Source: an uncultured Ruminococcus sp. (GTDB taxonomy: Bacteria; Bacillota; Clostridia; Oscillospirales; Acutalibacteraceae). Taken from it: 64,000 nt of DNA. Of the stretch, positions 1 to 64,000 are shown piece after piece (position 1 is the stretch's first letter; every line of letters begins with the position of its first letter). The notes below the pieces were generated by a model. The model was not told the origin of the DNA. It saw only the letters and a list, made by a program, of their open reading frames with translations, and did no database searches. The DNA lies in NCBI GenBank assembly GCA_905233145.1, contig CAJODI010000001.1, positions 1 to 64,000 on the forward strand. Reading direction: 5' to 3'. A program made the position numbers and the translations under genes.

Positions 1-103
1 TTCGCTTAACGCAAACAAGCGACAGCTTTTTCAGCCATCGCTTGCCTTATTCTCTTATTCTGTTTTATCCGGGTTTACCCCAACTATTGACAGAGAGCCA
101 AAC

Positions 104-145
104 AAAAAAGACCGGGTATTCCGAAATGGTTGCCCGGTCTTTTTT
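104..145. terminator. Rho-independent terminator-like hairpin
   Basis: AAAAAAGACCGGG...CCCGGTCTTTTTT inverted repeat followed by a T-tract. Confidence 0.75.
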
Positions 146-148
146 AAT

Positions 149-254
149 TAAGGCAAAGTACCCATACGTCAGTATGCACACTGATTATTTGTACATTCTG
201 ACGAAAAATCTGACTACGCAATCCGCGCACCAGAATTATGCGGTATTGCCTTAA
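149..254. repeat. MITE-like interspersed repeat, family A (internally deleted copy)
   Basis: TTAAGGCAA then CCATACGTCAGTATGCACACTGATTATTTGTACATTCTGACGAAAAATCTGACTACGCAATCCGCGCACCAGAATTATGCGGTATTGCCTTAA; near-identical to the right half of copies at 41240 and 10149 (reverse). Confidence 0.85.
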
Positions 255-257
255 CAG

Positions 258-1112
258 CTATTTTTCCGAATGAAAAGAAGGGTTTTTCACCATTCTTCCG
301 TTGATGAAAATGTATTCGTCGCTTGTATTTGTTGAGGCGGCAGCAAGGCGTTCTTCATCAATCGGTTCAGGTTCTGTTATAACGTTTACAAAGCTGCCCA
401 CGTTTTCCTGCATCCCCTTTGAAACCATAGATATAATAATATAGTTTATGAGCAGAGGACAAAGCGCGGCTACAAGCGTGACCGCAACCGGAAATAACGC
501 TCCTTTGGCAAAAACCAGCGTAAAAAATGCGCCTGCACAAACAACAGCCACCATAATCAAAGTGAGAAGATTCCACAAAATTTTGCCGAAAACAAGCAAA
601 AGTGAGTTTTTGTAAATATCCTTAAGCTTCAGCTCATATGTAACAGACATAAGCGGAACATAAAAGAGCATAATAGCCAGCACCGCTGTGAAAAGAACGT
701 ATATTGTCATAATGTAGCCATAAACAATGTCTTTTTGCGCCATTGTGTAGTAATACATTATCGCGAAAGACGAACACGCGCAAATTGCGTAGATTATCAG
801 ACCATGAATCAGAAATGTTTTGAGGTTATCCTTGACTGCCTTAAAAAATGTGCTCACAACAGGCACAAAGCATTTTTCCACAGCATATTTTCTGATAACC
901 ATAACAAGTCCGGGCAGAAAAATTGTAGCAGGGATTATACCCAAGCCCCACACCAATATATTATTAAAGCCGGACAAAAATGCCGCTGCTGCAAAGATTG
1001 CCGTACATGCCGCCATTGGTATTGAAAAAAGCAGTCCTGCAAGCAAAAGCTGCGGCAGTTTTTTGAAAAAAACAACAAATGCACAAGGTGACGCGGCTGA
1101 TTTATTTTTCAT
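258..1112 (-). CDS. YesL/DUF624-like integral membrane protein
   Basis: ORF of 284 aa with multiple hydrophobic helices; divergent from a sugar ABC transporter, a typical DUF624 context. Confidence 0.6.
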   Translation of the reverse strand: MKNKSAASPCAFVVFFKKLPQLLLAGLLFSIPMAACTAIFAAAAFLSGFNNILVWGLGIIPATIFLPGLVMVIRKYAVEKCFVPVVSTFFKAVKDNLKTFLIHGLIIYAICACSSFAIMYYYTMAQKDIVYGYIMTIYVLFTAVLAIMLFYVPLMSVTYELKLKDIYKNSLLLVFGKILWNLLTLIMVAVVCAGAFFTLVFAKGALFPVAVTLVAALCPLLINYIIISMVSKGMQENVGSFVNVITEPEPIDEERLAAASTNTSDEYIFINGRMVKNPSFHSEK

Positions 1113-1137
1113 AAAAATTCATTCCCTTTATATAATC

Positions 1138-1168
1138 AAGGCAACACCGCATAATTGCGGTACTGCTT
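1138..1168. repeat. Short family A element (TIR-only form)
   Basis: AAGGCAACACCGCATAATTGCGGTACTGCTTTT, matching family A termini. Confidence 0.6.
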
Positions 1169-1439
1169 TTATTATCATAGCACAAACGGAGATGGTTTTT
1201 CAATATATTATTTATATATGATCGAATTTTAAAACCATATTTTTATAGAATATTAACATTATTTTTCCTTCATAGCAAAAAAACAAACCCACATCGTCAA
1301 AAATCAACAGTTCTTTTTGTTAAAATTGCATAAACTTTAATTCAATAAAGAATTAAAAAGCAATTTATATAAAATTTTTCTTGCAATTTTATGATTTTAG
1401 TGATATAGTGTGTATTAGAAGGCAGACTATGCCCTCATG

Positions 1440-1459
1440 CGGTTTCGGTGCAGAAACCG
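1440..1459. other. Leader hairpin upstream of solute-binding protein
   Basis: CGGTTTC-GGTGCA-GAAACCG inverted repeat between promoter-like TTGCAA-N17-TATAGT and the start codon. Confidence 0.5.
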
Positions 1460-1486
1460 AAATAATTTTCAGAAAAGGTGATTAAA

Positions 1487-2863
1487 GTGAAAAAAACAGT
1501 TATTAAGAGAGCTTCAGCTCTCACACTCGCTGCTTTGATGGCGGGTTCCGCTCTCGCGGGCTGTCAGTCCGGCGGCGGCACATCTTCGGCAGCCGGCGAC
1601 GCAACTACTGCTGCCGCTCAGTCAGAAGCTCCTAAGGGCAACGCTGCTAACGGCAAGGTTTATTACCTCAACTTTAAGCCCGAGCAGGACGCTGCATGGC
1701 AAAATCTTGCTAAGAAATTCACAGAAGAGAAGGGTATCCCGGTAACAGTTAAGACTGCTGCCGAAGGTACATATGAAGAGACACTCACTGCAGAGATGGA
1801 CAAGAAAGAAGCTCCTACTCTCTTCCAGGTAAACGGTCCCGTTGGTCTCAAAAACTGGAAAGACTACTGCATGGATCTTGCAAACGCTGACATCACAAAG
1901 CAACTCACTTCTCAGGATTTCGCCCTCAAGGACGGCGACAAGACTCTCGGTGTCGCATACGTTATTGAAAGCTACGGAATTATTTACAATAAGACTCTTC
2001 TCCAGAAATATTGTGATTCCGATTTCGCTACAGTTAAGTCAATCGACGAAATCAACAGCTTTGAAAAGCTCAAGACTGTTGCTGACGAAATCCAGGCTAA
2101 CAAGGACGCTCTCGGCGTAAAGGGTGCGTTCACATCAGCAGGTATGGACGCTTCTTCAGACTGGAGATTCAAGACCCACCTTGCTAACCTCCCGATCTAC
2201 TTTGAATACAAAGACGAGGGAATCGGAACAACAGACGCTATTAAGGGTACATATCTTGACAACTATAAGAACATCTGGGATCTCTATATCACAGATTCTA
2301 CCTGCGACAAAACCGAGCTTGCTTCAAAGACAGGTACAGACGCAGAGACAGAGTTCATCAACGGCGACGCTGTCTTCTTCCAGAACGGAAGCTGGGAATA
2401 CGGCGCAGTTACAGAAGGCGGACTTAAGGACGAAGATCTCGGAATGCTCCCGATTTACATCGGCGTAGGCGATGAGGCTAAACAGGGTCTTTGCACAGGT
2501 ACAGAAAACTATTGGTGTGTAAACAACAATGCTTCTGACGACGACAAGGCTGCTACACTCAACTTCATCAACTGGTGTGTAACCAGCGAAACAGGTACAG
2601 CTGCTATGGCAGACGAAATGGGCTTTGTAATTCCGTTCCAGGCTGCCAAGGATTCAACAAACGTATTTGTTAAGATTGACAAGGATCTCACAGCTGCAGG
2701 CAAGACTCCCGTATCGTGGAACTTCCCGACAATGCCGAGCGAGGATTGGAAGAACGGCGTAGGTACCGCTCTTACACAGTACGCTGCAGGCACAGGCGAT
2801 TGGGACGCAGTTGTTAAGGCATTTGTAGACGGCTGGAAGACAGAGGCTGCAAAGAACGCTTGA
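1487..2863 (+). CDS. Extracellular solute-binding lipoprotein of a carbohydrate ABC transporter
   Basis: Signal peptide with lipobox (ALAGC), SBP family 1 architecture; followed by two permeases. GTG start at 1487 preferred over ORF-track 1478. Confidence 0.9.
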   Translation: MKKTVIKRASALTLAALMAGSALAGCQSGGGTSSAAGDATTAAAQSEAPKGNAANGKVYYLNFKPEQDAAWQNLAKKFTEEKGIPVTVKTAAEGTYEETLTAEMDKKEAPTLFQVNGPVGLKNWKDYCMDLANADITKQLTSQDFALKDGDKTLGVAYVIESYGIIYNKTLLQKYCDSDFATVKSIDEINSFEKLKTVADEIQANKDALGVKGAFTSAGMDASSDWRFKTHLANLPIYFEYKDEGIGTTDAIKGTYLDNYKNIWDLYITDSTCDKTELASKTGTDAETEFINGDAVFFQNGSWEYGAVTEGGLKDEDLGMLPIYIGVGDEAKQGLCTGTENYWCVNNNASDDDKAATLNFINWCVTSETGTAAMADEMGFVIPFQAAKDSTNVFVKIDKDLTAAGKTPVSWNFPTMPSEDWKNGVGTALTQYAAGTGDWDAVVKAFVDGWKTEAAKNA

Positions 2864-2906
2864 TCGTTTTCAAAAATAACAACGTAATTTAACATTAGTT
2901 TATGGA

Positions 2907-2929
2907 GGGGGCGGATTCCGCCCCCTTTT
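2907..2929 (+). terminator. Intrinsic terminator/attenuator after solute-binding protein
   Basis: GGGGGCGGATTCCGCCCCC followed by TTTT. Confidence 0.85.
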
Positions 2930-3117
2930 GTGTTTTGGGCAATACAATATTATTGAATGATATTTGAGCTGATAGTATTTGATCTGTTAAACACATTAAA
3001 CTCTTAAAAGCAAATATACTTTAGACCCGCCGTTGATGTCGTTTTATTATAAAAAGAACGCTTCAAAAGGCGGATAACGGTGCCCACCGGCACACGGCAC
3101 CAAATGAGGGTAACATT

Positions 3118-3993
3118 ATGTTTAGAAAACCAAGAAGAAAGCTTTATTTTCTAATCTTTGTACTCCCAACCCTTGCAGCGTTTATAATAGGATTTGTATA
3201 TCCGTTTTTCCACGGAATTTACCTTTCCTTCTGTAACTTTAAAACAACCTCAAACGCAACATTTGTTGGCTTTGACAACTATATTGCCGCGTTCCAAAAC
3301 GAAGGCTTTATCCGTTCGTTTTGGTTCACATGCCTGTTCGTTGTCACGTCAGTCATACTGATAAACCTGATAGCCTTCTTTGTTGCATACGCGCTGACTC
3401 TGGGAATCAGGGGGTCGAACATTTTCAGAACGGTATTCTTTGTTCCGAATCTAATCGGAGGTATCATTCTGGGCTATATCTGGCAACAGATATTCAACGC
3501 TATTCTAAAGAATTATTCAACCAACCTTGAGCTGAACGCAACGTTTGGCTTTTGGGGCTTAGTCATACTGATGTGCTGGCAGCAGGCAGGCTATATGATG
3601 ATAATCTATATAGCAGGCTTCCAAAGCGTTCCGGCGGATTTGTATGAGGCAGCAAGAATTGACGGAGCAAACAAAAAGCAGGTGCTTTCAAACGTAACCC
3701 TGCCAATGATGATGCCGTCAATCACAATTTGCACATTCCTTACGCTCACCAACTCCTTTAAGCTGTTCGACCAGAACCTCGCGCTCACCAACGGTGCGCC
3801 GGGCGTTGTGTCGGAAAGCGGAACCATGATATATCAAACCGAAATGATGGCTCTCAATATCTACAAGACCTTTTACTCCAACGCGAATTCGCGCGGCGTA
3901 GGACAAGCTGAGGGCGTAATTTTCTTCCTGATCGTTGTGGTAATCGCGCTTGCTCAGCTGTTCCTGACAAGAAGAAAAGAGGTGCAGGCATAA
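3118..3993 (+). CDS. Carbohydrate ABC transporter permease (MalF/UgpA type)
   Basis: 291 aa, multi-TM, EAA-loop-like segment EAARIDGANKKQVLSNVTLPMM. Confidence 0.92.
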   Translation: MFRKPRRKLYFLIFVLPTLAAFIIGFVYPFFHGIYLSFCNFKTTSNATFVGFDNYIAAFQNEGFIRSFWFTCLFVVTSVILINLIAFFVAYALTLGIRGSNIFRTVFFVPNLIGGIILGYIWQQIFNAILKNYSTNLELNATFGFWGLVILMCWQQAGYMMIIYIAGFQSVPADLYEAARIDGANKKQVLSNVTLPMMMPSITICTFLTLTNSFKLFDQNLALTNGAPGVVSESGTMIYQTEMMALNIYKTFYSNANSRGVGQAEGVIFFLIVVVIALAQLFLTRRKEVQA

Positions 3994-4862
3994 TGGCTAC
4001 AAAGGCAAAGGAGCAAAAACCCAAAAAGAAACAAACCGTGGGAATGAAAGTACTCACCATATTGTTCACACTTTTGTCGGTGTTCTATGTTGCGCCTGTG
4101 TTCATCGTAATTATGAACTCATTCAAAACCAACGGCGGCATCAGCGACGGCTTGTTTAATTTTCCGACAGCCGAGACCTTTAACGGACTCAACAGCTATT
4201 ACACCGGCATGTTCTACGGCAACTTCCCGTTTTACAAAACTATTCTCACCAGCTTTTTCATCACGATCGGCGGCGTTGCGCTGATACTCTTCTGCACCTC
4301 GATGTGCGCATGGTATTTGCAGCGTTCAAACACGATCGTGTGCAAAATAATCTATTATTTCTGCATTTTCTCGATGGTTGTTCCGTTCCAGATGGTAATG
4401 TTTACCCTCTCAAAAACAGCGGATAACCTTCATCTTAACACTCCGTGGGGTATCCTGATAATTTATCTGGGCTTTGGCGCAGGACTTGCAGTGTTCATGT
4501 TCTCGGGTTTTGTAAAGTCCATCCCCATAGAGATCGAAGAAGCGGCAGACGTTGACGGAGCCGGTCCGCTAAAGACCTTCTTCGGGATCGTGCTTCCTAT
4601 TATGAAGCCGACCTTTATCTCTGTTGCGATCCTGGAAACAATGTGGATTTGGAACGACTATCTGCTTCCGTACCTGATCCTCGACAAATCCTACAGAACC
4701 ATCCCTATCCACATGCAGTACCTCAACGGCAGCTATGGTCACACCGACACCAGCGCGATCATGTCGCTGATCGTACTCAGTATCGTACCGATCATAATCT
4801 TCTATTTTGCCTGCCAAAAGTACATCATAGAAGGCGTAGTTTCCGGCGCAGTAAAAGGTTAA
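3993..4862 (+). CDS. Carbohydrate ABC transporter permease (MalG/UgpE type)
   Basis: 289 aa, EEAADVDGAGPLKTFFGIVLPIMKP EAA loop; start overlaps upstream stop. Confidence 0.92.
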   Translation: MATKAKEQKPKKKQTVGMKVLTILFTLLSVFYVAPVFIVIMNSFKTNGGISDGLFNFPTAETFNGLNSYYTGMFYGNFPFYKTILTSFFITIGGVALILFCTSMCAWYLQRSNTIVCKIIYYFCIFSMVVPFQMVMFTLSKTADNLHLNTPWGILIIYLGFGAGLAVFMFSGFVKSIPIEIEEAADVDGAGPLKTFFGIVLPIMKPTFISVAILETMWIWNDYLLPYLILDKSYRTIPIHMQYLNGSYGHTDTSAIMSLIVLSIVPIIIFYFACQKYIIEGVVSGAVKG

Positions 4863-5022
4863 TTTTACTCCGAGCAGAGAGGTTATTGTGAAATCAGACC
4901 TTGATTGCCCGAAAATGCGTTGATTTAGGAATTACGTTTTGGCAAACTTCATCCGGATTTTTCGAGCCGGAAAGGATTGCAAAAGAAAATCTTAATTGCC
5001 CGAAAACGGCTTTAGAATCAAA
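4862..5022 (-). repeat. Family C interspersed repeat, two tandem diverged units
   Basis: Reverse complement reads GCATTTTCGGGCAATCAAGGTCTGATTT...TCTGCTCGGAGTAAAA and GCCGTTTTCGGGCAATTAAGATTT...CCGGCTCGAAAAA. Confidence 0.65.
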
Positions 5023-5041
5023 CTGAATAATCTAATAAAAC

Positions 5042-5078
5042 TTTACGCCGTGCAGCTTTTGCACGGCGTAAAATTTTT
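5042..5078. terminator. Bidirectional terminator-like hairpin
   Basis: TTTACGCCGTGCA-GCTT-TTGCACGGCGTAAA plus T-tract between convergent genes. Confidence 0.8.
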
Positions 5079-5106
5079 ATGGAAATCTCTGATAATTTGT
5101 CCGAGG

Positions 5107-6447
5107 TCACTTCTGATAAATCGTGTCGCCGTTGATTATCACGGTCTGCACCTTATCCAAATCTATTATAATTCGGTTGTCGCCGGGATTAAACGGAAAA
5201 GCGGGTTTGTATGAGTACTGGAGATGGGTTTTTTCGTGAAAAACTCCGTTATCGTCCGCCGTGCGTTCGCCGCCCTCGTTTATAAGGATATAATAAACTG
5301 TGCCGTCGTCCATAACAAGCTTGGAATCGCCGTCGTTCTCCGGATACTCAAAGCATCTTTCCGCTCCGTCTCTAATTCTTTCCGCAATGCTGTTGTCGCA
5401 CTCGCCTGCAAGAGTGATCCCCAGCGGAGAAATAATGATTTTTGAATTTCTTGTGTAATCTTTGACCACATTCGGCATTGTTTTGTTGCTTATATCGCGC
5501 TCGATAAGGTTGTTTACGCTTTTGTTGAAATCAAAGCTGATCGTAAAATCCAGGTCGAGTTCTTTTTCCTCGCCCTTGGCAAATACACTTTTGCCCTCAT
5601 GATTAATCAAAATACATTCGTCGTCTTCCAGTCCGTTTTCTTTTTGAAGTTTGTCGAGCGTAAGCTCAAACTCATAGTTTTCGATATCCATTTCTTCGTC
5701 GGTCAGCCCGTCGTCGGACAGAGTTTCCGGAAGCTCCCAGCTGCCGAGGATCTTATCAAGCGTATAACCTCGAACGATCTTATTATTGAAGGTCACCCTT
5801 AAATCCCTCAAATCATTTTCACTTTGCGCGGCTCTTAAGTAGTCAGTATAAATACTGAGAGTTTTGCGGTCTTCCGAAAGCTTACAATAGTTTCCGGCTA
5901 TTGCACCCGCGCTCTCGGATTTTTCTCCGTTGAGTGAATATTCAAAGCTGTTTTTTATGAAAGAATCATATTCTGTATTTACATAAATTCCTTCGTCTAC
6001 GATCGGGCTTCCGTCCTTGTGGGTCACCGCCAATGCGGAATACGCGACCTCTCCGTCGCTCATTACGCCGAGCAGCTTCACGTCGAGATTGTCGTCGTCT
6101 GTCTTGACCTCAACGTTGCCGCCGTCATAAAGACCGAAATCATTCAGCTCTGTGTCTCCTTTCAGGTGATTTCCGAAAATCTGCTGAATACTTCCTGTTG
6201 CAAAGGCTCCGGCGGTTCCGCCGACAACCAAAGCTGCGGCAATCAGGATCGCGATCAGCTTTTTGCTGAATTTCTTTTTCACGGTTTTGTTTTCGCTGCC
6301 GTTTGTATTTTCAGTATCGTGAATACGCATAAATACCTCTCCTTTTATTTTATCAACGTCGATATCCGCCACTTCTGGTGCGGAAACGTCAATATCCATA
6401 AGCTCGTCGTCGAGCTCGTTAAAAACTGTTTTGAATGTAGTTTTCAC
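5107..6447 (-). CDS. DUF4179-like anti-sigma factor / membrane-anchored regulator
   Basis: Single TM segment (KKLIAILIAAALVVGGTAGAFA) then extracellular domain; overlaps the upstream ECF sigma gene by 4 nt. Confidence 0.75.
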   Translation of the reverse strand: MKTTFKTVFNELDDELMDIDVSAPEVADIDVDKIKGEVFMRIHDTENTNGSENKTVKKKFSKKLIAILIAAALVVGGTAGAFATGSIQQIFGNHLKGDTELNDFGLYDGGNVEVKTDDDNLDVKLLGVMSDGEVAYSALAVTHKDGSPIVDEGIYVNTEYDSFIKNSFEYSLNGEKSESAGAIAGNYCKLSEDRKTLSIYTDYLRAAQSENDLRDLRVTFNNKIVRGYTLDKILGSWELPETLSDDGLTDEEMDIENYEFELTLDKLQKENGLEDDECILINHEGKSVFAKGEEKELDLDFTISFDFNKSVNNLIERDISNKTMPNVVKDYTRNSKIIISPLGITLAGECDNSIAERIRDGAERCFEYPENDGDSKLVMDDGTVYYILINEGGERTADDNGVFHEKTHLQYSYKPAFPFNPGDNRIIIDLDKVQTVIINGDTIYQK

Positions 6448-6986
6448 AGCACGTAACTCCTTTCAATCAGCTTTGCCTTTATTTTTTTTCGCGTTCTCCG
6501 CAGCTTGGATTTCACGGTTTCAAGCTTTATTTTCATTTCCTGCGAAATGACCGCGACGGTTTGATCGAAGTAATAATGCCTGATCAAAATGTCCTTGTCC
6601 GGGTGCGGAAGCTCGGTTATGATTTCCCTAAGCTCGCGGTGCATATCCTGCTTTTCCGCTTCAAATTCAATTGAAAAATCATCATCGGGATCGTAATCAT
6701 CAATATTGAGCACAGTCTTGTTATTTAAGCCCTTTAGCTTATTTAATGTGCGCGTTTTGGCAATGCTGCAAATATAACCCTTCAGCTTGCCCTCCTGCAC
6801 CTTTTCGGCGTTGTTCCACAGGGTCACAAACACATCCGCGACAACCTCCTCGATATCTTCCTTGGCAAGGCTGCCCTTTGCGGTGTTGTATATTATGGTT
6901 GCGGCAAACCGCGAGTATTTTTCAATGATCTGCCCCAACGCTTTTTCGTCATGTTGTTTCAGCTTCTCTGCAAGCTGTTCGCTCAT
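6444..6986 (-). CDS. ECF-type RNA polymerase sigma-70 factor
   Basis: 180 aa with sigma-70 region 2 (DIEEVVADVFVTLWNNAEK) and region 4 (QTVAVISQEMKIKLETVKSKLRRTRKKIK). Confidence 0.92.
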   Translation of the reverse strand: MSEQLAEKLKQHDEKALGQIIEKYSRFAATIIYNTAKGSLAKEDIEEVVADVFVTLWNNAEKVQEGKLKGYICSIAKTRTLNKLKGLNNKTVLNIDDYDPDDDFSIEFEAEKQDMHRELREIITELPHPDKDILIRHYYFDQTVAVISQEMKIKLETVKSKLRRTRKKIKAKLIERSYVL

Positions 6987-7275
6987 TTGAGATCATCTCC
7001 CTTGCTGTGTTTTGAAACGTTTCTATCTATTATAACAGCCAAAAACCTTGTTTGGGTGCAAAACCGGTAAAAATTTCTTTAAAAAACCTGCTTTTTTTAA
7101 AAGGCTGCGCCGGTTTGGATTCTTTTGTGGAATATTCATAAATTAATGCGTGAATATTTGGCAGGCAGATATTTTATTAATTCTATAAAAGAAATAAAAT
7201 CAGACTGATTTTCACTATAATAATAAATGTATAGATATCGGATATTTTATTTCAAATCAAACAGGAGGAGAATAC

Positions 7276-9513
7276 ATGTTTAAGGTCAAAAAACTGCTTG
7301 CTTTGCTTTTGGCGGCGTGCATTGTGCTGACTGTCGGCGCTGTTGCTGCAAACGCAGCTGAGGACGACAGCGACGAGGTCGGCGCAGGCGGAATCACAGT
7401 ACACTGCTACAGCGAGGCAGGCGCGCCAAACATTTATTACTGGAACAGCCTGCCGCAAAATATTACGACAAGCTATCCCGGTCCAAAGATGACCGCCGAA
7501 GGCGACAACTTCTACAAATACACCTTTAGCAACGTTACCAAAATCAACATGCTATTTGTCACAAACGGCGTTCAGTCCGCTGAGCTTACCCGCGAAACCG
7601 GTGAGTGGTGGTACATGAACGGAAGATGGAGAAACAAAAAGCCCAATCCCGACGACAATTGGGAGAGATCCGATCTCAGAGAAGATTCGATTTATTTTGT
7701 TATGACCACCCGTTTCTATGACGGCGACACAGGCAACAACGTTCACTGCTGGGATGACTCCAACGCCGGCAACCCCGACAGCGACCCGGCATGGCGCGGC
7801 GACTTTAAGGGTCTGATTGACAAGCTTGACTATATCAAGGCTCTGGGCTTCTCGGCAATCTGGCTCACGCCTGTTGTTACCAACGGCGGCGGCTACGATT
7901 ATCACGGCTACCATTCAATGGATATGTCCACAGTTGACGTTCGCTACGAAAGTGACGGCGCAACCTATGACGATTTGATAGACGCAGCTCACGAAAAGGG
8001 CATCAAGATCATTCAGGACGTTGTATGGAATCACACAGGTAACTTTGGTGACGCCACACTTTGCCCGATGTTCACCAAGGAATATGATACTATTCAGGAT
8101 TTGGGAGACCCAAGTTCAATGAAGGTTATCCCCGGCAGCGAGCTTGATCAGGCTTATCCTAATTATGACAACCTTCAGGGTGCCGCGCAGTTCCAGGCTC
8201 GTCTTGATATCTTGCAGAGTATTCACAGCAGCACTCACAACAAGAGTGAGAACTATCACCGCGAAACCTCCGGCGGCGGCTGGGGTCAGCCTCTTGAGCA
8301 GTATGCGTCTATTGAAGGCGACTGCCGCGACCTCAACACCGAAAATCCAAATGTCGCAAAATTTTTGACAGACACATATCTTGGTTATGTTGACAGAGGC
8401 GTTGACGCTTTCCGTCTTGATACCGAGAAGCATATCAACCGCTGGACGCTCAACAGCGCGTACTTCCCAAAATTCACAAACATACCAAACTTCTACATTT
8501 TCGGCGAGGTTTGTGCAAGATGGAGCGAGTGCATTAATGAAGGCGGTCCGTCAGACTCACCGTTCTTCTATACATGGAAAGAGACTGCAAGTCCGTGGAC
8601 AAGCAACTGGAACAACAATTTCTCAGGCTGGTCAACAAACTTTGAGAACTCCAAGAAGCACTATACCCAGTATTCCTCAAAGTCCGGTATGCCTACAAGC
8701 TCAAACGCACTTCTCAGCGGTATGAACTATCATACTCCGGATTACAGCAAGGCTAACGGCACAGGCGTTATCGACTTTACGATGCACTGGAACTTCTACA
8801 ACGCAAACCAGGCATATAACACTGCTTTGGGCGAAGATCAATACTTTAACGACTCCACATGGAACGTTGTTTATGTTGACTCTCACGACTACAGCCCCAA
8901 CGACTGTCAGTCAGTTCGCTACAATGCCGGAACTCAGGCATGGGCGGAAAATATGGACTTGATGTTCACCTTCCGTGGAATCCCCTGTATTTACTACGGC
9001 TCAGAGGTTGAGTTTATGAAGGGCGCGGAAATTGACGTAGGCCCCAAAAAGCCTTTAGCTCAGACAGGACGCGCTTATTTCGGCAATTACCTTGAAGGCA
9101 GCGTAAATGCAACCGATTTTAGCAAATACACCGCAAGCGGCACGGTTCAGCAAACTCTTAACTCTCCGCTCTGCGTTCACCTCCGTCAGCTCAACGCTAT
9201 TCGCCGCGCTGTTCCGGCTCTGCAAAAGGGTCAGTACAAGACTGCTTCGGGCAACATGGCGTTTGTTCGCCGCTACAAGAGCGGAAGCACCGACAGCCTT
9301 GCATGTGTAGCAATTTCCGGCGGTGCGTCCTTCAGCGGTCTGCCCAACGGCAGGTATGTTGACGCTGTTACAGGCGACGTTCAGAACGTTACAAACGGTT
9401 CACTTTCAGTCGGAAACATCGGAAAGGCAAACATGAGAGTTTATGTATGCTGTGCTTCCGGCTTCACGGGAATCAACGGCAAAATCGGTTCAACCGGTTC
9501 TTACTTAAAATAA
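7276..9513 (+). CDS. Secreted alpha-amylase (GH13) with N-terminal CBM26-like starch-binding module
   Basis: Signal peptide; CBM26-like IYYWNS...YPGPKM; GH13 motifs DVVWNH, GVDAFRLDTEKH, YVDSHD. Confidence 0.92.
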   Translation: MFKVKKLLALLLAACIVLTVGAVAANAAEDDSDEVGAGGITVHCYSEAGAPNIYYWNSLPQNITTSYPGPKMTAEGDNFYKYTFSNVTKINMLFVTNGVQSAELTRETGEWWYMNGRWRNKKPNPDDNWERSDLREDSIYFVMTTRFYDGDTGNNVHCWDDSNAGNPDSDPAWRGDFKGLIDKLDYIKALGFSAIWLTPVVTNGGGYDYHGYHSMDMSTVDVRYESDGATYDDLIDAAHEKGIKIIQDVVWNHTGNFGDATLCPMFTKEYDTIQDLGDPSSMKVIPGSELDQAYPNYDNLQGAAQFQARLDILQSIHSSTHNKSENYHRETSGGGWGQPLEQYASIEGDCRDLNTENPNVAKFLTDTYLGYVDRGVDAFRLDTEKHINRWTLNSAYFPKFTNIPNFYIFGEVCARWSECINEGGPSDSPFFYTWKETASPWTSNWNNNFSGWSTNFENSKKHYTQYSSKSGMPTSSNALLSGMNYHTPDYSKANGTGVIDFTMHWNFYNANQAYNTALGEDQYFNDSTWNVVYVDSHDYSPNDCQSVRYNAGTQAWAENMDLMFTFRGIPCIYYGSEVEFMKGAEIDVGPKKPLAQTGRAYFGNYLEGSVNATDFSKYTASGTVQQTLNSPLCVHLRQLNAIRRAVPALQKGQYKTASGNMAFVRRYKSGSTDSLACVAISGGASFSGLPNGRYVDAVTGDVQNVTNGSLSVGNIGKANMRVYVCCASGFTGINGKIGSTGSYLK

Positions 9514-9565
9514 TCTTTTTAAAATAAAACAGAACATTCAAATTGCTTTATTATCGCAAATTTAA

Positions 9566-9606
9566 AAAACAACGGCTCCGAATTTAAAGGAGCCGTTGTT
9601 TTTTTC
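9566..9606 (+). terminator. Intrinsic terminator
   Basis: AACAACGGCTCC-AATTTAAA-GGAGCCGTTGTT + T-tract. Confidence 0.9.
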
Positions 9607-9650
9607 ATACGCTTGGAACATTGTTGAGCATATGTGAAACGGAACAAAAA

Positions 9651-9746
9651 GTGCCGGCGGAACTCTCGCTCGCCTATCAAAACTACGCTGATAACAATAA
9701 CCGTGTTAAACGGTAGGGTCAAACAGTTTTATATAAATCTAAAAAA
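9651..9746. repeat. Interspersed repeat, family B
   Basis: GTGCCGGCGGAACTCTCGCTCGCCTATCAAAACTACGCTGATAACAATAACCGTGTTAAACGGTAGGGTCAAACAGTTTTATATAAA; similar to 21622 and 47345. Confidence 0.7.
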
Positions 9747-9785
9747 AGAGTGTTCATAACTTAAGTCCGTTATGAACACTCATAC

Positions 9786-9862
<77 letters not shown>

Positions 9863-10148
9863 ATATTTAGTTTTGCTGCTTCTTTATACAGCTTATATAT
9901 AATAACACCTTTGCAAAGCTTTGTCAAGCGTTTTTTTCGCAATGATTGTTTTTTGACTAATTTTTATGCTGCAATGCTTTTGATATATTTATTATATGCT
10001 TTAATACCGACAATATTTCTCTGATAATCGCAATTCATTATGGACTTCTTTTTGATAATCTGGTATTATTTAATTAGAAGAAACGTAACGTTTTTAAGCA
10101 GCTTTTGATTATGAACCGGGCGGCTTGAGTATATTTATGTCCGAATTA

Positions 10149-10313
10149 TATAGGCAATACCGCATAATTCTGGTGCGCGGATTGCGTAGTCAGATTTTTC
10201 GTCAGAATGTTCAAATAATCAGTGTGCATACTGACGTATGGATACTGATGGGCAGTCTGACGGAATAATATGCAAGCAAGGCGTGCGCCATGAATTGTGC
10301 GGTGTTGCCTATA
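10149..10313. repeat. MITE-like interspersed repeat, family A (full-length)
   Basis: TATAGGCAATACCGCATAATTC...GAATTGTGCGGTGTTGCCTATA with imperfect terminal inverted repeats; near-identical to reverse complement of 41240-41404. Confidence 0.9.
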
Positions 10314-10359
10314 TTTTGTATAGCTTTGTAATGCTGTATCAGTTTAAGGAGACTTTTCG

Positions 10360-11196
10360 ATGGGTAATAAGAGTGAAAAAAAGGAAAAAATCAAAAGATC
10401 TGTCGGTTGGGGAATCAGTGCGTATGAGATTATTATGAAGAATAAAATCGTAATAGCCTGTTGCTTATTGGTTCAGGGATTTTTTTATGCTTTCAGACCG
10501 GGCGGATCTTTGCTTTGGGACGCAAAGATTTTTTCTATCCTCACGGCAGCTTATGCACTATCCAGTGCAATTGTCATTATTTCAAACAAAAATGAAAAAG
10601 CTTTGGCAGGGAAAAACATCGCCTCCGACGCATACAAAGGCTTCTGGAACGATAAACAGAAGCAAATGACAGGTCCGTCAGAGCAGCTTGTTTCGGAAAA
10701 CGAGCTTTTAAAACTCCGTTCCGAAAACGCCGAAGCACGTGCAAAGTTAGTTCAGGATAGGGTAGAAAAAGGGCGTGAAAGCATTCTTCTGAGAAACAAG
10801 TGGATTTTAGCAACAATTTATTTTGCAATGTTTGTCGCCTGTATTCCGTTGTTCATTTTCTCAGAATTTACCGCGCACATTATGCATGTTCTTTTGGGGG
10901 TTATCATTATAATTGAAAGCTGCGTCACCCTCTTGACCTTGCTTAAAACCAGAAAAACGGTTAAGCAAAAGGATAAAGCCATAACTCTGATAATATCTGT
11001 ACTTTCGCTGGTGCTCGGCATTTTACTTATTGCACTTCCGTCTAACACTGCGGAGTTTGTCATTCGCCTGGTTGGAATCGGTCTTATCATCAAAGCGTTG
11101 GCAGAGCTCTTTGTTTTATTCCGAAACCGCAGCCTGATATTGAGCGGCAAGGAAACAATTGCGGAAATTAAAAATATTCCTCAAAAATCCGATTAA
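10360..11196 (+). CDS. DUF308/HdeD-like membrane protein
   Basis: 278 aa with repeated TM pairs and GxxLIAxP-type motifs (LSLVLGILLIALPSNTAEFVIRLVGIGLIIKALAEL). Confidence 0.65.
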   Translation: MGNKSEKKEKIKRSVGWGISAYEIIMKNKIVIACCLLVQGFFYAFRPGGSLLWDAKIFSILTAAYALSSAIVIISNKNEKALAGKNIASDAYKGFWNDKQKQMTGPSEQLVSENELLKLRSENAEARAKLVQDRVEKGRESILLRNKWILATIYFAMFVACIPLFIFSEFTAHIMHVLLGVIIIIESCVTLLTLLKTRKTVKQKDKAITLIISVLSLVLGILLIALPSNTAEFVIRLVGIGLIIKALAELFVLFRNRSLILSGKETIAEIKNIPQKSD

Positions 11197-11448
11197 TGTC
11201 AGTTTTATAAAGCAAAGGCCTTTGAAAAAACGGATAATTTGTGCCGAAACCCATTTTGTTCGCAGATTTGACAAAACATCAGTCTTGAAATTATTACATT
11301 TTTGAAATATTTTTAAGCAGAAACCCTTGTTTTTCCATTCAAAATTATGTATAATAAAATACGTATGCAAATGAAAGTAAGAGACTTATTCAAATAATGT
11401 TGTTATAATATATTTGGGCGGCTTTTGGCTTGCCTTGGAGGATTCAAA

Positions 11449-13308
11449 ATGGGTTTAAAAATATTTAAAAAAATCACTACAGCTATGATGTGCCTTGCTT
11501 TGGCGGCAGTTTGTGCTTTTTCCGTCGGCGCAGTGGCTATCACCTACACTATTCCCGAAATTGATGATATGACAATCACCATGCCGGATGGTATAACAGC
11601 TGTTACACGTGACAGCTCGGAAACCGATAAATATTTTTCTTTGTTCGGAATTGACTATAAACAAACAATGGAGAATTTTGAGAAGGGCAATATTTACCTT
11701 CAGGGCATGGACGAAAACTCTGATGTTACAATTTCAGTCACAATGACCCAAACTGATGAGAGCAAGGGAATCAGCAACTATAATCTTCTAAGCAAAGAAA
11801 AGCTCGGCGAGGTTCAGGCGAATTTTCTAAGCCAGGATGAATATACAAAATGCACTGTTGAGGACGGAGATAAAATCGTATGGCTTTACTTTGATATCAA
11901 CGTAAACGAAAGCGGAAAGACCATCAAGGCGTATCAGGCGAATACCGTTTACGACGGCAAAAGCGTTAATATTACATTGCAGCGCAACGGCGGAGACGTT
12001 ACCCAAGCGGATTACAACACCTTTTCGCTGATTGTCAGCGCGACTGATTTTAAGCAGTTTGGTTCCTTCAACAGCCTTTTGCCATACATATTGATAGGCT
12101 GCGCGGTTATTGCCGTTCTGGTGATCATCTTCATTATAGCTGTGGCAAGACATGCTTCTCACAAAAGAAAGAAAAACAAAAACGACAAGCTTATCGAAGA
12201 GCTTGCGGACAAATATACAACCCGCAGAGGCAATATCCGCTCATATTCGGACGAATCGAATTTTGACGAATACACTGATATAAGCTCTTCTGCCGAAAAG
12301 CCGCAGCCTGTACAGGAAGCTGAAGCGCAAACTGAACAAACAGAGGATTACAGCAAAAAATATGACTTTGAAAACTATCGTTCCGACGTCAAAAGATATT
12401 CGGACGAAGAAATAGACGAGCTTTTGGGAATTGAACCCGAAAAGCAAGATGACGCTTCCGAAAAAACCGAAGAACCCAAAAAAGAAGAACCGTTTGTTAC
12501 AGCCGCTGAGCTGAGCAAGGATGACCAGATTTCTGAGTTCTTTGAATCTGTTGAACAGGAAAAGCGCGAGGCTGACGCTGAGGAAAGTGCGCAGAGCAAA
12601 GAAAAAACGCTTGAGGACGCTGCAACAAGAAAATTTGAAAAGATCAGCGAAAACGGCAAACAGGATGACGAAGTTCAGATTTACAGCAGATCCTCGGACG
12701 CCAAGGCTGCGCAAGCGGCAGAAGCCAATGAGCCTGAAGTTGAAGAATCGGACGAATATGATGATTTTAACAACGACGAGGTGCTTGTAAGAGATGAAGC
12801 AAAGCACAAGTTCTCAGACGGCTACGACTTTTTTGAAGAAGCTCCCAAAAAGACAATGGGCGTTATCAGCAGCGAGGATATCCGAGACGCAGAAGACTTC
12901 GATGTTATTAACGAGGTAGAGAAAAAAGCCAGCGAGGTTGAAAAATCAGGTCCCGGCACAGGTGAAACTGTTGCCGGAGCAATGAAAAAATTCGGCGCAG
13001 CAGTGAAATCCTTCGGTGTTCATTGCGGATACTTTGTCACAAACCTTTCAAGAAGCATAAAACGCAAAAGAGCAGCTAAAAAGCGCAGAAAGGCTGAGGA
13101 GGAACGCCGCGCACGCGCACGCGCGAGAGCGGCTCGCCAACGTCAGCAAGAACAGAATATGCAGGACGGAAAGCTGGTTCAGGTTCATAGCCGAGGCTCC
13201 AGACCGACTCAGCAAAGGCGACCCTCGCAGCAGAGGAGCTCTTCGAAGCGCAGACGACCTGCTCAGCAAAGGAGACCTCAGCAAAGACGACCCAACAACA
13301 GGGGGTAA
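11449..13308 (+). CDS. Secreted/membrane protein with one internal TM, acidic disordered region and strongly basic QRR-rich tail
   Basis: Signal peptide, TM LLPYILIGCAVIAVLVIIFIIAV, C-term QQRRPSQQRSSSKRRRPAQQRRPQQRRPNNRG; ATG at 11449 with TTGGAGG ribosome-binding site preferred to 11425. Confidence 0.8.
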   Translation: MGLKIFKKITTAMMCLALAAVCAFSVGAVAITYTIPEIDDMTITMPDGITAVTRDSSETDKYFSLFGIDYKQTMENFEKGNIYLQGMDENSDVTISVTMTQTDESKGISNYNLLSKEKLGEVQANFLSQDEYTKCTVEDGDKIVWLYFDINVNESGKTIKAYQANTVYDGKSVNITLQRNGGDVTQADYNTFSLIVSATDFKQFGSFNSLLPYILIGCAVIAVLVIIFIIAVARHASHKRKKNKNDKLIEELADKYTTRRGNIRSYSDESNFDEYTDISSSAEKPQPVQEAEAQTEQTEDYSKKYDFENYRSDVKRYSDEEIDELLGIEPEKQDDASEKTEEPKKEEPFVTAAELSKDDQISEFFESVEQEKREADAEESAQSKEKTLEDAATRKFEKISENGKQDDEVQIYSRSSDAKAAQAAEANEPEVEESDEYDDFNNDEVLVRDEAKHKFSDGYDFFEEAPKKTMGVISSEDIRDAEDFDVINEVEKKASEVEKSGPGTGETVAGAMKKFGAAVKSFGVHCGYFVTNLSRSIKRKRAAKKRRKAEEERRARARARAARQRQQEQNMQDGKLVQVHSRGSRPTQQRRPSQQRSSSKRRRPAQQRRPQQRRPNNRG

Positions 13309-13318
13309 GATGATATAA

Positions 13319-14596
13319 ATGGAAATACTTATAAAAAATGCCAGAGTAATATCGCCGGCAGACGGACTGAACTCACAGCTTGATATTCTTGTTCGCGACG
13401 GCAAAATTGCCGGAATCGGCGAAAACCTGAGCACTGACGGTGAGATAATCAATGCCGAAGGGCTATACGCGGTTCCGGGCTTTGTTGACATGCACGTTCA
13501 CCTTCGCGACCCGGGACAAACCCACAAGGAGGATATCCTCAGCGGCTGCAACGCCGCCGCCGCAGGAGGAGTTACAAGCCTTCTTGCCATGCCCAACACA
13601 AATCCCACAACCGACTGCGCGAAGGTCGTTGAATATATTCTTGACAAGGCTAAGAATGCCTCTGCCAGAGTTTATGTCGCGGCAAGCATAACAAAGGGGC
13701 TGAAAAGCCTTGAACCGACCGACCTTAATGAATTAAAAAAAGCCGGAGCAATCGCCTTGAGCGATGACGGCAGACCGGTTGAAAATACAAAATTTTTGAG
13801 CGAAGCGATGAAAAACGCGCCAAAGCTGGGCATGAGCGTGGTTGCCCACTGCGAGGATCTTTACCTTGCGGACGGCGGAAAAATAAACGAGGGTGAAATC
13901 TCAAAGCAGCTTGGTATCAAGGGAATCCCGGCTGCTGCGGAGGATTGCGGAACAGCGCGTGAAATCGCTCTTGCCGCTGCCCTTGACGTTCCCGTGCACA
14001 TCTGCCATGTCAGCACACGGACAAGCGTTGCGCTTATACGAGACGCCAAACGCCGCGGAGTCAGGGTCACGGCTGAGACAGCACCGCATTACATTTCTTT
14101 GACCGAAAAAGAGCTCTTGAAGCGCGACGCTGACTACAGAATGAATCCGCCGCTGAGAACCGCGGAGGACGTAAACGAGATCATAAACGGACTTGTTGAC
14201 GGCACGCTTGACGCCATCGCTACCGACCACGCTCCGCACGCACCAAATGAAAAATCTGACTTTGAGGCTGCGCCAAACGGTTCTGTCGGAATGGAAACCT
14301 CATTCGCGGCAGCAAACACGTTTTTGGTAAAGGCAGGAATTATGCCGCTTGAAAAGCTTGTTGAAAAAATGAGCGTGAACCCGGCAAGGATTCTGGGGAT
14401 AGACGCAGGAACGCTTCGTGTGGGAGCAAATGCCGATATTGCGCTGCTTGATCCCGACGAGCAATGGACAGTTGACCCGGAAAAGCTACACGGCAAGAGC
14501 AAAAACACACCGTTTAAGGGTATGAAATTAACCGGCAGAGTCAAGATGACGCTGCTAGGAGGAAAGGTCGTTTTTCGACTGAAAACTGAAAACTGA
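13319..14596 (+). CDS. pyrC: Dihydroorotase
   Basis: GFVDMHVHLRDPG, TDHAPHAPNEK motifs, 425 aa. Confidence 0.97.
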   Translation: MEILIKNARVISPADGLNSQLDILVRDGKIAGIGENLSTDGEIINAEGLYAVPGFVDMHVHLRDPGQTHKEDILSGCNAAAAGGVTSLLAMPNTNPTTDCAKVVEYILDKAKNASARVYVAASITKGLKSLEPTDLNELKKAGAIALSDDGRPVENTKFLSEAMKNAPKLGMSVVAHCEDLYLADGGKINEGEISKQLGIKGIPAAAEDCGTAREIALAAALDVPVHICHVSTRTSVALIRDAKRRGVRVTAETAPHYISLTEKELLKRDADYRMNPPLRTAEDVNEIINGLVDGTLDAIATDHAPHAPNEKSDFEAAPNGSVGMETSFAAANTFLVKAGIMPLEKLVEKMSVNPARILGIDAGTLRVGANADIALLDPDEQWTVDPEKLHGKSKNTPFKGMKLTGRVKMTLLGGKVVFRLKTEN

Positions 14597-14604
14597 AAAA
14601 CTGT

Positions 14605-14676
14605 CAAAAGAAAACATTTTCGGGCAACCGAGGTTTTGAATACGCGCCGACCTATCAGCTCGGCGCAAAAAGCGTA
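14605..14676 (+). repeat. Family C interspersed repeat, single unit
   Basis: AAAACATTTTCGGGCAACCGAGGTTTTGAATACGCGCCGACCTATCAGCTCGGCGCAAAAA. Confidence 0.6.
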
Positions 14677-14693
14677 AAAGGAGTGGGTTTATT

Positions 14694-15674
14694 ATGGCAC
14701 AAAAGGGCGATCTCTTATCCGTCAGACACGACATACGAGTTGTTGACGCAACCATTCGCGACGGCGGATTATGCAACGATTTCAGATTTGACGACAAGTT
14801 TGTAAGCGACCTCTATAAAGCAAACAACAAGGCCGGAGTTGACTACATGGAGTTCGGCTACAAGGCATCGCGCGACTTTTTCAGCGAAGATAAATTCGGC
14901 AAGTGGAAGTTCTGCAAGGACGAGGATATCCGTTCGATCGTGGGCGACGCTCCCTCAAAAACCAAAATAGCGGTTATGGCGGACGTTGGCAGAACCGATT
15001 TTGAAAACGATATTATTCCAAAGAACGAAAGTCCGATCGACCTTGTGAGGATCGCGACCTATATCAATACTATACCTGCGGCGGTCGAGATGATCGAATA
15101 CTGCGCAAAGCAGGGCTATGAGACGACGATCAATATTATGGCGGTTTCAAAGGCAAGAACCGAAGATATCAAGGCGGCTCTCAATATTTTGGGACAAACC
15201 CCGGTTTCGGCGTTCTATATTGTTGACAGCTACGGCTCGATCTATCCGGAGGAAGCAAGACGGCTTGCCGACATGTACGGCGAGATCGCAGATAAATACA
15301 ACAAGCTTGTGGGTATCCACGCCCACAACAACCAGCAGCTTGCCTTTGCGAATACAATCGAAGCAATGACCTACGGCGCGAGCTACCTTGACGCGACTGT
15401 TGACGGAATGGGCAGAGGCGCGGGCAACTGCTCGCTGGAGCTTTTGCTCGGCTTCCTCAAAAACCCGAAATACAAGGTTTATCCAATTCTCAAAATCATC
15501 GAGGAGCACACCTCAAAGCTAAAGGCTCAGGGCGTAAAGTGGGGCTACGACATCCCCTACATGCTCACCGGACAGTTTAACACTCACCCAAGACCGGCGA
15601 TCCAGTTTGTAAAGGAAGATCGCGGAGATTATTTTAATTTTGCCAACGAGCTGTATGATATCATCAACAGCTGA
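14694..15674 (+). CDS. DRE-TIM metallolyase / aldolase catalytic domain protein (HMGL-like, DmpG-like)
   Basis: VVDATIRDGG N-terminal motif, GIHAHNNQQLAFANTIEAMTYGASYLDATVDGMGRGAGN. Confidence 0.85.
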   Translation: MAQKGDLLSVRHDIRVVDATIRDGGLCNDFRFDDKFVSDLYKANNKAGVDYMEFGYKASRDFFSEDKFGKWKFCKDEDIRSIVGDAPSKTKIAVMADVGRTDFENDIIPKNESPIDLVRIATYINTIPAAVEMIEYCAKQGYETTINIMAVSKARTEDIKAALNILGQTPVSAFYIVDSYGSIYPEEARRLADMYGEIADKYNKLVGIHAHNNQQLAFANTIEAMTYGASYLDATVDGMGRGAGNCSLELLLGFLKNPKYKVYPILKIIEEHTSKLKAQGVKWGYDIPYMLTGQFNTHPRPAIQFVKEDRGDYFNFANELYDIINS

Positions 15675-15694
15675 CGTTGGCTGCGGAGGACACT

Positions 15695-16630
15695 ATGGGA
15701 TTTGACAGACTTATTGAAAATATCATTAAAAAGCAAAATCCGACGGTTGCCGGACTTGACCCCAAGCTTGACTATGTTCCGGCTTCAATCAAGGAAAGCT
15801 GCTTCAAAACCTACGGCGCAACGCTTGAGGGCGCGGCAGCGGCTTTGCTTGAGTTCAACAAAGCGATCATCGACAAGATTTACGATATCGTTCCGGCAAT
15901 CAAGCCGCAAGCGGCTTACTACGAAATGTACGGCTGGCAGGGCGTTCGAGCGCTGAGCGAGACCATCGCCTACGCCAAGTCAAAGGGAATGTTCGTGATC
16001 ACCGACGGCAAGCGCAACGACATCGGCACAACCATGGAGGCATATGCAGCCGCTCATCTGGGAGCGACCGAGGTTGAGGGCGCAGAGCTTGAAGCGTTCG
16101 GAGCCGACGCGCTGACCGTGAACGGATACTTGGGCTCGGACGGGATCGATCCGCTTTTAAAGATTTGCTCCGAGCGCGACAAGGGCATTTTTGTGCTTGT
16201 TAAGACCTCTAATCCAAGCTCAGGCGAGCTTCAGGACAAAAAGCTTGAAACAGGCGAAAGCGTTTATGAGAGCATGGGCATGATGTGCGAGAGCTGGGGC
16301 AGCGAGCTTGTCGGCAAATACGGCTATTCGGCTGTTGGCGCGGTTGTGGGAGCGACCTATCCCGAGCAACTTGCAGAAATGAGAGCCAAGGCTGCGCACA
16401 CTTTCTTCCTTGTTCCCGGCTACGGAGCGCAGGGCGGCGGAGCACAGGACGCAAAGAACGCCTTTGACCAAAACGGACTGGGTGCGATAATCAATTCCAG
16501 CCGCGGGATCATGTGCGCATGGAAAAAGCAGGGACTGACAGAAGAGGATTTTGCAGAAGCGGCAAGAGCAGAGGCTTTGCGCATGAAGGAGGATATCCTT
16601 TCGGCAATCGGCGAAATCAAAGCTGTTTGA
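15695..16630 (+). CDS. pyrF: Orotidine 5'-phosphate decarboxylase
   Basis: VAGLDPKLDYVP, FVITDGKRNDIGTT active-site motif; ATG at 15695 with GCGGAGGA ribosome-binding site. Confidence 0.96.
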   Translation: MGFDRLIENIIKKQNPTVAGLDPKLDYVPASIKESCFKTYGATLEGAAAALLEFNKAIIDKIYDIVPAIKPQAAYYEMYGWQGVRALSETIAYAKSKGMFVITDGKRNDIGTTMEAYAAAHLGATEVEGAELEAFGADALTVNGYLGSDGIDPLLKICSERDKGIFVLVKTSNPSSGELQDKKLETGESVYESMGMMCESWGSELVGKYGYSAVGAVVGATYPEQLAEMRAKAAHTFFLVPGYGAQGGGAQDAKNAFDQNGLGAIINSSRGIMCAWKKQGLTEEDFAEAARAEALRMKEDILSAIGEIKAV

Positions 16631-16753
16631 TCCGTATATAAAATAATTCGTTAAATTTTTAACTAAATCATTGACTTTATACTCGCATAAGCGTATAATT
16701 TAATGTATTGTGAAGGCGCAATGCGCCTTAATAACTAAAGGGAGTTTTTGATA

Positions 16754-17839
16754 ATGGCAAGAGTTTACAATTTTTCGGCAGGCCCGTCAATGTTACCTGA
16801 GTCTGTCCTCAAAAAAGCAGCCGCTGAGATGCTCGATTACGAGGGCAGCGGTCAGAGCGTAATGGAAATGTCTCACCGCAGCAAGACCTATGATAAGATC
16901 ATCAAGGACGCTGAGGCTCTTCTCAGAGAGGTTATGAACATTCCCGACAACTACAAGGTACTTTTCCTTCAGGGCGGCGGTTCAACCCAGTTTGCTATGG
17001 TTGCGCTCAACCTTATGAACAAAAATAACAAGGCTGACTATATTGTTACAGGTCAGTGGGCAAAGAAGGCACTTGCTGAGGCTCAGCGTTACGGCGATGC
17101 TGTTGCTGTTGCTTCTTCGGCAGACAAAACCTTCTCATATATTCCAAAGACAGACAGATCAATGTTCCGCGAGGACGCTGATTATGTTTATATCTGCCTT
17201 AACAACACAATTTACGGAACAGTTTATCATGAGCTTCCCGATACAGGCGATATTCCGTTGGTTGCAGACATTTCTTCCTGCATCGTTTCTGAGCCGCTCG
17301 ACGTTTCAAAGTTCGGTCTGCTCTTTGCCGGAGCGCAGAAGAACATGTCAGGCGCAGGCGTTACAATTGTAATTGTAAGAGAAGATCTTATTGGCAACGC
17401 AATGGATATCACTCCAACAATGCTCAACTACAAAACTCACGCAGACGCTGATTCACTTTATAATACACCTCCCTGCTACGCTATTTATGTTGCAAAGCTT
17501 GTTCTTGAGTGGATCAAAAACGATGTCGGCGGTCTCGACAAGATGAAGGAGCTCAACGAAAAGAAAGCAAAGCTTCTTTATGACTTCCTCGACAGCTCTG
17601 AGATGTTCAAGGGCACTGTTGTACCGGAGGATCGTTCGCTCATGAATGTTCCGTTTGTTACCGGCGACGCAGACCTTGACGCTAAATTTGTTAAAGAATC
17701 AACCGAAGCTGGTCTTGTAAACCTTAAGGGTCACCGCAGCGTTGGCGGAATGAGAGCTTCTATCTACAACGCTATGCCTTATGAAGGTGTTGTAAAGCTT
17801 GTTGACTTTATGAAGAAGTTCGAGGCTGAAAACAAGTAA
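16754..17839 (+). CDS. serC: Phosphoserine aminotransferase
   Basis: YNFSAGPSMLPESVLKKA N-terminus, FAGAQKNMSGAGVTIVIVRED. Confidence 0.97.
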   Translation: MARVYNFSAGPSMLPESVLKKAAAEMLDYEGSGQSVMEMSHRSKTYDKIIKDAEALLREVMNIPDNYKVLFLQGGGSTQFAMVALNLMNKNNKADYIVTGQWAKKALAEAQRYGDAVAVASSADKTFSYIPKTDRSMFREDADYVYICLNNTIYGTVYHELPDTGDIPLVADISSCIVSEPLDVSKFGLLFAGAQKNMSGAGVTIVIVREDLIGNAMDITPTMLNYKTHADADSLYNTPPCYAIYVAKLVLEWIKNDVGGLDKMKELNEKKAKLLYDFLDSSEMFKGTVVPEDRSLMNVPFVTGDADLDAKFVKESTEAGLVNLKGHRSVGGMRASIYNAMPYEGVVKLVDFMKKFEAENK

Positions 17840-17918
17840 TCCGAAATCTCACAATAAAGTTTTAATAAAAATACCGGGTGGATTCCGTATCCGCCCGATA
17901 TTTAAAAGGGTGATAATT

Positions 17919-19067
17919 ATGTATAATGTATTAACTTTAAATAAAATCGCAGCTGTCGGCACTAGCTGCCTTGGCGATAACTACGCTGTCAGCGATGACG
18001 TTCAGAATCCCGACGCTATTCTTGTAAGAAGCGCGGCTATGCACGATATGGAGTTTGGCTCAGACCTTCTTGCGATCGCAAGAGCAGGCGCAGGCACAAA
18101 CAATATTCCCAAGGACAAGTGCACCGAACAGGGAATCGTTGTTTTCAATACTCCGGGAGCTAACGCAAATGCTGTTAAGGAGCTTGTTGTTGCCGGACTT
18201 TTGCTTTCTTCACGTAAGATCGTTGAGGGTATTGAATGGGCAAAGACCCTCAAGGGCAACGGCGACGCTGTAGGCAAAATGGTAGAAAAGGGCAAAAGCC
18301 AGTTTGTTGGACCTGAGCTTACAGGCAAAACCCTCGGTGTAATCGGTCTCGGCGCAATCGGTATTTTGGTTGCAAACGCAGCCGTGGCTTTGGGCATGAA
18401 GGTTATCGGCTACGATCCGTTCATGTCTGTTCCAAACGCACTCAGACTTAATCCTCACATTGCTCTTATGAAGAACAACGAGGAAGTTATGACAAACTGC
18501 GATTACCTCACAATTCACGTTCCGCTCACTCCGGAAACTAAGGATATGGTTGACGCGGAAATGATTGAGAAAATGAAAGACGGCGTAAGAATCCTCAATT
18601 ACAGCCGTGACGGTCTTGTAAACACCGAAGCTGTTCTCGCAGCAATCAAGAGCGGCAGGGTTGCAAAATATGTAACCGACTTTGGTAATGACATGATCCT
18701 CGGCGAGGAAAATGTTATTGTTCTTCCGCACCTCGGAGCTTCTACTCCCGAATCAGAGGACAACTGCGCTGTTATGGCTTGCGAGCAGGTTAAGGAATAT
18801 ATTGAGAACGGAAATATTATCAACTCCGTAAATTATCCTGCAATTTCACTTGCAAGAACCGCAGGCGACAAGAGAATCTGTGTAATGCACAAAAATGTTC
18901 CCGAGCTTATCAAGAAAATTCTCGGTGAAATCAGCGGAAACGTTGAGAATATGCTCAGCAAGAGCCGCGGCGAGTACGCTTATACAATTATTGATGTTGC
19001 AGGCGCAATTGACGCGGACAAAATTGCAGCTGTCGAAGGCGTTGTACGCGTTCGCGTAATCGACTGA
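17919..19067 (+). CDS. serA: D-3-phosphoglycerate dehydrogenase
   Basis: Rossmann GKTLGVIGLGAIGILVANAA, DFGNDMILGEENVIVLPHLGASTPESEDNCA, C-terminal ACT-like domain. Confidence 0.95.
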   Translation: MYNVLTLNKIAAVGTSCLGDNYAVSDDVQNPDAILVRSAAMHDMEFGSDLLAIARAGAGTNNIPKDKCTEQGIVVFNTPGANANAVKELVVAGLLLSSRKIVEGIEWAKTLKGNGDAVGKMVEKGKSQFVGPELTGKTLGVIGLGAIGILVANAAVALGMKVIGYDPFMSVPNALRLNPHIALMKNNEEVMTNCDYLTIHVPLTPETKDMVDAEMIEKMKDGVRILNYSRDGLVNTEAVLAAIKSGRVAKYVTDFGNDMILGEENVIVLPHLGASTPESEDNCAVMACEQVKEYIENGNIINSVNYPAISLARTAGDKRICVMHKNVPELIKKILGEISGNVENMLSKSRGEYAYTIIDVAGAIDADKIAAVEGVVRVRVID

Positions 19068-19109
19068 TAAATATAATTGATTCGACTGCATCAGATTAGT
19101 AAACTAACA

Positions 19110-19142
19110 AAAGGCGGAGTTTTTCACAACTCCGCCTTTTTT
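19110..19142 (+). terminator. Intrinsic terminator after serA
   Basis: AAAGGCGGAGTT-TTTCAC-AACTCCGCCTTTTTT. Confidence 0.9.
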
Positions 19143-19166
19143 CAAAAAATAAAAAGGACTGATATT

Positions 19167-19610
19167 ATGACTAAAGGTGAAATCGCAAAAAGCAACTTTG
19201 AAAGCGGCTTAAACTGCGCGCAAGCGGTGCTTTTGGCATTTTGCGAGGATTATGGAATGGAAAAAGAAACCGCTCTTATGATATCCGCACCTTTCGGCGG
19301 CGGAATAGGCAGACTGCGTGAGATTTGCGGAACATTCAGCGGGATCAATATGGTGCTTGGACTTGCAAAGGGCAGCGGAAACAAAGCCGCGCTTTATAAG
19401 GACGTTCAAAACCTTGCGAAACGTTTTACAGAGGACAACGGCTCGATTATATGCCGTGAGCTTCTGGGGCTGAGCATTATGGGAAAGGACAACCCCATCC
19501 CATCGCCGCGCAACGAGCAGTATTACAAAAAACGCCCGTGCAGCGAGCTTTGCCGCTATGCCGCGGATTTGCTGGAGGAATACCTGTCGCAAAACGAAAA
19601 CAAGATATAG
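19167..19610 (+). CDS. C-GCAxxG-C-C family protein
   Basis: MTKGEIAKSNFESGLNCAQAVL...APFGGGIGRLREICGTFSG...CRELLG...CSELCRYAADLLEEYL. Confidence 0.85.
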   Translation: MTKGEIAKSNFESGLNCAQAVLLAFCEDYGMEKETALMISAPFGGGIGRLREICGTFSGINMVLGLAKGSGNKAALYKDVQNLAKRFTEDNGSIICRELLGLSIMGKDNPIPSPRNEQYYKKRPCSELCRYAADLLEEYLSQNENKI

Positions 19611-19661
19611 CAAGGAATTACAAAATAGGTCGCACACAGCGGCGCGACCCAACAATATAAA

Positions 19662-19724
19662 AGAGAACCTCTGAAAATCCATTGTTGCGTGTCGGCGCGA
19701 CAATGGGGTTTCAGAGGTTCCTTT
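19662..19724 (-). terminator. Long terminator-like hairpin downstream of lepA
   Basis: GAACCTCTGAAA..CCATTGTTG/CGACAATGG..TTTCAGAGGTTC. Confidence 0.7.
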
Positions 19725-19725
19725 A

Positions 19726-21546
19726 TTAATCGGTATCAAGCTTGAGCACTGCCATGAACGCTTCCTGAGGAACTTCTACTGTTCCCAGCTGGCGCATACG
19801 CTTTTTGCCTTCCTTTTGCTTTTCAAGCAGTTTTTTCTTTCGGGTTATATCGCCGCCGTAACACTTTGCGAGAACATCCTTGCGCATAGCCTTGACTGTT
19901 TCGCGCGCGATGATTTTTCCGCCGATACACGCCTGGATCGGCACCTCGAAAAGCTGTCTGGGGATCTTCTCCTTAAGCTTTTCCGCCATTTTTCTGGCGC
20001 GCCCATATGCCTTTTCCTTGTGAATTATGAACGACAGCGCGTCAACCACTTCGCCGTTTAGCATAATATCAAGCTTTACAAGCTCACTCGGAACATACTC
20101 TTTAAGCTCATAATCAAAAGAAGCGTAGCCTCTGGTGCGCGACTTTAGCGTGTCAAAGAAATCATAGATAATCTCCGCAAGCGGAAGAATATAATGCAAG
20201 TCAACTCTATCCGCATCTATGTACTGCATATCAACAAATGTACCGCGTCTGTCCTGACAAAGCTCCATTATATTACCCACGTAGTCCTTTGGAGTATAGA
20301 TATGAGCGTCTGTTACCGGCTCTTCGGCAAGCTGGATCAAGGAAGGGTCGGGATAGTTTGTTGGGTTGTCAATCATTTCAACAGTGCCGTCGGTGCGCGT
20401 TATTCTATATATAACGCTTGGCGCTGTGGTGATAAGATCAAGCTGATATTCGCGCTCCAGACGCTCCTGAATGATCTCCATATGCAAAAGTCCCAGAAAA
20501 CCGCAGCGGAAACCAAAGCCCAAGGCAACCGAGGTTTCGGGATCAAAGGAAAGCGCCGCGTCATTAAGCTGCAATTTTTCGAGAGCGTCCTTTAAATCCC
20601 CGTATTTTGCACCGTCAACCGGATAAATTCCGCAAAAAACCATAGGCTGCGCCTCGCGGTAACCTGGCAGCGGTTCGCTTGCCGGATTAGAGGTCAAGGT
20701 AACTGTGTCGCCTACCTTAGCGTCTGCAAGAGTCTTTATGCTTCCGGTAATATAGCCAACCTCGCCTGCATAAAGACCATCGGTTTTTTCCGGTTGTGTA
20801 GCGTGCATAAGTCCGCATTCAACAACATTGAAAACGCTGCCGGTCGCCATAAGCTTGAACTCGTCACCCGGGTGGATCTGACCTTCTTTGAGACGAACAT
20901 ATATAATTACGCCCTTGTAGCTGTCGTAATAGCTGTCAAAAATCAAAGCCCTGAGCGGAGCGTTGACATCGCCCGTCGGCGCGGGAATGTCGCTGACTAT
21001 CTTTTCGAGCACGGCATGGATATTTATGCCTGCTTTTGCCGAAACCTGCGGCGCATCCTCCGCAGGAATTCCTATTATGTCCTCAATCTCACCGATAACC
21101 CTTTGCGGATCCGCGCTTGGAAGGTCGATTTTATTTATAACGGGAACAATTTCAAGTCCGCTGTCAACGGCAAGATAGGTGTTCGCCAGGGTTTGAGCTT
21201 CAATTCCCTGAGAAGCGTCAACAACAAGGATCGCACCCTCGCAGGCAGCCAGCGAACGAGAAACCTCGTAGTTAAAATCGACATGACCGGGAGTGTCGAT
21301 AAGGTTAAAAAGATATTCTTCTCCGTCGTCGGCAGAGTAAACAACGCTCACGGCGCGCGCCTTGATTGTGATTCCGCGCTCGCGCTCAAGCTCCATATCA
21401 TCGAGCAGCTGAGCCTCCATATCGCGTGCCGAAACGGAATTGGTTTGTTCAAGAATTCGGTCGGCAAGCGTGCTCTTGCCGTGATCTATATGAGCAATAA
21501 TGCTGAAATTTCTGATTTTGTCCTGCGGAAAAGCCAATTTACTCAC
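19726..21546 (-). CDS. lepA: Elongation factor 4
   Basis: 606 aa; [40 protein letters not shown]-terminal [20 protein letters not shown]. Confidence 0.98.
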
Positions 21547-21621
21547 CCTTGCTTATACTGTTATTCAGAATGATTATACCACAAGTTGCGCGTTTTAACA
21601 AGTGTGCTTGCAAAAAATCAA

Positions 21622-21720
21622 GTGCCTGTGGGCACTCTTGTCAGCCTATTAGAACAACTCCGGTAACGATAACCGTGTTCAACGGCGGGAATAAGCAATT
21701 TCCTTGTATAAAGTAAAAAA
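21622..21720. repeat. Interspersed repeat, family B
   Basis: GTGCCTGTGGGCACTCTTGTCAGCCTATTAGAACAACTCCGGTAACGATAACCGTGTTCAACGGCGGGAATAAGCAATTTCCTTGTATAAAGTAAAAAA. Confidence 0.7.
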
Positions 21721-21828
21721 GACCGCCACGTGTTAGCGACAGCCCTAATAATATTATTATACCACTTTTTTGGGGCAGGTTCAAGACAATTTCGTAAAAT
21801 AAAAATATAAATATTTTTAATAAAAGTA

Positions 21829-21857
21829 TTGACAATGTTAAAATTTAAGTGTATAAT
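21829..21857 (+). promoter_or_regulatory. Consensus sigma-A promoter
   Basis: TTGACA (21829-21834), 17-nt spacer, TATAAT (21852-21857). Confidence 0.9.
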
Positions 21858-21896
21858 ATAGACAAAGATAAGAGATAAGACAAGGAGGTTTTCAAA

Positions 21897-22001
21897 ATGA
21901 AAATTATGAAACCTTTAAACTACAGAATTATGAGCTTTATTAGGAGTTTACCCCCTAACAGCTTAAACCCAATTCATTTAGCAGGGGTTGAAGCTAACTA
22001 G
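21897..22001 (+). CDS. Possible 34-aa small protein/leader peptide MKIMKPLNYRIMSFIRSLPPNSLNPIHLAGVEAN
   Basis: ATG preceded by AAGGAGGTT Shine-Dalgarno, downstream of consensus promoter; too short for the ORF track. Confidence 0.5.
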   Translation: MKIMKPLNYRIMSFIRSLPPNSLNPIHLAGVEAN

Positions 22002-22527
22002 TTTGTGTCGGAACGACTGATCTGTTTTTAGTGTTTTTGAAACACCGTTTTATAATTAGTTTTTTGGTCAAGTAATAGCGTTCCGAAAGTTTCCGGCAAT
22101 TTCTCGATACGACAACAATTCGGATGTGTTGCCCGACAAATTGCATCGTCTCAAAAAGTGAATGTTGATCATTTGCTATTTGATATTGGGAAAACAGATT
22201 TTTTACATATATGACAAGTTAATATTTGAAATAACTACATGGTGGTTAGACCAATGAGAAGTTTAATTTTTGATCGTTAAGATTTGTTTACTTATAATTG
22301 TACGTTTTAATATCTCATTACAATAACAGTTTACGGAGAACAGTCCAATGTGCACTTAATCTTTTTCTGAAATATTTTTAAATTCTATGGTTCGATTTCA
22401 AACATCCTAAATGTACATCTATAATTGTTATTCACGCAACAACCCAAACGGAGATGAGTCCAAAGTACAAGTTATTTTGATTTAAAACCTATAGGTATTA
22501 ACAAGATTTAAATTTCTATTTGTCCTT

Positions 22528-22560
22528 AAAGAGGTGATCGGCGTTCGGTCACCTCTTTTT
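22528..22560 (+). terminator. Strong intrinsic terminator
   Basis: AAAGAGGTGATCG-GCGTT-CGGTCACCTCTTTTT, about 13-bp stem with one G-U. Confidence 0.93.
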
Positions 22561-22698
22561 GCTGTATAAGAAACTGCGCAACGCAGCCGATTTGCTTACC
22601 GTTCAAAAAACTCTTGCAGACATATTAATTTAGTGGTAAAATAAAGGAAACCTGTAAAACACATACACTTATTTTAATTATGTAAAGGATGACTGAAT

Positions 22699-23886
22699 AT
22701 GGAATATAAGTTTTCTGACAGGGTTTCCGGTTTGAAGCCCAGCGCAATCAGAGAGATTTTTAAATATGCTGCCGACCCTGAGGTCGTTTCGCTTTCGGCA
22801 GGCAACCCCTCTCCCGATGCCTTTCCGGCAAAGGAGATCGCCGAAATTTCTGCAAAGGTGCTTTCCGAAAATCCGATTTCGGTTTTGCAATACAGCGTAA
22901 CAGAAGGCTATTCTCCGCTTAGGAATCATCTTCGTGAATACATGAAAAAAGAGCACAATACCGGCTGCGAAAACGATGATATTTTGATTACCACAGGCGC
23001 TCAGCAGATTATGGATCTCTGCACAAAAGCTCTTGTCAACGAGGGTGATGTTGTAATTTGCGAAGCTCCGTCCTTTATCGGCTCACTCAACACCTTCCGC
23101 AGTTACAACGCAAGGCTGGTAGGTGTTACAGTTGAACCTGACGGTATGAACACCGACGAGCTTGAGCAGGCGCTTAAAGACAATCCGAATGCAAAGCTTA
23201 TCTATACTATCCCGAATTTTCAGAATCCGTCGGGCGTTACAATGAGCCTTGAAAAAAGAAAGAAAGTTTATGAGCTTGCGCAAAAATACGGCGTGCTTAT
23301 CATTGAGGACAATCCCTACGGTGACCTGCGCTACAGTGGTGAAAACCTGCCGAACATCAAGAGCTTTGACGACGGCTCAACCGTTATCTATGCAGGTTCA
23401 TTTTCAAAGGTCATCTCGCCGGGAATGAGAGTTGCCTACACGATCTGCCCCAAGCCGATTTTTCAAAAGCTGGTGGTTTGCAAGCAAGGCAACGATGTTC
23501 ACACCAACATTTGGTCACAGTATGTTTGCGACGAGTTCATCACCAAATATGACTTTAACGCCCATCTTGCAAGGCTCAGAGAAATCTACACCAAAAAAGC
23601 GGATTTTTGCATGAAGCTCCTCGACAAATACTGCGCTCCGGCTATAACCTACAACAGAATTGACGGCGGTTTGTTCATTTGGTGCGACCTGCCTGAAAGC
23701 ATTAACATGCCCGAGTTTTGCAAAACCGCAGTGCTCAACAAGGTCTGCGTCGTACCGGGCAACGCGTTTTTGACAGACGAAAGCCTTCCCTGCAACAGCT
23801 TCCGCATCAATTTTTCAACGCCGACAGACGAACAGCTTGAAAAGGGAATCAAAATTCTGGGCGAATTGGCAAATAAATTAGTTTGA
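22699..23886 (+). CDS. PLP-dependent class I/II aminotransferase (2-aminoadipate aminotransferase/MocR-catalytic-like)
   Basis: 395 aa; YIIPNFQNPSG-like IYTIPNFQNPSGVTMS, EDNPYGDLRYSGE, GSFSKVISPGMRVAY. Confidence 0.93.
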   Translation: MEYKFSDRVSGLKPSAIREIFKYAADPEVVSLSAGNPSPDAFPAKEIAEISAKVLSENPISVLQYSVTEGYSPLRNHLREYMKKEHNTGCENDDILITTGAQQIMDLCTKALVNEGDVVICEAPSFIGSLNTFRSYNARLVGVTVEPDGMNTDELEQALKDNPNAKLIYTIPNFQNPSGVTMSLEKRKKVYELAQKYGVLIIEDNPYGDLRYSGENLPNIKSFDDGSTVIYAGSFSKVISPGMRVAYTICPKPIFQKLVVCKQGNDVHTNIWSQYVCDEFITKYDFNAHLARLREIYTKKADFCMKLLDKYCAPAITYNRIDGGLFIWCDLPESINMPEFCKTAVLNKVCVVPGNAFLTDESLPCNSFRINFSTPTDEQLEKGIKILGELANKLV

Positions 23887-23930
23887 CCTTTGATAAGGGT
23901 TTATGAAAATAATATTAATAGCGTTATTAT

Positions 23931-23966
23931 ACTACGGCATTGCTTTGTTCTATGCCGTAGTTTTTG
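23931..23966 (+). terminator. Intrinsic terminator
   Basis: ACTACGGCAT-TGCTTTGTTCT-ATGCCGTAGTTTTTGTTT. Confidence 0.85.
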
Positions 23967-24086
23967 TTTTGCCCAGCCAATAAAATGAATAAATCTGTAG
24001 TTTCCCTAAATTATAACTTGCAGTAATTTGAGTTTAGTGGTAATATATATTATGTATACAAATCCTACAAAGCAAGGAGAGTTAAA

Positions 24087-25091
24087 ATGGAAAATAACGA
24101 AGTAAAAAAAGACGTTGTATTCAGCGCGATTCAGCCCAGCGGAACGATCACACTGGGAAATTACCTGGGTGCGGTTCGCAACTGGGTCAAGATGCAGGAT
24201 GAACACAGCTGCATTTACGCGCTCGCCGACCTTCATACAATCACAGTAAGACAGCAAACCGCCGTTATGCGAAAAAACATTCTTGACGCTTATGCGTCAA
24301 TTATGGCGTGCGGAATAGACGTTGAGAAGAGCCTGTTCTTTATTCAGAGCCACGTTCATACTCACGCCGAGCTTGCATGGCTTTTGAGCTGCTACACCCA
24401 GTTTGGCGAGTTGTCAAGGATGACTCAGTTCAAGGACAAAAGCGCAAAGCACGCCGACAACATAAATGCCGGACTTTTTACATATCCTGTGCTTATGGCA
24501 GGCGATATTTTGCTGTATCAGGCGGACAAGGTTCCTGTAGGCGCGGATCAAAAGCAGCACATTGAGCTTACGCGCGATATTGCCGAACGCTTTAACGGTC
24601 TTTATGGCAACGTATTCAAGGTGCCGGAGGGCTTTATCCCCAAAAACGGAGCAAGGGTTATGAGCTTGCAGGATCCGACCAAAAAAATGAGCAAGTCTGA
24701 CGAAAATGTAAACGGCTGCGTTCACCTGCTTGACCCGCCTGAAGTAATTATGAAAAAATTCAAGCGCGCGGTTACCGACAGCGAAGCCTGCGTTCGCTAT
24801 GCCGAAGGCAAAGACGGCGTAAACAATCTTATGGCAATTTACAGCGCTGTTACCGGACAAAGTATGGAGCAAATTGAAAATGAGTTTGCCGGCAAGGGTT
24901 ACGGCGACTTTAAAACTGCCGTTGGCGAAGCTGTTATTGAAGAGCTGCGCCCAATCAGAGAAAAATATGAGCAGCTGATTCAGGATAAGGGATATCTTGA
25001 GGAATGCTACCGCAAGGCAGATGAAATAGCCCTCAAAATCAGCCTGAGAACTCTTAACAAGGTTAAAAAGAAAATTGGCTTTGTGCTGTGA
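24087..25091 (+). CDS. trpS: Tryptophanyl-tRNA synthetase
   Basis: SAIQPSGTITLGNYLGAVRNW, KMSKSDEN motif. Confidence 0.97.
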   Translation: MENNEVKKDVVFSAIQPSGTITLGNYLGAVRNWVKMQDEHSCIYALADLHTITVRQQTAVMRKNILDAYASIMACGIDVEKSLFFIQSHVHTHAELAWLLSCYTQFGELSRMTQFKDKSAKHADNINAGLFTYPVLMAGDILLYQADKVPVGADQKQHIELTRDIAERFNGLYGNVFKVPEGFIPKNGARVMSLQDPTKKMSKSDENVNGCVHLLDPPEVIMKKFKRAVTDSEACVRYAEGKDGVNNLMAIYSAVTGQSMEQIENEFAGKGYGDFKTAVGEAVIEELRPIREKYEQLIQDKGYLEECYRKADEIALKISLRTLNKVKKKIGFVL

Positions 25092-25107
25092 TTTTTGAGG
25101 TGAGGGC

Positions 25108-26385
25108 ATGACAAAAATTGAAATAAAGCTTTTTGACTTTATTAAAAAACATATTACAATTATACTTTTTATTGTTGCAACAATTATCGGAACAATTATT
25201 CATTTTTGCGGAATCAACTTTCAAAGCGATGACTTCAACAGCTTTCTCAATGGCTGGTGGTACAACATCCGGGCAGGAGGAATAAAAGGACTTGCCAATC
25301 AGGTAGGAAACTATAATATTCCCTATCAAATCATCATAAGCCTTTTGACTATGACTCCGCTTTCCGCGCTGCACGCATACAAGCTTGTGTCGATAGTTTT
25401 TGATGTTGTGCTGGCACTCAGCGCGGGAATGTTGGTGAATGAATTAAGTGAAAAGAAATCCCCCTTTAGATTTGTGCTTACTTACGCTATTGTATACAGT
25501 TCTATTACGGTTGTGTTTAATTCAGCGTTTTGGGCACAGTGCGATTCTATTTATGTTTCTTTTATTTTGCTGGCGATATACTTCATGCGAAAGGAAAGAA
25601 ATATTCTAACCTTTGTAATGCTTGGGCTTTCGCTTGCGTTTAAGCTTCAGTTTTTCTTTATCCTCCCGGTTTTCATTTTCTATTACATATTAAACCGCAA
25701 GGTTTCATTTCTGCATTTTTTGATTATTCCGCTTACCGATATTGTTATGTGCCTGCCCGCGATCCTTCTTGGCAGAAACCCAATTGATATTGTTAAGATT
25801 TATGCTGATCAGACCGATTACGGCAAGCTGATTCAAATGAACTGCCCCAACTTTTACGCCTTTATGTGCGAGGGCAGCGATATCAACAACTACTATTTGT
25901 TCAAAACAATGTCCATTGTGCTGACAATGCTTGTTCTCGGAGTCGCACTCTGCGTATTTATCTATAAGAAAATCGACCTTTCCGACGCCAATAACTTTAT
26001 GCTTACAGCTATTTGGACTTCGTTTTCTTGTCTGATGTTCCTTTCATCAATGCACGAGCGTTACGGATATTTGCTTGATATTTTGCTCATTGTTTATGTT
26101 ATGACGTTCGGCAAATACTACTGGGTTGCTGTCAGCAGTAATCTGGTCAGTCTGAGGGGCTATTGCTATTATCTGTTCGGAAATTATTCCTCAGTCAGTC
26201 TGAGTTACACTGCGATTTTCTATCTGATTGTCTATGCATACATGACATTTGTGCTTTACCGCGACGTAATTGCAGGCGGAAAGAAGCTTGATGATAAAAG
26301 CCGCGGTTCAAAAGAAGAAGATTTGTCAAAGAACAGCGTGACACAGTCAAAGCATTCAGACAAAGACGCCAAAGCAAATATATGA
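25108..26385 (+). CDS. Multi-TM glycosyltransferase-like membrane protein (GT39/GT-C type)
   Basis: 425 aa, ~10 TM helices, FQSDDFNSFLNGWW luminal acidic motif, HERYGY segment. Confidence 0.7.
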   Translation: MTKIEIKLFDFIKKHITIILFIVATIIGTIIHFCGINFQSDDFNSFLNGWWYNIRAGGIKGLANQVGNYNIPYQIIISLLTMTPLSALHAYKLVSIVFDVVLALSAGMLVNELSEKKSPFRFVLTYAIVYSSITVVFNSAFWAQCDSIYVSFILLAIYFMRKERNILTFVMLGLSLAFKLQFFFILPVFIFYYILNRKVSFLHFLIIPLTDIVMCLPAILLGRNPIDIVKIYADQTDYGKLIQMNCPNFYAFMCEGSDINNYYLFKTMSIVLTMLVLGVALCVFIYKKIDLSDANNFMLTAIWTSFSCLMFLSSMHERYGYLLDILLIVYVMTFGKYYWVAVSSNLVSLRGYCYYLFGNYSSVSLSYTAIFYLIVYAYMTFVLYRDVIAGGKKLDDKSRGSKEEDLSKNSVTQSKHSDKDAKANI

Positions 26386-26390
26386 CAGAC

Positions 26391-26480
26391 AATCTTTGTC
26401 TGCTTTTTTCTGAGATTACTGTAAAAGTCGAAAAAAATGCCGGCTTATACTAATCTCAGATAAAAAGTGGACAAAGATTT
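26391..26480. other. Long intergenic inverted repeat
   Basis: AATCTTTGTCTGCTTTTTTCTGAGATTA versus reverse complement of TAATCTCAGATAAAAAGTGGACAAAGATT. Confidence 0.65.
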
Positions 26481-26647
26481 GCGAGGATATTTTTCGCAAG
26501 ACGAGGCGAAGGACGCCGCAAGGCTGTCGCCTTGCAAGGAAATAGACCGCAAAGATTGTCTATTTTTTATTTGAGTTTAGTATTATATTTCATCGTGGCG
26601 CCGTCTTGCGGCATGGAGATTTAGTATAAAACTTAGTATAAAAACTT

Positions 26648-26689
26648 AACCGCACGGTTAGCTTTACCAAGCTAACCGTGCGGTTTTTA
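26648..26689. terminator. Terminator hairpin (perfect 17-bp stem)
   Basis: AACCGCACGGTTAGCTT-TACC-AAGCTAACCGTGCGGTTTTT. Confidence 0.85.
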
Positions 26690-26742
26690 TGAATTTTTTG
26701 ATAATATAAGTTTAGACTATTATATTCGTTTCTGCATTAAAA

Positions 26743-27570
26743 TTAAAATGAGCCGCTGCTGCCGTGCGAGGATCCGCCTCCACCGCCGCCTCCGCCTCCG
26801 GAACTTCCTGAGGAATGAGATTCGGTTTGGATTCTTGTTACTGTTGTGTGAGTCGTAACAAATGTATCCTCTTTTTCGGTAAGGTCAATTTTACTGTTTT
26901 CGTGCAGCTTATAGTTTGCGTCCAGTTTGCCGTTATAGCGATATCTTCCAACAATGCCTCCCGCTGAAATTCCGCCTACGCCCAGACCGATAAGCGAGAA
27001 TATCCACCATCTGTGCGTTAGGTTGTACATAAACGGATTATCACGCTTTTCGTTGATTTCAACGTTTGAAAAGCTGCCGTCCTCCGGCTTGCCTTGATTA
27101 TAAAAATCTCGTGTGGTCTGCAAAAACTGATAGGTTGCGCCAAGCATATCATCGTTGCTGAGATATGGGCGCATATTCGACTTTATTTCGCTCATACGCT
27201 CGTCGCTGAAATAATACATCGCTTCGCCGTGAGTAAGAATAATTCGGTTGTTGCTGCCTCGATCAATAACCAGCATAACTGAATTTGGCTGGAAATTTTG
27301 ATGATCGTAATAAACGTCGTTGTAATAATCCTCCATATTGTCGGAACTTATATTATTCAAGGAAGTATGAACTATAATCTGCCAGCCTGTCTGAGCTCCG
27401 ATCTCCTCCATAACACCTTCAAGCTTATCGGCGTCGTTTGTAAAAATTCCGGCGTCGTCTCGCAGTGCGTGGTTCGGTGTTTCTGCCGCAAAAACCGGAG
27501 CAGAAAATGACAGTAATAGAAATAATATAGCTGCAAGTGAAAGGATTTGTTTGGAAGTCTTTTTAATCAT
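26743..27570 (-). CDS. TPM-domain secreted/membrane protein with Gly/Ser-rich C-terminus (YdjH-like)
   Basis: Signal peptide, NHALRDDAGIFTNDADKLEGVMEEIGAQTGWQIIVHTS, C-term SSGGGGGGGGGSSHGSSGSF; ATG at 27570 preferred. Confidence 0.8.
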   Translation of the reverse strand: MIKKTSKQILSLAAILFLLLSFSAPVFAAETPNHALRDDAGIFTNDADKLEGVMEEIGAQTGWQIIVHTSLNNISSDNMEDYYNDVYYDHQNFQPNSVMLVIDRGSNNRIILTHGEAMYYFSDERMSEIKSNMRPYLSNDDMLGATYQFLQTTRDFYNQGKPEDGSFSNVEINEKRDNPFMYNLTHRWWIFSLIGLGVGGISAGGIVGRYRYNGKLDANYKLHENSKIDLTEKEDTFVTTHTTVTRIQTESHSSGSSGGGGGGGGGSSHGSSGSF

Positions 27571-28661
27571 AGGAACAGCAGACCTCCTAACATTGCAATT
27601 ATAAATACAAGAACAGCGACAATTGCAAACAACGCCCACACTTTTCCTTTGGCAACAGGCAGTCCGCCGTACAGCTTGCCGGTTTGACCGTTTATTGCGT
27701 AGGGCATAATTTGATCCTTGTATTTGTAAGTCAGCACCCATACGGGAAGCAAGGTATAGTTCCACGAGCTAAGGTCGGTTTTCTCACTAAAATCTCTGAT
27801 GTTTATAGTAGAGTAGCCTTCCATAGTGTCCTCAAGAAGCTGCTTGGCGTATTCATTCATACGCTTTTCCATTTCATTTTCAAGCTCTGCTCTCTCGATA
27901 TCCCTTTTCTCAGCCTGGAAGCCTGAGAGAAATGACATTGAGAACGGCTTCACCTTTGAAAGATCAAAGGGATGGACGCCGTTAAGCATATCTCTGTCGT
28001 GGCTTTTTAACGCACGCTCAAAAACGTTTTTAATTATAACGTCTCCGCCGCGAACAACGTCGTACACGCTTGTCTCAGTGTATTCCTTGTTGCCTGTTGT
28101 CCATGTGCGGATTTTCTTTCCCTCCGCCCGGGCGTGCGCCTGCTTTTGCTCGTCAACGTACCAGTAAGGGAAATAAACGCCCGTCATTTTTTCGATTTGT
28201 TCCTTGCTCAAAAAATCCCTTGGCAAAAACTTCTTTTTGCCGCAATAGCCCATAAAAGTTTCAATCGCCTTGTCACGGCTAAGCTCAAACGGAAGCACTC
28301 GGTCGGGCTTGTATTCGCCCGAAAGCCTGCCGCCCAAAACAACCGGGTTTTGGCAATAGAAGCACATAGTCGCTGCAGTCGAAGCGGTTGTAACAACCTC
28401 CGCACCGCAGCTTGGGCAATGGTAGACCACAGCCTCTTCTTCCGAAGTTTGACCGGCTTCCTGAGCTTTTTTTGCCCTTTCATGAGCGCGCTTTTCGTCG
28501 CGTTCATCAGAATTTTCCTTTTGCTCCTCACGAGCATAAAGCTCCTGAATGGTTTTTTCGTCAAAGTCCGAAAAGCAAAAATCACAGCTGAATTTCTGTT
28601 TATCGGGATTAAATTTTAGCGGTCCGCCGCAATTAGGACATTTGTAGTTTACAGAAGCCAT
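27567..28661 (-). CDS. TFIIB-type zinc-ribbon protein with C-terminal TM (YdjG-like)
   Basis: YKCPNCGGPLKFNPDKQKFSCDFC and YHCPSCGAEVV...CFYC zinc ribbons; TM at C-terminus; ATG at 28661 preferred. Confidence 0.8.
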   Translation of the reverse strand: MASVNYKCPNCGGPLKFNPDKQKFSCDFCFSDFDEKTIQELYAREEQKENSDERDEKRAHERAKKAQEAGQTSEEEAVVYHCPSCGAEVVTTASTAATMCFYCQNPVVLGGRLSGEYKPDRVLPFELSRDKAIETFMGYCGKKKFLPRDFLSKEQIEKMTGVYFPYWYVDEQKQAHARAEGKKIRTWTTGNKEYTETSVYDVVRGGDVIIKNVFERALKSHDRDMLNGVHPFDLSKVKPFSMSFLSGFQAEKRDIERAELENEMEKRMNEYAKQLLEDTMEGYSTINIRDFSEKTDLSSWNYTLLPVWVLTYKYKDQIMPYAINGQTGKLYGGLPVAKGKVWALFAIVAVLVFIIAMLGGLLFL

Positions 28662-28683
28662 AAAACACCTCTTGCTTTTGGAA

Positions 28684-28832
28684 TAAGGAAACACTGATGA
28701 ATCTGTCGCATAAATATCAAGGTTGGTTTTTAAGTAAGCTACCGCAAAACGCAAAGAAACTGCGTCGTGAATTGTACGGTGTTGCCTTAATTAATCAGCG
28801 GTTCCTTAAGGGAATTCTTAGAGGTTCCCTTT
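28684..28832. repeat. Degenerate composite of family A-type ends
   Basis: ATAAGGAAACACTGATGAATC ... GCGTCGTGAATTGTACGGTGTTGCCTTAATTAATCAGCGGTTCCTTAAGG...TTAGAGGTTCCC. Confidence 0.45.
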
Positions 28833-28840
28833 AATTTGTC

Positions 28841-30073
28841 TTAAGCCTTTGTGCCGCATTCGGGGCAGAACTTAGCGTCACCGCTCAGCTCTGTTCCGCA
28901 GTTTGTGCAGAATTTCTTTTTGGGGGCCTCAGGCTTTTTGCTGCCGCATTCCGAGCAGAAGTTTCCTGTGTTTGTCGCTCCGCAAGAGCAGGTCCAGCCA
29001 CCCTGTGCCGGAGCTGCCTGCTGAGCCTGCTGCTGTTGGGGCTGCTGATTCATTTGCTGCTGCGGATGCTGGTTATGATACTGAGGATTTTGCATATATC
29101 CGCCGAGGATATTGCCACCGGCATTCATGCCGATTCCCATTCCCATAAAGCCTGCCATTGAGCCGCCTGAATTGCTTCCGGCGTCCTTGAGACCTTCCGA
29201 GATGTTGCCCGCAACATAACCCTGCTGAATAGCCTGGTCTGAGAGCATTGCGCCCTTGTTGCGCATATTGATAAGCTCCTGGCTGTCCTGATCGTAGGAA
29301 GCGTCAACATTAACGGAAACAACCTCTAAGCCACGCAGCTGAGTCCATTTTTCGTCGAGGAAATTGGACATATACTCGCCCAGCTCGTACTGCTTTGACT
29401 TGATGTAGCTGATGCGGTTGCCGTCTGCGGAATACTGATTGATAGTCGCGCCAAGTGCGCTTGTGAACTCGCCTGTGTACTGACGCGCGATTTCCGCAAA
29501 GCTTACGCTTTCGTTGCCGGTTTTTGCCGATGAAGGGATAACCTGCTCATAGAATTTGAACGGATCAACTACCCTTACGGAATAGTAGCCGTGAGCGCGA
29601 AGATTAAGCTCAGCATTGTAGAAATTATCGAAATAGTTGATAGGATTGGGCGTTCCAAACGGAAGATCCTTGATTTCCTGAACATTGATAAAGTATACAT
29701 GCTGTTCCTGAGAAGGAATTCCGCCAAACTTAACGCGGTTGAACGCCTCTTTGATTGAGTCGCCGAACTGTCCGGCGAAAAGTGACGGCATCGAGCTGTT
29801 GCTCACCTGAAAATATCCTGCCTCGGCAGTGAAGTCAACGATCTTGCCGCCGTCGGTAAGGATCATAAATTCACCCTGCTGAACGTGAATAATCGATCCG
29901 TTTGAAACTATATTCTGAGAGCCTTTTTTGTTCTGGCTTTTGCCGTTCTGAGTAATCAGTTGACCCGGAACAAAACAGGTTTGATTATCCATAGGAGAGG
30001 ATTTGATGACTTCTCCCCAGGAATCGGCAAGTGCGCCGCCTACCGCGTTTATCGCGGCTTTAATAATACCCAT
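28841..30073 (-). CDS. SPFH-domain protein with C-terminal double zinc ribbon (YdjI-like)
   Basis: MGIIKAAINAVGGALADSWGEVIKS...; C-term WTCSCGATNTGNFCSECGSKKPEAPKKKFCTNCGTELSGDAKFCPECGTKA; ATG at 30073. Confidence 0.85.
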   Translation of the reverse strand: MGIIKAAINAVGGALADSWGEVIKSSPMDNQTCFVPGQLITQNGKSQNKKGSQNIVSNGSIIHVQQGEFMILTDGGKIVDFTAEAGYFQVSNSSMPSLFAGQFGDSIKEAFNRVKFGGIPSQEQHVYFINVQEIKDLPFGTPNPINYFDNFYNAELNLRAHGYYSVRVVDPFKFYEQVIPSSAKTGNESVSFAEIARQYTGEFTSALGATINQYSADGNRISYIKSKQYELGEYMSNFLDEKWTQLRGLEVVSVNVDASYDQDSQELINMRNKGAMLSDQAIQQGYVAGNISEGLKDAGSNSGGSMAGFMGMGIGMNAGGNILGGYMQNPQYHNQHPQQQMNQQPQQQQAQQAAPAQGGWTCSCGATNTGNFCSECGSKKPEAPKKKFCTNCGTELSGDAKFCPECGTKA

Positions 30074-30186
30074 AGCGATTTCTCCTTTTATCACAGCTTG
30101 ATCCAGCTGTTATTATCGTTTCTATTTTAATATATTTTTCGTCAAAATTCAATATGTTTTTATAAATTTTACACAGGATTTTAATT

Positions 30187-30246
30187 TAAACAATACACCT
30201 GAAAAGGTTAATCGTCAGTGCAAATAGCCTTTTTAGGTGTATTTTT
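30187..30246 (-). terminator. Terminator-like hairpin downstream of fic
   Basis: AATACACCTGAAAAGG...CCTTTTTAGGTGTATTTTTT. Confidence 0.7.
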
Positions 30247-30270
30247 TAATCAGCCCAAACCGGCTGACCG

Positions 30271-30882
30271 TTATTCCGCTAAATCCTCTGTACGATATGC
30301 CGAATAGCCCTCGTACAGATAGCTGTTGTCTATGCCCTTCATATATATTTCGCGGTCGTTCGTTTTGTCCGTCAGAGCGGCTTTTAGCAAAAACTTGATT
30401 TCAACGTCCTTGACCGGGCTTCTTTCCATTGCCAAAAGGTAATCTTCCTTATCGACCCTGCTCCAGTCTACTACCCTGCCAAGCTCGGCGGCAAGCATTA
30501 CATCAAGCCAGATCCTCATGCTGCGACCGTTGCCCTCTCTAAAGGGGTGAGCTATATTCATTTCAACGTACTTTTCGACGATTTCCTCAAAGGTGCTCTG
30601 CGGCATTTTCTCAATGCTTTTAAGCGAGGCTTCAAGATACATGACCGGCGCAAAGCGAAAGTTGCCCTTTGCGATGTTTACCGTTCTCACCTTGCCGGCA
30701 AAATCGTAAATATCTCCAAAAAGAACCCTGTGGATCTCAAGCAAGGCTTTGAGCGTGCCGGGCTTCATTTTTATTAATGCTCCACTTTCAAAGAGCCTTG
30801 CGGCGTTTGTTTTGCTCCGCTTTTCCTCGGCTCTCGCAAGCTCTGCCGGGTCTGTTATTCCAAGCTTGTTTTCCAAAACCAT
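30271..30882 (-). CDS. fic: Fic/DOC family protein (class III architecture, C-terminal inhibitory motif)
   Basis: HPFREGNGRSMR Fic motif; C-terminal SYLYEG matches (S/T)xxxE(G/N). Confidence 0.93.
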   Translation of the reverse strand: MVLENKLGITDPAELARAEEKRSKTNAARLFESGALIKMKPGTLKALLEIHRVLFGDIYDFAGKVRTVNIAKGNFRFAPVMYLEASLKSIEKMPQSTFEEIVEKYVEMNIAHPFREGNGRSMRIWLDVMLAAELGRVVDWSRVDKEDYLLAMERSPVKDVEIKFLLKAALTDKTNDREIYMKGIDNSYLYEGYSAYRTEDLAE

Positions 30883-30890
30883 AGGTCACC

Positions 30891-31673
30891 TTAATACAGC
30901 TTTTTCAGTGCAGTCTGCTCCTTTACGGAGTCGAATTTCCATGACCGCAGGTTAATTTCCGTTATGGCTGTTCCGCAGAATTTGCAGAACTTGTTGCCCA
31001 GATTTGTGATCGGCGCACCGCAGTTAGGACAGTTTAACCCCAGCGCACCGGCTTGATTTGACATTTTTGAGGCGTCCTGAACGTATACAAGTCCGATATC
31101 ATAGATAGTCTGCCGCTTGTTTTTGTTGTCGCCGACAACGATTTTTCCTGTGTCGATATCCTCGAGGTAAGAATACTGACCAACCGCGGAATTAAAAAGA
31201 ATCGTCACCGTTGAACCGGTCTTGATATACCGGGCAATCTGGGTATCGTGAATCACCGTCTCGCTCATAATGTGATTTACGTTGCGGACATTCAGCTCCT
31301 CGATTATGCTTTGAACCGAGTTTTTGAGGTTTAGCGAACATTCCTCGGTTAGCGCGTTCACGTTTTTGGTGCTTATTGCGGCAAGATATCCGCGCAAAAC
31401 CGACTCCGCCTTATTTTTGTAAAGCTCGTAGTCAAATTCAGGAAAATCCTTTTGAATCAACGGCAGATAAACCGACGTCATAGCATGTACCGATTTGGGC
31501 GTTTCGCTCAAATTTCGCTTCTGCTCGTTAATTCCGTCGATCAGACTGTCTGTTCCAAACATTTTTCGCGAAAACCTGCTTATCCTTGTTTTTACAACAA
31601 ACGCCCCGATTCCGAGCGTTGCCGCGATAACTAAAAAGCTTATCAGCGGCATAAAAGGGGCAATATTTTCCAT
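30891..31673 (-). CDS. Membrane-anchored protein with Tim44-like region and C-terminal zinc ribbon
   Basis: N-terminal TM; central DFPEFDYELYKNKAESVLRGYLAAISTKN; CPNCGAPITNLGNKFCKFCGTAI. Confidence 0.65.
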   Translation of the reverse strand: MENIAPFMPLISFLVIAATLGIGAFVVKTRISRFSRKMFGTDSLIDGINEQKRNLSETPKSVHAMTSVYLPLIQKDFPEFDYELYKNKAESVLRGYLAAISTKNVNALTEECSLNLKNSVQSIIEELNVRNVNHIMSETVIHDTQIARYIKTGSTVTILFNSAVGQYSYLEDIDTGKIVVGDNKNKRQTIYDIGLVYVQDASKMSNQAGALGLNCPNCGAPITNLGNKFCKFCGTAITEINLRSWKFDSVKEQTALKKLY

Positions 31674-31701
31674 ACTTTCTCCTACATCTGTTTTTTACGG
31701 T

Positions 31702-31756
31702 ATAGGCAATACAGCATAGTTCAGGCGTACGCCTTAAATTGTGCGGTGTTGCCTAT
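31702..31756. repeat. Short family A element
   Basis: TATAGGCAATACAGCATAGTTCAGGCGTACGCCTTAAATTGTGCGGTGTTGCCTATA. Confidence 0.75.
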
Positions 31757-31762
31757 AATATA

Positions 31763-33538
31763 TTATTCTTCGGGCTTAAGCTGTATTCCCAGTACGTCAA
31801 GGCTTTCTTGGTCAACTGCCGCCGGGCAAGCCGACATCAGCTCGCTCGCGTTTTGAACCTTCGGAAACGCCGTTACGTCTCGCAGACTTTCTGCGCCGCA
31901 AAGAAGCATTACCACACGGTCAAGTCCGATTCCCATTCCGCCGTGCGGCGGCGCACCGTACTTATATGCCTCAACCAAAAAGCCGAACTTGGCTTCGATC
32001 TCTTCGTCGGTGAGCTTTAGCGCGCGGAACATTTTTTGCTGAAGCTCGGGGTCGGTGATACGCATTGAACCGCTTGACAGCTCAACGCCGTTGAGGGTAA
32101 GGTCAAACGCCTTTGCCACTACCTTTGACTTGTCAGTGTCGAGATATTGCAGGCACTCTTCCTTTGGCATTGTAAAGGGATGGTGCATTGCGACCCACTC
32201 GCCGGTTTCCTCGTCCTTTTCAAAGAACGGAAAATCAACGATCCAAAGGAATTTGAACTCGTCGGGAATGATCCCAAGACGCTTTGCGACCGTAAGTCTG
32301 AGTGCTCCGAGGGTCGGGAGCACAACGCTGTTTTTGTCAGCGACAATAAGGATCACGTCGCCCTTTTCCGCGCCGAGTCTCTCATAAATCGCAGCAAGCT
32401 CGTCCTCGGTCATGAACTTTTTGAACGAAGCGTTCGGCTCGTCAACCCATCTTACATAAGCCAGACCCTTTGCGCCGATGCCCTTGGCATATTCGGTCAG
32501 CTTGTCAATTTCTTTTCTTGTATATACTCCGGCAGCGTTCTTGGCAACGATCGCCCTTACCGAACCGCCGTTTTCTATTGCACCGGTAAAAACCGAAAAT
32601 CCGCAGTCTTTGACCAAATCGGAAATGTCCTGAATTTTCATATCAAAGCGGATATCAGGCTTGTCCGAGCCGTAGTTTTCCATTGCGTCCTTATAAGTCA
32701 TGCGCTCAAATGGAGTTTCAAGCTCCTTGCCCAAAGCCTCTCGGAACATATATTTAAAATAACCTTCGTTGATTTCCAGAATATCCTCTACATCAACAAA
32801 TGAAAGCTCCATATCGATTTGAGTGAACTCAGGCTGACGGTCAGCTCGCAAATCCTCGTCGCGGAAGCAACGCGCAAGCTGAATATAGCGATCGAAGCCC
32901 GAAACCATCAGAAGCTGCTTGTAGATTTGCGGCGACTGCGGAAGCGCATAAAATTTACCGTTGTGAATTCTTGACGGAACAAGGTAGTCTCTTGCGCCCT
33001 CGGGGGTTGACTTTATCATCATTGGGGTTTCAATCTCAACAAAGCCGTTTTGCGCAAAATAATCTCGTGTTACTTTTGCGATTTTGCTTCTGAGCATAAT
33101 ATTGTTCAAAAGCGGACGACGGCGAAGATCGAGATATCTGTATTTGAGTCTCAGCTCCTCGTTAGTCTGGGAATCGTCAACTATCTCAAACGGAGGAGTC
33201 TGCGCCCTTGACAAAACTCTGAGGTCGCTGACAATGACCTCAACATCTCCGGTCGGGATTTCGGGATTTTTCGCGCTTCTTTCGCAAACCATGCCCTTTG
33301 CCGCCAAAACGAACTCAGCACGGCAGGAAGCCGCCTTGTCAAAAATCTCTCTGTCTGTGTTGTCATTAAAGGCAAGCTGAACGATTCCGGTACGGTCGCG
33401 CAGATCGATGAAAACAAGCTGACCCAAATCGCGGCAACGCTGAACCCAACCGCAGACCGTGATCTCTTTTCCTACGTCCTCTATTCTTAAATCGCCGCAG
33501 TAATTGCTGCGCCTCAATCCTTTCATAAATTCTGCCAT
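31763..33538 (-). CDS. aspS: Aspartyl-tRNA synthetase
   Basis: 591 aa; class II motifs [36 protein letters not shown]. Confidence 0.98.
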
Positions 33539-33552
33539 TTCTATATTTCTCC

Positions 33553-33615
33553 TTTTTTATTCCGAGCAGAAAGCTCGGAGCACAATCAAATCTCGGTTGC
33601 CCGAAAATGCTTTCA
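33553..33615 (-). repeat. Family C interspersed repeat, single unit in aspS leader
   Basis: Reverse complement GAAAGCATTTTCGGGCAACCGAGATTTGATTGTGCTCCGAGCTTTCTGCTCGGAATAAAAA. Confidence 0.65.
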
Positions 33616-33737
33616 TCTGTAAATATCGTTTTTATCCGAGTTGAAGTCTCGAAATAAAATTATATCCATATTTATACAGTCGGGAACTAACGGTTTTTCC
33701 ATAAAAAATTTATCTCCCCGACCGAAATTGTCCATTG

Positions 33738-35042
33738 TCAATTAAGAAAAGAGTTGTTGTCAGTCAGACAAAGCACCGAAAACTTTTCCGCAAAGCTTTT
33801 GTCAAGCGCGAGGCTTGTTTGCTCGCCGGTTTCCATATTTTTGACCGAAGCACAATTTTGCTCAAGCTCATTGTCACCGAGCACCAGTGAATACTTTGCG
33901 CCGATTTTGTCGGCATATTTCATCTGAGCACGAAGTCCCCTGCCTACAACGTCGGTTTCTGCGGCAAGTCCGCATTCTCTTACACTGCGCAACAGCTCAA
34001 AAGCCTTTACCTTTGCCGCGTCGCCCATTGTCGCAATGTAAAGCGAGGTTTGGTTGTTGTCCGGAATAACAATTCCCTGACTGTCCATCACCATCAGCAG
34101 TCGTTCAAGTCCCATTGCAAAGCCCAGCGAAGGCATATGCTTGCCGCCAAGTTCCTCTATCAATCCGTCATACCGACCGCCGCCGCAGACCGTTCCCTGT
34201 GCGCCGATGCAGTCGGTTACAAACTCAAACACCGTTTTGGTGTAATAGTCAAGTCCGCGTACAATAGTTGGATTTACCGTGTATTCAACTCCTGCGGCGT
34301 CAAGATAGCTTTTTACCTCGGTGAAATGCTGCTCACATTCCTCACAAAGATAATCGGTAATTTTAGGCGCGTCCTTAGCGATTTCCTTATCCTCCGGGCT
34401 TTTGCAGTCCAAAAGTCTCATCGGATTGCGCTCAAGCCTTGAAAGGCAGGTCTGACAGAGCCTGTCCTTAAATTGTCCGAAATACTCTCTGAGTGCCTCG
34501 TTGTATTTTGCTCTGCATTCCGGGCAGCCGATTGAATTCAGCTCCAGTCTGAGCTGACCGATTCCCAGCCTGTCAAAAATAGACTGTGCAACGCAAATCA
34601 GCTCTGCGTCCGCCACCGGTGACTGAGTTCCGTATTCCTCGATACCAAATTGGTGAAATTCGCGCAGCCTGCCTGCCTGCGGTTTTTCGTAACGATAGCA
34701 GGAAACAAAATAGCTTGCCTTTATTGGCAGCCCTTCGTTATCAAGCGCGTGCTCAAGCACCGCCCTTGCCGCTCCGGCAGTACCCTCGGGGCGAAGCGTT
34801 ACACTCTCGCCGCCCTTTGTGTCAAAGGTATACATCTCCTTTTGCACAACGTCGGTCGTCTGACCCACGCCGCGCGCAAAAAGCTCGGTGTGCTCAAAAA
34901 CCGGGGTGCGGATCTCCTTAAAGCCGTAGCAGCGCGCTTCCTCGCGCATAATATTTTCGATAAACTGCCAGCGGTAGCTCTCCTTTGGAAGAACATCCTC
35001 AGTTCCCTTTATCTTCTTGGTTATCAAAGCCATACTGCTCAA
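33738..35042 (-). CDS. hisS: Histidyl-tRNA synthetase
   Basis: IKGTEDVLPKESYRWQ, GLDYYTKTVFEF, CGGGRYDGL. Confidence 0.97.
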   Translation of the reverse strand: MSSMALITKKIKGTEDVLPKESYRWQFIENIMREEARCYGFKEIRTPVFEHTELFARGVGQTTDVVQKEMYTFDTKGGESVTLRPEGTAGAARAVLEHALDNEGLPIKASYFVSCYRYEKPQAGRLREFHQFGIEEYGTQSPVADAELICVAQSIFDRLGIGQLRLELNSIGCPECRAKYNEALREYFGQFKDRLCQTCLSRLERNPMRLLDCKSPEDKEIAKDAPKITDYLCEECEQHFTEVKSYLDAAGVEYTVNPTIVRGLDYYTKTVFEFVTDCIGAQGTVCGGGRYDGLIEELGGKHMPSLGFAMGLERLLMVMDSQGIVIPDNNQTSLYIATMGDAAKVKAFELLRSVRECGLAAETDVVGRGLRAQMKYADKIGAKYSLVLGDNELEQNCASVKNMETGEQTSLALDKSFAEKFSVLCLTDNNSFLN

Positions 35043-35109
35043 TCCTTTTTCAAGTCAATTAAATATGTATTATTTTAATTTGTATTATACTATATTTTTA
35101 AACATAAAA

Positions 35110-35143
35110 CAAGATATCGGACGACAAAAATTGCCGTCCGATT
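35110..35143 (-). terminator. Terminator-like hairpin downstream of mgsA
   Basis: ATCGGACGaCAA-AAA-TTGcCGTCCGAT. Confidence 0.75.
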
Positions 35144-35207
35144 TGATTTCTAAAATTATTAAATCAGCAAATGTCCGGGTGCATAATTTTCCGAAACATC
35201 AATGCGT

Positions 35208-35609
35208 TTATTTCAAAATATTTCTCCAGTCAAGGTCGCCGCGCTCAAGACCGTGGATCAGCACCTCGGCTGTAGCGATGTTGGTTGCGACCGGGATATT
35301 GTGCATGTCGCAGAGTCTTAGCATATTCATATCGTTTGGCTCGTTTGGCTTGGGGCTGAGTGGATCTCTGAAAAACAGGAGCATATCAACCTCGTTACAG
35401 GCAATGCGCGCTGCGATTTGCTGGCTGCCGCCCTGAGAACCTGCGAGGAATTTCTGAATGGAAAGACCGGTTGCCTCCGAAACCATTTTGCCGGTAGTGC
35501 CTGTTGCGCAAAGATTGTTGCGGCTGAGCACACCGCAGTAAGCAATGCAGAACTGTACCATAAGTTCTTTCTTTTCATCATGAGCAATAAGTGCTATATT
35601 CATATCCAA
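35208..35609 (-). CDS. mgsA: Methylglyoxal synthase
   Basis: MNIALIAHDEKKELMVQFC, ATGTTGKMV, LAGSQGGSQQIAARI, FFRDPL. Confidence 0.95.
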   Translation of the reverse strand: MDMNIALIAHDEKKELMVQFCIAYCGVLSRNNLCATGTTGKMVSEATGLSIQKFLAGSQGGSQQIAARIACNEVDMLLFFRDPLSPKPNEPNDMNMLRLCDMHNIPVATNIATAEVLIHGLERGDLDWRNILK

Positions 35610-35684
35610 TATTCCTCCAAACTCAATATTATTATGGCAACCCCCACGATTTGCAAACGCAAACCGCCTGTTGCTGCCTATAGA

Positions 35685-36422
35685 TTATTTGTAGATTAAC
35701 GGTATCTGCCGTCCCAAAATTCTGCCGGCAAGTCCGTCAAAAATCTCCATCGAAGCCGAAGCCCTGCCGCCGGTCAAGCCCTTTTGCATAACCGCCGATA
35801 TACCGATGTCAAACGGAATCAAAGCAATAAGCTGCGTTTGCGAAACATCAATAACATCGTCAAGATCGCGATAAAAGCCAAGCCGTGAAAACATTTTGCG
35901 GTCAAAGCGGTTGATAACAAGCCTGATTTGCTCAATTCCCATAAGAGAAAGCTTTTGTCTGACCTTTACACAACCCCTCAAGCTTGTTGGCTCTGCGTTA
36001 GTCACAATTAATGCAGTCGAAGCAGGCGAAGCCGCTGTTACAAAACCCGATCCGATTCCTGCCGGAGAGTCTATGATAACATAATCATAGTCTTTCCTTA
36101 CAGATTCAACAAGTTGAGTAAAAACCTCGGGACTGAGCTCATTTTCCGCGTCAAACGGAGCCGCCATAAAAAACAAGCCATCGTCTCCGCGATGTGGATA
36201 AACGGCTTCCTGAATCGTGCAATTGCCGCAAACCGCATCGGAAGCGTCAAAAAGAATGTCACGCTCCATATCGAGCATAATGTCAAGTCCGCGCATACCG
36301 CAGTCGCAGTCAATAAGCAAAACACGCTTGCCATGCTTTAAAAGCGAAACAGAAAGGCAAATGCATACCGTTGACTTTCCGGTGCCGCCTTTGCCCGACG
36401 CTACAACTATCACATTGTTCAT
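35685..36422 (-). CDS. minD: Septum-site ATPase MinD-like (ParA/MinD family)
   Basis: VIVVASGKGGTGKSTVCICLS deviant Walker A; ATG at 36422 preferred over 36530. Confidence 0.88.
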   Translation of the reverse strand: MNNVIVVASGKGGTGKSTVCICLSVSLLKHGKRVLLIDCDCGMRGLDIMLDMERDILFDASDAVCGNCTIQEAVYPHRGDDGLFFMAAPFDAENELSPEVFTQLVESVRKDYDYVIIDSPAGIGSGFVTAASPASTALIVTNAEPTSLRGCVKVRQKLSLMGIEQIRLVINRFDRKMFSRLGFYRDLDDVIDVSQTQLIALIPFDIGISAVMQKGLTGGRASASMEIFDGLAGRILGRQIPLIYK

Positions 36423-36617
36423 AATTATATTACCTCTGCTATATTTTATCATAAAATTTGCTAAAGAGCAACAAAAAGACTGTTTTTTTTCAAACAAAAT
36501 TTGCACACCGTTTTTAGCAATAATGCACAAAGAATCTGTAAATAACGCCGCTTAGATATGTTAGAAGCACTGATTATTTTGTTATAACAGTATAAGCTAT
36601 CCCCCGCTGACCGAAAA

Positions 36618-38654
36618 TCACAGACTTTCACTTTCATTATCCTTCAAAAAATACGCGTCCAAAAGCTCCTTTGCAACCGACATCGAGTATTTTCCTCTTG
36701 CTCCATGCTCAATTACCACAGCAACCGCAACCTCCGGATTTTCAAAGGGCGCGTAGCACATAAAGGTAGTGTGATCAGAGCCTGAGTTTTCGGCTGTTCC
36801 GGTTTTGGCAGCGATCCGGACCTTGTAATCACCGAAAACGCTGCTTGCCGTTCCGTCAGTCGTAACCTCACGCATAGCGTTTTGCACAAGCTTAATATTT
36901 TCGGGCGAAATCGGACATTCATCAATTTTTTTCGGAGCCGAAAAATCCGCAATAACTTTATCACGCTGATAGTCGGTAAGCTTTTCGACAAGATGGGTTC
37001 TCATCCTTACACCGTTGTTTGCCAAAGTTGCCGCATAGGTTGCGAGCTGCACCGGGGTAAAAGCGTTGTCAGACTGTCCGATTGCCGCCTGAACGGTATT
37101 GCCTGCCTGCCATTGCGTACTGTCACGTCCGGCGAGCGTTCCGCGACTTTCTTCAATTTCAACTCCGGTGTATTCACCGAGTCCGAATTTTTCGGCATAA
37201 AGGTACATTGGCTCAATACCAAGCCTTCTGCCGGTTTCGGCAAAAAAATAGTTGCAGGAATGAGCTATTGCCGAGGTCACGTCCATATCACCGTGATAGT
37301 GCATACACTGCACTATATTGGTCGGATAATAATCGTAGTTTTGTTTGCAGAAAATTTCGGTTTGCGGCGTAATAATCTTTTCCTCAAGCGCGGCACAGGC
37401 AACGCACGGCTTAAAGAGGGAGCCGCACGCAAATGAACCTGAAAAGGCGCGGTCGAACATCGGTGAGTTTTCGTCCTCGGAAAGCTCAATATAATAATCT
37501 CCGTATTCGCTGTAGCGGTTAAGATCATAGGACGGAAAGCTTGCGGCTGCAAGTACTGAAAAATCTCTGACATCCAACATAACCACAGCGCCGGTTTCAC
37601 AGTCCTCTCCGCGGTTATCTTCGCCGGTTTGAGCTTGCTCGGCTATTCCGGCTTCTCTTGCCGCCTTTATGTTTTCCTCAAGTGATTCCGCAGCGACTCT
37701 TTGCAGCTGTGAGTCCAGAGTAAGCCATACTGTATTTCCGGGCTTGGAATCAATTGTCTCAATCTCATCAACAACCGCACCCTCAGAATCTCTCTTGACG
37801 ATCCTTGAGCCGCCGCTTCCCTTAAGCTCACTTTCAAACGCAAGCTCGATTCCGAATTTTCCGATTTTGTCACTCAGCGCGTATTCCTTTCCCTCCGAGT
37901 CAAGCCTGTTAAGCTCTTCTTCTGTCAGCGCACCCAACGCTCCCAAAACGTGCGGCGCAAGGTCCGGCTCGGAAGCAGAACGTTCAAGGCGCGCGCGCAC
38001 ATCAACTCCGCTGATTCCCTGAGTATTCTCGCTCACTGCGTCAATGGTGCTTCTGCTGATTCCGTCGGCAAAAATATATGGCTTTGACGAAGAATATCCC
38101 TCAAGCTCCATGTTGTACAAAACCGACTCAAGATTTCTCAGATCTTGTTGGGAATAGCCGGTTTCAAGCTTATATTTTTTGCGCAGCTTTTCCGCGCACT
38201 CCGCCGCGGAAAATTCTCCGTTCAAAAATTCGTCCGAAAAAAGCCGTTGCTTCTCTTTTTCTTTTCCGTCCATAAATGAAAATTCGCCATTGACATAATT
38301 GATTGGAAGTACGTCAATCCAGTTTCCTCCACTGCCCTCGGTAAGCGAGATCAATTGCAAAATCGTTTCGTTCAGAATATTTTCGTCGGCATACAGCTTG
38401 TCTATAACGATTTGATATTTTGTACTGTTAGTCACAAGCCCCTTGCCGTTTCGGTCCAAAATTTCTCCTCTGACCGCGTCTGTGCTGACAGTGTAGGCAG
38501 TTGAGCGCGAAGCAAGCCTTCTGTACTCCTCGCCGTGTATGAGCTGCCAGTCCGCAAGCCTTGCCGTGAACAGCGCGAAAAAAATCAAGGTTATTATTAT
38601 ACAAACCGAATATACTGTTATTCTGTTTCTTTTTTTTCGCATTTTTACCTCCAA
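36618..38654 (-). CDS. mrdA: Penicillin-binding protein 2 (class B, MrdA-like)
   Basis: Transpeptidase motifs SLFK (GSLFKPCV), SCN (HSCNYF), KTGTAE. Confidence 0.93.
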   Translation of the reverse strand: MEVKMRKKRNRITVYSVCIIITLIFFALFTARLADWQLIHGEEYRRLASRSTAYTVSTDAVRGEILDRNGKGLVTNSTKYQIVIDKLYADENILNETILQLISLTEGSGGNWIDVLPINYVNGEFSFMDGKEKEKQRLFSDEFLNGEFSAAECAEKLRKKYKLETGYSQQDLRNLESVLYNMELEGYSSSKPYIFADGISRSTIDAVSENTQGISGVDVRARLERSASEPDLAPHVLGALGALTEEELNRLDSEGKEYALSDKIGKFGIELAFESELKGSGGSRIVKRDSEGAVVDEIETIDSKPGNTVWLTLDSQLQRVAAESLEENIKAAREAGIAEQAQTGEDNRGEDCETGAVVMLDVRDFSVLAAASFPSYDLNRYSEYGDYYIELSEDENSPMFDRAFSGSFACGSLFKPCVACAALEEKIITPQTEIFCKQNYDYYPTNIVQCMHYHGDMDVTSAIAHSCNYFFAETGRRLGIEPMYLYAEKFGLGEYTGVEIEESRGTLAGRDSTQWQAGNTVQAAIGQSDNAFTPVQLATYAATLANNGVRMRTHLVEKLTDYQRDKVIADFSAPKKIDECPISPENIKLVQNAMREVTTDGTASSVFGDYKVRIAAKTGTAENSGSDHTTFMCYAPFENPEVAVAVVIEHGARGKYSMSVAKELLDAYFLKDNESESL

Positions 38655-38674
38655 ACCGTTTATTGGCGTGCTGT

Positions 38675-39163
38675 CTATCTTAGCACACCGGACAAAAAAC
38701 GATTAAGAAAATACAGCGGCACTGTTGCTGCAAAAGTATAAACTATTCTCGATATGTAATGGTTCACAAAAAGCTCTGCACCGCCCGGCGGCAGAGCAAA
38801 AATCAAAAAACGCGCGCCTAAGATCACCACAACCGCCGACAAACAAAACGGAAGGGCAACCACGGTCCCGGTACTGAAAAAATACCTCATCAGACAACAC
38901 AGCACGTAGCACAAAAGCGTTAGGGCAACTGCAAAAAAGCCAACCGTCCCTCCTGCCGAAATATCGGCGAAAGCACCGCAAACCGCCGCAAAAGCCAGGG
39001 TCGGAATAACCTCGTCAACCGCCGCAATGCTAAGTGCGCAGGAAACCAAAAGTATTGGCTTTCCGCCGAACACTTCGGGAATTAAGCCGGGAGTACTTTG
39101 GAGCACGAGCATAAGTATTATTTCAAGCGAATAGGCGGCGTATCTGATTATTTTCAGCTTCAT
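38675..39163 (-). CDS. mreD: Rod shape-determining protein MreD
   Basis: 162-aa multi-TM protein between mreC and mrdA. Confidence 0.88.
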   Translation of the reverse strand: MKLKIIRYAAYSLEIILMLVLQSTPGLIPEVFGGKPILLVSCALSIAAVDEVIPTLAFAAVCGAFADISAGGTVGFFAVALTLLCYVLCCLMRYFFSTGTVVALPFCLSAVVVILGARFLIFALPPGGAELFVNHYISRIVYTFAATVPLYFLNRFLSGVLR

Positions 39164-39978
39164 TCGCCCTCACTGCCCTTCATATAATCAATAATAACCG
39201 CCGCGGCTGTGATTGAATTAATATCATCAAACGGCTCGACGACTGCGGTTTGAGATGAATCATAGGAATTATATTCAAGCTCCTTGATCTTGCCGACTAT
39301 CAGGTTGGGAGGATATACACCGCCTGTTCCGGAGGTCACAACAATATCATCTGCCGCAATTTTGTTGTTGCCGTCCAGCTTCCCCATTCCTGTCATTTTT
39401 CGGCTGCAAAGTGAATCGCTGCCGCTGATAATTCCGCCGTCGCCGCTCTGCTTGTCAACCACCGCCACACGTGTGTCGGGAGACAGGATCGTAGTCACCA
39501 TACAGGTGGTCGCGTCAACCCGGCTGACTCTGCCGACCAGTCCGTTTTCGGTTACTACGCTGTCGTTTACTTTTACCGAATCCGCCGAACCGACATCAAG
39601 GGTGAAGCCGCAGAAATCATCGTTTGGATCGCGCCTTATAACTGTTGCAGGCAATAGCTTCAGTGATGGATTTTTCTCCTTTAATTCATAATATCCTCGC
39701 AGCTGTTGGTTTTCTTCTTTGGTTTCCAGATAGTCCACAAGCTGCTCTCTGAGCCTTGCGTTCTCTTTTTTAAGCTCTTCGTTTTCTGTTTTCAGAGCTT
39801 CCAAATCAGATACCTCCGATTGAGCGGAGGCAGCAGAGGCAGAAATCTGAAACAATCCGCGAAAAACTGCGTTTACGGCAGTTGAAATCAAAGAATTATC
39901 CGCAAGCGAAAACACGCTCACCGTCATTACGAGGATGAGCGTTATTATCAAAGCTTTGAGATTTCTTCCGTCCAGCAT
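39160..39978 (-). CDS. mreC: Rod shape-determining protein MreC
   Basis: N-terminal TM, coiled coil LKTENEELKKENARLREQL, downstream of mreB. Confidence 0.94.
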   Translation of the reverse strand: MLDGRNLKALIITLILVMTVSVFSLADNSLISTAVNAVFRGLFQISASAASAQSEVSDLEALKTENEELKKENARLREQLVDYLETKEENQQLRGYYELKEKNPSLKLLPATVIRRDPNDDFCGFTLDVGSADSVKVNDSVVTENGLVGRVSRVDATTCMVTTILSPDTRVAVVDKQSGDGGIISGSDSLCSRKMTGMGKLDGNNKIAADDIVVTSGTGGVYPPNLIVGKIKELEYNSYDSSQTAVVEPFDDINSITAAAVIIDYMKGSEGE

Positions 39979-40040
39979 GAAAACACCTCTGCTTCAAGCC
40001 CTTTTTTGCTTCTGTTTTTATCTGTTTTAGCGCAGGCTTG

Positions 40041-41045
40041 TCAGCTTCTCATGTCGTTGATTCTTGAGGTTCGCCTGTTTAGCCTCTTGCCGGCTCCGTC
40101 AACAACGCAGTCAAGCGGTCGCTTGGCTATTCTGACAGGCATTCCCGTCTGCTGCATAATCAGCATGTCGATTCCCCTGAGCAGCGCGCCGCCGCCTGTT
40201 AGGACAATGCCGTGGTCAATAATATCCGCCGAAAGCTCAGGGGGAGTTTTTTCGAGCGTTGTTCTGACAGCCTCAACAATAGTCATAAGCGGATCCGCAA
40301 GCGCGTCGCGAATTTCAGCCGCAGTTACAGTCACATCCTTTGGCAGTCCGTCAAGCAGGTTTCTGCCCTTTACAACAAGGCTGCCCTCGTCCTCATACGG
40401 ATAGGCAGAACCTATTTTTATCTTTATATCCTCGGCGGTCCTTTCGCCGATAAGCAGATTATATTTCTTTTTGATATAAGTCAAAATTGCCTCGTCAAAT
40501 CTGTCGCCGGCAACCCTGACCGAGCAGGCGGTAACAATATCTCCGAGCGAAATTACCGCAACCTCGCTTGTGCCGCCGCCTATATCAACCACCATGCTGC
40601 CCACCGGCTCGTCAACAGGAAGTCCTGCTCCTATTGCCGCCGCCATTGGCTCTTCGATCAGCACAACCGGCGGCTTTGCGCCTGCCTGATACGCGGCGTC
40701 CTCAACAGCCTTTCGCTCAACCTCAGTCACGCCGGTCGGCATACAGATTGTTACGCGCGGCTTGCTGAAAATTCCCGGCTTGACAGATTTCTTGATAAAA
40801 TGCTGCAGCATCTTGGCTGTGATTTTAAAATCCGCAATTACACCGTCCTTTAGCGGGCGTACAGCTACAATTGAATCCGGCGTTCTGCCAATCATATCCT
40901 TTGCCTGCGCACCCACCGCAAGCACACTGTCGGTTCTTACGTCTACCGCCACCACCGACGGCTCACGCAGAATTATCCCCTTGCCCTTGAGACAAACAAG
41001 GGTATTTGCCGTGCCGAGATCTATACCAATATCCTTAGAAAACAT
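40041..41045 (-). CDS. mreB: Rod shape-determining actin homologue
   Basis: [54 protein letters not shown]. Confidence 0.97.
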
Positions 41046-41239
41046 CTTTGCTCCTCCTGTGGTTGGGCTGCGGAATGCTCCGCGGTTATATTATACACCT
41101 GTTCGCGCTAAAATAGCAAAGGATTTTGTCGAATGAAATACGTTTTTATTAAAGAGAAAATTTTTGAAACCGTCGTTGAACATGACTATTATATTCGGCG
41201 CGGTTACAATAAGCGGACAAAATTGCCCGGCGGTACTTT

Positions 41240-41404
41240 TAGGCAACACCGCACAATTCATGGCGCACGACTTGCTTGCATATTATTCCGTCAGACTGCC
41301 CAAAAATCAGTATCCATACGTCAGTATGCACACTGATTATTTGAACATTCTGACGAAAAATCTGACTGCGCAATCCGCGCACCGGAATTATGCGGTATTG
41401 CCTT
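41240..41404. repeat. MITE-like interspersed repeat, family A (full-length)
   Basis: TAGGCAACACCGCACAATTCATGGCGCACGACTTGCTTGCATATTATTCCGTCAGACTGCCCAAAAATCAGTATCCATACG...CGCACCGGAATTATGCGGTATTGCCT. Confidence 0.9.
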
Positions 41405-41877
41405 TATTTTTTACCGGTTGAGCCAAAGCCTCCTGCGCCTCGTTCTGTTTCACCCAGCTGTGATACCTCTTCTATTTCCGGAACGAGTACGGGAGCAATT
41501 ATCATCTGCGCCACACGCTCTCCGGGCTCAATTGTATATTCCTCTGCGCTGACATTGCACAGTCCAACGCAAACCTCGCCGCGATAGTCGCTGTCGATTA
41601 CGCCTACGCCGTTTGACAGACAAATTCCGTGCTTAACGCCCAATCCGCTTCGCGCGTAAAGAAACGCAGCACATTTGTTGTCGGGCAGCTCAACAGCCAA
41701 TCCTGTCGGAATAATTTTTAGGTCTCCTGGCATGATTTTAACCGGTTCGTCAATACAGGCGTTAAGATCCATTCCTGCCGAGCCGTTAGTGGCGCAAGAA
41801 GGTATTTTTGCATTCGGTCTAAGCTTTTTTATTTTTAATATCATTTTTAAATCCTTCATTTCCTGCAAATTTTGCAT
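41404..41877 (-). CDS. dut: dUTP diphosphatase
   Basis: AGMDLNACIDEP, YARSGLGVKHG, GVIDSDYRGEV, GGFGSTGK. Confidence 0.97.
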   Translation of the reverse strand: MQNLQEMKDLKMILKIKKLRPNAKIPSCATNGSAGMDLNACIDEPVKIMPGDLKIIPTGLAVELPDNKCAAFLYARSGLGVKHGICLSNGVGVIDSDYRGEVCVGLCNVSAEEYTIEPGERVAQMIIAPVLVPEIEEVSQLGETERGAGGFGSTGKK

Positions 41878-42010
41878 AAAACTTTCATTTGTATTTTAAA
41901 ATTCCGTTAGGTAATTTTAAATTGGAAATATAATTTCTTTTTAATTTTCCGAACGGGAAAAATCGTTGTTTTTGCTTCAAAATATATTTTTACGTTTTTA
42001 GAGTTCCGAG

Positions 42011-44098
42011 CTATTCAACGCCTCTTTTATATAATCCGTGAGTGAATTTCTCTTTCAACATCGAAATCGGCATGAAATTCATAATGTTTTCAACGTTTTC
42101 AACATAGTTTTCCACACTGAACCTCAAAATGTTGAAATTTGTGGAAAGCGTTGATATTTCTTTGGAATCAATATAAAGCGGCACGCAATTTAGGATTTCG
42201 GTACAAACCCCATCACATTTAAGAAAAAATCTCTTACCCTTTCTATCCGTCATTTTTGACTGATTTTTGCAGGATTTGCAGTTTATACCCTCGCTCATGT
42301 TAGGGCAGCTTCTGCAAAGCATAAGCGGAAGATAGCCATAGCTTATTATGCCGCGCGGAATATTTCCGCCAAGGCGGTTGATCCTCTCAAAGGTAATCTC
42401 AAAACTCAGTTCAACATCTTCAACTCCGTACTCCTCAGCCCACAGCAAATCCTCTGTGTTCACAAGATTCAATCCAAAGCCGCCGTGCAGCCGGTATCCG
42501 AGCTTTTTTGCCGTATACAGCGCGCCGATATTGTGGCAAAGCGCGTGGTTTATTCCAAGCTTCAAAAGCTTTGCCAGCCGTGATTCAATTTGAGCCTCGC
42601 GCCCGAACATTCCGCGTGGGATCTCAACTCCGACTCTGTAGCCCTCGCGGGTTAGCCTTTCGATTTCAAAAGGATCGGCAAAAAGCGGAACAAAAACATA
42701 CTCGCATTTTTTATATTCTTCGCCCAGTCTTGTTCCGGTCACTCTCGCCCTAACAGCGCCTCTGTTTTTTGGCTTATACGGAGTTATTCTTTCCGGTTTA
42801 TAGTGATTTATTATGTAATTATGAACAACCGAGCGTTTTTTGTCAAGCTCACCAAACGCATCACGGCGCAGACTGTTGAGTACCGAAGCAGGAAGCGAGC
42901 AGTTTTCGCCGAGCTCAATGTTTAGTTCTGCCAGTTTATATGCAGTACCGCCTGTTTTTCCAAGCTGAGCCATCACTTTTTCTTTTGTCAGCGCAACCTT
43001 CTGTGCAGCTTCGCAAACCACATTCGAGGTAACCTCCGCCGTGTGCTCACCATCGGTAACGCAAAGCGACGGCTTCTCTCCGATTTTCGCATAGAAACGT
43101 GCAGAAACCTCAATATTCCCGACCTCGTCCTTATAGCCCTGTCTCAATCTTGAAAGCAGGTCGCTGTCAGCAGATACAACGTCGTCCTTTGTGCGTGTTC
43201 CAAACATGTTTTTCCCGATTTTGCCTTTATAGTAACCGTCGGTAAAGCCCGTTCGAGAAAAAACTCCGCGCAAAAGCCGCTCTGTGTCTTGTGTCACAAG
43301 CCCAAGATCGCGCTGTTCCCTGCAAGCTTTAACCGCCGCCGCAACATATTCCGGGCGTTTCATTCTTCCTTCAATTTTTGCGGAAGCTACGCCGATTTCC
43401 TCAAGCTCACCCAAATATCCTATAAGACTGTTGTCCTTTAGGCTCAGAGCGTGACCGCCGCTGCTCTTTCCCACAGAAAAGGGAAGGCGGCAGGTTTGGG
43501 CGCACGCTCCGCGATTGCCGCTGCGCGACCCGAGCATCGCGCTGAAATAACACTGACCCGAAACACTCATGCACAGCGCGCCGTGAACAAATACCTCAAG
43601 CTCAACGGGGATTTCGGCTGCTTTTATAATTTCCCGGCGACTCATTTCTCTCGCAAGTACTACACGCTTAAAGCCAAGCTCATACAAGGCTCTGACTCCG
43701 GAAGCAGTGTGAACGCTCATTTGGGTTGAGGCGTGAAGCGCAAGTTCAGGCGCAATTTGCCGTGCTATTCGCGCAACTCCCATATTCTGCACGATCAACG
43801 CGTCTGCGTCTGCTTCGGCGGCTGCAACAACCGCCGAGCTAAGACGATCCAGCTCGTCGTCAAATACAATAGTATTAAGCGTGACATACGCTTTGACTCC
43901 GTGAATATGGCAGTAGGCAATAGCCTTCCTGAGTTCTTCGTTATCAAAATTTTTCGCGGAAGCGCGCGCCGAAAAGGATTTTTCTCCCATATAAACCGCG
44001 TCCGCTCCGCTTCTCACCGCCGCAATAACGCTGTCAAAGCCGCCTGCGGGAGCGAGTATCTCAATGCTTCTTCTTTTTCTTTTTCTTTCCATCTTCAT
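42011..44098 (-). CDS. U32 family peptidase / DUF3656-type protein
   Basis: EILAPAGGFDSVIAAVRSGADAVYMG, VEVFVHGALCMSVSGQCYFSAMLGSRSGNRGACAQTCRLPF; start probably 44098 or 44092, overlapping zapA 3' end. Confidence 0.93.
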   Translation of the reverse strand: MKMERKRKRRSIEILAPAGGFDSVIAAVRSGADAVYMGEKSFSARASAKNFDNEELRKAIAYCHIHGVKAYVTLNTIVFDDELDRLSSAVVAAAEADADALIVQNMGVARIARQIAPELALHASTQMSVHTASGVRALYELGFKRVVLAREMSRREIIKAAEIPVELEVFVHGALCMSVSGQCYFSAMLGSRSGNRGACAQTCRLPFSVGKSSGGHALSLKDNSLIGYLGELEEIGVASAKIEGRMKRPEYVAAAVKACREQRDLGLVTQDTERLLRGVFSRTGFTDGYYKGKIGKNMFGTRTKDDVVSADSDLLSRLRQGYKDEVGNIEVSARFYAKIGEKPSLCVTDGEHTAEVTSNVVCEAAQKVALTKEKVMAQLGKTGGTAYKLAELNIELGENCSLPASVLNSLRRDAFGELDKKRSVVHNYIINHYKPERITPYKPKNRGAVRARVTGTRLGEEYKKCEYVFVPLFADPFEIERLTREGYRVGVEIPRGMFGREAQIESRLAKLLKLGINHALCHNIGALYTAKKLGYRLHGGFGLNLVNTEDLLWAEEYGVEDVELSFEITFERINRLGGNIPRGIISYGYLPLMLCRSCPNMSEGINCKSCKNQSKMTDRKGKRFFLKCDGVCTEILNCVPLYIDSKEISTLSTNFNILRFSVENYVENVENIMNFMPISMLKEKFTHGLYKRGVE

Positions 44099-44606
44099 CA
44101 AACAGCGAACACTGCTCCATAGGAACATAGCCCATCAGCTTTTCGTTCTTTTTTTCGTTAAAATTCTTTTCTGCCCTTTTTTTTTCATCCTCAGAACGCA
44201 AATCCGTTGCTTTTTTCAGTTTTTCATTTTCTTTAAGCACAGAAGCAAGCTGTTCCTCCAGCGTGCGCACGCGCTTTGTCAGCCGCGTATTTTCGTTGAT
44301 TGCCTCGGTGAGCTTATCCTTGTATTCCTTTGAAGATTTGTTAAGCTCGTTTGACTGACGGATTATTTTGTCCGCCTTGTCAACAACTTCTTTGATTCTT
44401 CGGTTCGCCTTGTTGCGGTCGTCGCACATATCAAGCGCGGTCAAAACAGCACAGTCGCGAGTGTCAAGCCGCTTGCCCTGCTGCGCGACCTTGTGTATAT
44501 GGCCGCTGATTTCGGCAGCGACCTCTTTTACATATTCTTCTTCATCTGTCGAAATCAGAGCGTAATTTCTGCCCTCGATTTGAACGCTTATTCTCTTTTT
44601 TTCCAT
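44061..44606 (-). CDS. zapA: Cell division protein ZapA
   Basis: KRISVQIEGRNYALISTDEEEYVKEVAAEIS then coiled coil; ATG at 44606 preferred over 44711. Confidence 0.88.
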   Translation of the reverse strand: MEKKRISVQIEGRNYALISTDEEEYVKEVAAEISGHIHKVAQQGKRLDTRDCAVLTALDMCDDRNKANRRIKEVVDKADKIIRQSNELNKSSKEYKDKLTEAINENTRLTKRVRTLEEQLASVLKENEKLKKATDLRSEDEKKRAEKNFNEKKNEKLMGYVPMEQCSLFDEDGKKKKKKKH

Positions 44607-44818
44607 GTTCCAAACCTCATTTAAGCTTTTGTAGCAATACATATACCTAACCAATATAATTATAATACATAATTCGCGCCAATAAAAGAATAGTTTAAAC
44701 ATTGTAACCATATTATTGCGCTATTTTAAAGAATAGCTTCACTTGACATTGAAAATTATGTGGATTTGTGGTACAATTAACTTATTATATCTTATATGTT
44801 TGTATAGGAGAGAAAATA

Positions 44819-46687
44819 ATGCCTGTACCTTTTGATTCTCAAAAAATATACTACCGCTCTCCTTTCGGCGCGGTGGAAGAGGACACTCCGATTCATTTCA
44901 GAATCTTGGTCCCGCGCGGAGTTCGCGCAAAAAAAGCCGAGCTTTGTGTAAAATATGATTATGACTACAACTGGATCTTTGTAAAGCTGATTTGGTGCGG
45001 CACCTTTGACAGAGAAACCGAAATCTGGGAGTGCGACTTTGCGCCCGACAGAATCGGGCTGTACTGGTACAGCTTTAGGTTATATACCATAGACGGAATG
45101 AGATATATTGTTCCGGGCGACCCGAATACAATAAGCCAAATCGAAACTTCTCCAGGCAGAAGCTGGCAAATCACCTGCTACAAAAAGGGCTTTGTCACAC
45201 CTCGCTGGCCTGTGGGCGGAGTTATGTACCAGATTTTTCCGGACAGGTTTAATTTCAGCGGAGAAGAAAAGCAAATTACCAGAACAGACTACAAGCGCAA
45301 CTATGACTGGTACGCGCTGCCCGAATGGCAGCCTAACCAAAACGGTGAGATTACCAACAGCGATTTTTTTATGGGCGATCTAAAGGGTATAACCCAAAAG
45401 CTGGATTATCTTGAAAAGCTGGGCGTAAGCTGCATATACCTAAACCCTATCAGTGAGGCGTATTCAAACCACCGCTACGATACCGGCGATTATTCGCGCG
45501 TCGATCCGATTTTGGGCAGCGAGGATGATTTCAAAGAGCTTTGCGCAGAAGCAAAAAAGCGCGGAATACATGTTATAAACGACGGAGTGTTTTCTCATAC
45601 AGGCTCGGACAGTGTGTATTTTAACCGTTCCGGAAGATACGGCAGCGGAGGAGCCTACCGCGACAAAAATTCGCCGTATTTTAGCTGGTACAAATTTAAT
45701 GAATGGCCAAACAATTACAACAGCTGGTGGGGCTTCTATACCCTGCCCGAGGTCAATGAAACCGATCCTGCGTTCAACGAATATATCAATGGTGAAAACG
45801 GAATTATTCGCAAATGGATGAGATGCGGCAATTCGGGCTGGAGACTTGACGTTGCCGACGAGCTGCCTGATGAATTCATGGAAAAGCTTCGCGTTTCGGT
45901 CAAAACCGAAAACCCCGAGGCGTTCATTGTTGGCGAGGTATGGGAAGACGCCAGCAACAAGGAAAGCTACGGAGCAAGAAGAAAATTTTTGCTTGGTGAA
46001 CAGTTGGATTCCGTAATGAACTATGTTTTCAGAAATGCTATTCTAAATTTTTGCCGCGGTCAGGCAGCCGAATATGCTATGGCGGAAATTATGAGCGTTA
46101 TTGAAAACTATCCGCGCCCTGTGCTTAGGGTTCTTATGAATTCGCTTTCAACACACGACACCGAACGGGCCCTCACGGTTTTGGGAGGCGAACCCCTAAA
46201 CAACCGCGACCGTGCGTGGCAGGCGCATACCAAAATGAATGAACAACAAAGAGCACGCGGCATAAAGCTTATGAAGCTGGCGGCAGCAATGCAATACACT
46301 CTTCCGGGATTCCCGTGCGTTTATTACGGAGATGAAGCCGGAATGGAAGGCTACCGCGATCCGTTTAACCGTTGCTGCTATCCATGGGGCAGAGAGAACA
46401 ACGAGCTTATTGAATGGCACCGCACTCTTGGAAAGCTTAGAGAAAGCTGCTCAGCACTGTGGGACGGCGACTTTATTAATGCTTACGCGCACGACAGGCG
46501 TCTTTCATATATCCGTCACGACTCCGAATCAGCAATTTACTGTGTTTTCAGCGCGTATGATCACGAGATCGTGATAGATCCGCCGCCGGGATATTCCAAC
46601 GCAAAGCCACTTTTCGGCTCGCGCTATGACGGTGAAAAGCTTTATTTAAAACCCACAAGCTGTGAAATGCTTGTTGTGAATCTATGA
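44819..46687 (+). CDS. Intracellular GH13 neopullulanase/cyclomaltodextrinase-like alpha-glycosidase
   Basis: No signal peptide; N-terminal CBM34-like domain; GGVMYQIFPDRFNFSG, VINDGVFSHTG, GWRLDVADELP, GEVWEDA, LSTHDTERAL. Confidence 0.92.
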   Translation: MPVPFDSQKIYYRSPFGAVEEDTPIHFRILVPRGVRAKKAELCVKYDYDYNWIFVKLIWCGTFDRETEIWECDFAPDRIGLYWYSFRLYTIDGMRYIVPGDPNTISQIETSPGRSWQITCYKKGFVTPRWPVGGVMYQIFPDRFNFSGEEKQITRTDYKRNYDWYALPEWQPNQNGEITNSDFFMGDLKGITQKLDYLEKLGVSCIYLNPISEAYSNHRYDTGDYSRVDPILGSEDDFKELCAEAKKRGIHVINDGVFSHTGSDSVYFNRSGRYGSGGAYRDKNSPYFSWYKFNEWPNNYNSWWGFYTLPEVNETDPAFNEYINGENGIIRKWMRCGNSGWRLDVADELPDEFMEKLRVSVKTENPEAFIVGEVWEDASNKESYGARRKFLLGEQLDSVMNYVFRNAILNFCRGQAAEYAMAEIMSVIENYPRPVLRVLMNSLSTHDTERALTVLGGEPLNNRDRAWQAHTKMNEQQRARGIKLMKLAAAMQYTLPGFPCVYYGDEAGMEGYRDPFNRCCYPWGRENNELIEWHRTLGKLRESCSALWDGDFINAYAHDRRLSYIRHDSESAIYCVFSAYDHEIVIDPPPGYSNAKPLFGSRYDGEKLYLKPTSCEMLVVNL

Positions 46688-46693
46688 TAAATT

Positions 46694-47341
46694 ATGAGAA
46701 ATAAAATCTTCGCCGCTCTGTTTGCGGCAATAACAGCAGCAATTCTCTGCGGCTGCGGCAAGAACGAAGTGCCGGCTGAGTCGACCACAGTTCAAACCGC
46801 TCCTCAAATAACAACCCAAGCAAAAACCACGGCTGCAACAACAAAAGCCGCACCGACCACAGAAGCGGAAACCTCGGACGTGTCCCAAGCCGAAGCCGAA
46901 ACCAACGCTCAGGCTCAGACTCAAGAAGAAACTACCGCGGAAACAGAAGCGCAGAGCAGCCAAAGCGCGATGACGCGAGAGGAAGTCATTTCCTGGGTAC
47001 TCAGCGACACAGGGGCAAAGGAATACGCAGAATATGACATTGACAAAGACGGCAATTCCGAGTTGATTGTAAATATAGGCGAAGGCTACGCCGAACAGCA
47101 CTGCGAGGTTTACACAATTGACGAAAACGGAAGCAGCCTTGCAGGTTCCTTTGCGTCAGCAAACACCACGCTGTATTCCGCTGACGACGGACTAACTCTG
47201 TTTTACGCGCACATGGGCGGCTACACCTACACAACCGCGCGGCTTGTTGACGGAGCACTTATACTGACCGACGAGGGCGGCGGAAGAACCGAGGGAGATT
47301 ACCCAAGCGTGGACGGAGAAATAATAGCTTTTACATCATAA
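46694..47341 (+). CDS. Thr/Ala-rich-linker lipoprotein of unknown function
   Basis: Lipobox AAILCGC; low-complexity TT/AE linker then ~95-aa globular domain beginning YDIDKDGNSELIVNIGEGYAEQHCEVY. Confidence 0.75.
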   Translation: MRNKIFAALFAAITAAILCGCGKNEVPAESTTVQTAPQITTQAKTTAATTKAAPTTEAETSDVSQAEAETNAQAQTQEETTAETEAQSSQSAMTREEVISWVLSDTGAKEYAEYDIDKDGNSELIVNIGEGYAEQHCEVYTIDENGSSLAGSFASANTTLYSADDGLTLFYAHMGGYTYTTARLVDGALILTDEGGGRTEGDYPSVDGEIIAFTS

Positions 47342-47344
47342 AAG

Positions 47345-47425
47345 GTGCCGGCGGGCACACTTGCCCGCCTATCTGAACTACCGTGTTCAACGGAGTGATA
47401 CGCAGTTTCTTTTATAGTAAAAAAA
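47345..47425. repeat. Interspersed repeat, family B (shortened)
   Basis: GTGCCGGCGGGCACACTTGCCCGCCTATCTGAACTACCGTGTTCAACGGAGTGATACGCAGTTTCTTTTATAGTAAAAAAAC. Confidence 0.7.
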
Positions 47426-47465
47426 CAAGGCAACAACGCACATTGAAATCGTGTGATGTTGCCTA
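47426..47465. repeat. Short family A element abutting family B
   Basis: AAGGCAACAACGCACATTGAAATCGTGTGATGTTGCCTA. Confidence 0.6.
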
Positions 47466-47469
47466 AATT

Positions 47470-48114
47470 TTATGAGTTTTCCTGGTTTTCCGCAAAGAAT
47501 CCGCAAAAGCCGTTCATGCAGCAATCGCCGCATTTTTGACTGCGCGCGGTGCAGACAGCACGACCGTGCAAAACCAGACGATGACAGAAATTATTGCTTT
47601 CCTCAGGCGGAAGCAATTCCCTGAGCGCGAATTCAATTTTTTTGGGGTCCTTCAAATCATGCAAACCTAGCCTTTTTGTTATTCTTATGCAGTGAGTGTC
47701 CACCACAACCGCAGGCTTTCCGAAAATGTCGCCGCACACAAGATTTGCGGTTTTTCTGCCGATTCCCGGCAGTTTTAGCAATTCTTCAATTGTATCCGGC
47801 ACCTCGCCGCCAAATTCTTCACATAATAATTTGCCGATTCCGACAATGTCCTTTGACTTTGTTTTGTAAAGTCCGCAGCTTTTTATGTACTTTGCAACCT
47901 CCTCCGGCGTTGCCGCGGCAAAATCCTCTGCGGTTTTAAAGCGTTCAAACAAAGCCGGAGTGACAATATTCACCCTTGCGTCGGTGCATTGAGCTGCAAG
48001 CCGGGTAGCGATCAAAAGCTGCAACGGATCTGTGTAGGTCAAAGTGCATATAGCGTCAGGGTACTCTTTTTTCAGCGCGTTTACCGCACTGAGAGCAATT
48101 TGCTTTTTTGTCAT
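47470..48114 (-). CDS. nth: Endonuclease III
   Basis: HhH LLKLPGIGRKTANLV, VVDTHCIRITKRLGL, FeS cysteines CTARSQKCGDCCMNGFC. Confidence 0.97.
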   Translation of the reverse strand: MTKKQIALSAVNALKKEYPDAICTLTYTDPLQLLIATRLAAQCTDARVNIVTPALFERFKTAEDFAAATPEEVAKYIKSCGLYKTKSKDIVGIGKLLCEEFGGEVPDTIEELLKLPGIGRKTANLVCGDIFGKPAVVVDTHCIRITKRLGLHDLKDPKKIEFALRELLPPEESNNFCHRLVLHGRAVCTARSQKCGDCCMNGFCGFFAENQENS

Positions 48115-48164
48115 GGCGCACCTCCTATTTTTTATAAAGTGCCGGAGTAATTTCTTGAATAATA

Positions 48165-48407
48165 AAAAGATAAATTCTAAGCGAAAGCATTGTCGGGTAT
48201 TTTACGTCTAAATATCATATAATGCTTCTACACGGAGTAAAAAGTTTATTTTTCTATGAATGCATTGTCGGGAAATTAACGTTTGGTTCTCAGCAAACGC
48301 TTCTGCTCGGCGTAAAAAGTTTATTTCTAAACGAAAGCATTGTCGGGCATTTAACGTTTGGTTCTCAACAAACGCTTCTGCCCGGAGTAAAAAACGGAGT
48401 AAAATAA
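48165..48407 (+). repeat. Tandem 75-bp repeat array (family C), ~3 units
   Basis: Units of GGAGTAAAAAGTTTATTT...GAAAGCATTGTCGGGCATTTAACGTTTGGTTCTCAACAAACGCTTCTGCCC; second and third units exactly 75 bp each, first more diverged. Confidence 0.85.
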
Positions 48408-48476
48408 TTGTAGCATAATTTAAAGGCTATTGCAATTCCGGAGTATTCCTGATATCATATAATCGGTGATGAATTT

Positions 48477-49211
48477 ATGTATAAAAACTATATTTTTGAC
48501 TTATATGGCACATTAATCGACATTAACACAGACGAGTGGCAGGCAGCCTTATGGAAAAAACTCGCCATGCTGTACGCGTATCGCGGAGCACACTATACGT
48601 GGAGCGAAATAAAACGAGAATACGGCAGGTTGGTTGAAGAAGAAAAGGCTGATGTCCTCCGCAGACACAAGGATTTTTCGGTGATCGATATCAAAATAGA
48701 AAAAGTGTTTCGCGGTCTGTTCGTTCAAAAGGGAGTAAAACCCTCAAAATCTGAGATCAGGTTTATTGCCGAAGCCTTCAGATGCTTTTCTACAAAGTAT
48801 ATCAAGCTGTATGACGGAGTTGAAGATTTGCTCAAAACGCTGAAAAATCATGGCAAAAGTGTTTATCTGCTCTCGAACGCCCAGCGGTCTTTCACCGAAA
48901 ATGAGCTCAATATGTTTGGTCTTACTCGGTATTTTGACGGAATTCTTATAAGCTCTGATGTTGAATGCTCAAAACCGGACAAGAGCTTTTATCAAACGCT
49001 GTTCGATCAATATTCGCTAAAAAAAAGTGAGTCAGTGATGATTGGCAACGACTATATTTCCGACATTGCCGGCGCGGCGGATTTCGGCATTGACAGTCTT
49101 TATATCCACCAAAGCATTTCGCCCGAAATCAAGGGTGAGCTGCGCAGCAATTACACTGTTATGGACGGAGACGTTTACAAAATCAAAGCTTTGATTTTAA
49201 AGGATAAATAA
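48477..49211 (+). CDS. HAD-superfamily hydrolase (YjjG/PynA-like)
   Basis: YIFDLYGTLIDINTD, YLLSNAQRSFTE, CSKPDKSFYQ, VMIGNDYISDIAGA. Confidence 0.92.
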   Translation: MYKNYIFDLYGTLIDINTDEWQAALWKKLAMLYAYRGAHYTWSEIKREYGRLVEEEKADVLRRHKDFSVIDIKIEKVFRGLFVQKGVKPSKSEIRFIAEAFRCFSTKYIKLYDGVEDLLKTLKNHGKSVYLLSNAQRSFTENELNMFGLTRYFDGILISSDVECSKPDKSFYQTLFDQYSLKKSESVMIGNDYISDIAGAADFGIDSLYIHQSISPEIKGELRSNYTVMDGDVYKIKALILKDK

Positions 49212-49320
49212 TATTTTTGGAAAAATTGCCATAACCTATTTAACTAAGAAAAAGTTACCGAATCAATTCAAGGCATATAAACACGCTCGCTGAAAACACT
49301 ATTACAGCGAGGTGATTGGT

Positions 49321-49533
49321 TTGAGCGGCTTACGCAAATATTTGAATTACAACATGATGAAGCACTCTAAAAAGCGTTTTCCAAACAAAAATATGGAGCG
49401 TGCAGGAAAAATACTTGACGATATGCTGATGTACAGCACAGCTTCGGCAACCGACTGCACCGGACTGATTCCGTCTGCACCTGAGGACTCGGCTCAGGCA
49501 GACGCATATGACGAAATTTTTCCGTTTGGATAA
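49321..49533 (+). CDS. Small hypothetical protein
   Basis: 71 codons following GCGAGGTGATT ribosome-binding site with TTG start; no recognised domain. Confidence 0.5.
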   Translation: MSGLRKYLNYNMMKHSKKRFPNKNMERAGKILDDMLMYSTASATDCTGLIPSAPEDSAQADAYDEIFPFG

Positions 49534-49568
49534 ATTCCGCGTAATGCCCCCTTTGGAGTATCTATGTT

Positions 49569-49611
49569 TTAAGGCAATACCGCATAATTCAGGTGTGCGG
49601 TATTGCCTTAA
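49569..49611. repeat. Short family A element (near-perfect palindrome)
   Basis: TTAAGGCAATACCGCATAATTCAGGTGTGCGGTATTGCCTTAA. Confidence 0.8.
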
Positions 49612-49794
49612 TAAGCAAGTCCTATGTATCAATATCAAATTCTTTTCAGATTTTTTTAATTTTTTTTAAAAGCCTTGATTTTTGTCAGGGTTTTGTAATT
49701 GTGAGTCTGATATACTATAGTCACAGTCAAGGGAACAAAACACAGACTGAAAAAACAAAAAGAATCAAAGAAAAAAACAAAAGGAGAAATCATC

Positions 49795-50226
49795 ATGAAA
49801 AAGAACGGACTCACAGCAAAGGTAATAGCAACAGCAATGGCAGCAGTATGCGCAATTTCGGCAGGAACAGCAATTTCGGCAATGAGCGTATCAGCTGCGG
49901 AAATCTCAAGCACTGAAGCAATAGCAGCATCAAGCGCAAAGGCATGTGTAGTAACAGCCTATGGCAAAACCTCATATGGCTACGACTGGGATTATAAAGC
50001 TGACAGCACCGCAGCAAAAATCACATGCACATATGATTTTAAAACTGGCAAATACACCTTCCGCGCAACAGGAAGCTACGCAGGAACCACAAACGCGGTT
50101 TTGAAATACGCGACAATTGACGGCAAATGGCACAATATTCCGATTCGCTTTATTACCGACAAGAACCTGAATGTTACAGGTCAGCAAACAGGAAAGGAAT
50201 ACATAACAAACACTCGTAAAGGATAA
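49795..50226 (+). CDS. Small secreted protein of unknown function
   Basis: Signal peptide ending SVSAAE; ~110-aa aromatic beta-rich mature domain; AGGAG ribosome-binding site in very A-rich leader. Confidence 0.8.
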   Translation: MKKNGLTAKVIATAMAAVCAISAGTAISAMSVSAAEISSTEAIAASSAKACVVTAYGKTSYGYDWDYKADSTAAKITCTYDFKTGKYTFRATGSYAGTTNAVLKYATIDGKWHNIPIRFITDKNLNVTGQQTGKEYITNTRKG

Positions 50227-50240
50227 AATTGTGATAAACG

Positions 50241-50280
50241 CAGCAAAGGCAGGCTCGCTGAACGGGCCTGCCTTTGCTTT
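50241..50280 (+). terminator. Intrinsic terminator
   Basis: GCAAAGGCAGGC-TCGCTGAACGG-GCCTGCCTTTGCTTT. Confidence 0.9.
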
Positions 50281-50292
50281 ATGTTTGATTAG

Positions 50293-50436
50293 TTAAGGCA
50301 ACACCGCACAATTCATGGCGCACGCCTTGCTTGCATATTATTCCGTCAGACTGCCCAAAAATCAGTATCCATACGTCAGTATGCACACTATCTGACTACG
50401 CAATCCGCGCACCAGAATTATGCGGTATTGCCTTAA
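50293..50436. repeat. MITE-like interspersed repeat, family A (small internal deletion)
   Basis: TTAAGGCAACACCGCACAATTC...CAGTATGCACAC|TATCTGACTACGCAATCCGCGCACCAGAATTATGCGGTATTGCCTTAA; lacks GATTATTTGAACATTCTGACGAAAAA relative to 41240 copy. Confidence 0.9.
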
Positions 50437-50463
50437 TTTGATATTTGTAATATCTTTCCGTAA

Positions 50464-53400
50464 TTAATAATTGGACCATCCTGAGCCGTCATAGACCATA
50501 TTCGGTCCGGGGATACTTAAATCGTCGGTCTGTTCGGAGCCGTCGGTAAATATTACCATAGTTGCGCCGTCCGGAATCTTAGCCTTGAACACTCCGTTGC
50601 CTGCGCTCTCCATATTATTGCCCGGCCATGTCATCATATTTTTGTTTTCTTCCGACCAGAAATACGCTTTAACCGGATTATAGTTTTTGGTGTTTTTGAA
50701 ATATACATAGCTGCCCGTGAGAACAGGGTCCGTAACGGTTTGACCCTCACTGTATTTTGTCCATGAGCCGTTTTTATAGAGCTTTCCAAAGCCGGCGAGC
50801 TTTATGTCGCTTGTCTTTCCAACGCCGTTGTTACTGAAAATAATATACTGTGCGTCCTTTGGAATCTCAATCTTGTAAACACCGCTGCCGATGCTCGTCA
50901 TTGCTTCGCCCGGCCATGAGGTCATGCTTTCATTTTCGTCGCTCCAGTAATATGCGGTAACTCCCGGCCAATTGTTTGTGTTCTGATAATAAATCGCTGT
51001 GCTTTCGTCCTCTGAGGGGGATGCTGTTGTTGGCTGAACAACAGGCGGATTTGTCGGCTGAACGGGAGGATTTGTAGTTTGCTGCGGATTTAAACCGCTT
51101 ACGCGCTCGCCTACGTGCGAGGTCTTGGATTTGAGCGAAACGAGATAATATTGAATCTCGGTTGCGTCCTTGATCGATACGTCGCCGTCAAAGTCGCAGT
51201 CTGCCGTAATTTTTTGATCGCTGTTGAGATAACGAAGCTTTACAAGCGCGTACTGGATCTGGGTTACGTCAAGGATATCAACACAATCGTCTGTGTTTGC
51301 GTCTCCGATAAGGAGTCCGTCCGGATTATCAATTACCGGATTTGTAACCTTTTGTGTTGTCGGTTCAACAGGCTTAGTTGTGGGAACAACATCATCAATG
51401 TATTTGATCCAGCTTCCGTTCTTGTACATATAGCCGCTTGCAGGGAAAATCAGATCGCCTGTCTTGCTGCCGCCGTTGTTGCTGAAGATACATCTGTCGT
51501 TTTCACTTGAGAACGTTGCCTTGTAGATGTTGCCTTCTACTCTTGTCATAGGAACGCCCGGCCATGTTGCAGTGCTTGAATCTGTTTTTGAGTTCCAATA
51601 GTAGATATAGGGCGGATTATAGCCCGTATTTGAGTTGTCATAGTAGATTGTTACGTTAGTGTCCTGATCAGGCTGAGGTGTTGACGGTTCAGTGCTTGGA
51701 ACATATTCACCGGTGTAGGGTTCCCACTTGTTTCCGTAGCTGAAAACCATACTTTGGTTGTCGTATTCAAGACCGGGTTCCATATCCGCCGGATATCTGT
51801 TTGGAGAGCTTTCTCCGGCGTTAAAGATCACTTTACCGCTCATAAGATCGCTGTCTTTTAAGGGGTCGATCTCTAATACATAGAGGTTATGTTCGCTGTC
51901 AAACTTTTTCATAGCCGCGCCGGGCCATTTTGCTTTTTCAATGGTTTGAGAACCGCTGTCGTTGTAAACGTATGCGTTTACAGTGCTCCACTTGTATTGT
52001 GAGTTGTCAAAGACGATCAGTACTTTTTTCTCGGGGTCGATCTTCTTGAAGCTGAAAGACTTGTTAAGAGTTTCCTCTGAATTTGTTGCTGTCATTGTAA
52101 CATCAAATATTGTGTCTTTCTCAATGCCGTCGCCGATCTCAAAGGTCTGACCGTTGGTAACTCTGAACGGTGTGCCGCCGGCTACGCTTACTGTAGCGTA
52201 ATCTGCGCCGCGAAGTGAAGCCTTGACTGTCTGACTGTCAACGAACGAATAGTTACCGTCGATGCTCATATGGATCGTGGACTGAGGTCCTTCGATAAGG
52301 ATCGTTCCGTTCGCGCCTGTGTTAAAGGTTGCCTTGCCGTTCTGAACAACAGCGGTTGTGCCGTCATAGGCGTTGGTAACTGTTGTACCGTTGCCCCACA
52401 TTGAAGAAACGTTTACAGCGAGATTGGTATTCTTTGGTGCGCTGATTACCGCGATGATTTCGTCGCTCATTACACCGTTGTCATAGCTGCGCGAGAATAC
52501 ATATCCGGTCGAGGCGCTGTAGCCTGTGATCTGCTGATGCTTGCCCGCGCCGACCGCAATGTGTCTGCTTCTGAACTTGCCGACCTTTTGCCAGTGCTTT
52601 AGGATATTTTGATCCGCGCTTGTCCAGTTCATGTCGCTTCTTAGCGAGTGGCCGGAGCCGCCGTGACCGTCGAAGCCGAGACCGGGAACCTTCGGACGGT
52701 TGGTTTCATCGCCGTAGAAAATTTGTACCGCGCCCGGAAGGAGCTGGAACGCAGAGCCCTGATAAATCAGGTCGTTTCTCGCGAGATCCGAGTCGTGAGA
52801 AGAAATGTAGGAAAGCGCGTTAAAGTTAGCCTGATTGTTGATCGTGCTTGCATAGTTCTGGTATACGCCGTTGATGCTGCTGACACCGGGAACGCCTGAG
52901 CCCGAGAACGAGAAGTTGATCATTGAATCAAAGCCGCCCTTGGTGTAGTAATCACCGTAGCCGAGCTTATAGTCCCAATGCTCGCCTGTCATCCAAAAAT
53001 CATCTGTCCAGTCTGCGCCCGGAGCAGAGGGGTTAGCCTGTCTCCACTGCTTAAGAGCAGCCGCGCATTTTGTTTTGAGAGTATTCCACGAAGCGTACTC
53101 AACGTGCTTTGCGGTGTCGCAGCGGAAGCCGTCTACGCCATAGGTCGCAACCCAGTCGGCAAGCCAGCTTGAAATATAACCTGTAACTGTATTTGATGAG
53201 CCGTATTTCTGAATCTTGGCGTTATATGTGCCCTCGCTCTTCCATTTTGTCTGGAGGAAGGTTGGGATAGATACGCTGGACTTGGATTCTGTGCGGAAGT
53301 CAGGGAGACCTACCAAACACATTTCAAGATCGCTGCCGCTGCCCTGAGAATATCCGGGAAGTCCGCTGCGAACCCAGCTTGAGCCCCACCATCTGCCCCA

Positions 53401-54108
53401 GTCCGAGGAAGATGATTCGTAGTCTATGTAGCTGTGAAAGCCGTCAACTCCGGTGAGCTTATACTTGTAAGCGTCAAGAGCGCTCTTGTTTTTGATTGTT
53501 CCGTAGTTGTAGGTTTCCATGTCAACTATGTTGTTATAACCGGCATGGTTCATAACGATATCCATAACCACGCGGATACCGTGCTGATGCGCAGTGTCAA
53601 CAAGAGTCTTAAACTCTGCCTTTGTACCGAAATTGGCGTCTGTCTCGGTATAGTCAAGAACATAATAGCCGTGGTAAGAATAGTGAGCAAAGTGGCCGTC
53701 TCCGGAATCTACATAGCCGTGGATCTGCTCATAAGGAGCAGAGATCCAAATTGCGTTTACGCCAAGGTCATCAAAATAACCTTCGTTTATTTTTTTTGTA
53801 ATACCCGCAAAATCTCCGCCGTGAAATGTGCCGGGAGCTGTATTCCATCCCGAAAGAGCTCTGCCGCTTGAATCAGTCGCTCTTCCGTAGGAGTGGTCGT
53901 TGCTTGTATTTCCGTTATAGAAACGGTCGGTCATAAGAAAATAAACCGATGCGTTATCCCATGAAAAATCGTCGGGATTTTGCAGTTTGGTTTTCTGATT
54001 ATAGCCTGTGCTTTCGTCGTTTGCCGAAGCCGCGCTTACCGGCGCGCAAACTGCGATCGAAAGCAGCATTGCCATGCTCAGAATTGCGGAAATAAATTTC
54101 CTTGTCAT
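50464..54108 (-). CDS. Large secreted GH13 alpha-amylase with multiple CBM26-like modules and internal type I-like dockerin
   Basis: Signal peptide; GH13 motifs GIRVVMDIVMNHAG, GVDGFRCDTAKH, MTGEHWDY, YISSHDSD; repeated WPG-containing CBM26-like modules; dockerin GDANTDDCVDILDVTQIQYALVKLRYLNSDQKITADCDFDGDVSIKDATEIQYYLVSL; ATG at 54108. Confidence 0.94.
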   Translation of the reverse strand: MTRKFISAILSMAMLLSIAVCAPVSAASANDESTGYNQKTKLQNPDDFSWDNASVYFLMTDRFYNGNTSNDHSYGRATDSSGRALSGWNTAPGTFHGGDFAGITKKINEGYFDDLGVNAIWISAPYEQIHGYVDSGDGHFAHYSYHGYYVLDYTETDANFGTKAEFKTLVDTAHQHGIRVVMDIVMNHAGYNNIVDMETYNYGTIKNKSALDAYKYKLTGVDGFHSYIDYESSSSDWGRWWGSSWVRSGLPGYSQGSGSDLEMCLVGLPDFRTESKSSVSIPTFLQTKWKSEGTYNAKIQKYGSSNTVTGYISSWLADWVATYGVDGFRCDTAKHVEYASWNTLKTKCAAALKQWRQANPSAPGADWTDDFWMTGEHWDYKLGYGDYYTKGGFDSMINFSFSGSGVPGVSSINGVYQNYASTINNQANFNALSYISSHDSDLARNDLIYQGSAFQLLPGAVQIFYGDETNRPKVPGLGFDGHGGSGHSLRSDMNWTSADQNILKHWQKVGKFRSRHIAVGAGKHQQITGYSASTGYVFSRSYDNGVMSDEIIAVISAPKNTNLAVNVSSMWGNGTTVTNAYDGTTAVVQNGKATFNTGANGTILIEGPQSTIHMSIDGNYSFVDSQTVKASLRGADYATVSVAGGTPFRVTNGQTFEIGDGIEKDTIFDVTMTATNSEETLNKSFSFKKIDPEKKVLIVFDNSQYKWSTVNAYVYNDSGSQTIEKAKWPGAAMKKFDSEHNLYVLEIDPLKDSDLMSGKVIFNAGESSPNRYPADMEPGLEYDNQSMVFSYGNKWEPYTGEYVPSTEPSTPQPDQDTNVTIYYDNSNTGYNPPYIYYWNSKTDSSTATWPGVPMTRVEGNIYKATFSSENDRCIFSNNGGSKTGDLIFPASGYMYKNGSWIKYIDDVVPTTKPVEPTTQKVTNPVIDNPDGLLIGDANTDDCVDILDVTQIQYALVKLRYLNSDQKITADCDFDGDVSIKDATEIQYYLVSLKSKTSHVGERVSGLNPQQTTNPPVQPTNPPVVQPTTASPSEDESTAIYYQNTNNWPGVTAYYWSDENESMTSWPGEAMTSIGSGVYKIEIPKDAQYIIFSNNGVGKTSDIKLAGFGKLYKNGSWTKYSEGQTVTDPVLTGSYVYFKNTKNYNPVKAYFWSEENKNMMTWPGNNMESAGNGVFKAKIPDGATMVIFTDGSEQTDDLSIPGPNMVYDGSGWSNY

Positions 54109-54464
54109 TTCAAAACTTCCTTTCAAAAAATTACTTCTAAATAGGCTTCCCACAAGCCCATTATAATTATATCTAACCTGCGGAAATTTATCAAGACAGT
54201 TAAGGTGTTTTGTCCAACGTTAAATTCAACAAAAATTAATTGATTTTTTTGTTTAAAAAAGCCACTGTGTTTTTTCGTTCCGAACACACACAATTTGCAG
54301 CTTAAATCCATGTGTATTATCAGCACTACAAACATTTTATATATGTAAATTTTACATATATATGTTAAAAATACATCTTGGCTGTTTTTTGGTTTTGTAG
54401 TATAATAAATGTATATACGCTGTTTTGCCTTCGGCAATTCGGCATTTTTAATTGGAGGGATATT

Positions 54465-55787
54465 ATGAAACTTCACGGCGTGAAAGTACCGCACAAAAAG
54501 AACACCTCCCTGTGCGTCCCGGAGCAAATCCCGGACCCCGGCACGGTGACGATTCCGATGTCAATGCACATCGGCAAGCCGGCAGCTGTAAAGGTAAAAC
54601 GCGGCGACGCGGTCAAGGTAGGAACGCTGATTGGAGAAGCGAACGGGTTTATTTCCGCTCCGGTACATTCGAGTGTTTCCGGAAAAGTGCTTAAAATTGA
54701 CGAGCTTGTTATGTCCGGCGGCATGAAGGTTCCCGCTGTTGCGATTGAATCCGACGGACTTTTTGAAACAGACGAAAGTATCGCAAAACCGGATGTAAAA
54801 GATTTTGACAGCTTTGTTGAAGCAGTCAAAAAAAGCGGAATTGTCGGCTTAGGCGGCGCGGGCTTTCCAACCTTTGTCAAGCTGGCTGTAAAGGATTTGA
54901 GCAGGGTTGAAGCGGTTGTTATTAACGCAGCCGAGTGCGAGCCATACATAACCTCTGACACTCGAACCATTCTTGACAGAGGAGAAGATTTACTGCGCGG
55001 AATTGACGCGATAAAGAATTATCTTGGCGTAAAACGATTTATAATAGGAATCGAAAGCAACAAGCCCGAAGCTATTGCGGAATTAAAAAAGCTTTCCGCA
55101 AAAGCCGGATATATTGAAATCAAGGTCCTTCCGCCTGTATATCCACAAGGCGGCGAAAAAGTGCTTGTATATAATACTGTCGGCAGGATAATACCCAAAG
55201 GCGGATTGCCGCTCGACGTCGGCGTAATTGTCATAAACTGCACCACAATGGCAGAAATCGGGTCGTATCTCGAAACCGGTATGCCGCTTGTCAATAAATG
55301 CGTTACTATCGACGGTTCGGCAGTAAACACACCCAAAAATGTTATCGCACCAATTGGTACTCCGCTTGAAAAGCTGTTTGATTATTGCGGCGGTTTTAAG
55401 GAAGAACCGTCAAAGGTGCTCTATGGAGGTCCGATGATGGGGCTTGCCGTTCCGTCGCTCGATATGCCTGTGCTCAAAAACACAAACGCTGTTATCGCCA
55501 TGGATGAAAAGGAAGCTACTCCTCCCAAAACAACCGCCTGCATCAACTGCGGAGCTTGTATCAATCACTGTCCTCTCAGACTCGATCCGAGAGAGATTTC
55601 AAGAGCCTATAAGCTTGATTCGGCAAAGGATTTGTGCGCGCTTCATGTTGATTTGTGCATGGAATGCGGCTGCTGCTCCTATATCTGCCCGGCTAACCGT
55701 CCGCTTGTGCAAACAAACAAGCTTGCAAAATCTAAGCTCCGCACTTATCTGGCGGCGCAAAAGGCTGAAAAGGAGGGAGAAAAATAA
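54465..55787 (+). CDS. rnfC: Rnf electron transport complex subunit C
   Basis: VGLGGAGFPTFVKL, ACINCGACINHCPLRLDP and CMECGCCSYICPANRPLV ferredoxin motifs; ATG at 54465. Confidence 0.96.
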   Translation: MKLHGVKVPHKKNTSLCVPEQIPDPGTVTIPMSMHIGKPAAVKVKRGDAVKVGTLIGEANGFISAPVHSSVSGKVLKIDELVMSGGMKVPAVAIESDGLFETDESIAKPDVKDFDSFVEAVKKSGIVGLGGAGFPTFVKLAVKDLSRVEAVVINAAECEPYITSDTRTILDRGEDLLRGIDAIKNYLGVKRFIIGIESNKPEAIAELKKLSAKAGYIEIKVLPPVYPQGGEKVLVYNTVGRIIPKGGLPLDVGVIVINCTTMAEIGSYLETGMPLVNKCVTIDGSAVNTPKNVIAPIGTPLEKLFDYCGGFKEEPSKVLYGGPMMGLAVPSLDMPVLKNTNAVIAMDEKEATPPKTTACINCGACINHCPLRLDPREISRAYKLDSAKDLCALHVDLCMECGCCSYICPANRPLVQTNKLAKSKLRTYLAAQKAEKEGEK

Positions 55788-56728
55788 TGAGAAACCTGAT
55801 TTCCTCTGTATCGCCGCATTTTTATGGCACGCGATCAACCAAAAATATAATGCTCGACGTAATTATCGCCCTAATTCCGGCGGCAATAGCCTCGGTTATC
55901 ATCTTCGGACTGAGAAGCCTGCTTGTGATTTTCACCTGTGTTGCGGTCTGCGTGGTGTCTGAGTGGGCGTTTGAAAAGCTTTGCAAAAAAGAGCAAACAA
56001 TCTCAGATTTGTCGGCAGTTGTAACCGGGATGCTGCTCGCCTTTAACCTGCCGGTAACCATTCCGCTGTGGCAGGCTTCACTCGGAAGTATAATAGCTAT
56101 CATCGTGGTAAAGCTGCTGTTCGGCGGAATCGGACAAAATTTTGCGAACCCGGCAATTACCGCGCGAATTATAATGATGACCGCATTTTCCGGCACAATG
56201 ACAAACTGGGCTGCACCCACGGCTTTCAAGCTTCTCCCCGACGCAACAACCTCGGCAACTCCGCTTGCAATGATGGCAAAGGGTGAGCTTGATCAGCTGC
56301 CGACTTACCTTGACATGTTTCTCGGAAACAGAGGCGGCTGCCTAGGAGAGACCTGTGTGCTCGCGCTTCTTCTCGGCGGTGTTTATCTGCTTGTGCGCAG
56401 GGTAATAAGCTGGCACACTCCCGCGGCGTTTCTCGGCACAGTGCTTTTGATGTCGCTGATTTGCGGCAAGGATCCGCTTTATCAGCTGATGTCCGGCGGA
56501 CTTATGCTCGGCGCGTTCTTTATGGCAACCGACTACTCAACAACGCCGAACACTCCGCTCGGAAAAATCATATTCGGCGTAGGCTGCGGACTGATAACCG
56601 TGCTTATCCGTTTTTGGGGTAATTTTCCCGAGGGTGTGTCGTTCTCAATTCTGCTTATGAACATTCTCACGCCTTATATTTCTAAGCTAACGCGCTCAAA
56701 GCCGCTGATTGGAGGTGCAGGAAAATGA
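55787..56728 (+). CDS. rnfD: Rnf complex subunit D
   Basis: Multi-TM; TDYSTTPNTPLGKIIFGVGCG near C-terminus; operon position. Confidence 0.96.
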   Translation: MRNLISSVSPHFYGTRSTKNIMLDVIIALIPAAIASVIIFGLRSLLVIFTCVAVCVVSEWAFEKLCKKEQTISDLSAVVTGMLLAFNLPVTIPLWQASLGSIIAIIVVKLLFGGIGQNFANPAITARIIMMTAFSGTMTNWAAPTAFKLLPDATTSATPLAMMAKGELDQLPTYLDMFLGNRGGCLGETCVLALLLGGVYLLVRRVISWHTPAAFLGTVLLMSLICGKDPLYQLMSGGLMLGAFFMATDYSTTPNTPLGKIIFGVGCGLITVLIRFWGNFPEGVSFSILLMNILTPYISKLTRSKPLIGGAGK

Positions 56729-57267
56729 ACTCAACCGCAAAGGAAATCGTAAAGCCGATCGTTGTGCTCACCTGCATTTGTCTGGTTGTGACCGCGCTTT
56801 TGGCATATGTAAACATGGTAACTCAACCGATTATCAAGGCTGCCGAAGAAAAGGCAGCGACCGAAGCCAGAGCCGAGGTGCTTCCCGAAGCAAACGGCAG
56901 CTTTACCGAGATTGACGCTCAGCTTCTTCCGGAGGGTGTTACCGAAGCTTTTGAGGCTGACAACGGCTCCGGATATGTGTTCTCGCTTGTCACAAAGGGT
57001 TATGGCGGCGACGCAAAACTGATTTGCGGGATCAACTCAAACGGTGAAATCAACGCCTGCAAAACCCTGTCTCACGGTGAGACAAGCGGAATCGGCTCGC
57101 GTGTATTCGATAACAGCGAACCGTTTAAGGATAACTTCACCGGCAAAACCGCCGATACCTACGAGCAGGTTGACGGAATAACCGGAGCGACAATTTCTTC
57201 AACCGCATACAAAAAGGCTCTGGGGTCAGCGTTTGACGCTTATGAAGCGGTAAAGGAGGCAAAGTGA
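56725..57267 (+). CDS. rnfG: Rnf complex subunit G (covalent FMN)
   Basis: FMN-binding motif DGITGATISS(T); single N-terminal TM. Confidence 0.95.
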   Translation: MNSTAKEIVKPIVVLTCICLVVTALLAYVNMVTQPIIKAAEEKAATEARAEVLPEANGSFTEIDAQLLPEGVTEAFEADNGSGYVFSLVTKGYGGDAKLICGINSNGEINACKTLSHGETSGIGSRVFDNSEPFKDNFTGKTADTYEQVDGITGATISSTAYKKALGSAFDAYEAVKEAK

Positions 57268-57941
57268 TGAATCAACTCAATAACTTTACAAAGGGTATTA
57301 TTAAGGAAAATCCTGTGCTTGTACTTGTTCTGGGCACCTGTCCTACTCTTGCCACCTCAACCAACGTAACCAGCGCGCTCGGTATGGGCGCAGCAGCAAC
57401 AGTTGTTCTGCTTTGCTCAAATATTGTAATCTCCGCGTTGCGCAAGGTTATCCCCGACAAGGTGAGGATTCCCTGTTATATTGTACTTATCGCAGGCTTT
57501 GTAACAATGGTGCAAATGCTCGTTAAAGCGTTTGCTCCTGCTCTTGACCAGTCGCTGGGAATATACCTTCCGCTGATTGTTGTAAACTGTATTATCCTCG
57601 GCAGAGCCGAGATGTTCGCGAATAAAAATAAAGTGCTTGATTCGGCTGTTGACGCGCTGGGAATGGGTGCCGGTTTTACTCTTGCACTCGGACTTATGGC
57701 AACTATCAGAGAGGTTTTCGGAAGCGGTACGTTTATGGGTATTGAGATTCCGGTGCTTGTTGACAATCATGTTTCAATTTTGACAATGGCTCCGGGCGGC
57801 TTCTTTGTTTTTGGCCTTTTGATCGCTATAATCAATAAATTCTCGTCAAACAAGCCCAAGAAAACCGAATTCGGCTGCGCAGGATGTCCGTCTGCGGAAA
57901 TCTGTAACAAGCGCGCCTGCGGCGAAAAGGAGGAAGCGTAA
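57264..57941 (+). CDS. rnfE: Rnf complex subunit E
   Basis: FTKGIIKENPVLVLVLGTCPTLATSTN; operon position. Confidence 0.96.
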   Translation: MMNQLNNFTKGIIKENPVLVLVLGTCPTLATSTNVTSALGMGAAATVVLLCSNIVISALRKVIPDKVRIPCYIVLIAGFVTMVQMLVKAFAPALDQSLGIYLPLIVVNCIILGRAEMFANKNKVLDSAVDALGMGAGFTLALGLMATIREVFGSGTFMGIEIPVLVDNHVSILTMAPGGFFVFGLLIAIINKFSSNKPKKTEFGCAGCPSAEICNKRACGEKEEA

Positions 57942-58532
57942 ATGACAAAGCTGATTATAATACTTCTCTCCGCCGTATTTATCAACAACTACGTACTTTC
58001 TCGATTTTTGGGAATTTGCCCGTTTTTGGGTGTTTCAAAAAAACTTAACTCGGCAACCGGAATGAGCTTGGCGGTAATATTCGTTATGATGATAGCAACC
58101 GCCGTAACCTGGCCGATACAAATGTATCTGCTCAATCCCAACAATCTCGGCTATCTGCAAACCATAGTTTTTATTTTAGTAATTGCCGCTTTGGTTCAGC
58201 TTGTAGAAATCGTGCTGAAAAGGTATATACCCTCGCTTCACAAATCTTTAGGAGTTTATCTTCCGCTTATTACCACAAACTGTGCCGTTCTCGGAGTCAC
58301 AATTCTAAACATTGATGAAGGCTACACCTTTGTTGAGGCTATGGTCAACTCGCTCGGAAGCGGATTGGGCTTCTTCCTTGCAATGGTAATGTTTTCGGGT
58401 GTGCGCTCCAAGCTTGAGGGTGCGGATATTCCCAAGGCTTTTCAGGGGCTTCCGATAACGCTTGTTGCGGCTTCAATTACCTCGCTGTCATTTATGGGCT
58501 TTGGCGGCGTAATCGAAAACCTATTTGCATAA
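57942..58532 (+). CDS. rnfA: Rnf complex subunit A
   Basis: FINNYVLSRFLGICPFLGVSKK; operon position. Confidence 0.97.
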   Translation: MTKLIIILLSAVFINNYVLSRFLGICPFLGVSKKLNSATGMSLAVIFVMMIATAVTWPIQMYLLNPNNLGYLQTIVFILVIAALVQLVEIVLKRYIPSLHKSLGVYLPLITTNCAVLGVTILNIDEGYTFVEAMVNSLGSGLGFFLAMVMFSGVRSKLEGADIPKAFQGLPITLVAASITSLSFMGFGGVIENLFA

Positions 58533-58547
58533 AGGGAGGAACGTACT

Positions 58548-59363
58548 GTGAATGAAATTTTAACAGCGGTGATTCCCGTTGTGATCATAGGTATAATCTG
58601 CGGCGCAATGCTTGTAGTCGCCTCAAAGCTTATGGCAGTCAAGGAGGATGAGCGGCTCCCGAAAATCAGGGAATGTCTGCCGGGCGCAAACTGCGGAGCC
58701 TGCGGCTTTGCCGGCTGCGACGGCTACGCAAAGGCATTATGCGAAACCGAAGGCACGGCGACAAATCTATGCGTGCCGGGCGGCGACGGTGTTTCAAGGC
58801 AGCTTAGCGAGCTTTTGGGCGTTGAGTTTGCAGATGTTGTGGAGAAGGTAGCTGTTGTCCACTGCGCCGGCGATTGTGAGCACACAAAGGACAAGGTTGA
58901 TTATATCGGCATGAACAGCTGCGCTGCGGCAAAGCTGGTTTTCGGCAGCAAAGGAAGCTGCGCCTACGGCTGCCTGGGCTTGGGCGACTGCGCCAAGGCT
59001 TGTCCGAGCGAAGCGATTTGTCTCAAAAACGGGATTGCACATATTGATACCCGCCGTTGCACAGGCTGCGGAATATGCACGCGCACATGTCCAAATCAGA
59101 TCATATCACTGGTTGACGATGTTGAAAGAGTTGTTGTGACCTGCAGCAACAAGGACAAGGGCGCAGTAACGCGCAAGGTCTGCTCAAACGGCTGTATAGG
59201 CTGTAAAAAATGTGAAAGAATCTGCCCGAACGATGCAATCAAGGTAACTGACAATCTGGCGGTAATCGACCATTCAAAATGTCAGAACTGCGAAAGCTTT
59301 GGAATCTGCGCCGAAAACTGCACCACAGGCTGTCTTTTGATTCAGGAAGGCGGACAGCACTGA
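58548..59363 (+). CDS. rnfB: Rnf complex subunit B (ferredoxin)
   Basis: [22 protein letters not shown], multiple 4Fe-4S motifs. Confidence 0.97.
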
Positions 59364-59393
59364 TTATACTTTTTCGGCACTCAGCTTAATATA

Positions 59394-59428
59394 AAAATCC
59401 CCATGTCACATAACGGCATGGGGATTTA
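59394..59428 (+). terminator. Terminator of rnf operon
   Basis: AAATCCCCATG-TCACATAACGG-CATGGGGATTT. Confidence 0.8.
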
Positions 59429-59484
59429 TAATAATAATTATTTTTTGAGTCAAGACTCCGGTGGAGTGTTGATGCATTGTTGCC

Positions 59485-60207
59485 TTAAAAATTATCGGTT
59501 TGATACATTATTATCGAGAGTGCCGCCAAGGGAGCTGTTTCGGCGCGCAGGATCCTTTTGCCGAGCGTTGCGGTTTGCGCGCCGTTCTTAACAGCCAGAT
59601 CAACCTCTTCCGGCGAAAAGCCGCCCTCGCTTCCTATGAAAATGCCAATTGATTTCGGCTTGTCAGGCAAAAGCTTTTTGACCGATTCTCCGCCAAGCTC
59701 ATAAAAGAAAATTGTTTTTTCGTTTTGGCAGGAAAGCTCAACAGCTTTTTTGAACCTTACACAATTACCAACCTCGGGGATAATTCCTCTTCGGCTTTGC
59801 ATGGCAGCCTGGAGCGCGATTTTCTGCCAGCGTTCCTGCTTTTTGCGGAGCGTTTTTTCGTCGGGGCGCGAAACACATCTTTCGGAAATCATCGGAACGA
59901 TTCGGCTCACCCCGAGCTCAACGCACTTTTGAATGATGTAATCCATCTTGTCTCCCTTTGGGAGTGCCTGATAAAGCGTCACGGCAACGTCGGGCTCGTT
60001 TTGACAAGGCTGCTTTGAAACCACCTTGACCTCCGCGCAATTATCATCCAATGATATAAGCTCACATTCACACTGTATCTTACACGGCGTAACAAGTGTA
60101 AGAGCTTCTCCGCGCCTCATTCTCAGCACCTTTATATGCTTTGCGTTTTCGCCCGATATTGTAAAAAAATCGGCCGTAATTTCATTTTCTGTAAAAAACC
60201 AAGCCAT
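59485..60207 (-). CDS. rsmE: 16S rRNA (uracil-1498-N3)-methyltransferase
   Basis: HIKVLRMRRGEALTLV, FIGSEGGFSPEEVDLA, LGKRILRAETA. Confidence 0.96.
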   Translation of the reverse strand: MAWFFTENEITADFFTISGENAKHIKVLRMRRGEALTLVTPCKIQCECELISLDDNCAEVKVVSKQPCQNEPDVAVTLYQALPKGDKMDYIIQKCVELGVSRIVPMISERCVSRPDEKTLRKKQERWQKIALQAAMQSRRGIIPEVGNCVRFKKAVELSCQNEKTIFFYELGGESVKKLLPDKPKSIGIFIGSEGGFSPEEVDLAVKNGAQTATLGKRILRAETAPLAALSIIMYQTDNF

Positions 60208-60329
60208 AGCCGCACCTCCGTTTTCAGAAATTTTTCAGAATAATTTGATAAATATATTTTACCAAAAACCGAAAACAATTGCAATAATCAAACTCCGGTG
60301 GTACAATAAATGAAAAAGGAAGTGATGAA

Positions 60330-60893
60330 ATGATTACACTCACAGATATAGATGTTATAAACCTGTTGCGAAAAAACGGACTGGATGCAGACGAATTGCA
60401 AAAAAATGTTGTTGAACTTTTGGCAAACTCCGGACTCAAAATAGCCACCGCCGAAAGCTGCACAGGCGGTCTGATAAGCGAGAGGATTACCTCTGTCAGC
60501 GGTGCAAGCGCAGTGTTTGACTGCGGAATCTGTTCATACGCTAACTCAATCAAAGAAAAGCTTCTCGGTGTCAGCGGCGAAACGCTGGAGGTGCTTGGAG
60601 CTGTTTCTGCAGAAACAGCTATCCAAATGGCGGAAGGCATTCGCAAGATTTCCGGGGCGGATATAGGCTTGAGCACTACCGGGATCGCAGGACCGACCGG
60701 CGGAACGGAGTTAAAGCCTGTAGGCACGGTGTTTGTTGGCGTTTGTACAGAAAAGCGCACGTATGCTCTTCACCTGAAGCTCGGCGGAGTTAATATTGTA
60801 AATTCGCGTAGCTATATCAGGAGAGTTGCCTCGGACGCGGTGCTGTTCACAGCGATAAACGAAATACATTTTTTGAAGCAACCAAGTGAATAA
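60330..60893 (+). CDS. pncC: CinA-family nicotinamide-nucleotide amidohydrolase
   Basis: TAESCTGGLISERITSVSGASAVFDCGICSYAN..., STTGIAGPTGGTELKPVGTVFVG. Confidence 0.93.
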   Translation: MITLTDIDVINLLRKNGLDADELQKNVVELLANSGLKIATAESCTGGLISERITSVSGASAVFDCGICSYANSIKEKLLGVSGETLEVLGAVSAETAIQMAEGIRKISGADIGLSTTGIAGPTGGTELKPVGTVFVGVCTEKRTYALHLKLGGVNIVNSRSYIRRVASDAVLFTAINEIHFLKQPSE

Positions 60894-60897
60894 AGTA

Positions 60898-60942
60898 ACC
60901 GCAGAGCGTGTTTTTCATTACAGAAAAGCCGGCTCTGCGGTT
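60898..60942. terminator. Bidirectional terminator-like hairpin
   Basis: AACCGCAGAGC...GCTCTGCGGTT between convergent genes. Confidence 0.7.
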
Positions 60943-60953
60943 TATATTTTTCG

Positions 60954-61682
60954 CTATATATTATTGATTTTTATTTGAGAGAGCAAGGCTCCCACCTTTT
61001 CATGGAACACCAAATCCGCCTCGCTGTCAAACGGCGTTTCGTCGCGGTTGATCAAAACAATTTTGTCGCCGCGAAAATACCTTACAAACCCAGCCGCAGG
61101 GTACACCGTCAGGCTTGTTCCGGCGATTATCAGCAGATCCGCGTTTTGGATAGCAGCGACCGCGCCGCCGATAACCTTATCGTTAAGGCTCTCCTCATAC
61201 AGCACCACGTCGGGCTTGATTATTCCGCCGCATTCGCAGTGCGGCACACCCTCGCTTTTCTTGATAAACTCCGCGCTGTAGCTTTTGCCGCACGACATGC
61301 AGTAGTTTCTCAGCACGCTGCCGTGCAGCTCAAAAACCTTTTTGCTGCCTGCCGCCTGATGAAGTCCGTCGATGTTTTGCGTAACGACCGCGCTGAGCTT
61401 TCCGGCTTCTTCAAGCTGAGCAAGCCAAAGGTGCGCAGGGTTGGGCTTTTTGTCCGTGAGCAGCATTTTGTCGCGGTAGAAGCGATAAAACTCCTCGGTG
61501 TTTTTCATAAAAAATGTGTGGCTCAAAATCTGCTCCGGCGGCCAGTCGTATTTTTGATTATATAGCCCGTCAACGCTGCGAAAATCGGGAATACCGCTTT
61601 CGGTGCTGACCCCGGCACCGCCAAAGAAAACTATGCGGCTGCTACGGTCAACCAGCCTTTGCAATTCTTCTGTATTGTTCAC
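60954..61682 (-). CDS. cobB: SIR2-family NAD-dependent protein deacylase
   Basis: GGAGVSTESGIPDFRS, TQNIDGLHQAAG, ELHGS, zinc CMSCGK/CECGG. Confidence 0.96.
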   Translation of the reverse strand: MNNTEELQRLVDRSSRIVFFGGAGVSTESGIPDFRSVDGLYNQKYDWPPEQILSHTFFMKNTEEFYRFYRDKMLLTDKKPNPAHLWLAQLEEAGKLSAVVTQNIDGLHQAAGSKKVFELHGSVLRNYCMSCGKSYSAEFIKKSEGVPHCECGGIIKPDVVLYEESLNDKVIGGAVAAIQNADLLIIAGTSLTVYPAAGFVRYFRGDKIVLINRDETPFDSEADLVFHEKVGALLSQIKINNI

Positions 61683-61700
61683 AAAATCACTCCTGCCTTA

Positions 61701-62345
61701 TTATCCTGTTTTAGCATTTGTATGATTTTTATATGTGTTCCAAGTAGGTTCATATTCGGCGTTTGCTTGATCTCCCCACATATCCCAACCATTACGTTCC
61801 CCACGAGCGAAAAGCTCTATTCTATTAGGAAGGCTACAAGCCTCAATAATTGGTATTATTTCATCCGGTTTTCTGCTATGTTCACGTTTTTGAGAACGAA
61901 TCAAATTAACTTGAGAACGTGCAGGAGACAACGTTCGATTTGGTTGACTTTTCTTTTTAATTCCGAATAAAAGTAATTCTGTTACGTTGCGAAAATAAAA
62001 CCCAACACCTCTTCCATCGGGAAATCCATCTTTTCGGATTTTTTCCCAAACGATATTGCCCTTATAATCAAATCCCCATGCTTCCATGACGGCTAATCCA
62101 TAAGGTAACAAAGCGTTTGGCACCCAAAGATAAAGATGCGCTTTATCATCAGCTATTGCAGAAACCGGTAATGATTTTATTTCTTCCAGTGTCATCGTTT
62201 CGTACCGGGTTAGTCGTTTGTGTTCAGGAGCAACCTTACCGGTTCGATTTTGAAACTGCCAAGGTGGATCTGCATATATAGTGTTGTATTTTTTTCCATT
62301 AGTGTATGTCAATAAACTTTCTATAGTATGTTCCAGGTCACTCAT
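61701..62345 (-). CDS. MT-A70 family DNA (adenine-N6) methyltransferase
   Basis: YADPPWQFQNRTG catalytic DPPW; KPDEIIPIIEACSLPNRIELFARG; ATG at 62345 overlaps the endonuclease stop. Confidence 0.9.
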   Translation of the reverse strand: MSDLEHTIESLLTYTNGKKYNTIYADPPWQFQNRTGKVAPEHKRLTRYETMTLEEIKSLPVSAIADDKAHLYLWVPNALLPYGLAVMEAWGFDYKGNIVWEKIRKDGFPDGRGVGFYFRNVTELLLFGIKKKSQPNRTLSPARSQVNLIRSQKREHSRKPDEIIPIIEACSLPNRIELFARGERNGWDMWGDQANAEYEPTWNTYKNHTNAKTG

Positions 62346-62994
62346 ACCCTTTAACACATCCCTTCTTTATTCCTATTGCTAATATTGGACATCCTCCGTT
62401 TCTTCTACTGTCAAGCCTATAAATAAGTTTTCCAATCCATGTAGTTGAAGCACCGTATTTTGATATTACACCCATTTCTTTAAATATTTCATTTAGTTCT
62501 TCTGCTCGTGTTACGATAACCCCTACATCAATTAAGCCGCAATCAAAATAAGTTCTCATTGCAAGCAAATCTCTGTCAAAAGTTTGATCTTTGCTATTCC
62601 ATTCGAGATCAAATGCTACCCGATTCTTTAAGAAATCAATATTATGACCGTCAATATATCCTGTGATAGTTTCAATTTCAAATGGTTTATCTGAAAAACG
62701 TCCTCTTCTCTGTGCTGTTTGACGAGGATACTTTTTCACTATTAAGTCTCCAGAAATACGAATCTCGCGCCAACCGTATGGATATAATACATCATCAAAT
62801 TTTTTAGGAATTGGAGATTCGTTTCCACCCGACTTAGAGATATCGGCAGTTGTTAATTCAAGCTTTCGTAGTGATTCTTGTATCTCATTCCACTCGATAG
62901 GAAAACTTTCATGCAATATTTCTAATGCATGACAATAATCATAATACTCAAATCTAAATTGAATATCTTTATCAATATACTTTTCAATAGCCAT
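62338..62994 (-). CDS. Type II restriction endonuclease, BglII/BstYI-like
   Basis: HNIDFLKNRVAFDLEWNSKDQTFDRDLLAMRTYFDCGLIDVGVIVTR resembles the BglII-family catalytic region; paired with methyltransferase. Confidence 0.75.
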   Translation of the reverse strand: MAIEKYIDKDIQFRFEYYDYCHALEILHESFPIEWNEIQESLRKLELTTADISKSGGNESPIPKKFDDVLYPYGWREIRISGDLIVKKYPRQTAQRRGRFSDKPFEIETITGYIDGHNIDFLKNRVAFDLEWNSKDQTFDRDLLAMRTYFDCGLIDVGVIVTRAEELNEIFKEMGVISKYGASTTWIGKLIYRLDSRRNGGCPILAIGIKKGCVKGYE

Positions 62995-63110
62995 GCTATA
63001 CTACCTCTTTTTGCTCATCACTAATTCGTAAAAATCTGATTATGCTGTAGTATAATAATTGTAACATCACGAAAAAACTTTGTCAATTCAAACTTAGCGA
63101 ATAAAGAAAC

Positions 63111-63136
63111 AGACCTTCCGAATAATCGAAAGGTCT
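63111..63136 (-). terminator. Terminator hairpin downstream of rpsI
   Basis: AGACCTTcCGAATAATCGaAAGGTCT. Confidence 0.7.
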
Positions 63137-63158
63137 GATAAATAACCAAAGAATTTGA

Positions 63159-63560
63159 TCATCTTTTTGAGAACTGGGGAGCTCTGCGGGCTGCTTTAAG
63201 ACCGTATTTCTTACGCTCTTTCATTCTCGGGTCACGTGTCAGGAAGCCTGCTTTTTTGAGCTTGCCGCGGAGAGCCTCTGAATCGTACTGAAGCAAAGCT
63301 CTTGAAATTCCGTGACGGATCGCACCTGCCTGACCGGTTACGCCGCCGCCTGCAACACGGCAAACAACGTCAAATTTCTCGTCTGTTTCTGTAAGAGCGA
63401 GCGGCTGTCTAACAATCAGCTTAAGAGTATCAAGACCGAAATAATCGTCGATGTCACGGTCGTTGATTGTAATTTTGCCTGTGCCCTGATAAAGTCTTAC
63501 TCTGGCAACAGAGCTTTTTCTTCTGCCTGTACCGTAAAAATAAGGTGTCTTATCGTACAT
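63159..63560 (-). CDS. rpsI: 30S ribosomal protein S9
   Basis: [31 protein letters not shown]-term [18 protein letters not shown]. Confidence 0.98.
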
Positions 63561-63577
63561 AATCAATTGCCTCCTTC

Positions 63578-64000
63578 TTAAGCTTCAAGCATCTCGGGCT
63601 TCTGAGCCTGATGCTTGTGTTCCGCACCCTCAAAGAGTCTGAGTCTCAAAAGAGCTGCTCTGCCGAGTGTGTTCTTGGGAAGCATACCCTTAACGGCAAG
63701 CTCCATAGCCTTGGTTGGTCTGGTTGCCATAAGAGTATCGTAACCTGTTTCTTTGAGATGACCGATATATCCGGTATGACGCTGCCACTTTTTCTGAGTG
63801 AGCTTGTTGCCTGTTAGCACAGCGTCCTTGCAGTTGATGATAATAACATGGTCGCCGCAGTCTACGTTTGGCGTAAATGTTGGCTTATGCTTGCCTCTGA
63901 GGAGCACCGCTGCCTGAGCTGCAACACGACCGAGGGGCTTGCCCGCTGCGTCGATTACATACCAGCTGCGCTCAACTTCGCTTTTCTTAGCTAAATAAGT
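63578..64000 (-). CDS. rplM: 50S ribosomal protein L13 (5' end truncated by window edge)
   Basis: Reverse frame continues upstream of the ORF-track start: [56 protein letters not shown]... Confidence 0.97.

Follow-up and report, generated by a model that had tools for sequence, protein, structure and literature searches.

Between lepA on the minus strand and an aminotransferase gene on the plus strand (22699), the window analyzed here (64,000 nt from an uncultured Ruminococcus sp., positions 1 to 64,000 of contig CAJODI010000001.1) contains an unannotated transcription unit of about 700 nt, and the question it raises is what kind of gene this is and what its product might do. The original prediction left the choice between a large structured ncRNA and an mRNA for a small protein with a long structured 3' UTR. 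Our comparisons indicate that the stretch is almost certainly a real, evolutionarily conserved RNA gene, and that most of its carriers are relatives of the gut bacterium Ruminococcus bromii. As both the ORF and the RNA are conserved, the either/or framing proved wrong, while the idea of a novel structured RNA with a small protein held. The supposed 3' UTR is indeed structured, but its 3' part is largely an array of ribosome-binding site/micro-ORF modules, repeated at 22241, 22335, and 22450, which the original prediction did not contain.

Organization of the locus

The unit (21829-22563, plus strand) is present in a single copy in the source genome and consists of a promoter, an AAGGAGG sequence, a 34-codon ORF, a structured RNA of about 500 nt, and a terminator, with the following features:

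21790-21857, plus strand: AT-rich upstream element and promoter (TTGACA 21829-21834, 17-nt spacer, TATAAT 21852-21857)
21882-21888, plus strand: Shine-Dalgarno (SD) sequence AAGGAGG of the leader ORF, SD:anti-SD duplex -12.4 kcal/mol
21897-22001, plus strand: 34-codon leader ORF MKIMKPLNYRIMSFIRSLPPNSLNPIHLAGVEAN, an RSLPPN ORF as in all 30 loci found by blastn
21942-21959, plus strand: invariant RS(L/F)PPN codons, with an internal SD-like AGGAG/CGGAG and the pausing motif PPN
21960-21995, plus strand: hairpin just 3' of the PPN codons (AAACCC 21965-21970 / GGGGTT 21984-21989)
22008-22086, plus strand: structured domain I, covarying (stems 22009-22015/22079-22085, 22016-22022/22068-22074, and 22031-22036/22040-22045)
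22095-22145, plus strand: structured domain II, covarying (stem GCAATTT 22096-22102 / AAATTGC 22138-22144)
22212-22228, plus strand: conserved linear motif, here ACAAGTTAATATTTG, consensus ACAATTTAATAT
22241-22280, plus strand: module 1, GGTGGTTAGACCA and ATG at 22254, micro-ORF MRSLIFDR with its stop at 22278-22280
22335-22359, plus strand: module 2, GGAGAACAGTCCA and ATG at 22348, micro-ORF ATG TGC ACT TAA (MCT)
22450-22480, plus strand: module 3, the last, GGAGATGAGTCCA and AAG at 22463, a conserved variant without a start codon
22528-22563, plus strand: intrinsic terminator, 13-nt arms 22528-22540/22546-22558 (12 pairs) and a T run

These signals agree closely with what had been predicted. 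The sigma-70-type promoter matches the consensus at 12 of 12 positions and is also conserved in relatives, the strong SD stands ahead of the 34-codon ORF, and no plus-strand ORF longer than 34 codons occurs between 22002 and the terminator; only the 13-bp terminator stem needs amending, as 12 of its 13 positions pair. In many copies the leader SD is able to pair with early codons of the ORF (GGUUUU/AAAACC). The same type of promoter precedes tRNA and 5S rRNA genes in the genus (L115-L118), so the array RNA is likely to be highly expressed, as predicted from its promoter type. A minus-strand promoter (TTGAAC-17-TATAAT, 21784-21756) lies upstream of lepA and is followed within about 10 nt by a terminator-like hairpin (21746-21719, minus strand), possibly marking a short transcript or an attenuator; similar sequence is present at 21719-21784 in the 87% identical relative.

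Homologs within the genus

Rfam 15 (including tmRNA, 6S, RNase P, T-box, OLE, ROOL, GOLLD, and raiA) gave no match at gathering score to the element in the window, and relaxing the threshold to E<=10 yielded no convincing candidate, in line with the original statement that no RNA family could be recognized; nor did it match the element in copies from any of the sequence types, the second genus, or the other family described below. The literature and databases that we searched contained no description of such an RNA. In phage and plasmid collections, nothing was found beyond a weak match to the promoter stretch, and the lone pattern match on a viral contig (L300) lies inside a long reading frame and was dismissed as chance.

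Homologs were found by blastn in the same genus, as anticipated, with matches in 93 of 161 genomes, the best of which is 87% identical across 759 nt. Many of these matches are to the promoter alone; those elsewhere in the genomes were discarded because they represent strong promoters of a generic kind, belonging to tRNA, 5S, and other genes, rather than copies of the element, and one promoter-only match led to the discovery of type C below. A small RSLPPN ORF follows the same SD in 30 of 30 fetched loci. A pattern consisting of the SD, ATG, and RS(L/F)PPN codons matched 78 of the 161 genomes (41 of 81 high-quality ones), with one copy per genome in all but two, and the resulting set contains 69 distinct copies. 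When one genome per GTDB species was scanned, 67 records of the R. bromii clade or closely similar to it matched; three matches outside the clade (Paenibacillus, Anaerolineae, and Methanomassiliicoccus) are presumed, judging from the organisms only, to be due to chance. Named carriers are R. bromii ATCC 27255, 5AMG, and YE282, and Ruminococcaceae bacterium P7. The element is not universal in the genus, since two scans, which miss divergent copies, both failed to detect a module cluster in the complete genome G001.

We distinguish three sequence types in the genus (A, B, and C), all of which share 2-9 copies of the module. The copy of R. bromii ATCC 27255 (L091) belongs to type A. Type C, found in six genomes, has an unrelated leader ORF (MIES...) and 5-9 modules, and adjoins a gene that reads as uracil-DNA glycosylase. 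Neighboring genes differ between types, and downstream genes are often convergent. Type A elements most commonly have an XRE regulator gene upstream (25 of 51) and a convergent phosphoglucomutase gene as neighbors. This 82-aa XRE-type helix-turn-helix protein is unusually strongly conserved for a small regulator, being 100% identical over 81 residues in the source genome (L301, G000:C17:6258-6500), where it is unlinked to the element; we therefore did not treat it as a partner. Recent expansion of the array is indicated in some type A copies (L010 and L049) by additional internal units of about 100 nt.

The leader peptide

The leader ORF is about 20-35 codons long across copies, and its core, ...IKD(F/Y)xRSLPPN, is conserved through synonymous codon changes. 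The leaders of type A (MKVK...IKDF(I/L)RSLPPN with a variable tail) and type B (MLQRPYRISIKDLKRS(L/F)PPN, with a stop immediately or nearly so) are two relatives of one peptide. RSLPPN itself belonged to the search pattern for the 69 copies, a bias from which the 30 loci found by blastn are free. Outside the searched pattern, an Ile at -5 is present in all 69 copies, encoded by ATT in 38 and ATC in 31, and the codon of the conserved Asp varies between GAT and GAC. In type A, divergence at codon positions 1, 2, and 3 is 0.30, 0.40, and 0.53 respectively, and upstream of the searched pattern 47% of the single-base codon differences are synonymous. Neither Pfam nor NCBIfam contains a match to the leader peptides.

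A hairpin follows the PPN codons in 33 of 68 copies, moderately above the 20% obtained with shuffled sequences. In E. coli, PPN turned up exclusively among those PPX motifs that pause ribosomes, in a study that also considered upstream SD-like sequence (PMC4140641). The leader resembles PPX arrest and leader peptides in its PPN, upstream internal SD, and downstream hairpin, which have been reported, or would be expected, to slow ribosomes (PMC4140641), but differs from them in having no regulated downstream gene attached.

Covarying domains

When folded alone, the whole unit is no more stable than shuffled sequences (z = -0.5), so only comparison can judge its structure. RNAalifold on 17 sequences recovers the outer stems of domain I unaided. 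Across 16 distinct sequences, 94.7% of the cells in the three domain I stems (CGGAACG/CGTTCCG, 22016-22022/22068-22074, and GTGTTT/AAACAC) are paired and 8 of 19 pairs have changed on both sides, compared with 25-44% paired when the partners were slid by 1-3 columns; relatedness inflates such covariation counts, and the slid-column controls retain it. The domain II stem at 22096-22144 is 98.3% paired, with double changes at four of its six pairs, and its GCAATTT/AAATTGC is replaced by CAGTCT/AGACTG, CAGCCT/AGGCTG, CAACCT/AGGTTG, and others. Most of the stems originally listed thus covary, strongly so in both domains. The exception is AATGAG 22253-22258/CTCATT 22314-22319, which is not conserved even in the 87% identical relative (L002/L082); its AATGAG is part of the first SD/AUG module. 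Further downstream, the linear motif ACAATTTAATAT is common to type A, the second genus, and genus g141 (family f7 too), with different surrounding sequence.

The module array

Every complete copy carries the module repeats. In each module, a small GG(A/U)-loop-(U/A)CC hairpin carries an SD-like GGAG/GAGG, usually with an AUG at a fixed distance from it, and in most cases the reading frame opened by this AUG ends at a stop within 1-6 codons. Preferred hairpin loops are GANNAG in types A and B and UAYRG in type C. The variable pair of the hairpin covaries, with 166 of 232 unique modules able to pair (mean of shuffles 116, maximum 142). With the modules aligned at their AUGs and no indels allowed in the spacer, the purine tract keeps its position (-13 to -9) even where the hairpin loop changes length. 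The modules have an SD:anti-SD energy of -6.5 kcal/mol (compared with -6.9 for the window's long ORFs and -2.0 for all ATG), a value favored by the extraction procedure, which required GG and CC and hence SD-like sequence. Adjacent modules are at least 46 nt apart, and the median spacing falls at 54-58 nt whatever the type; the footprint of an initiating ribosome is roughly 40 nt.

The start codons are tied to stops. Among 182 ATG modules of types A and B, an in-frame stop occurs within three codons in 71% (38% and 4% in the other frames) and within seven codons in 94% (51% and 34%). AUG modules alternate with AUG-less copies in some types, and type C provides an internal control: within the same RNAs, 22 of 24 AUG modules have a stop within three codons, vs. 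1 of 17 AUG-less modules. Part of the stop signal is nevertheless a conserved sequence motif, since frame-0 stops tend to follow the type A modules with AAG as well (13 of 26 within three codons). Typical micro-ORF products are M, MW, MR, MYN, MF, and MI. In the window, two of the three modules have an AUG, one micro-ORF being eight codons long, and the last has AAG instead, likewise in other type A copies.

Distribution beyond the genus

A pattern requiring two modules led to a second genus of the family (g25), all six genomes of which carry the array. Here the array starts right after the promoter, and micro-ORFs occupying the same place read MRI*, MRIS*, MRS*, MRK*, and MR*; other micro-ORFs of this genus are MGM*, MGSLF*, and MGDSV*. 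A stop is retained throughout, as TAA, TGA, or TAG, while its position shifts. A conserved peptide of about 28 aa, M(S/C/G)ELEPA..GICH, comes after the array (L304, L305, and L307-L313), and the RNA has a different 3' domain with a conserved 3' motif CCGATGGTTTGCGGTGGTATAAATTCG. 6S RNA adjoins two of these copies (L304 and L305) without overlap.

In genus g141 of another family, four of five sampled genomes carry two such matches each, with micro-ORFs MR*, MYEVITA*, and MF* and the shared motif ACAATTTAATAT. These loci (L316-L321) represent a GC-rich relative whose modules, in two clusters, lie about 480 nt apart, and show one GTG start (GTGAAGCAGTTTTAA) and a motif GACAATTTAATATGG. Two loci in a third family (f20), each a match in a single genome, look similar; the array is probably present there as well, and only probably because in controls about 1-2% of genomes match the two-module pattern by chance. 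The pattern is also strict, missing the window itself, and it matched none of 146 genomes of the class (140 of them outside the order).

Possible function and alternative explanations

The anatomy of the array RNA is well supported by these sequence comparisons. Its modules are probably translated or bound by ribosomes. The lack of a recurrent same-strand downstream gene argues for a trans-acting RNA, and we consider the chances about even that this is a stand-alone, strongly promoted, trans-acting RNA with ribosome-engaging parts. In such a model, the PPN of the leader ORF would make ribosomes pause, and several 30S/70S particles would load onto the array, start, and then stop at once, so that the RNA would tie up, or report on, initiating ribosomes; alternatively, the effect could be depletion of tRNA as peptidyl-tRNA in the style of phage minigenes. 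The small GG..CC hairpins may gate the ribosome sites and could equally be protein sites. Also weighing against the model are the patchy occurrence of the array, the stops that accompany type A AAG modules, the bias of module extraction, and the window's total of just two AUG modules, one of them with an eight-codon micro-ORF. The specific role as a sink or sensor of initiating ribosomes is put forward tentatively, as falling short of an even chance.

One of the closest parallels is the bar minigenes of phage lambda, which share with the modules an SD, an AUG, one or two codons, and a stop. According to work cited in PMC8012679, minigenes of this SD-AUG-short-ORF form inhibit translation through peptidyl-tRNA, and those of lambda bar tie up tRNA and ribosomes. 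The modules have this form at the sequence level, with the difference that here a dedicated RNA gene, chromosomal and conserved, combines an array of 2-9 sites with a leader peptide.

Foremost among the rival explanations is a protein sponge, in which the GG(A)-loop-(U)CC hairpins would titrate an RNA-binding protein as CsrB/C does CsrA, the AUGs and stops being by-products. We regard this as unlikely. CsrB/CsrC decoys likewise carry many short repeated hairpins with a purine GGA on one non-coding, apparently trans-acting transcript, and the preferred loops, the covarying inner pair, and the last type A module, which retains the motif without an AUG, would all fit a sponge. However, the linkage of start and stop in type C, the fixed SD-AUG register despite the variable loop, and the stops kept at shifting positions are not expected of one. 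A Csr sponge in particular was rejected because CsrA (PF02599) is absent from the source genome (G000) and 14 other genomes of the genus, while the same search found it in two genomes of other families and in control genomes; moreover, GGA lies here in the stem, with GG pairing to CC, instead of in hairpin loops, and unlike in the decoys, start and stop codons are tied to the hairpins and a conserved ORF is present. Dual-function sRNAs of the SgrS/SgrT, RNAIII, and SR1 type combine a small protein and a structured regulatory RNA in one transcript, and the conserved small ORF within this structured RNA is a clear likeness. Under this explanation, which is less likely still, the small protein would be functional and the untranslated SD-like repeats, complementary to CU-rich sequence, would pair with targets, for instance CU-rich sRNAs or the 16S anti-SD, which would be titrated. 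It leaves the start/stop coupling unexplained, and unrelated leader peptides (MIES... in type C, MSELEPA..GICH in the second genus) accompany the same array; unlike the known examples, the peptide here is of the arrest-motif type, has no known homolog, and is joined to a micro-ORF array.

The position of the aminotransferase gene at 22699 on the same strand, together with the attenuator-like look of a leader peptide and terminator, might suggest a cis-acting leader of that gene. This is very improbable, given that the terminator is strong and that relatives have other genes downstream, most of them convergent (for type A phosphoglucomutase, for type C uracil-DNA glycosylase); the fixed class of same-strand downstream gene typical of leaders, riboswitches, and T-boxes was not found. 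Patchy presence and several genomic positions would suit a mobile-element remnant or passenger, or a type III toxin-antitoxin RNA, which we consider the most far-fetched of these explanations: the element is single-copy with stable synteny within type A, no phage or plasmid sequence matches it beyond the promoter stretch, and the modules are divergent rather than near-identical tandem repeats, with no recurrent toxin gene adjoining them.

Implications

Extended to all the lineages above, the ribosome-engaging reading would make this an order-level RNA class, present in the R. bromii clade, a second genus, and at least one other family, in which a chain of micro-ORFs, initiated and terminated on, sets or senses free ribosomes; we offer this as a possibility to which we give less than even weight. 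We infer that micro-ORFs spaced at or above the ribosome footprint would dock several ribosomes, with a conserved peptide heading or following the chain. Whatever the mechanism, the locus represents a conserved RNA family that combines covarying structure with a new conserved small protein and occurs in abundant bacteria of gut and rumen, and because the family is undescribed, a ribosome-profiling signal on the array RNA could readily be misread. If the proposed role is true, a major gut order would have an RNA dedicated to engaging ribosomes instead of yielding protein, which would constitute a new way of controlling translation and would provide a large natural set of start-stop ORFs for studies of initiation, peptidyl-tRNA drop-off, and EF-P-dependent pausing.
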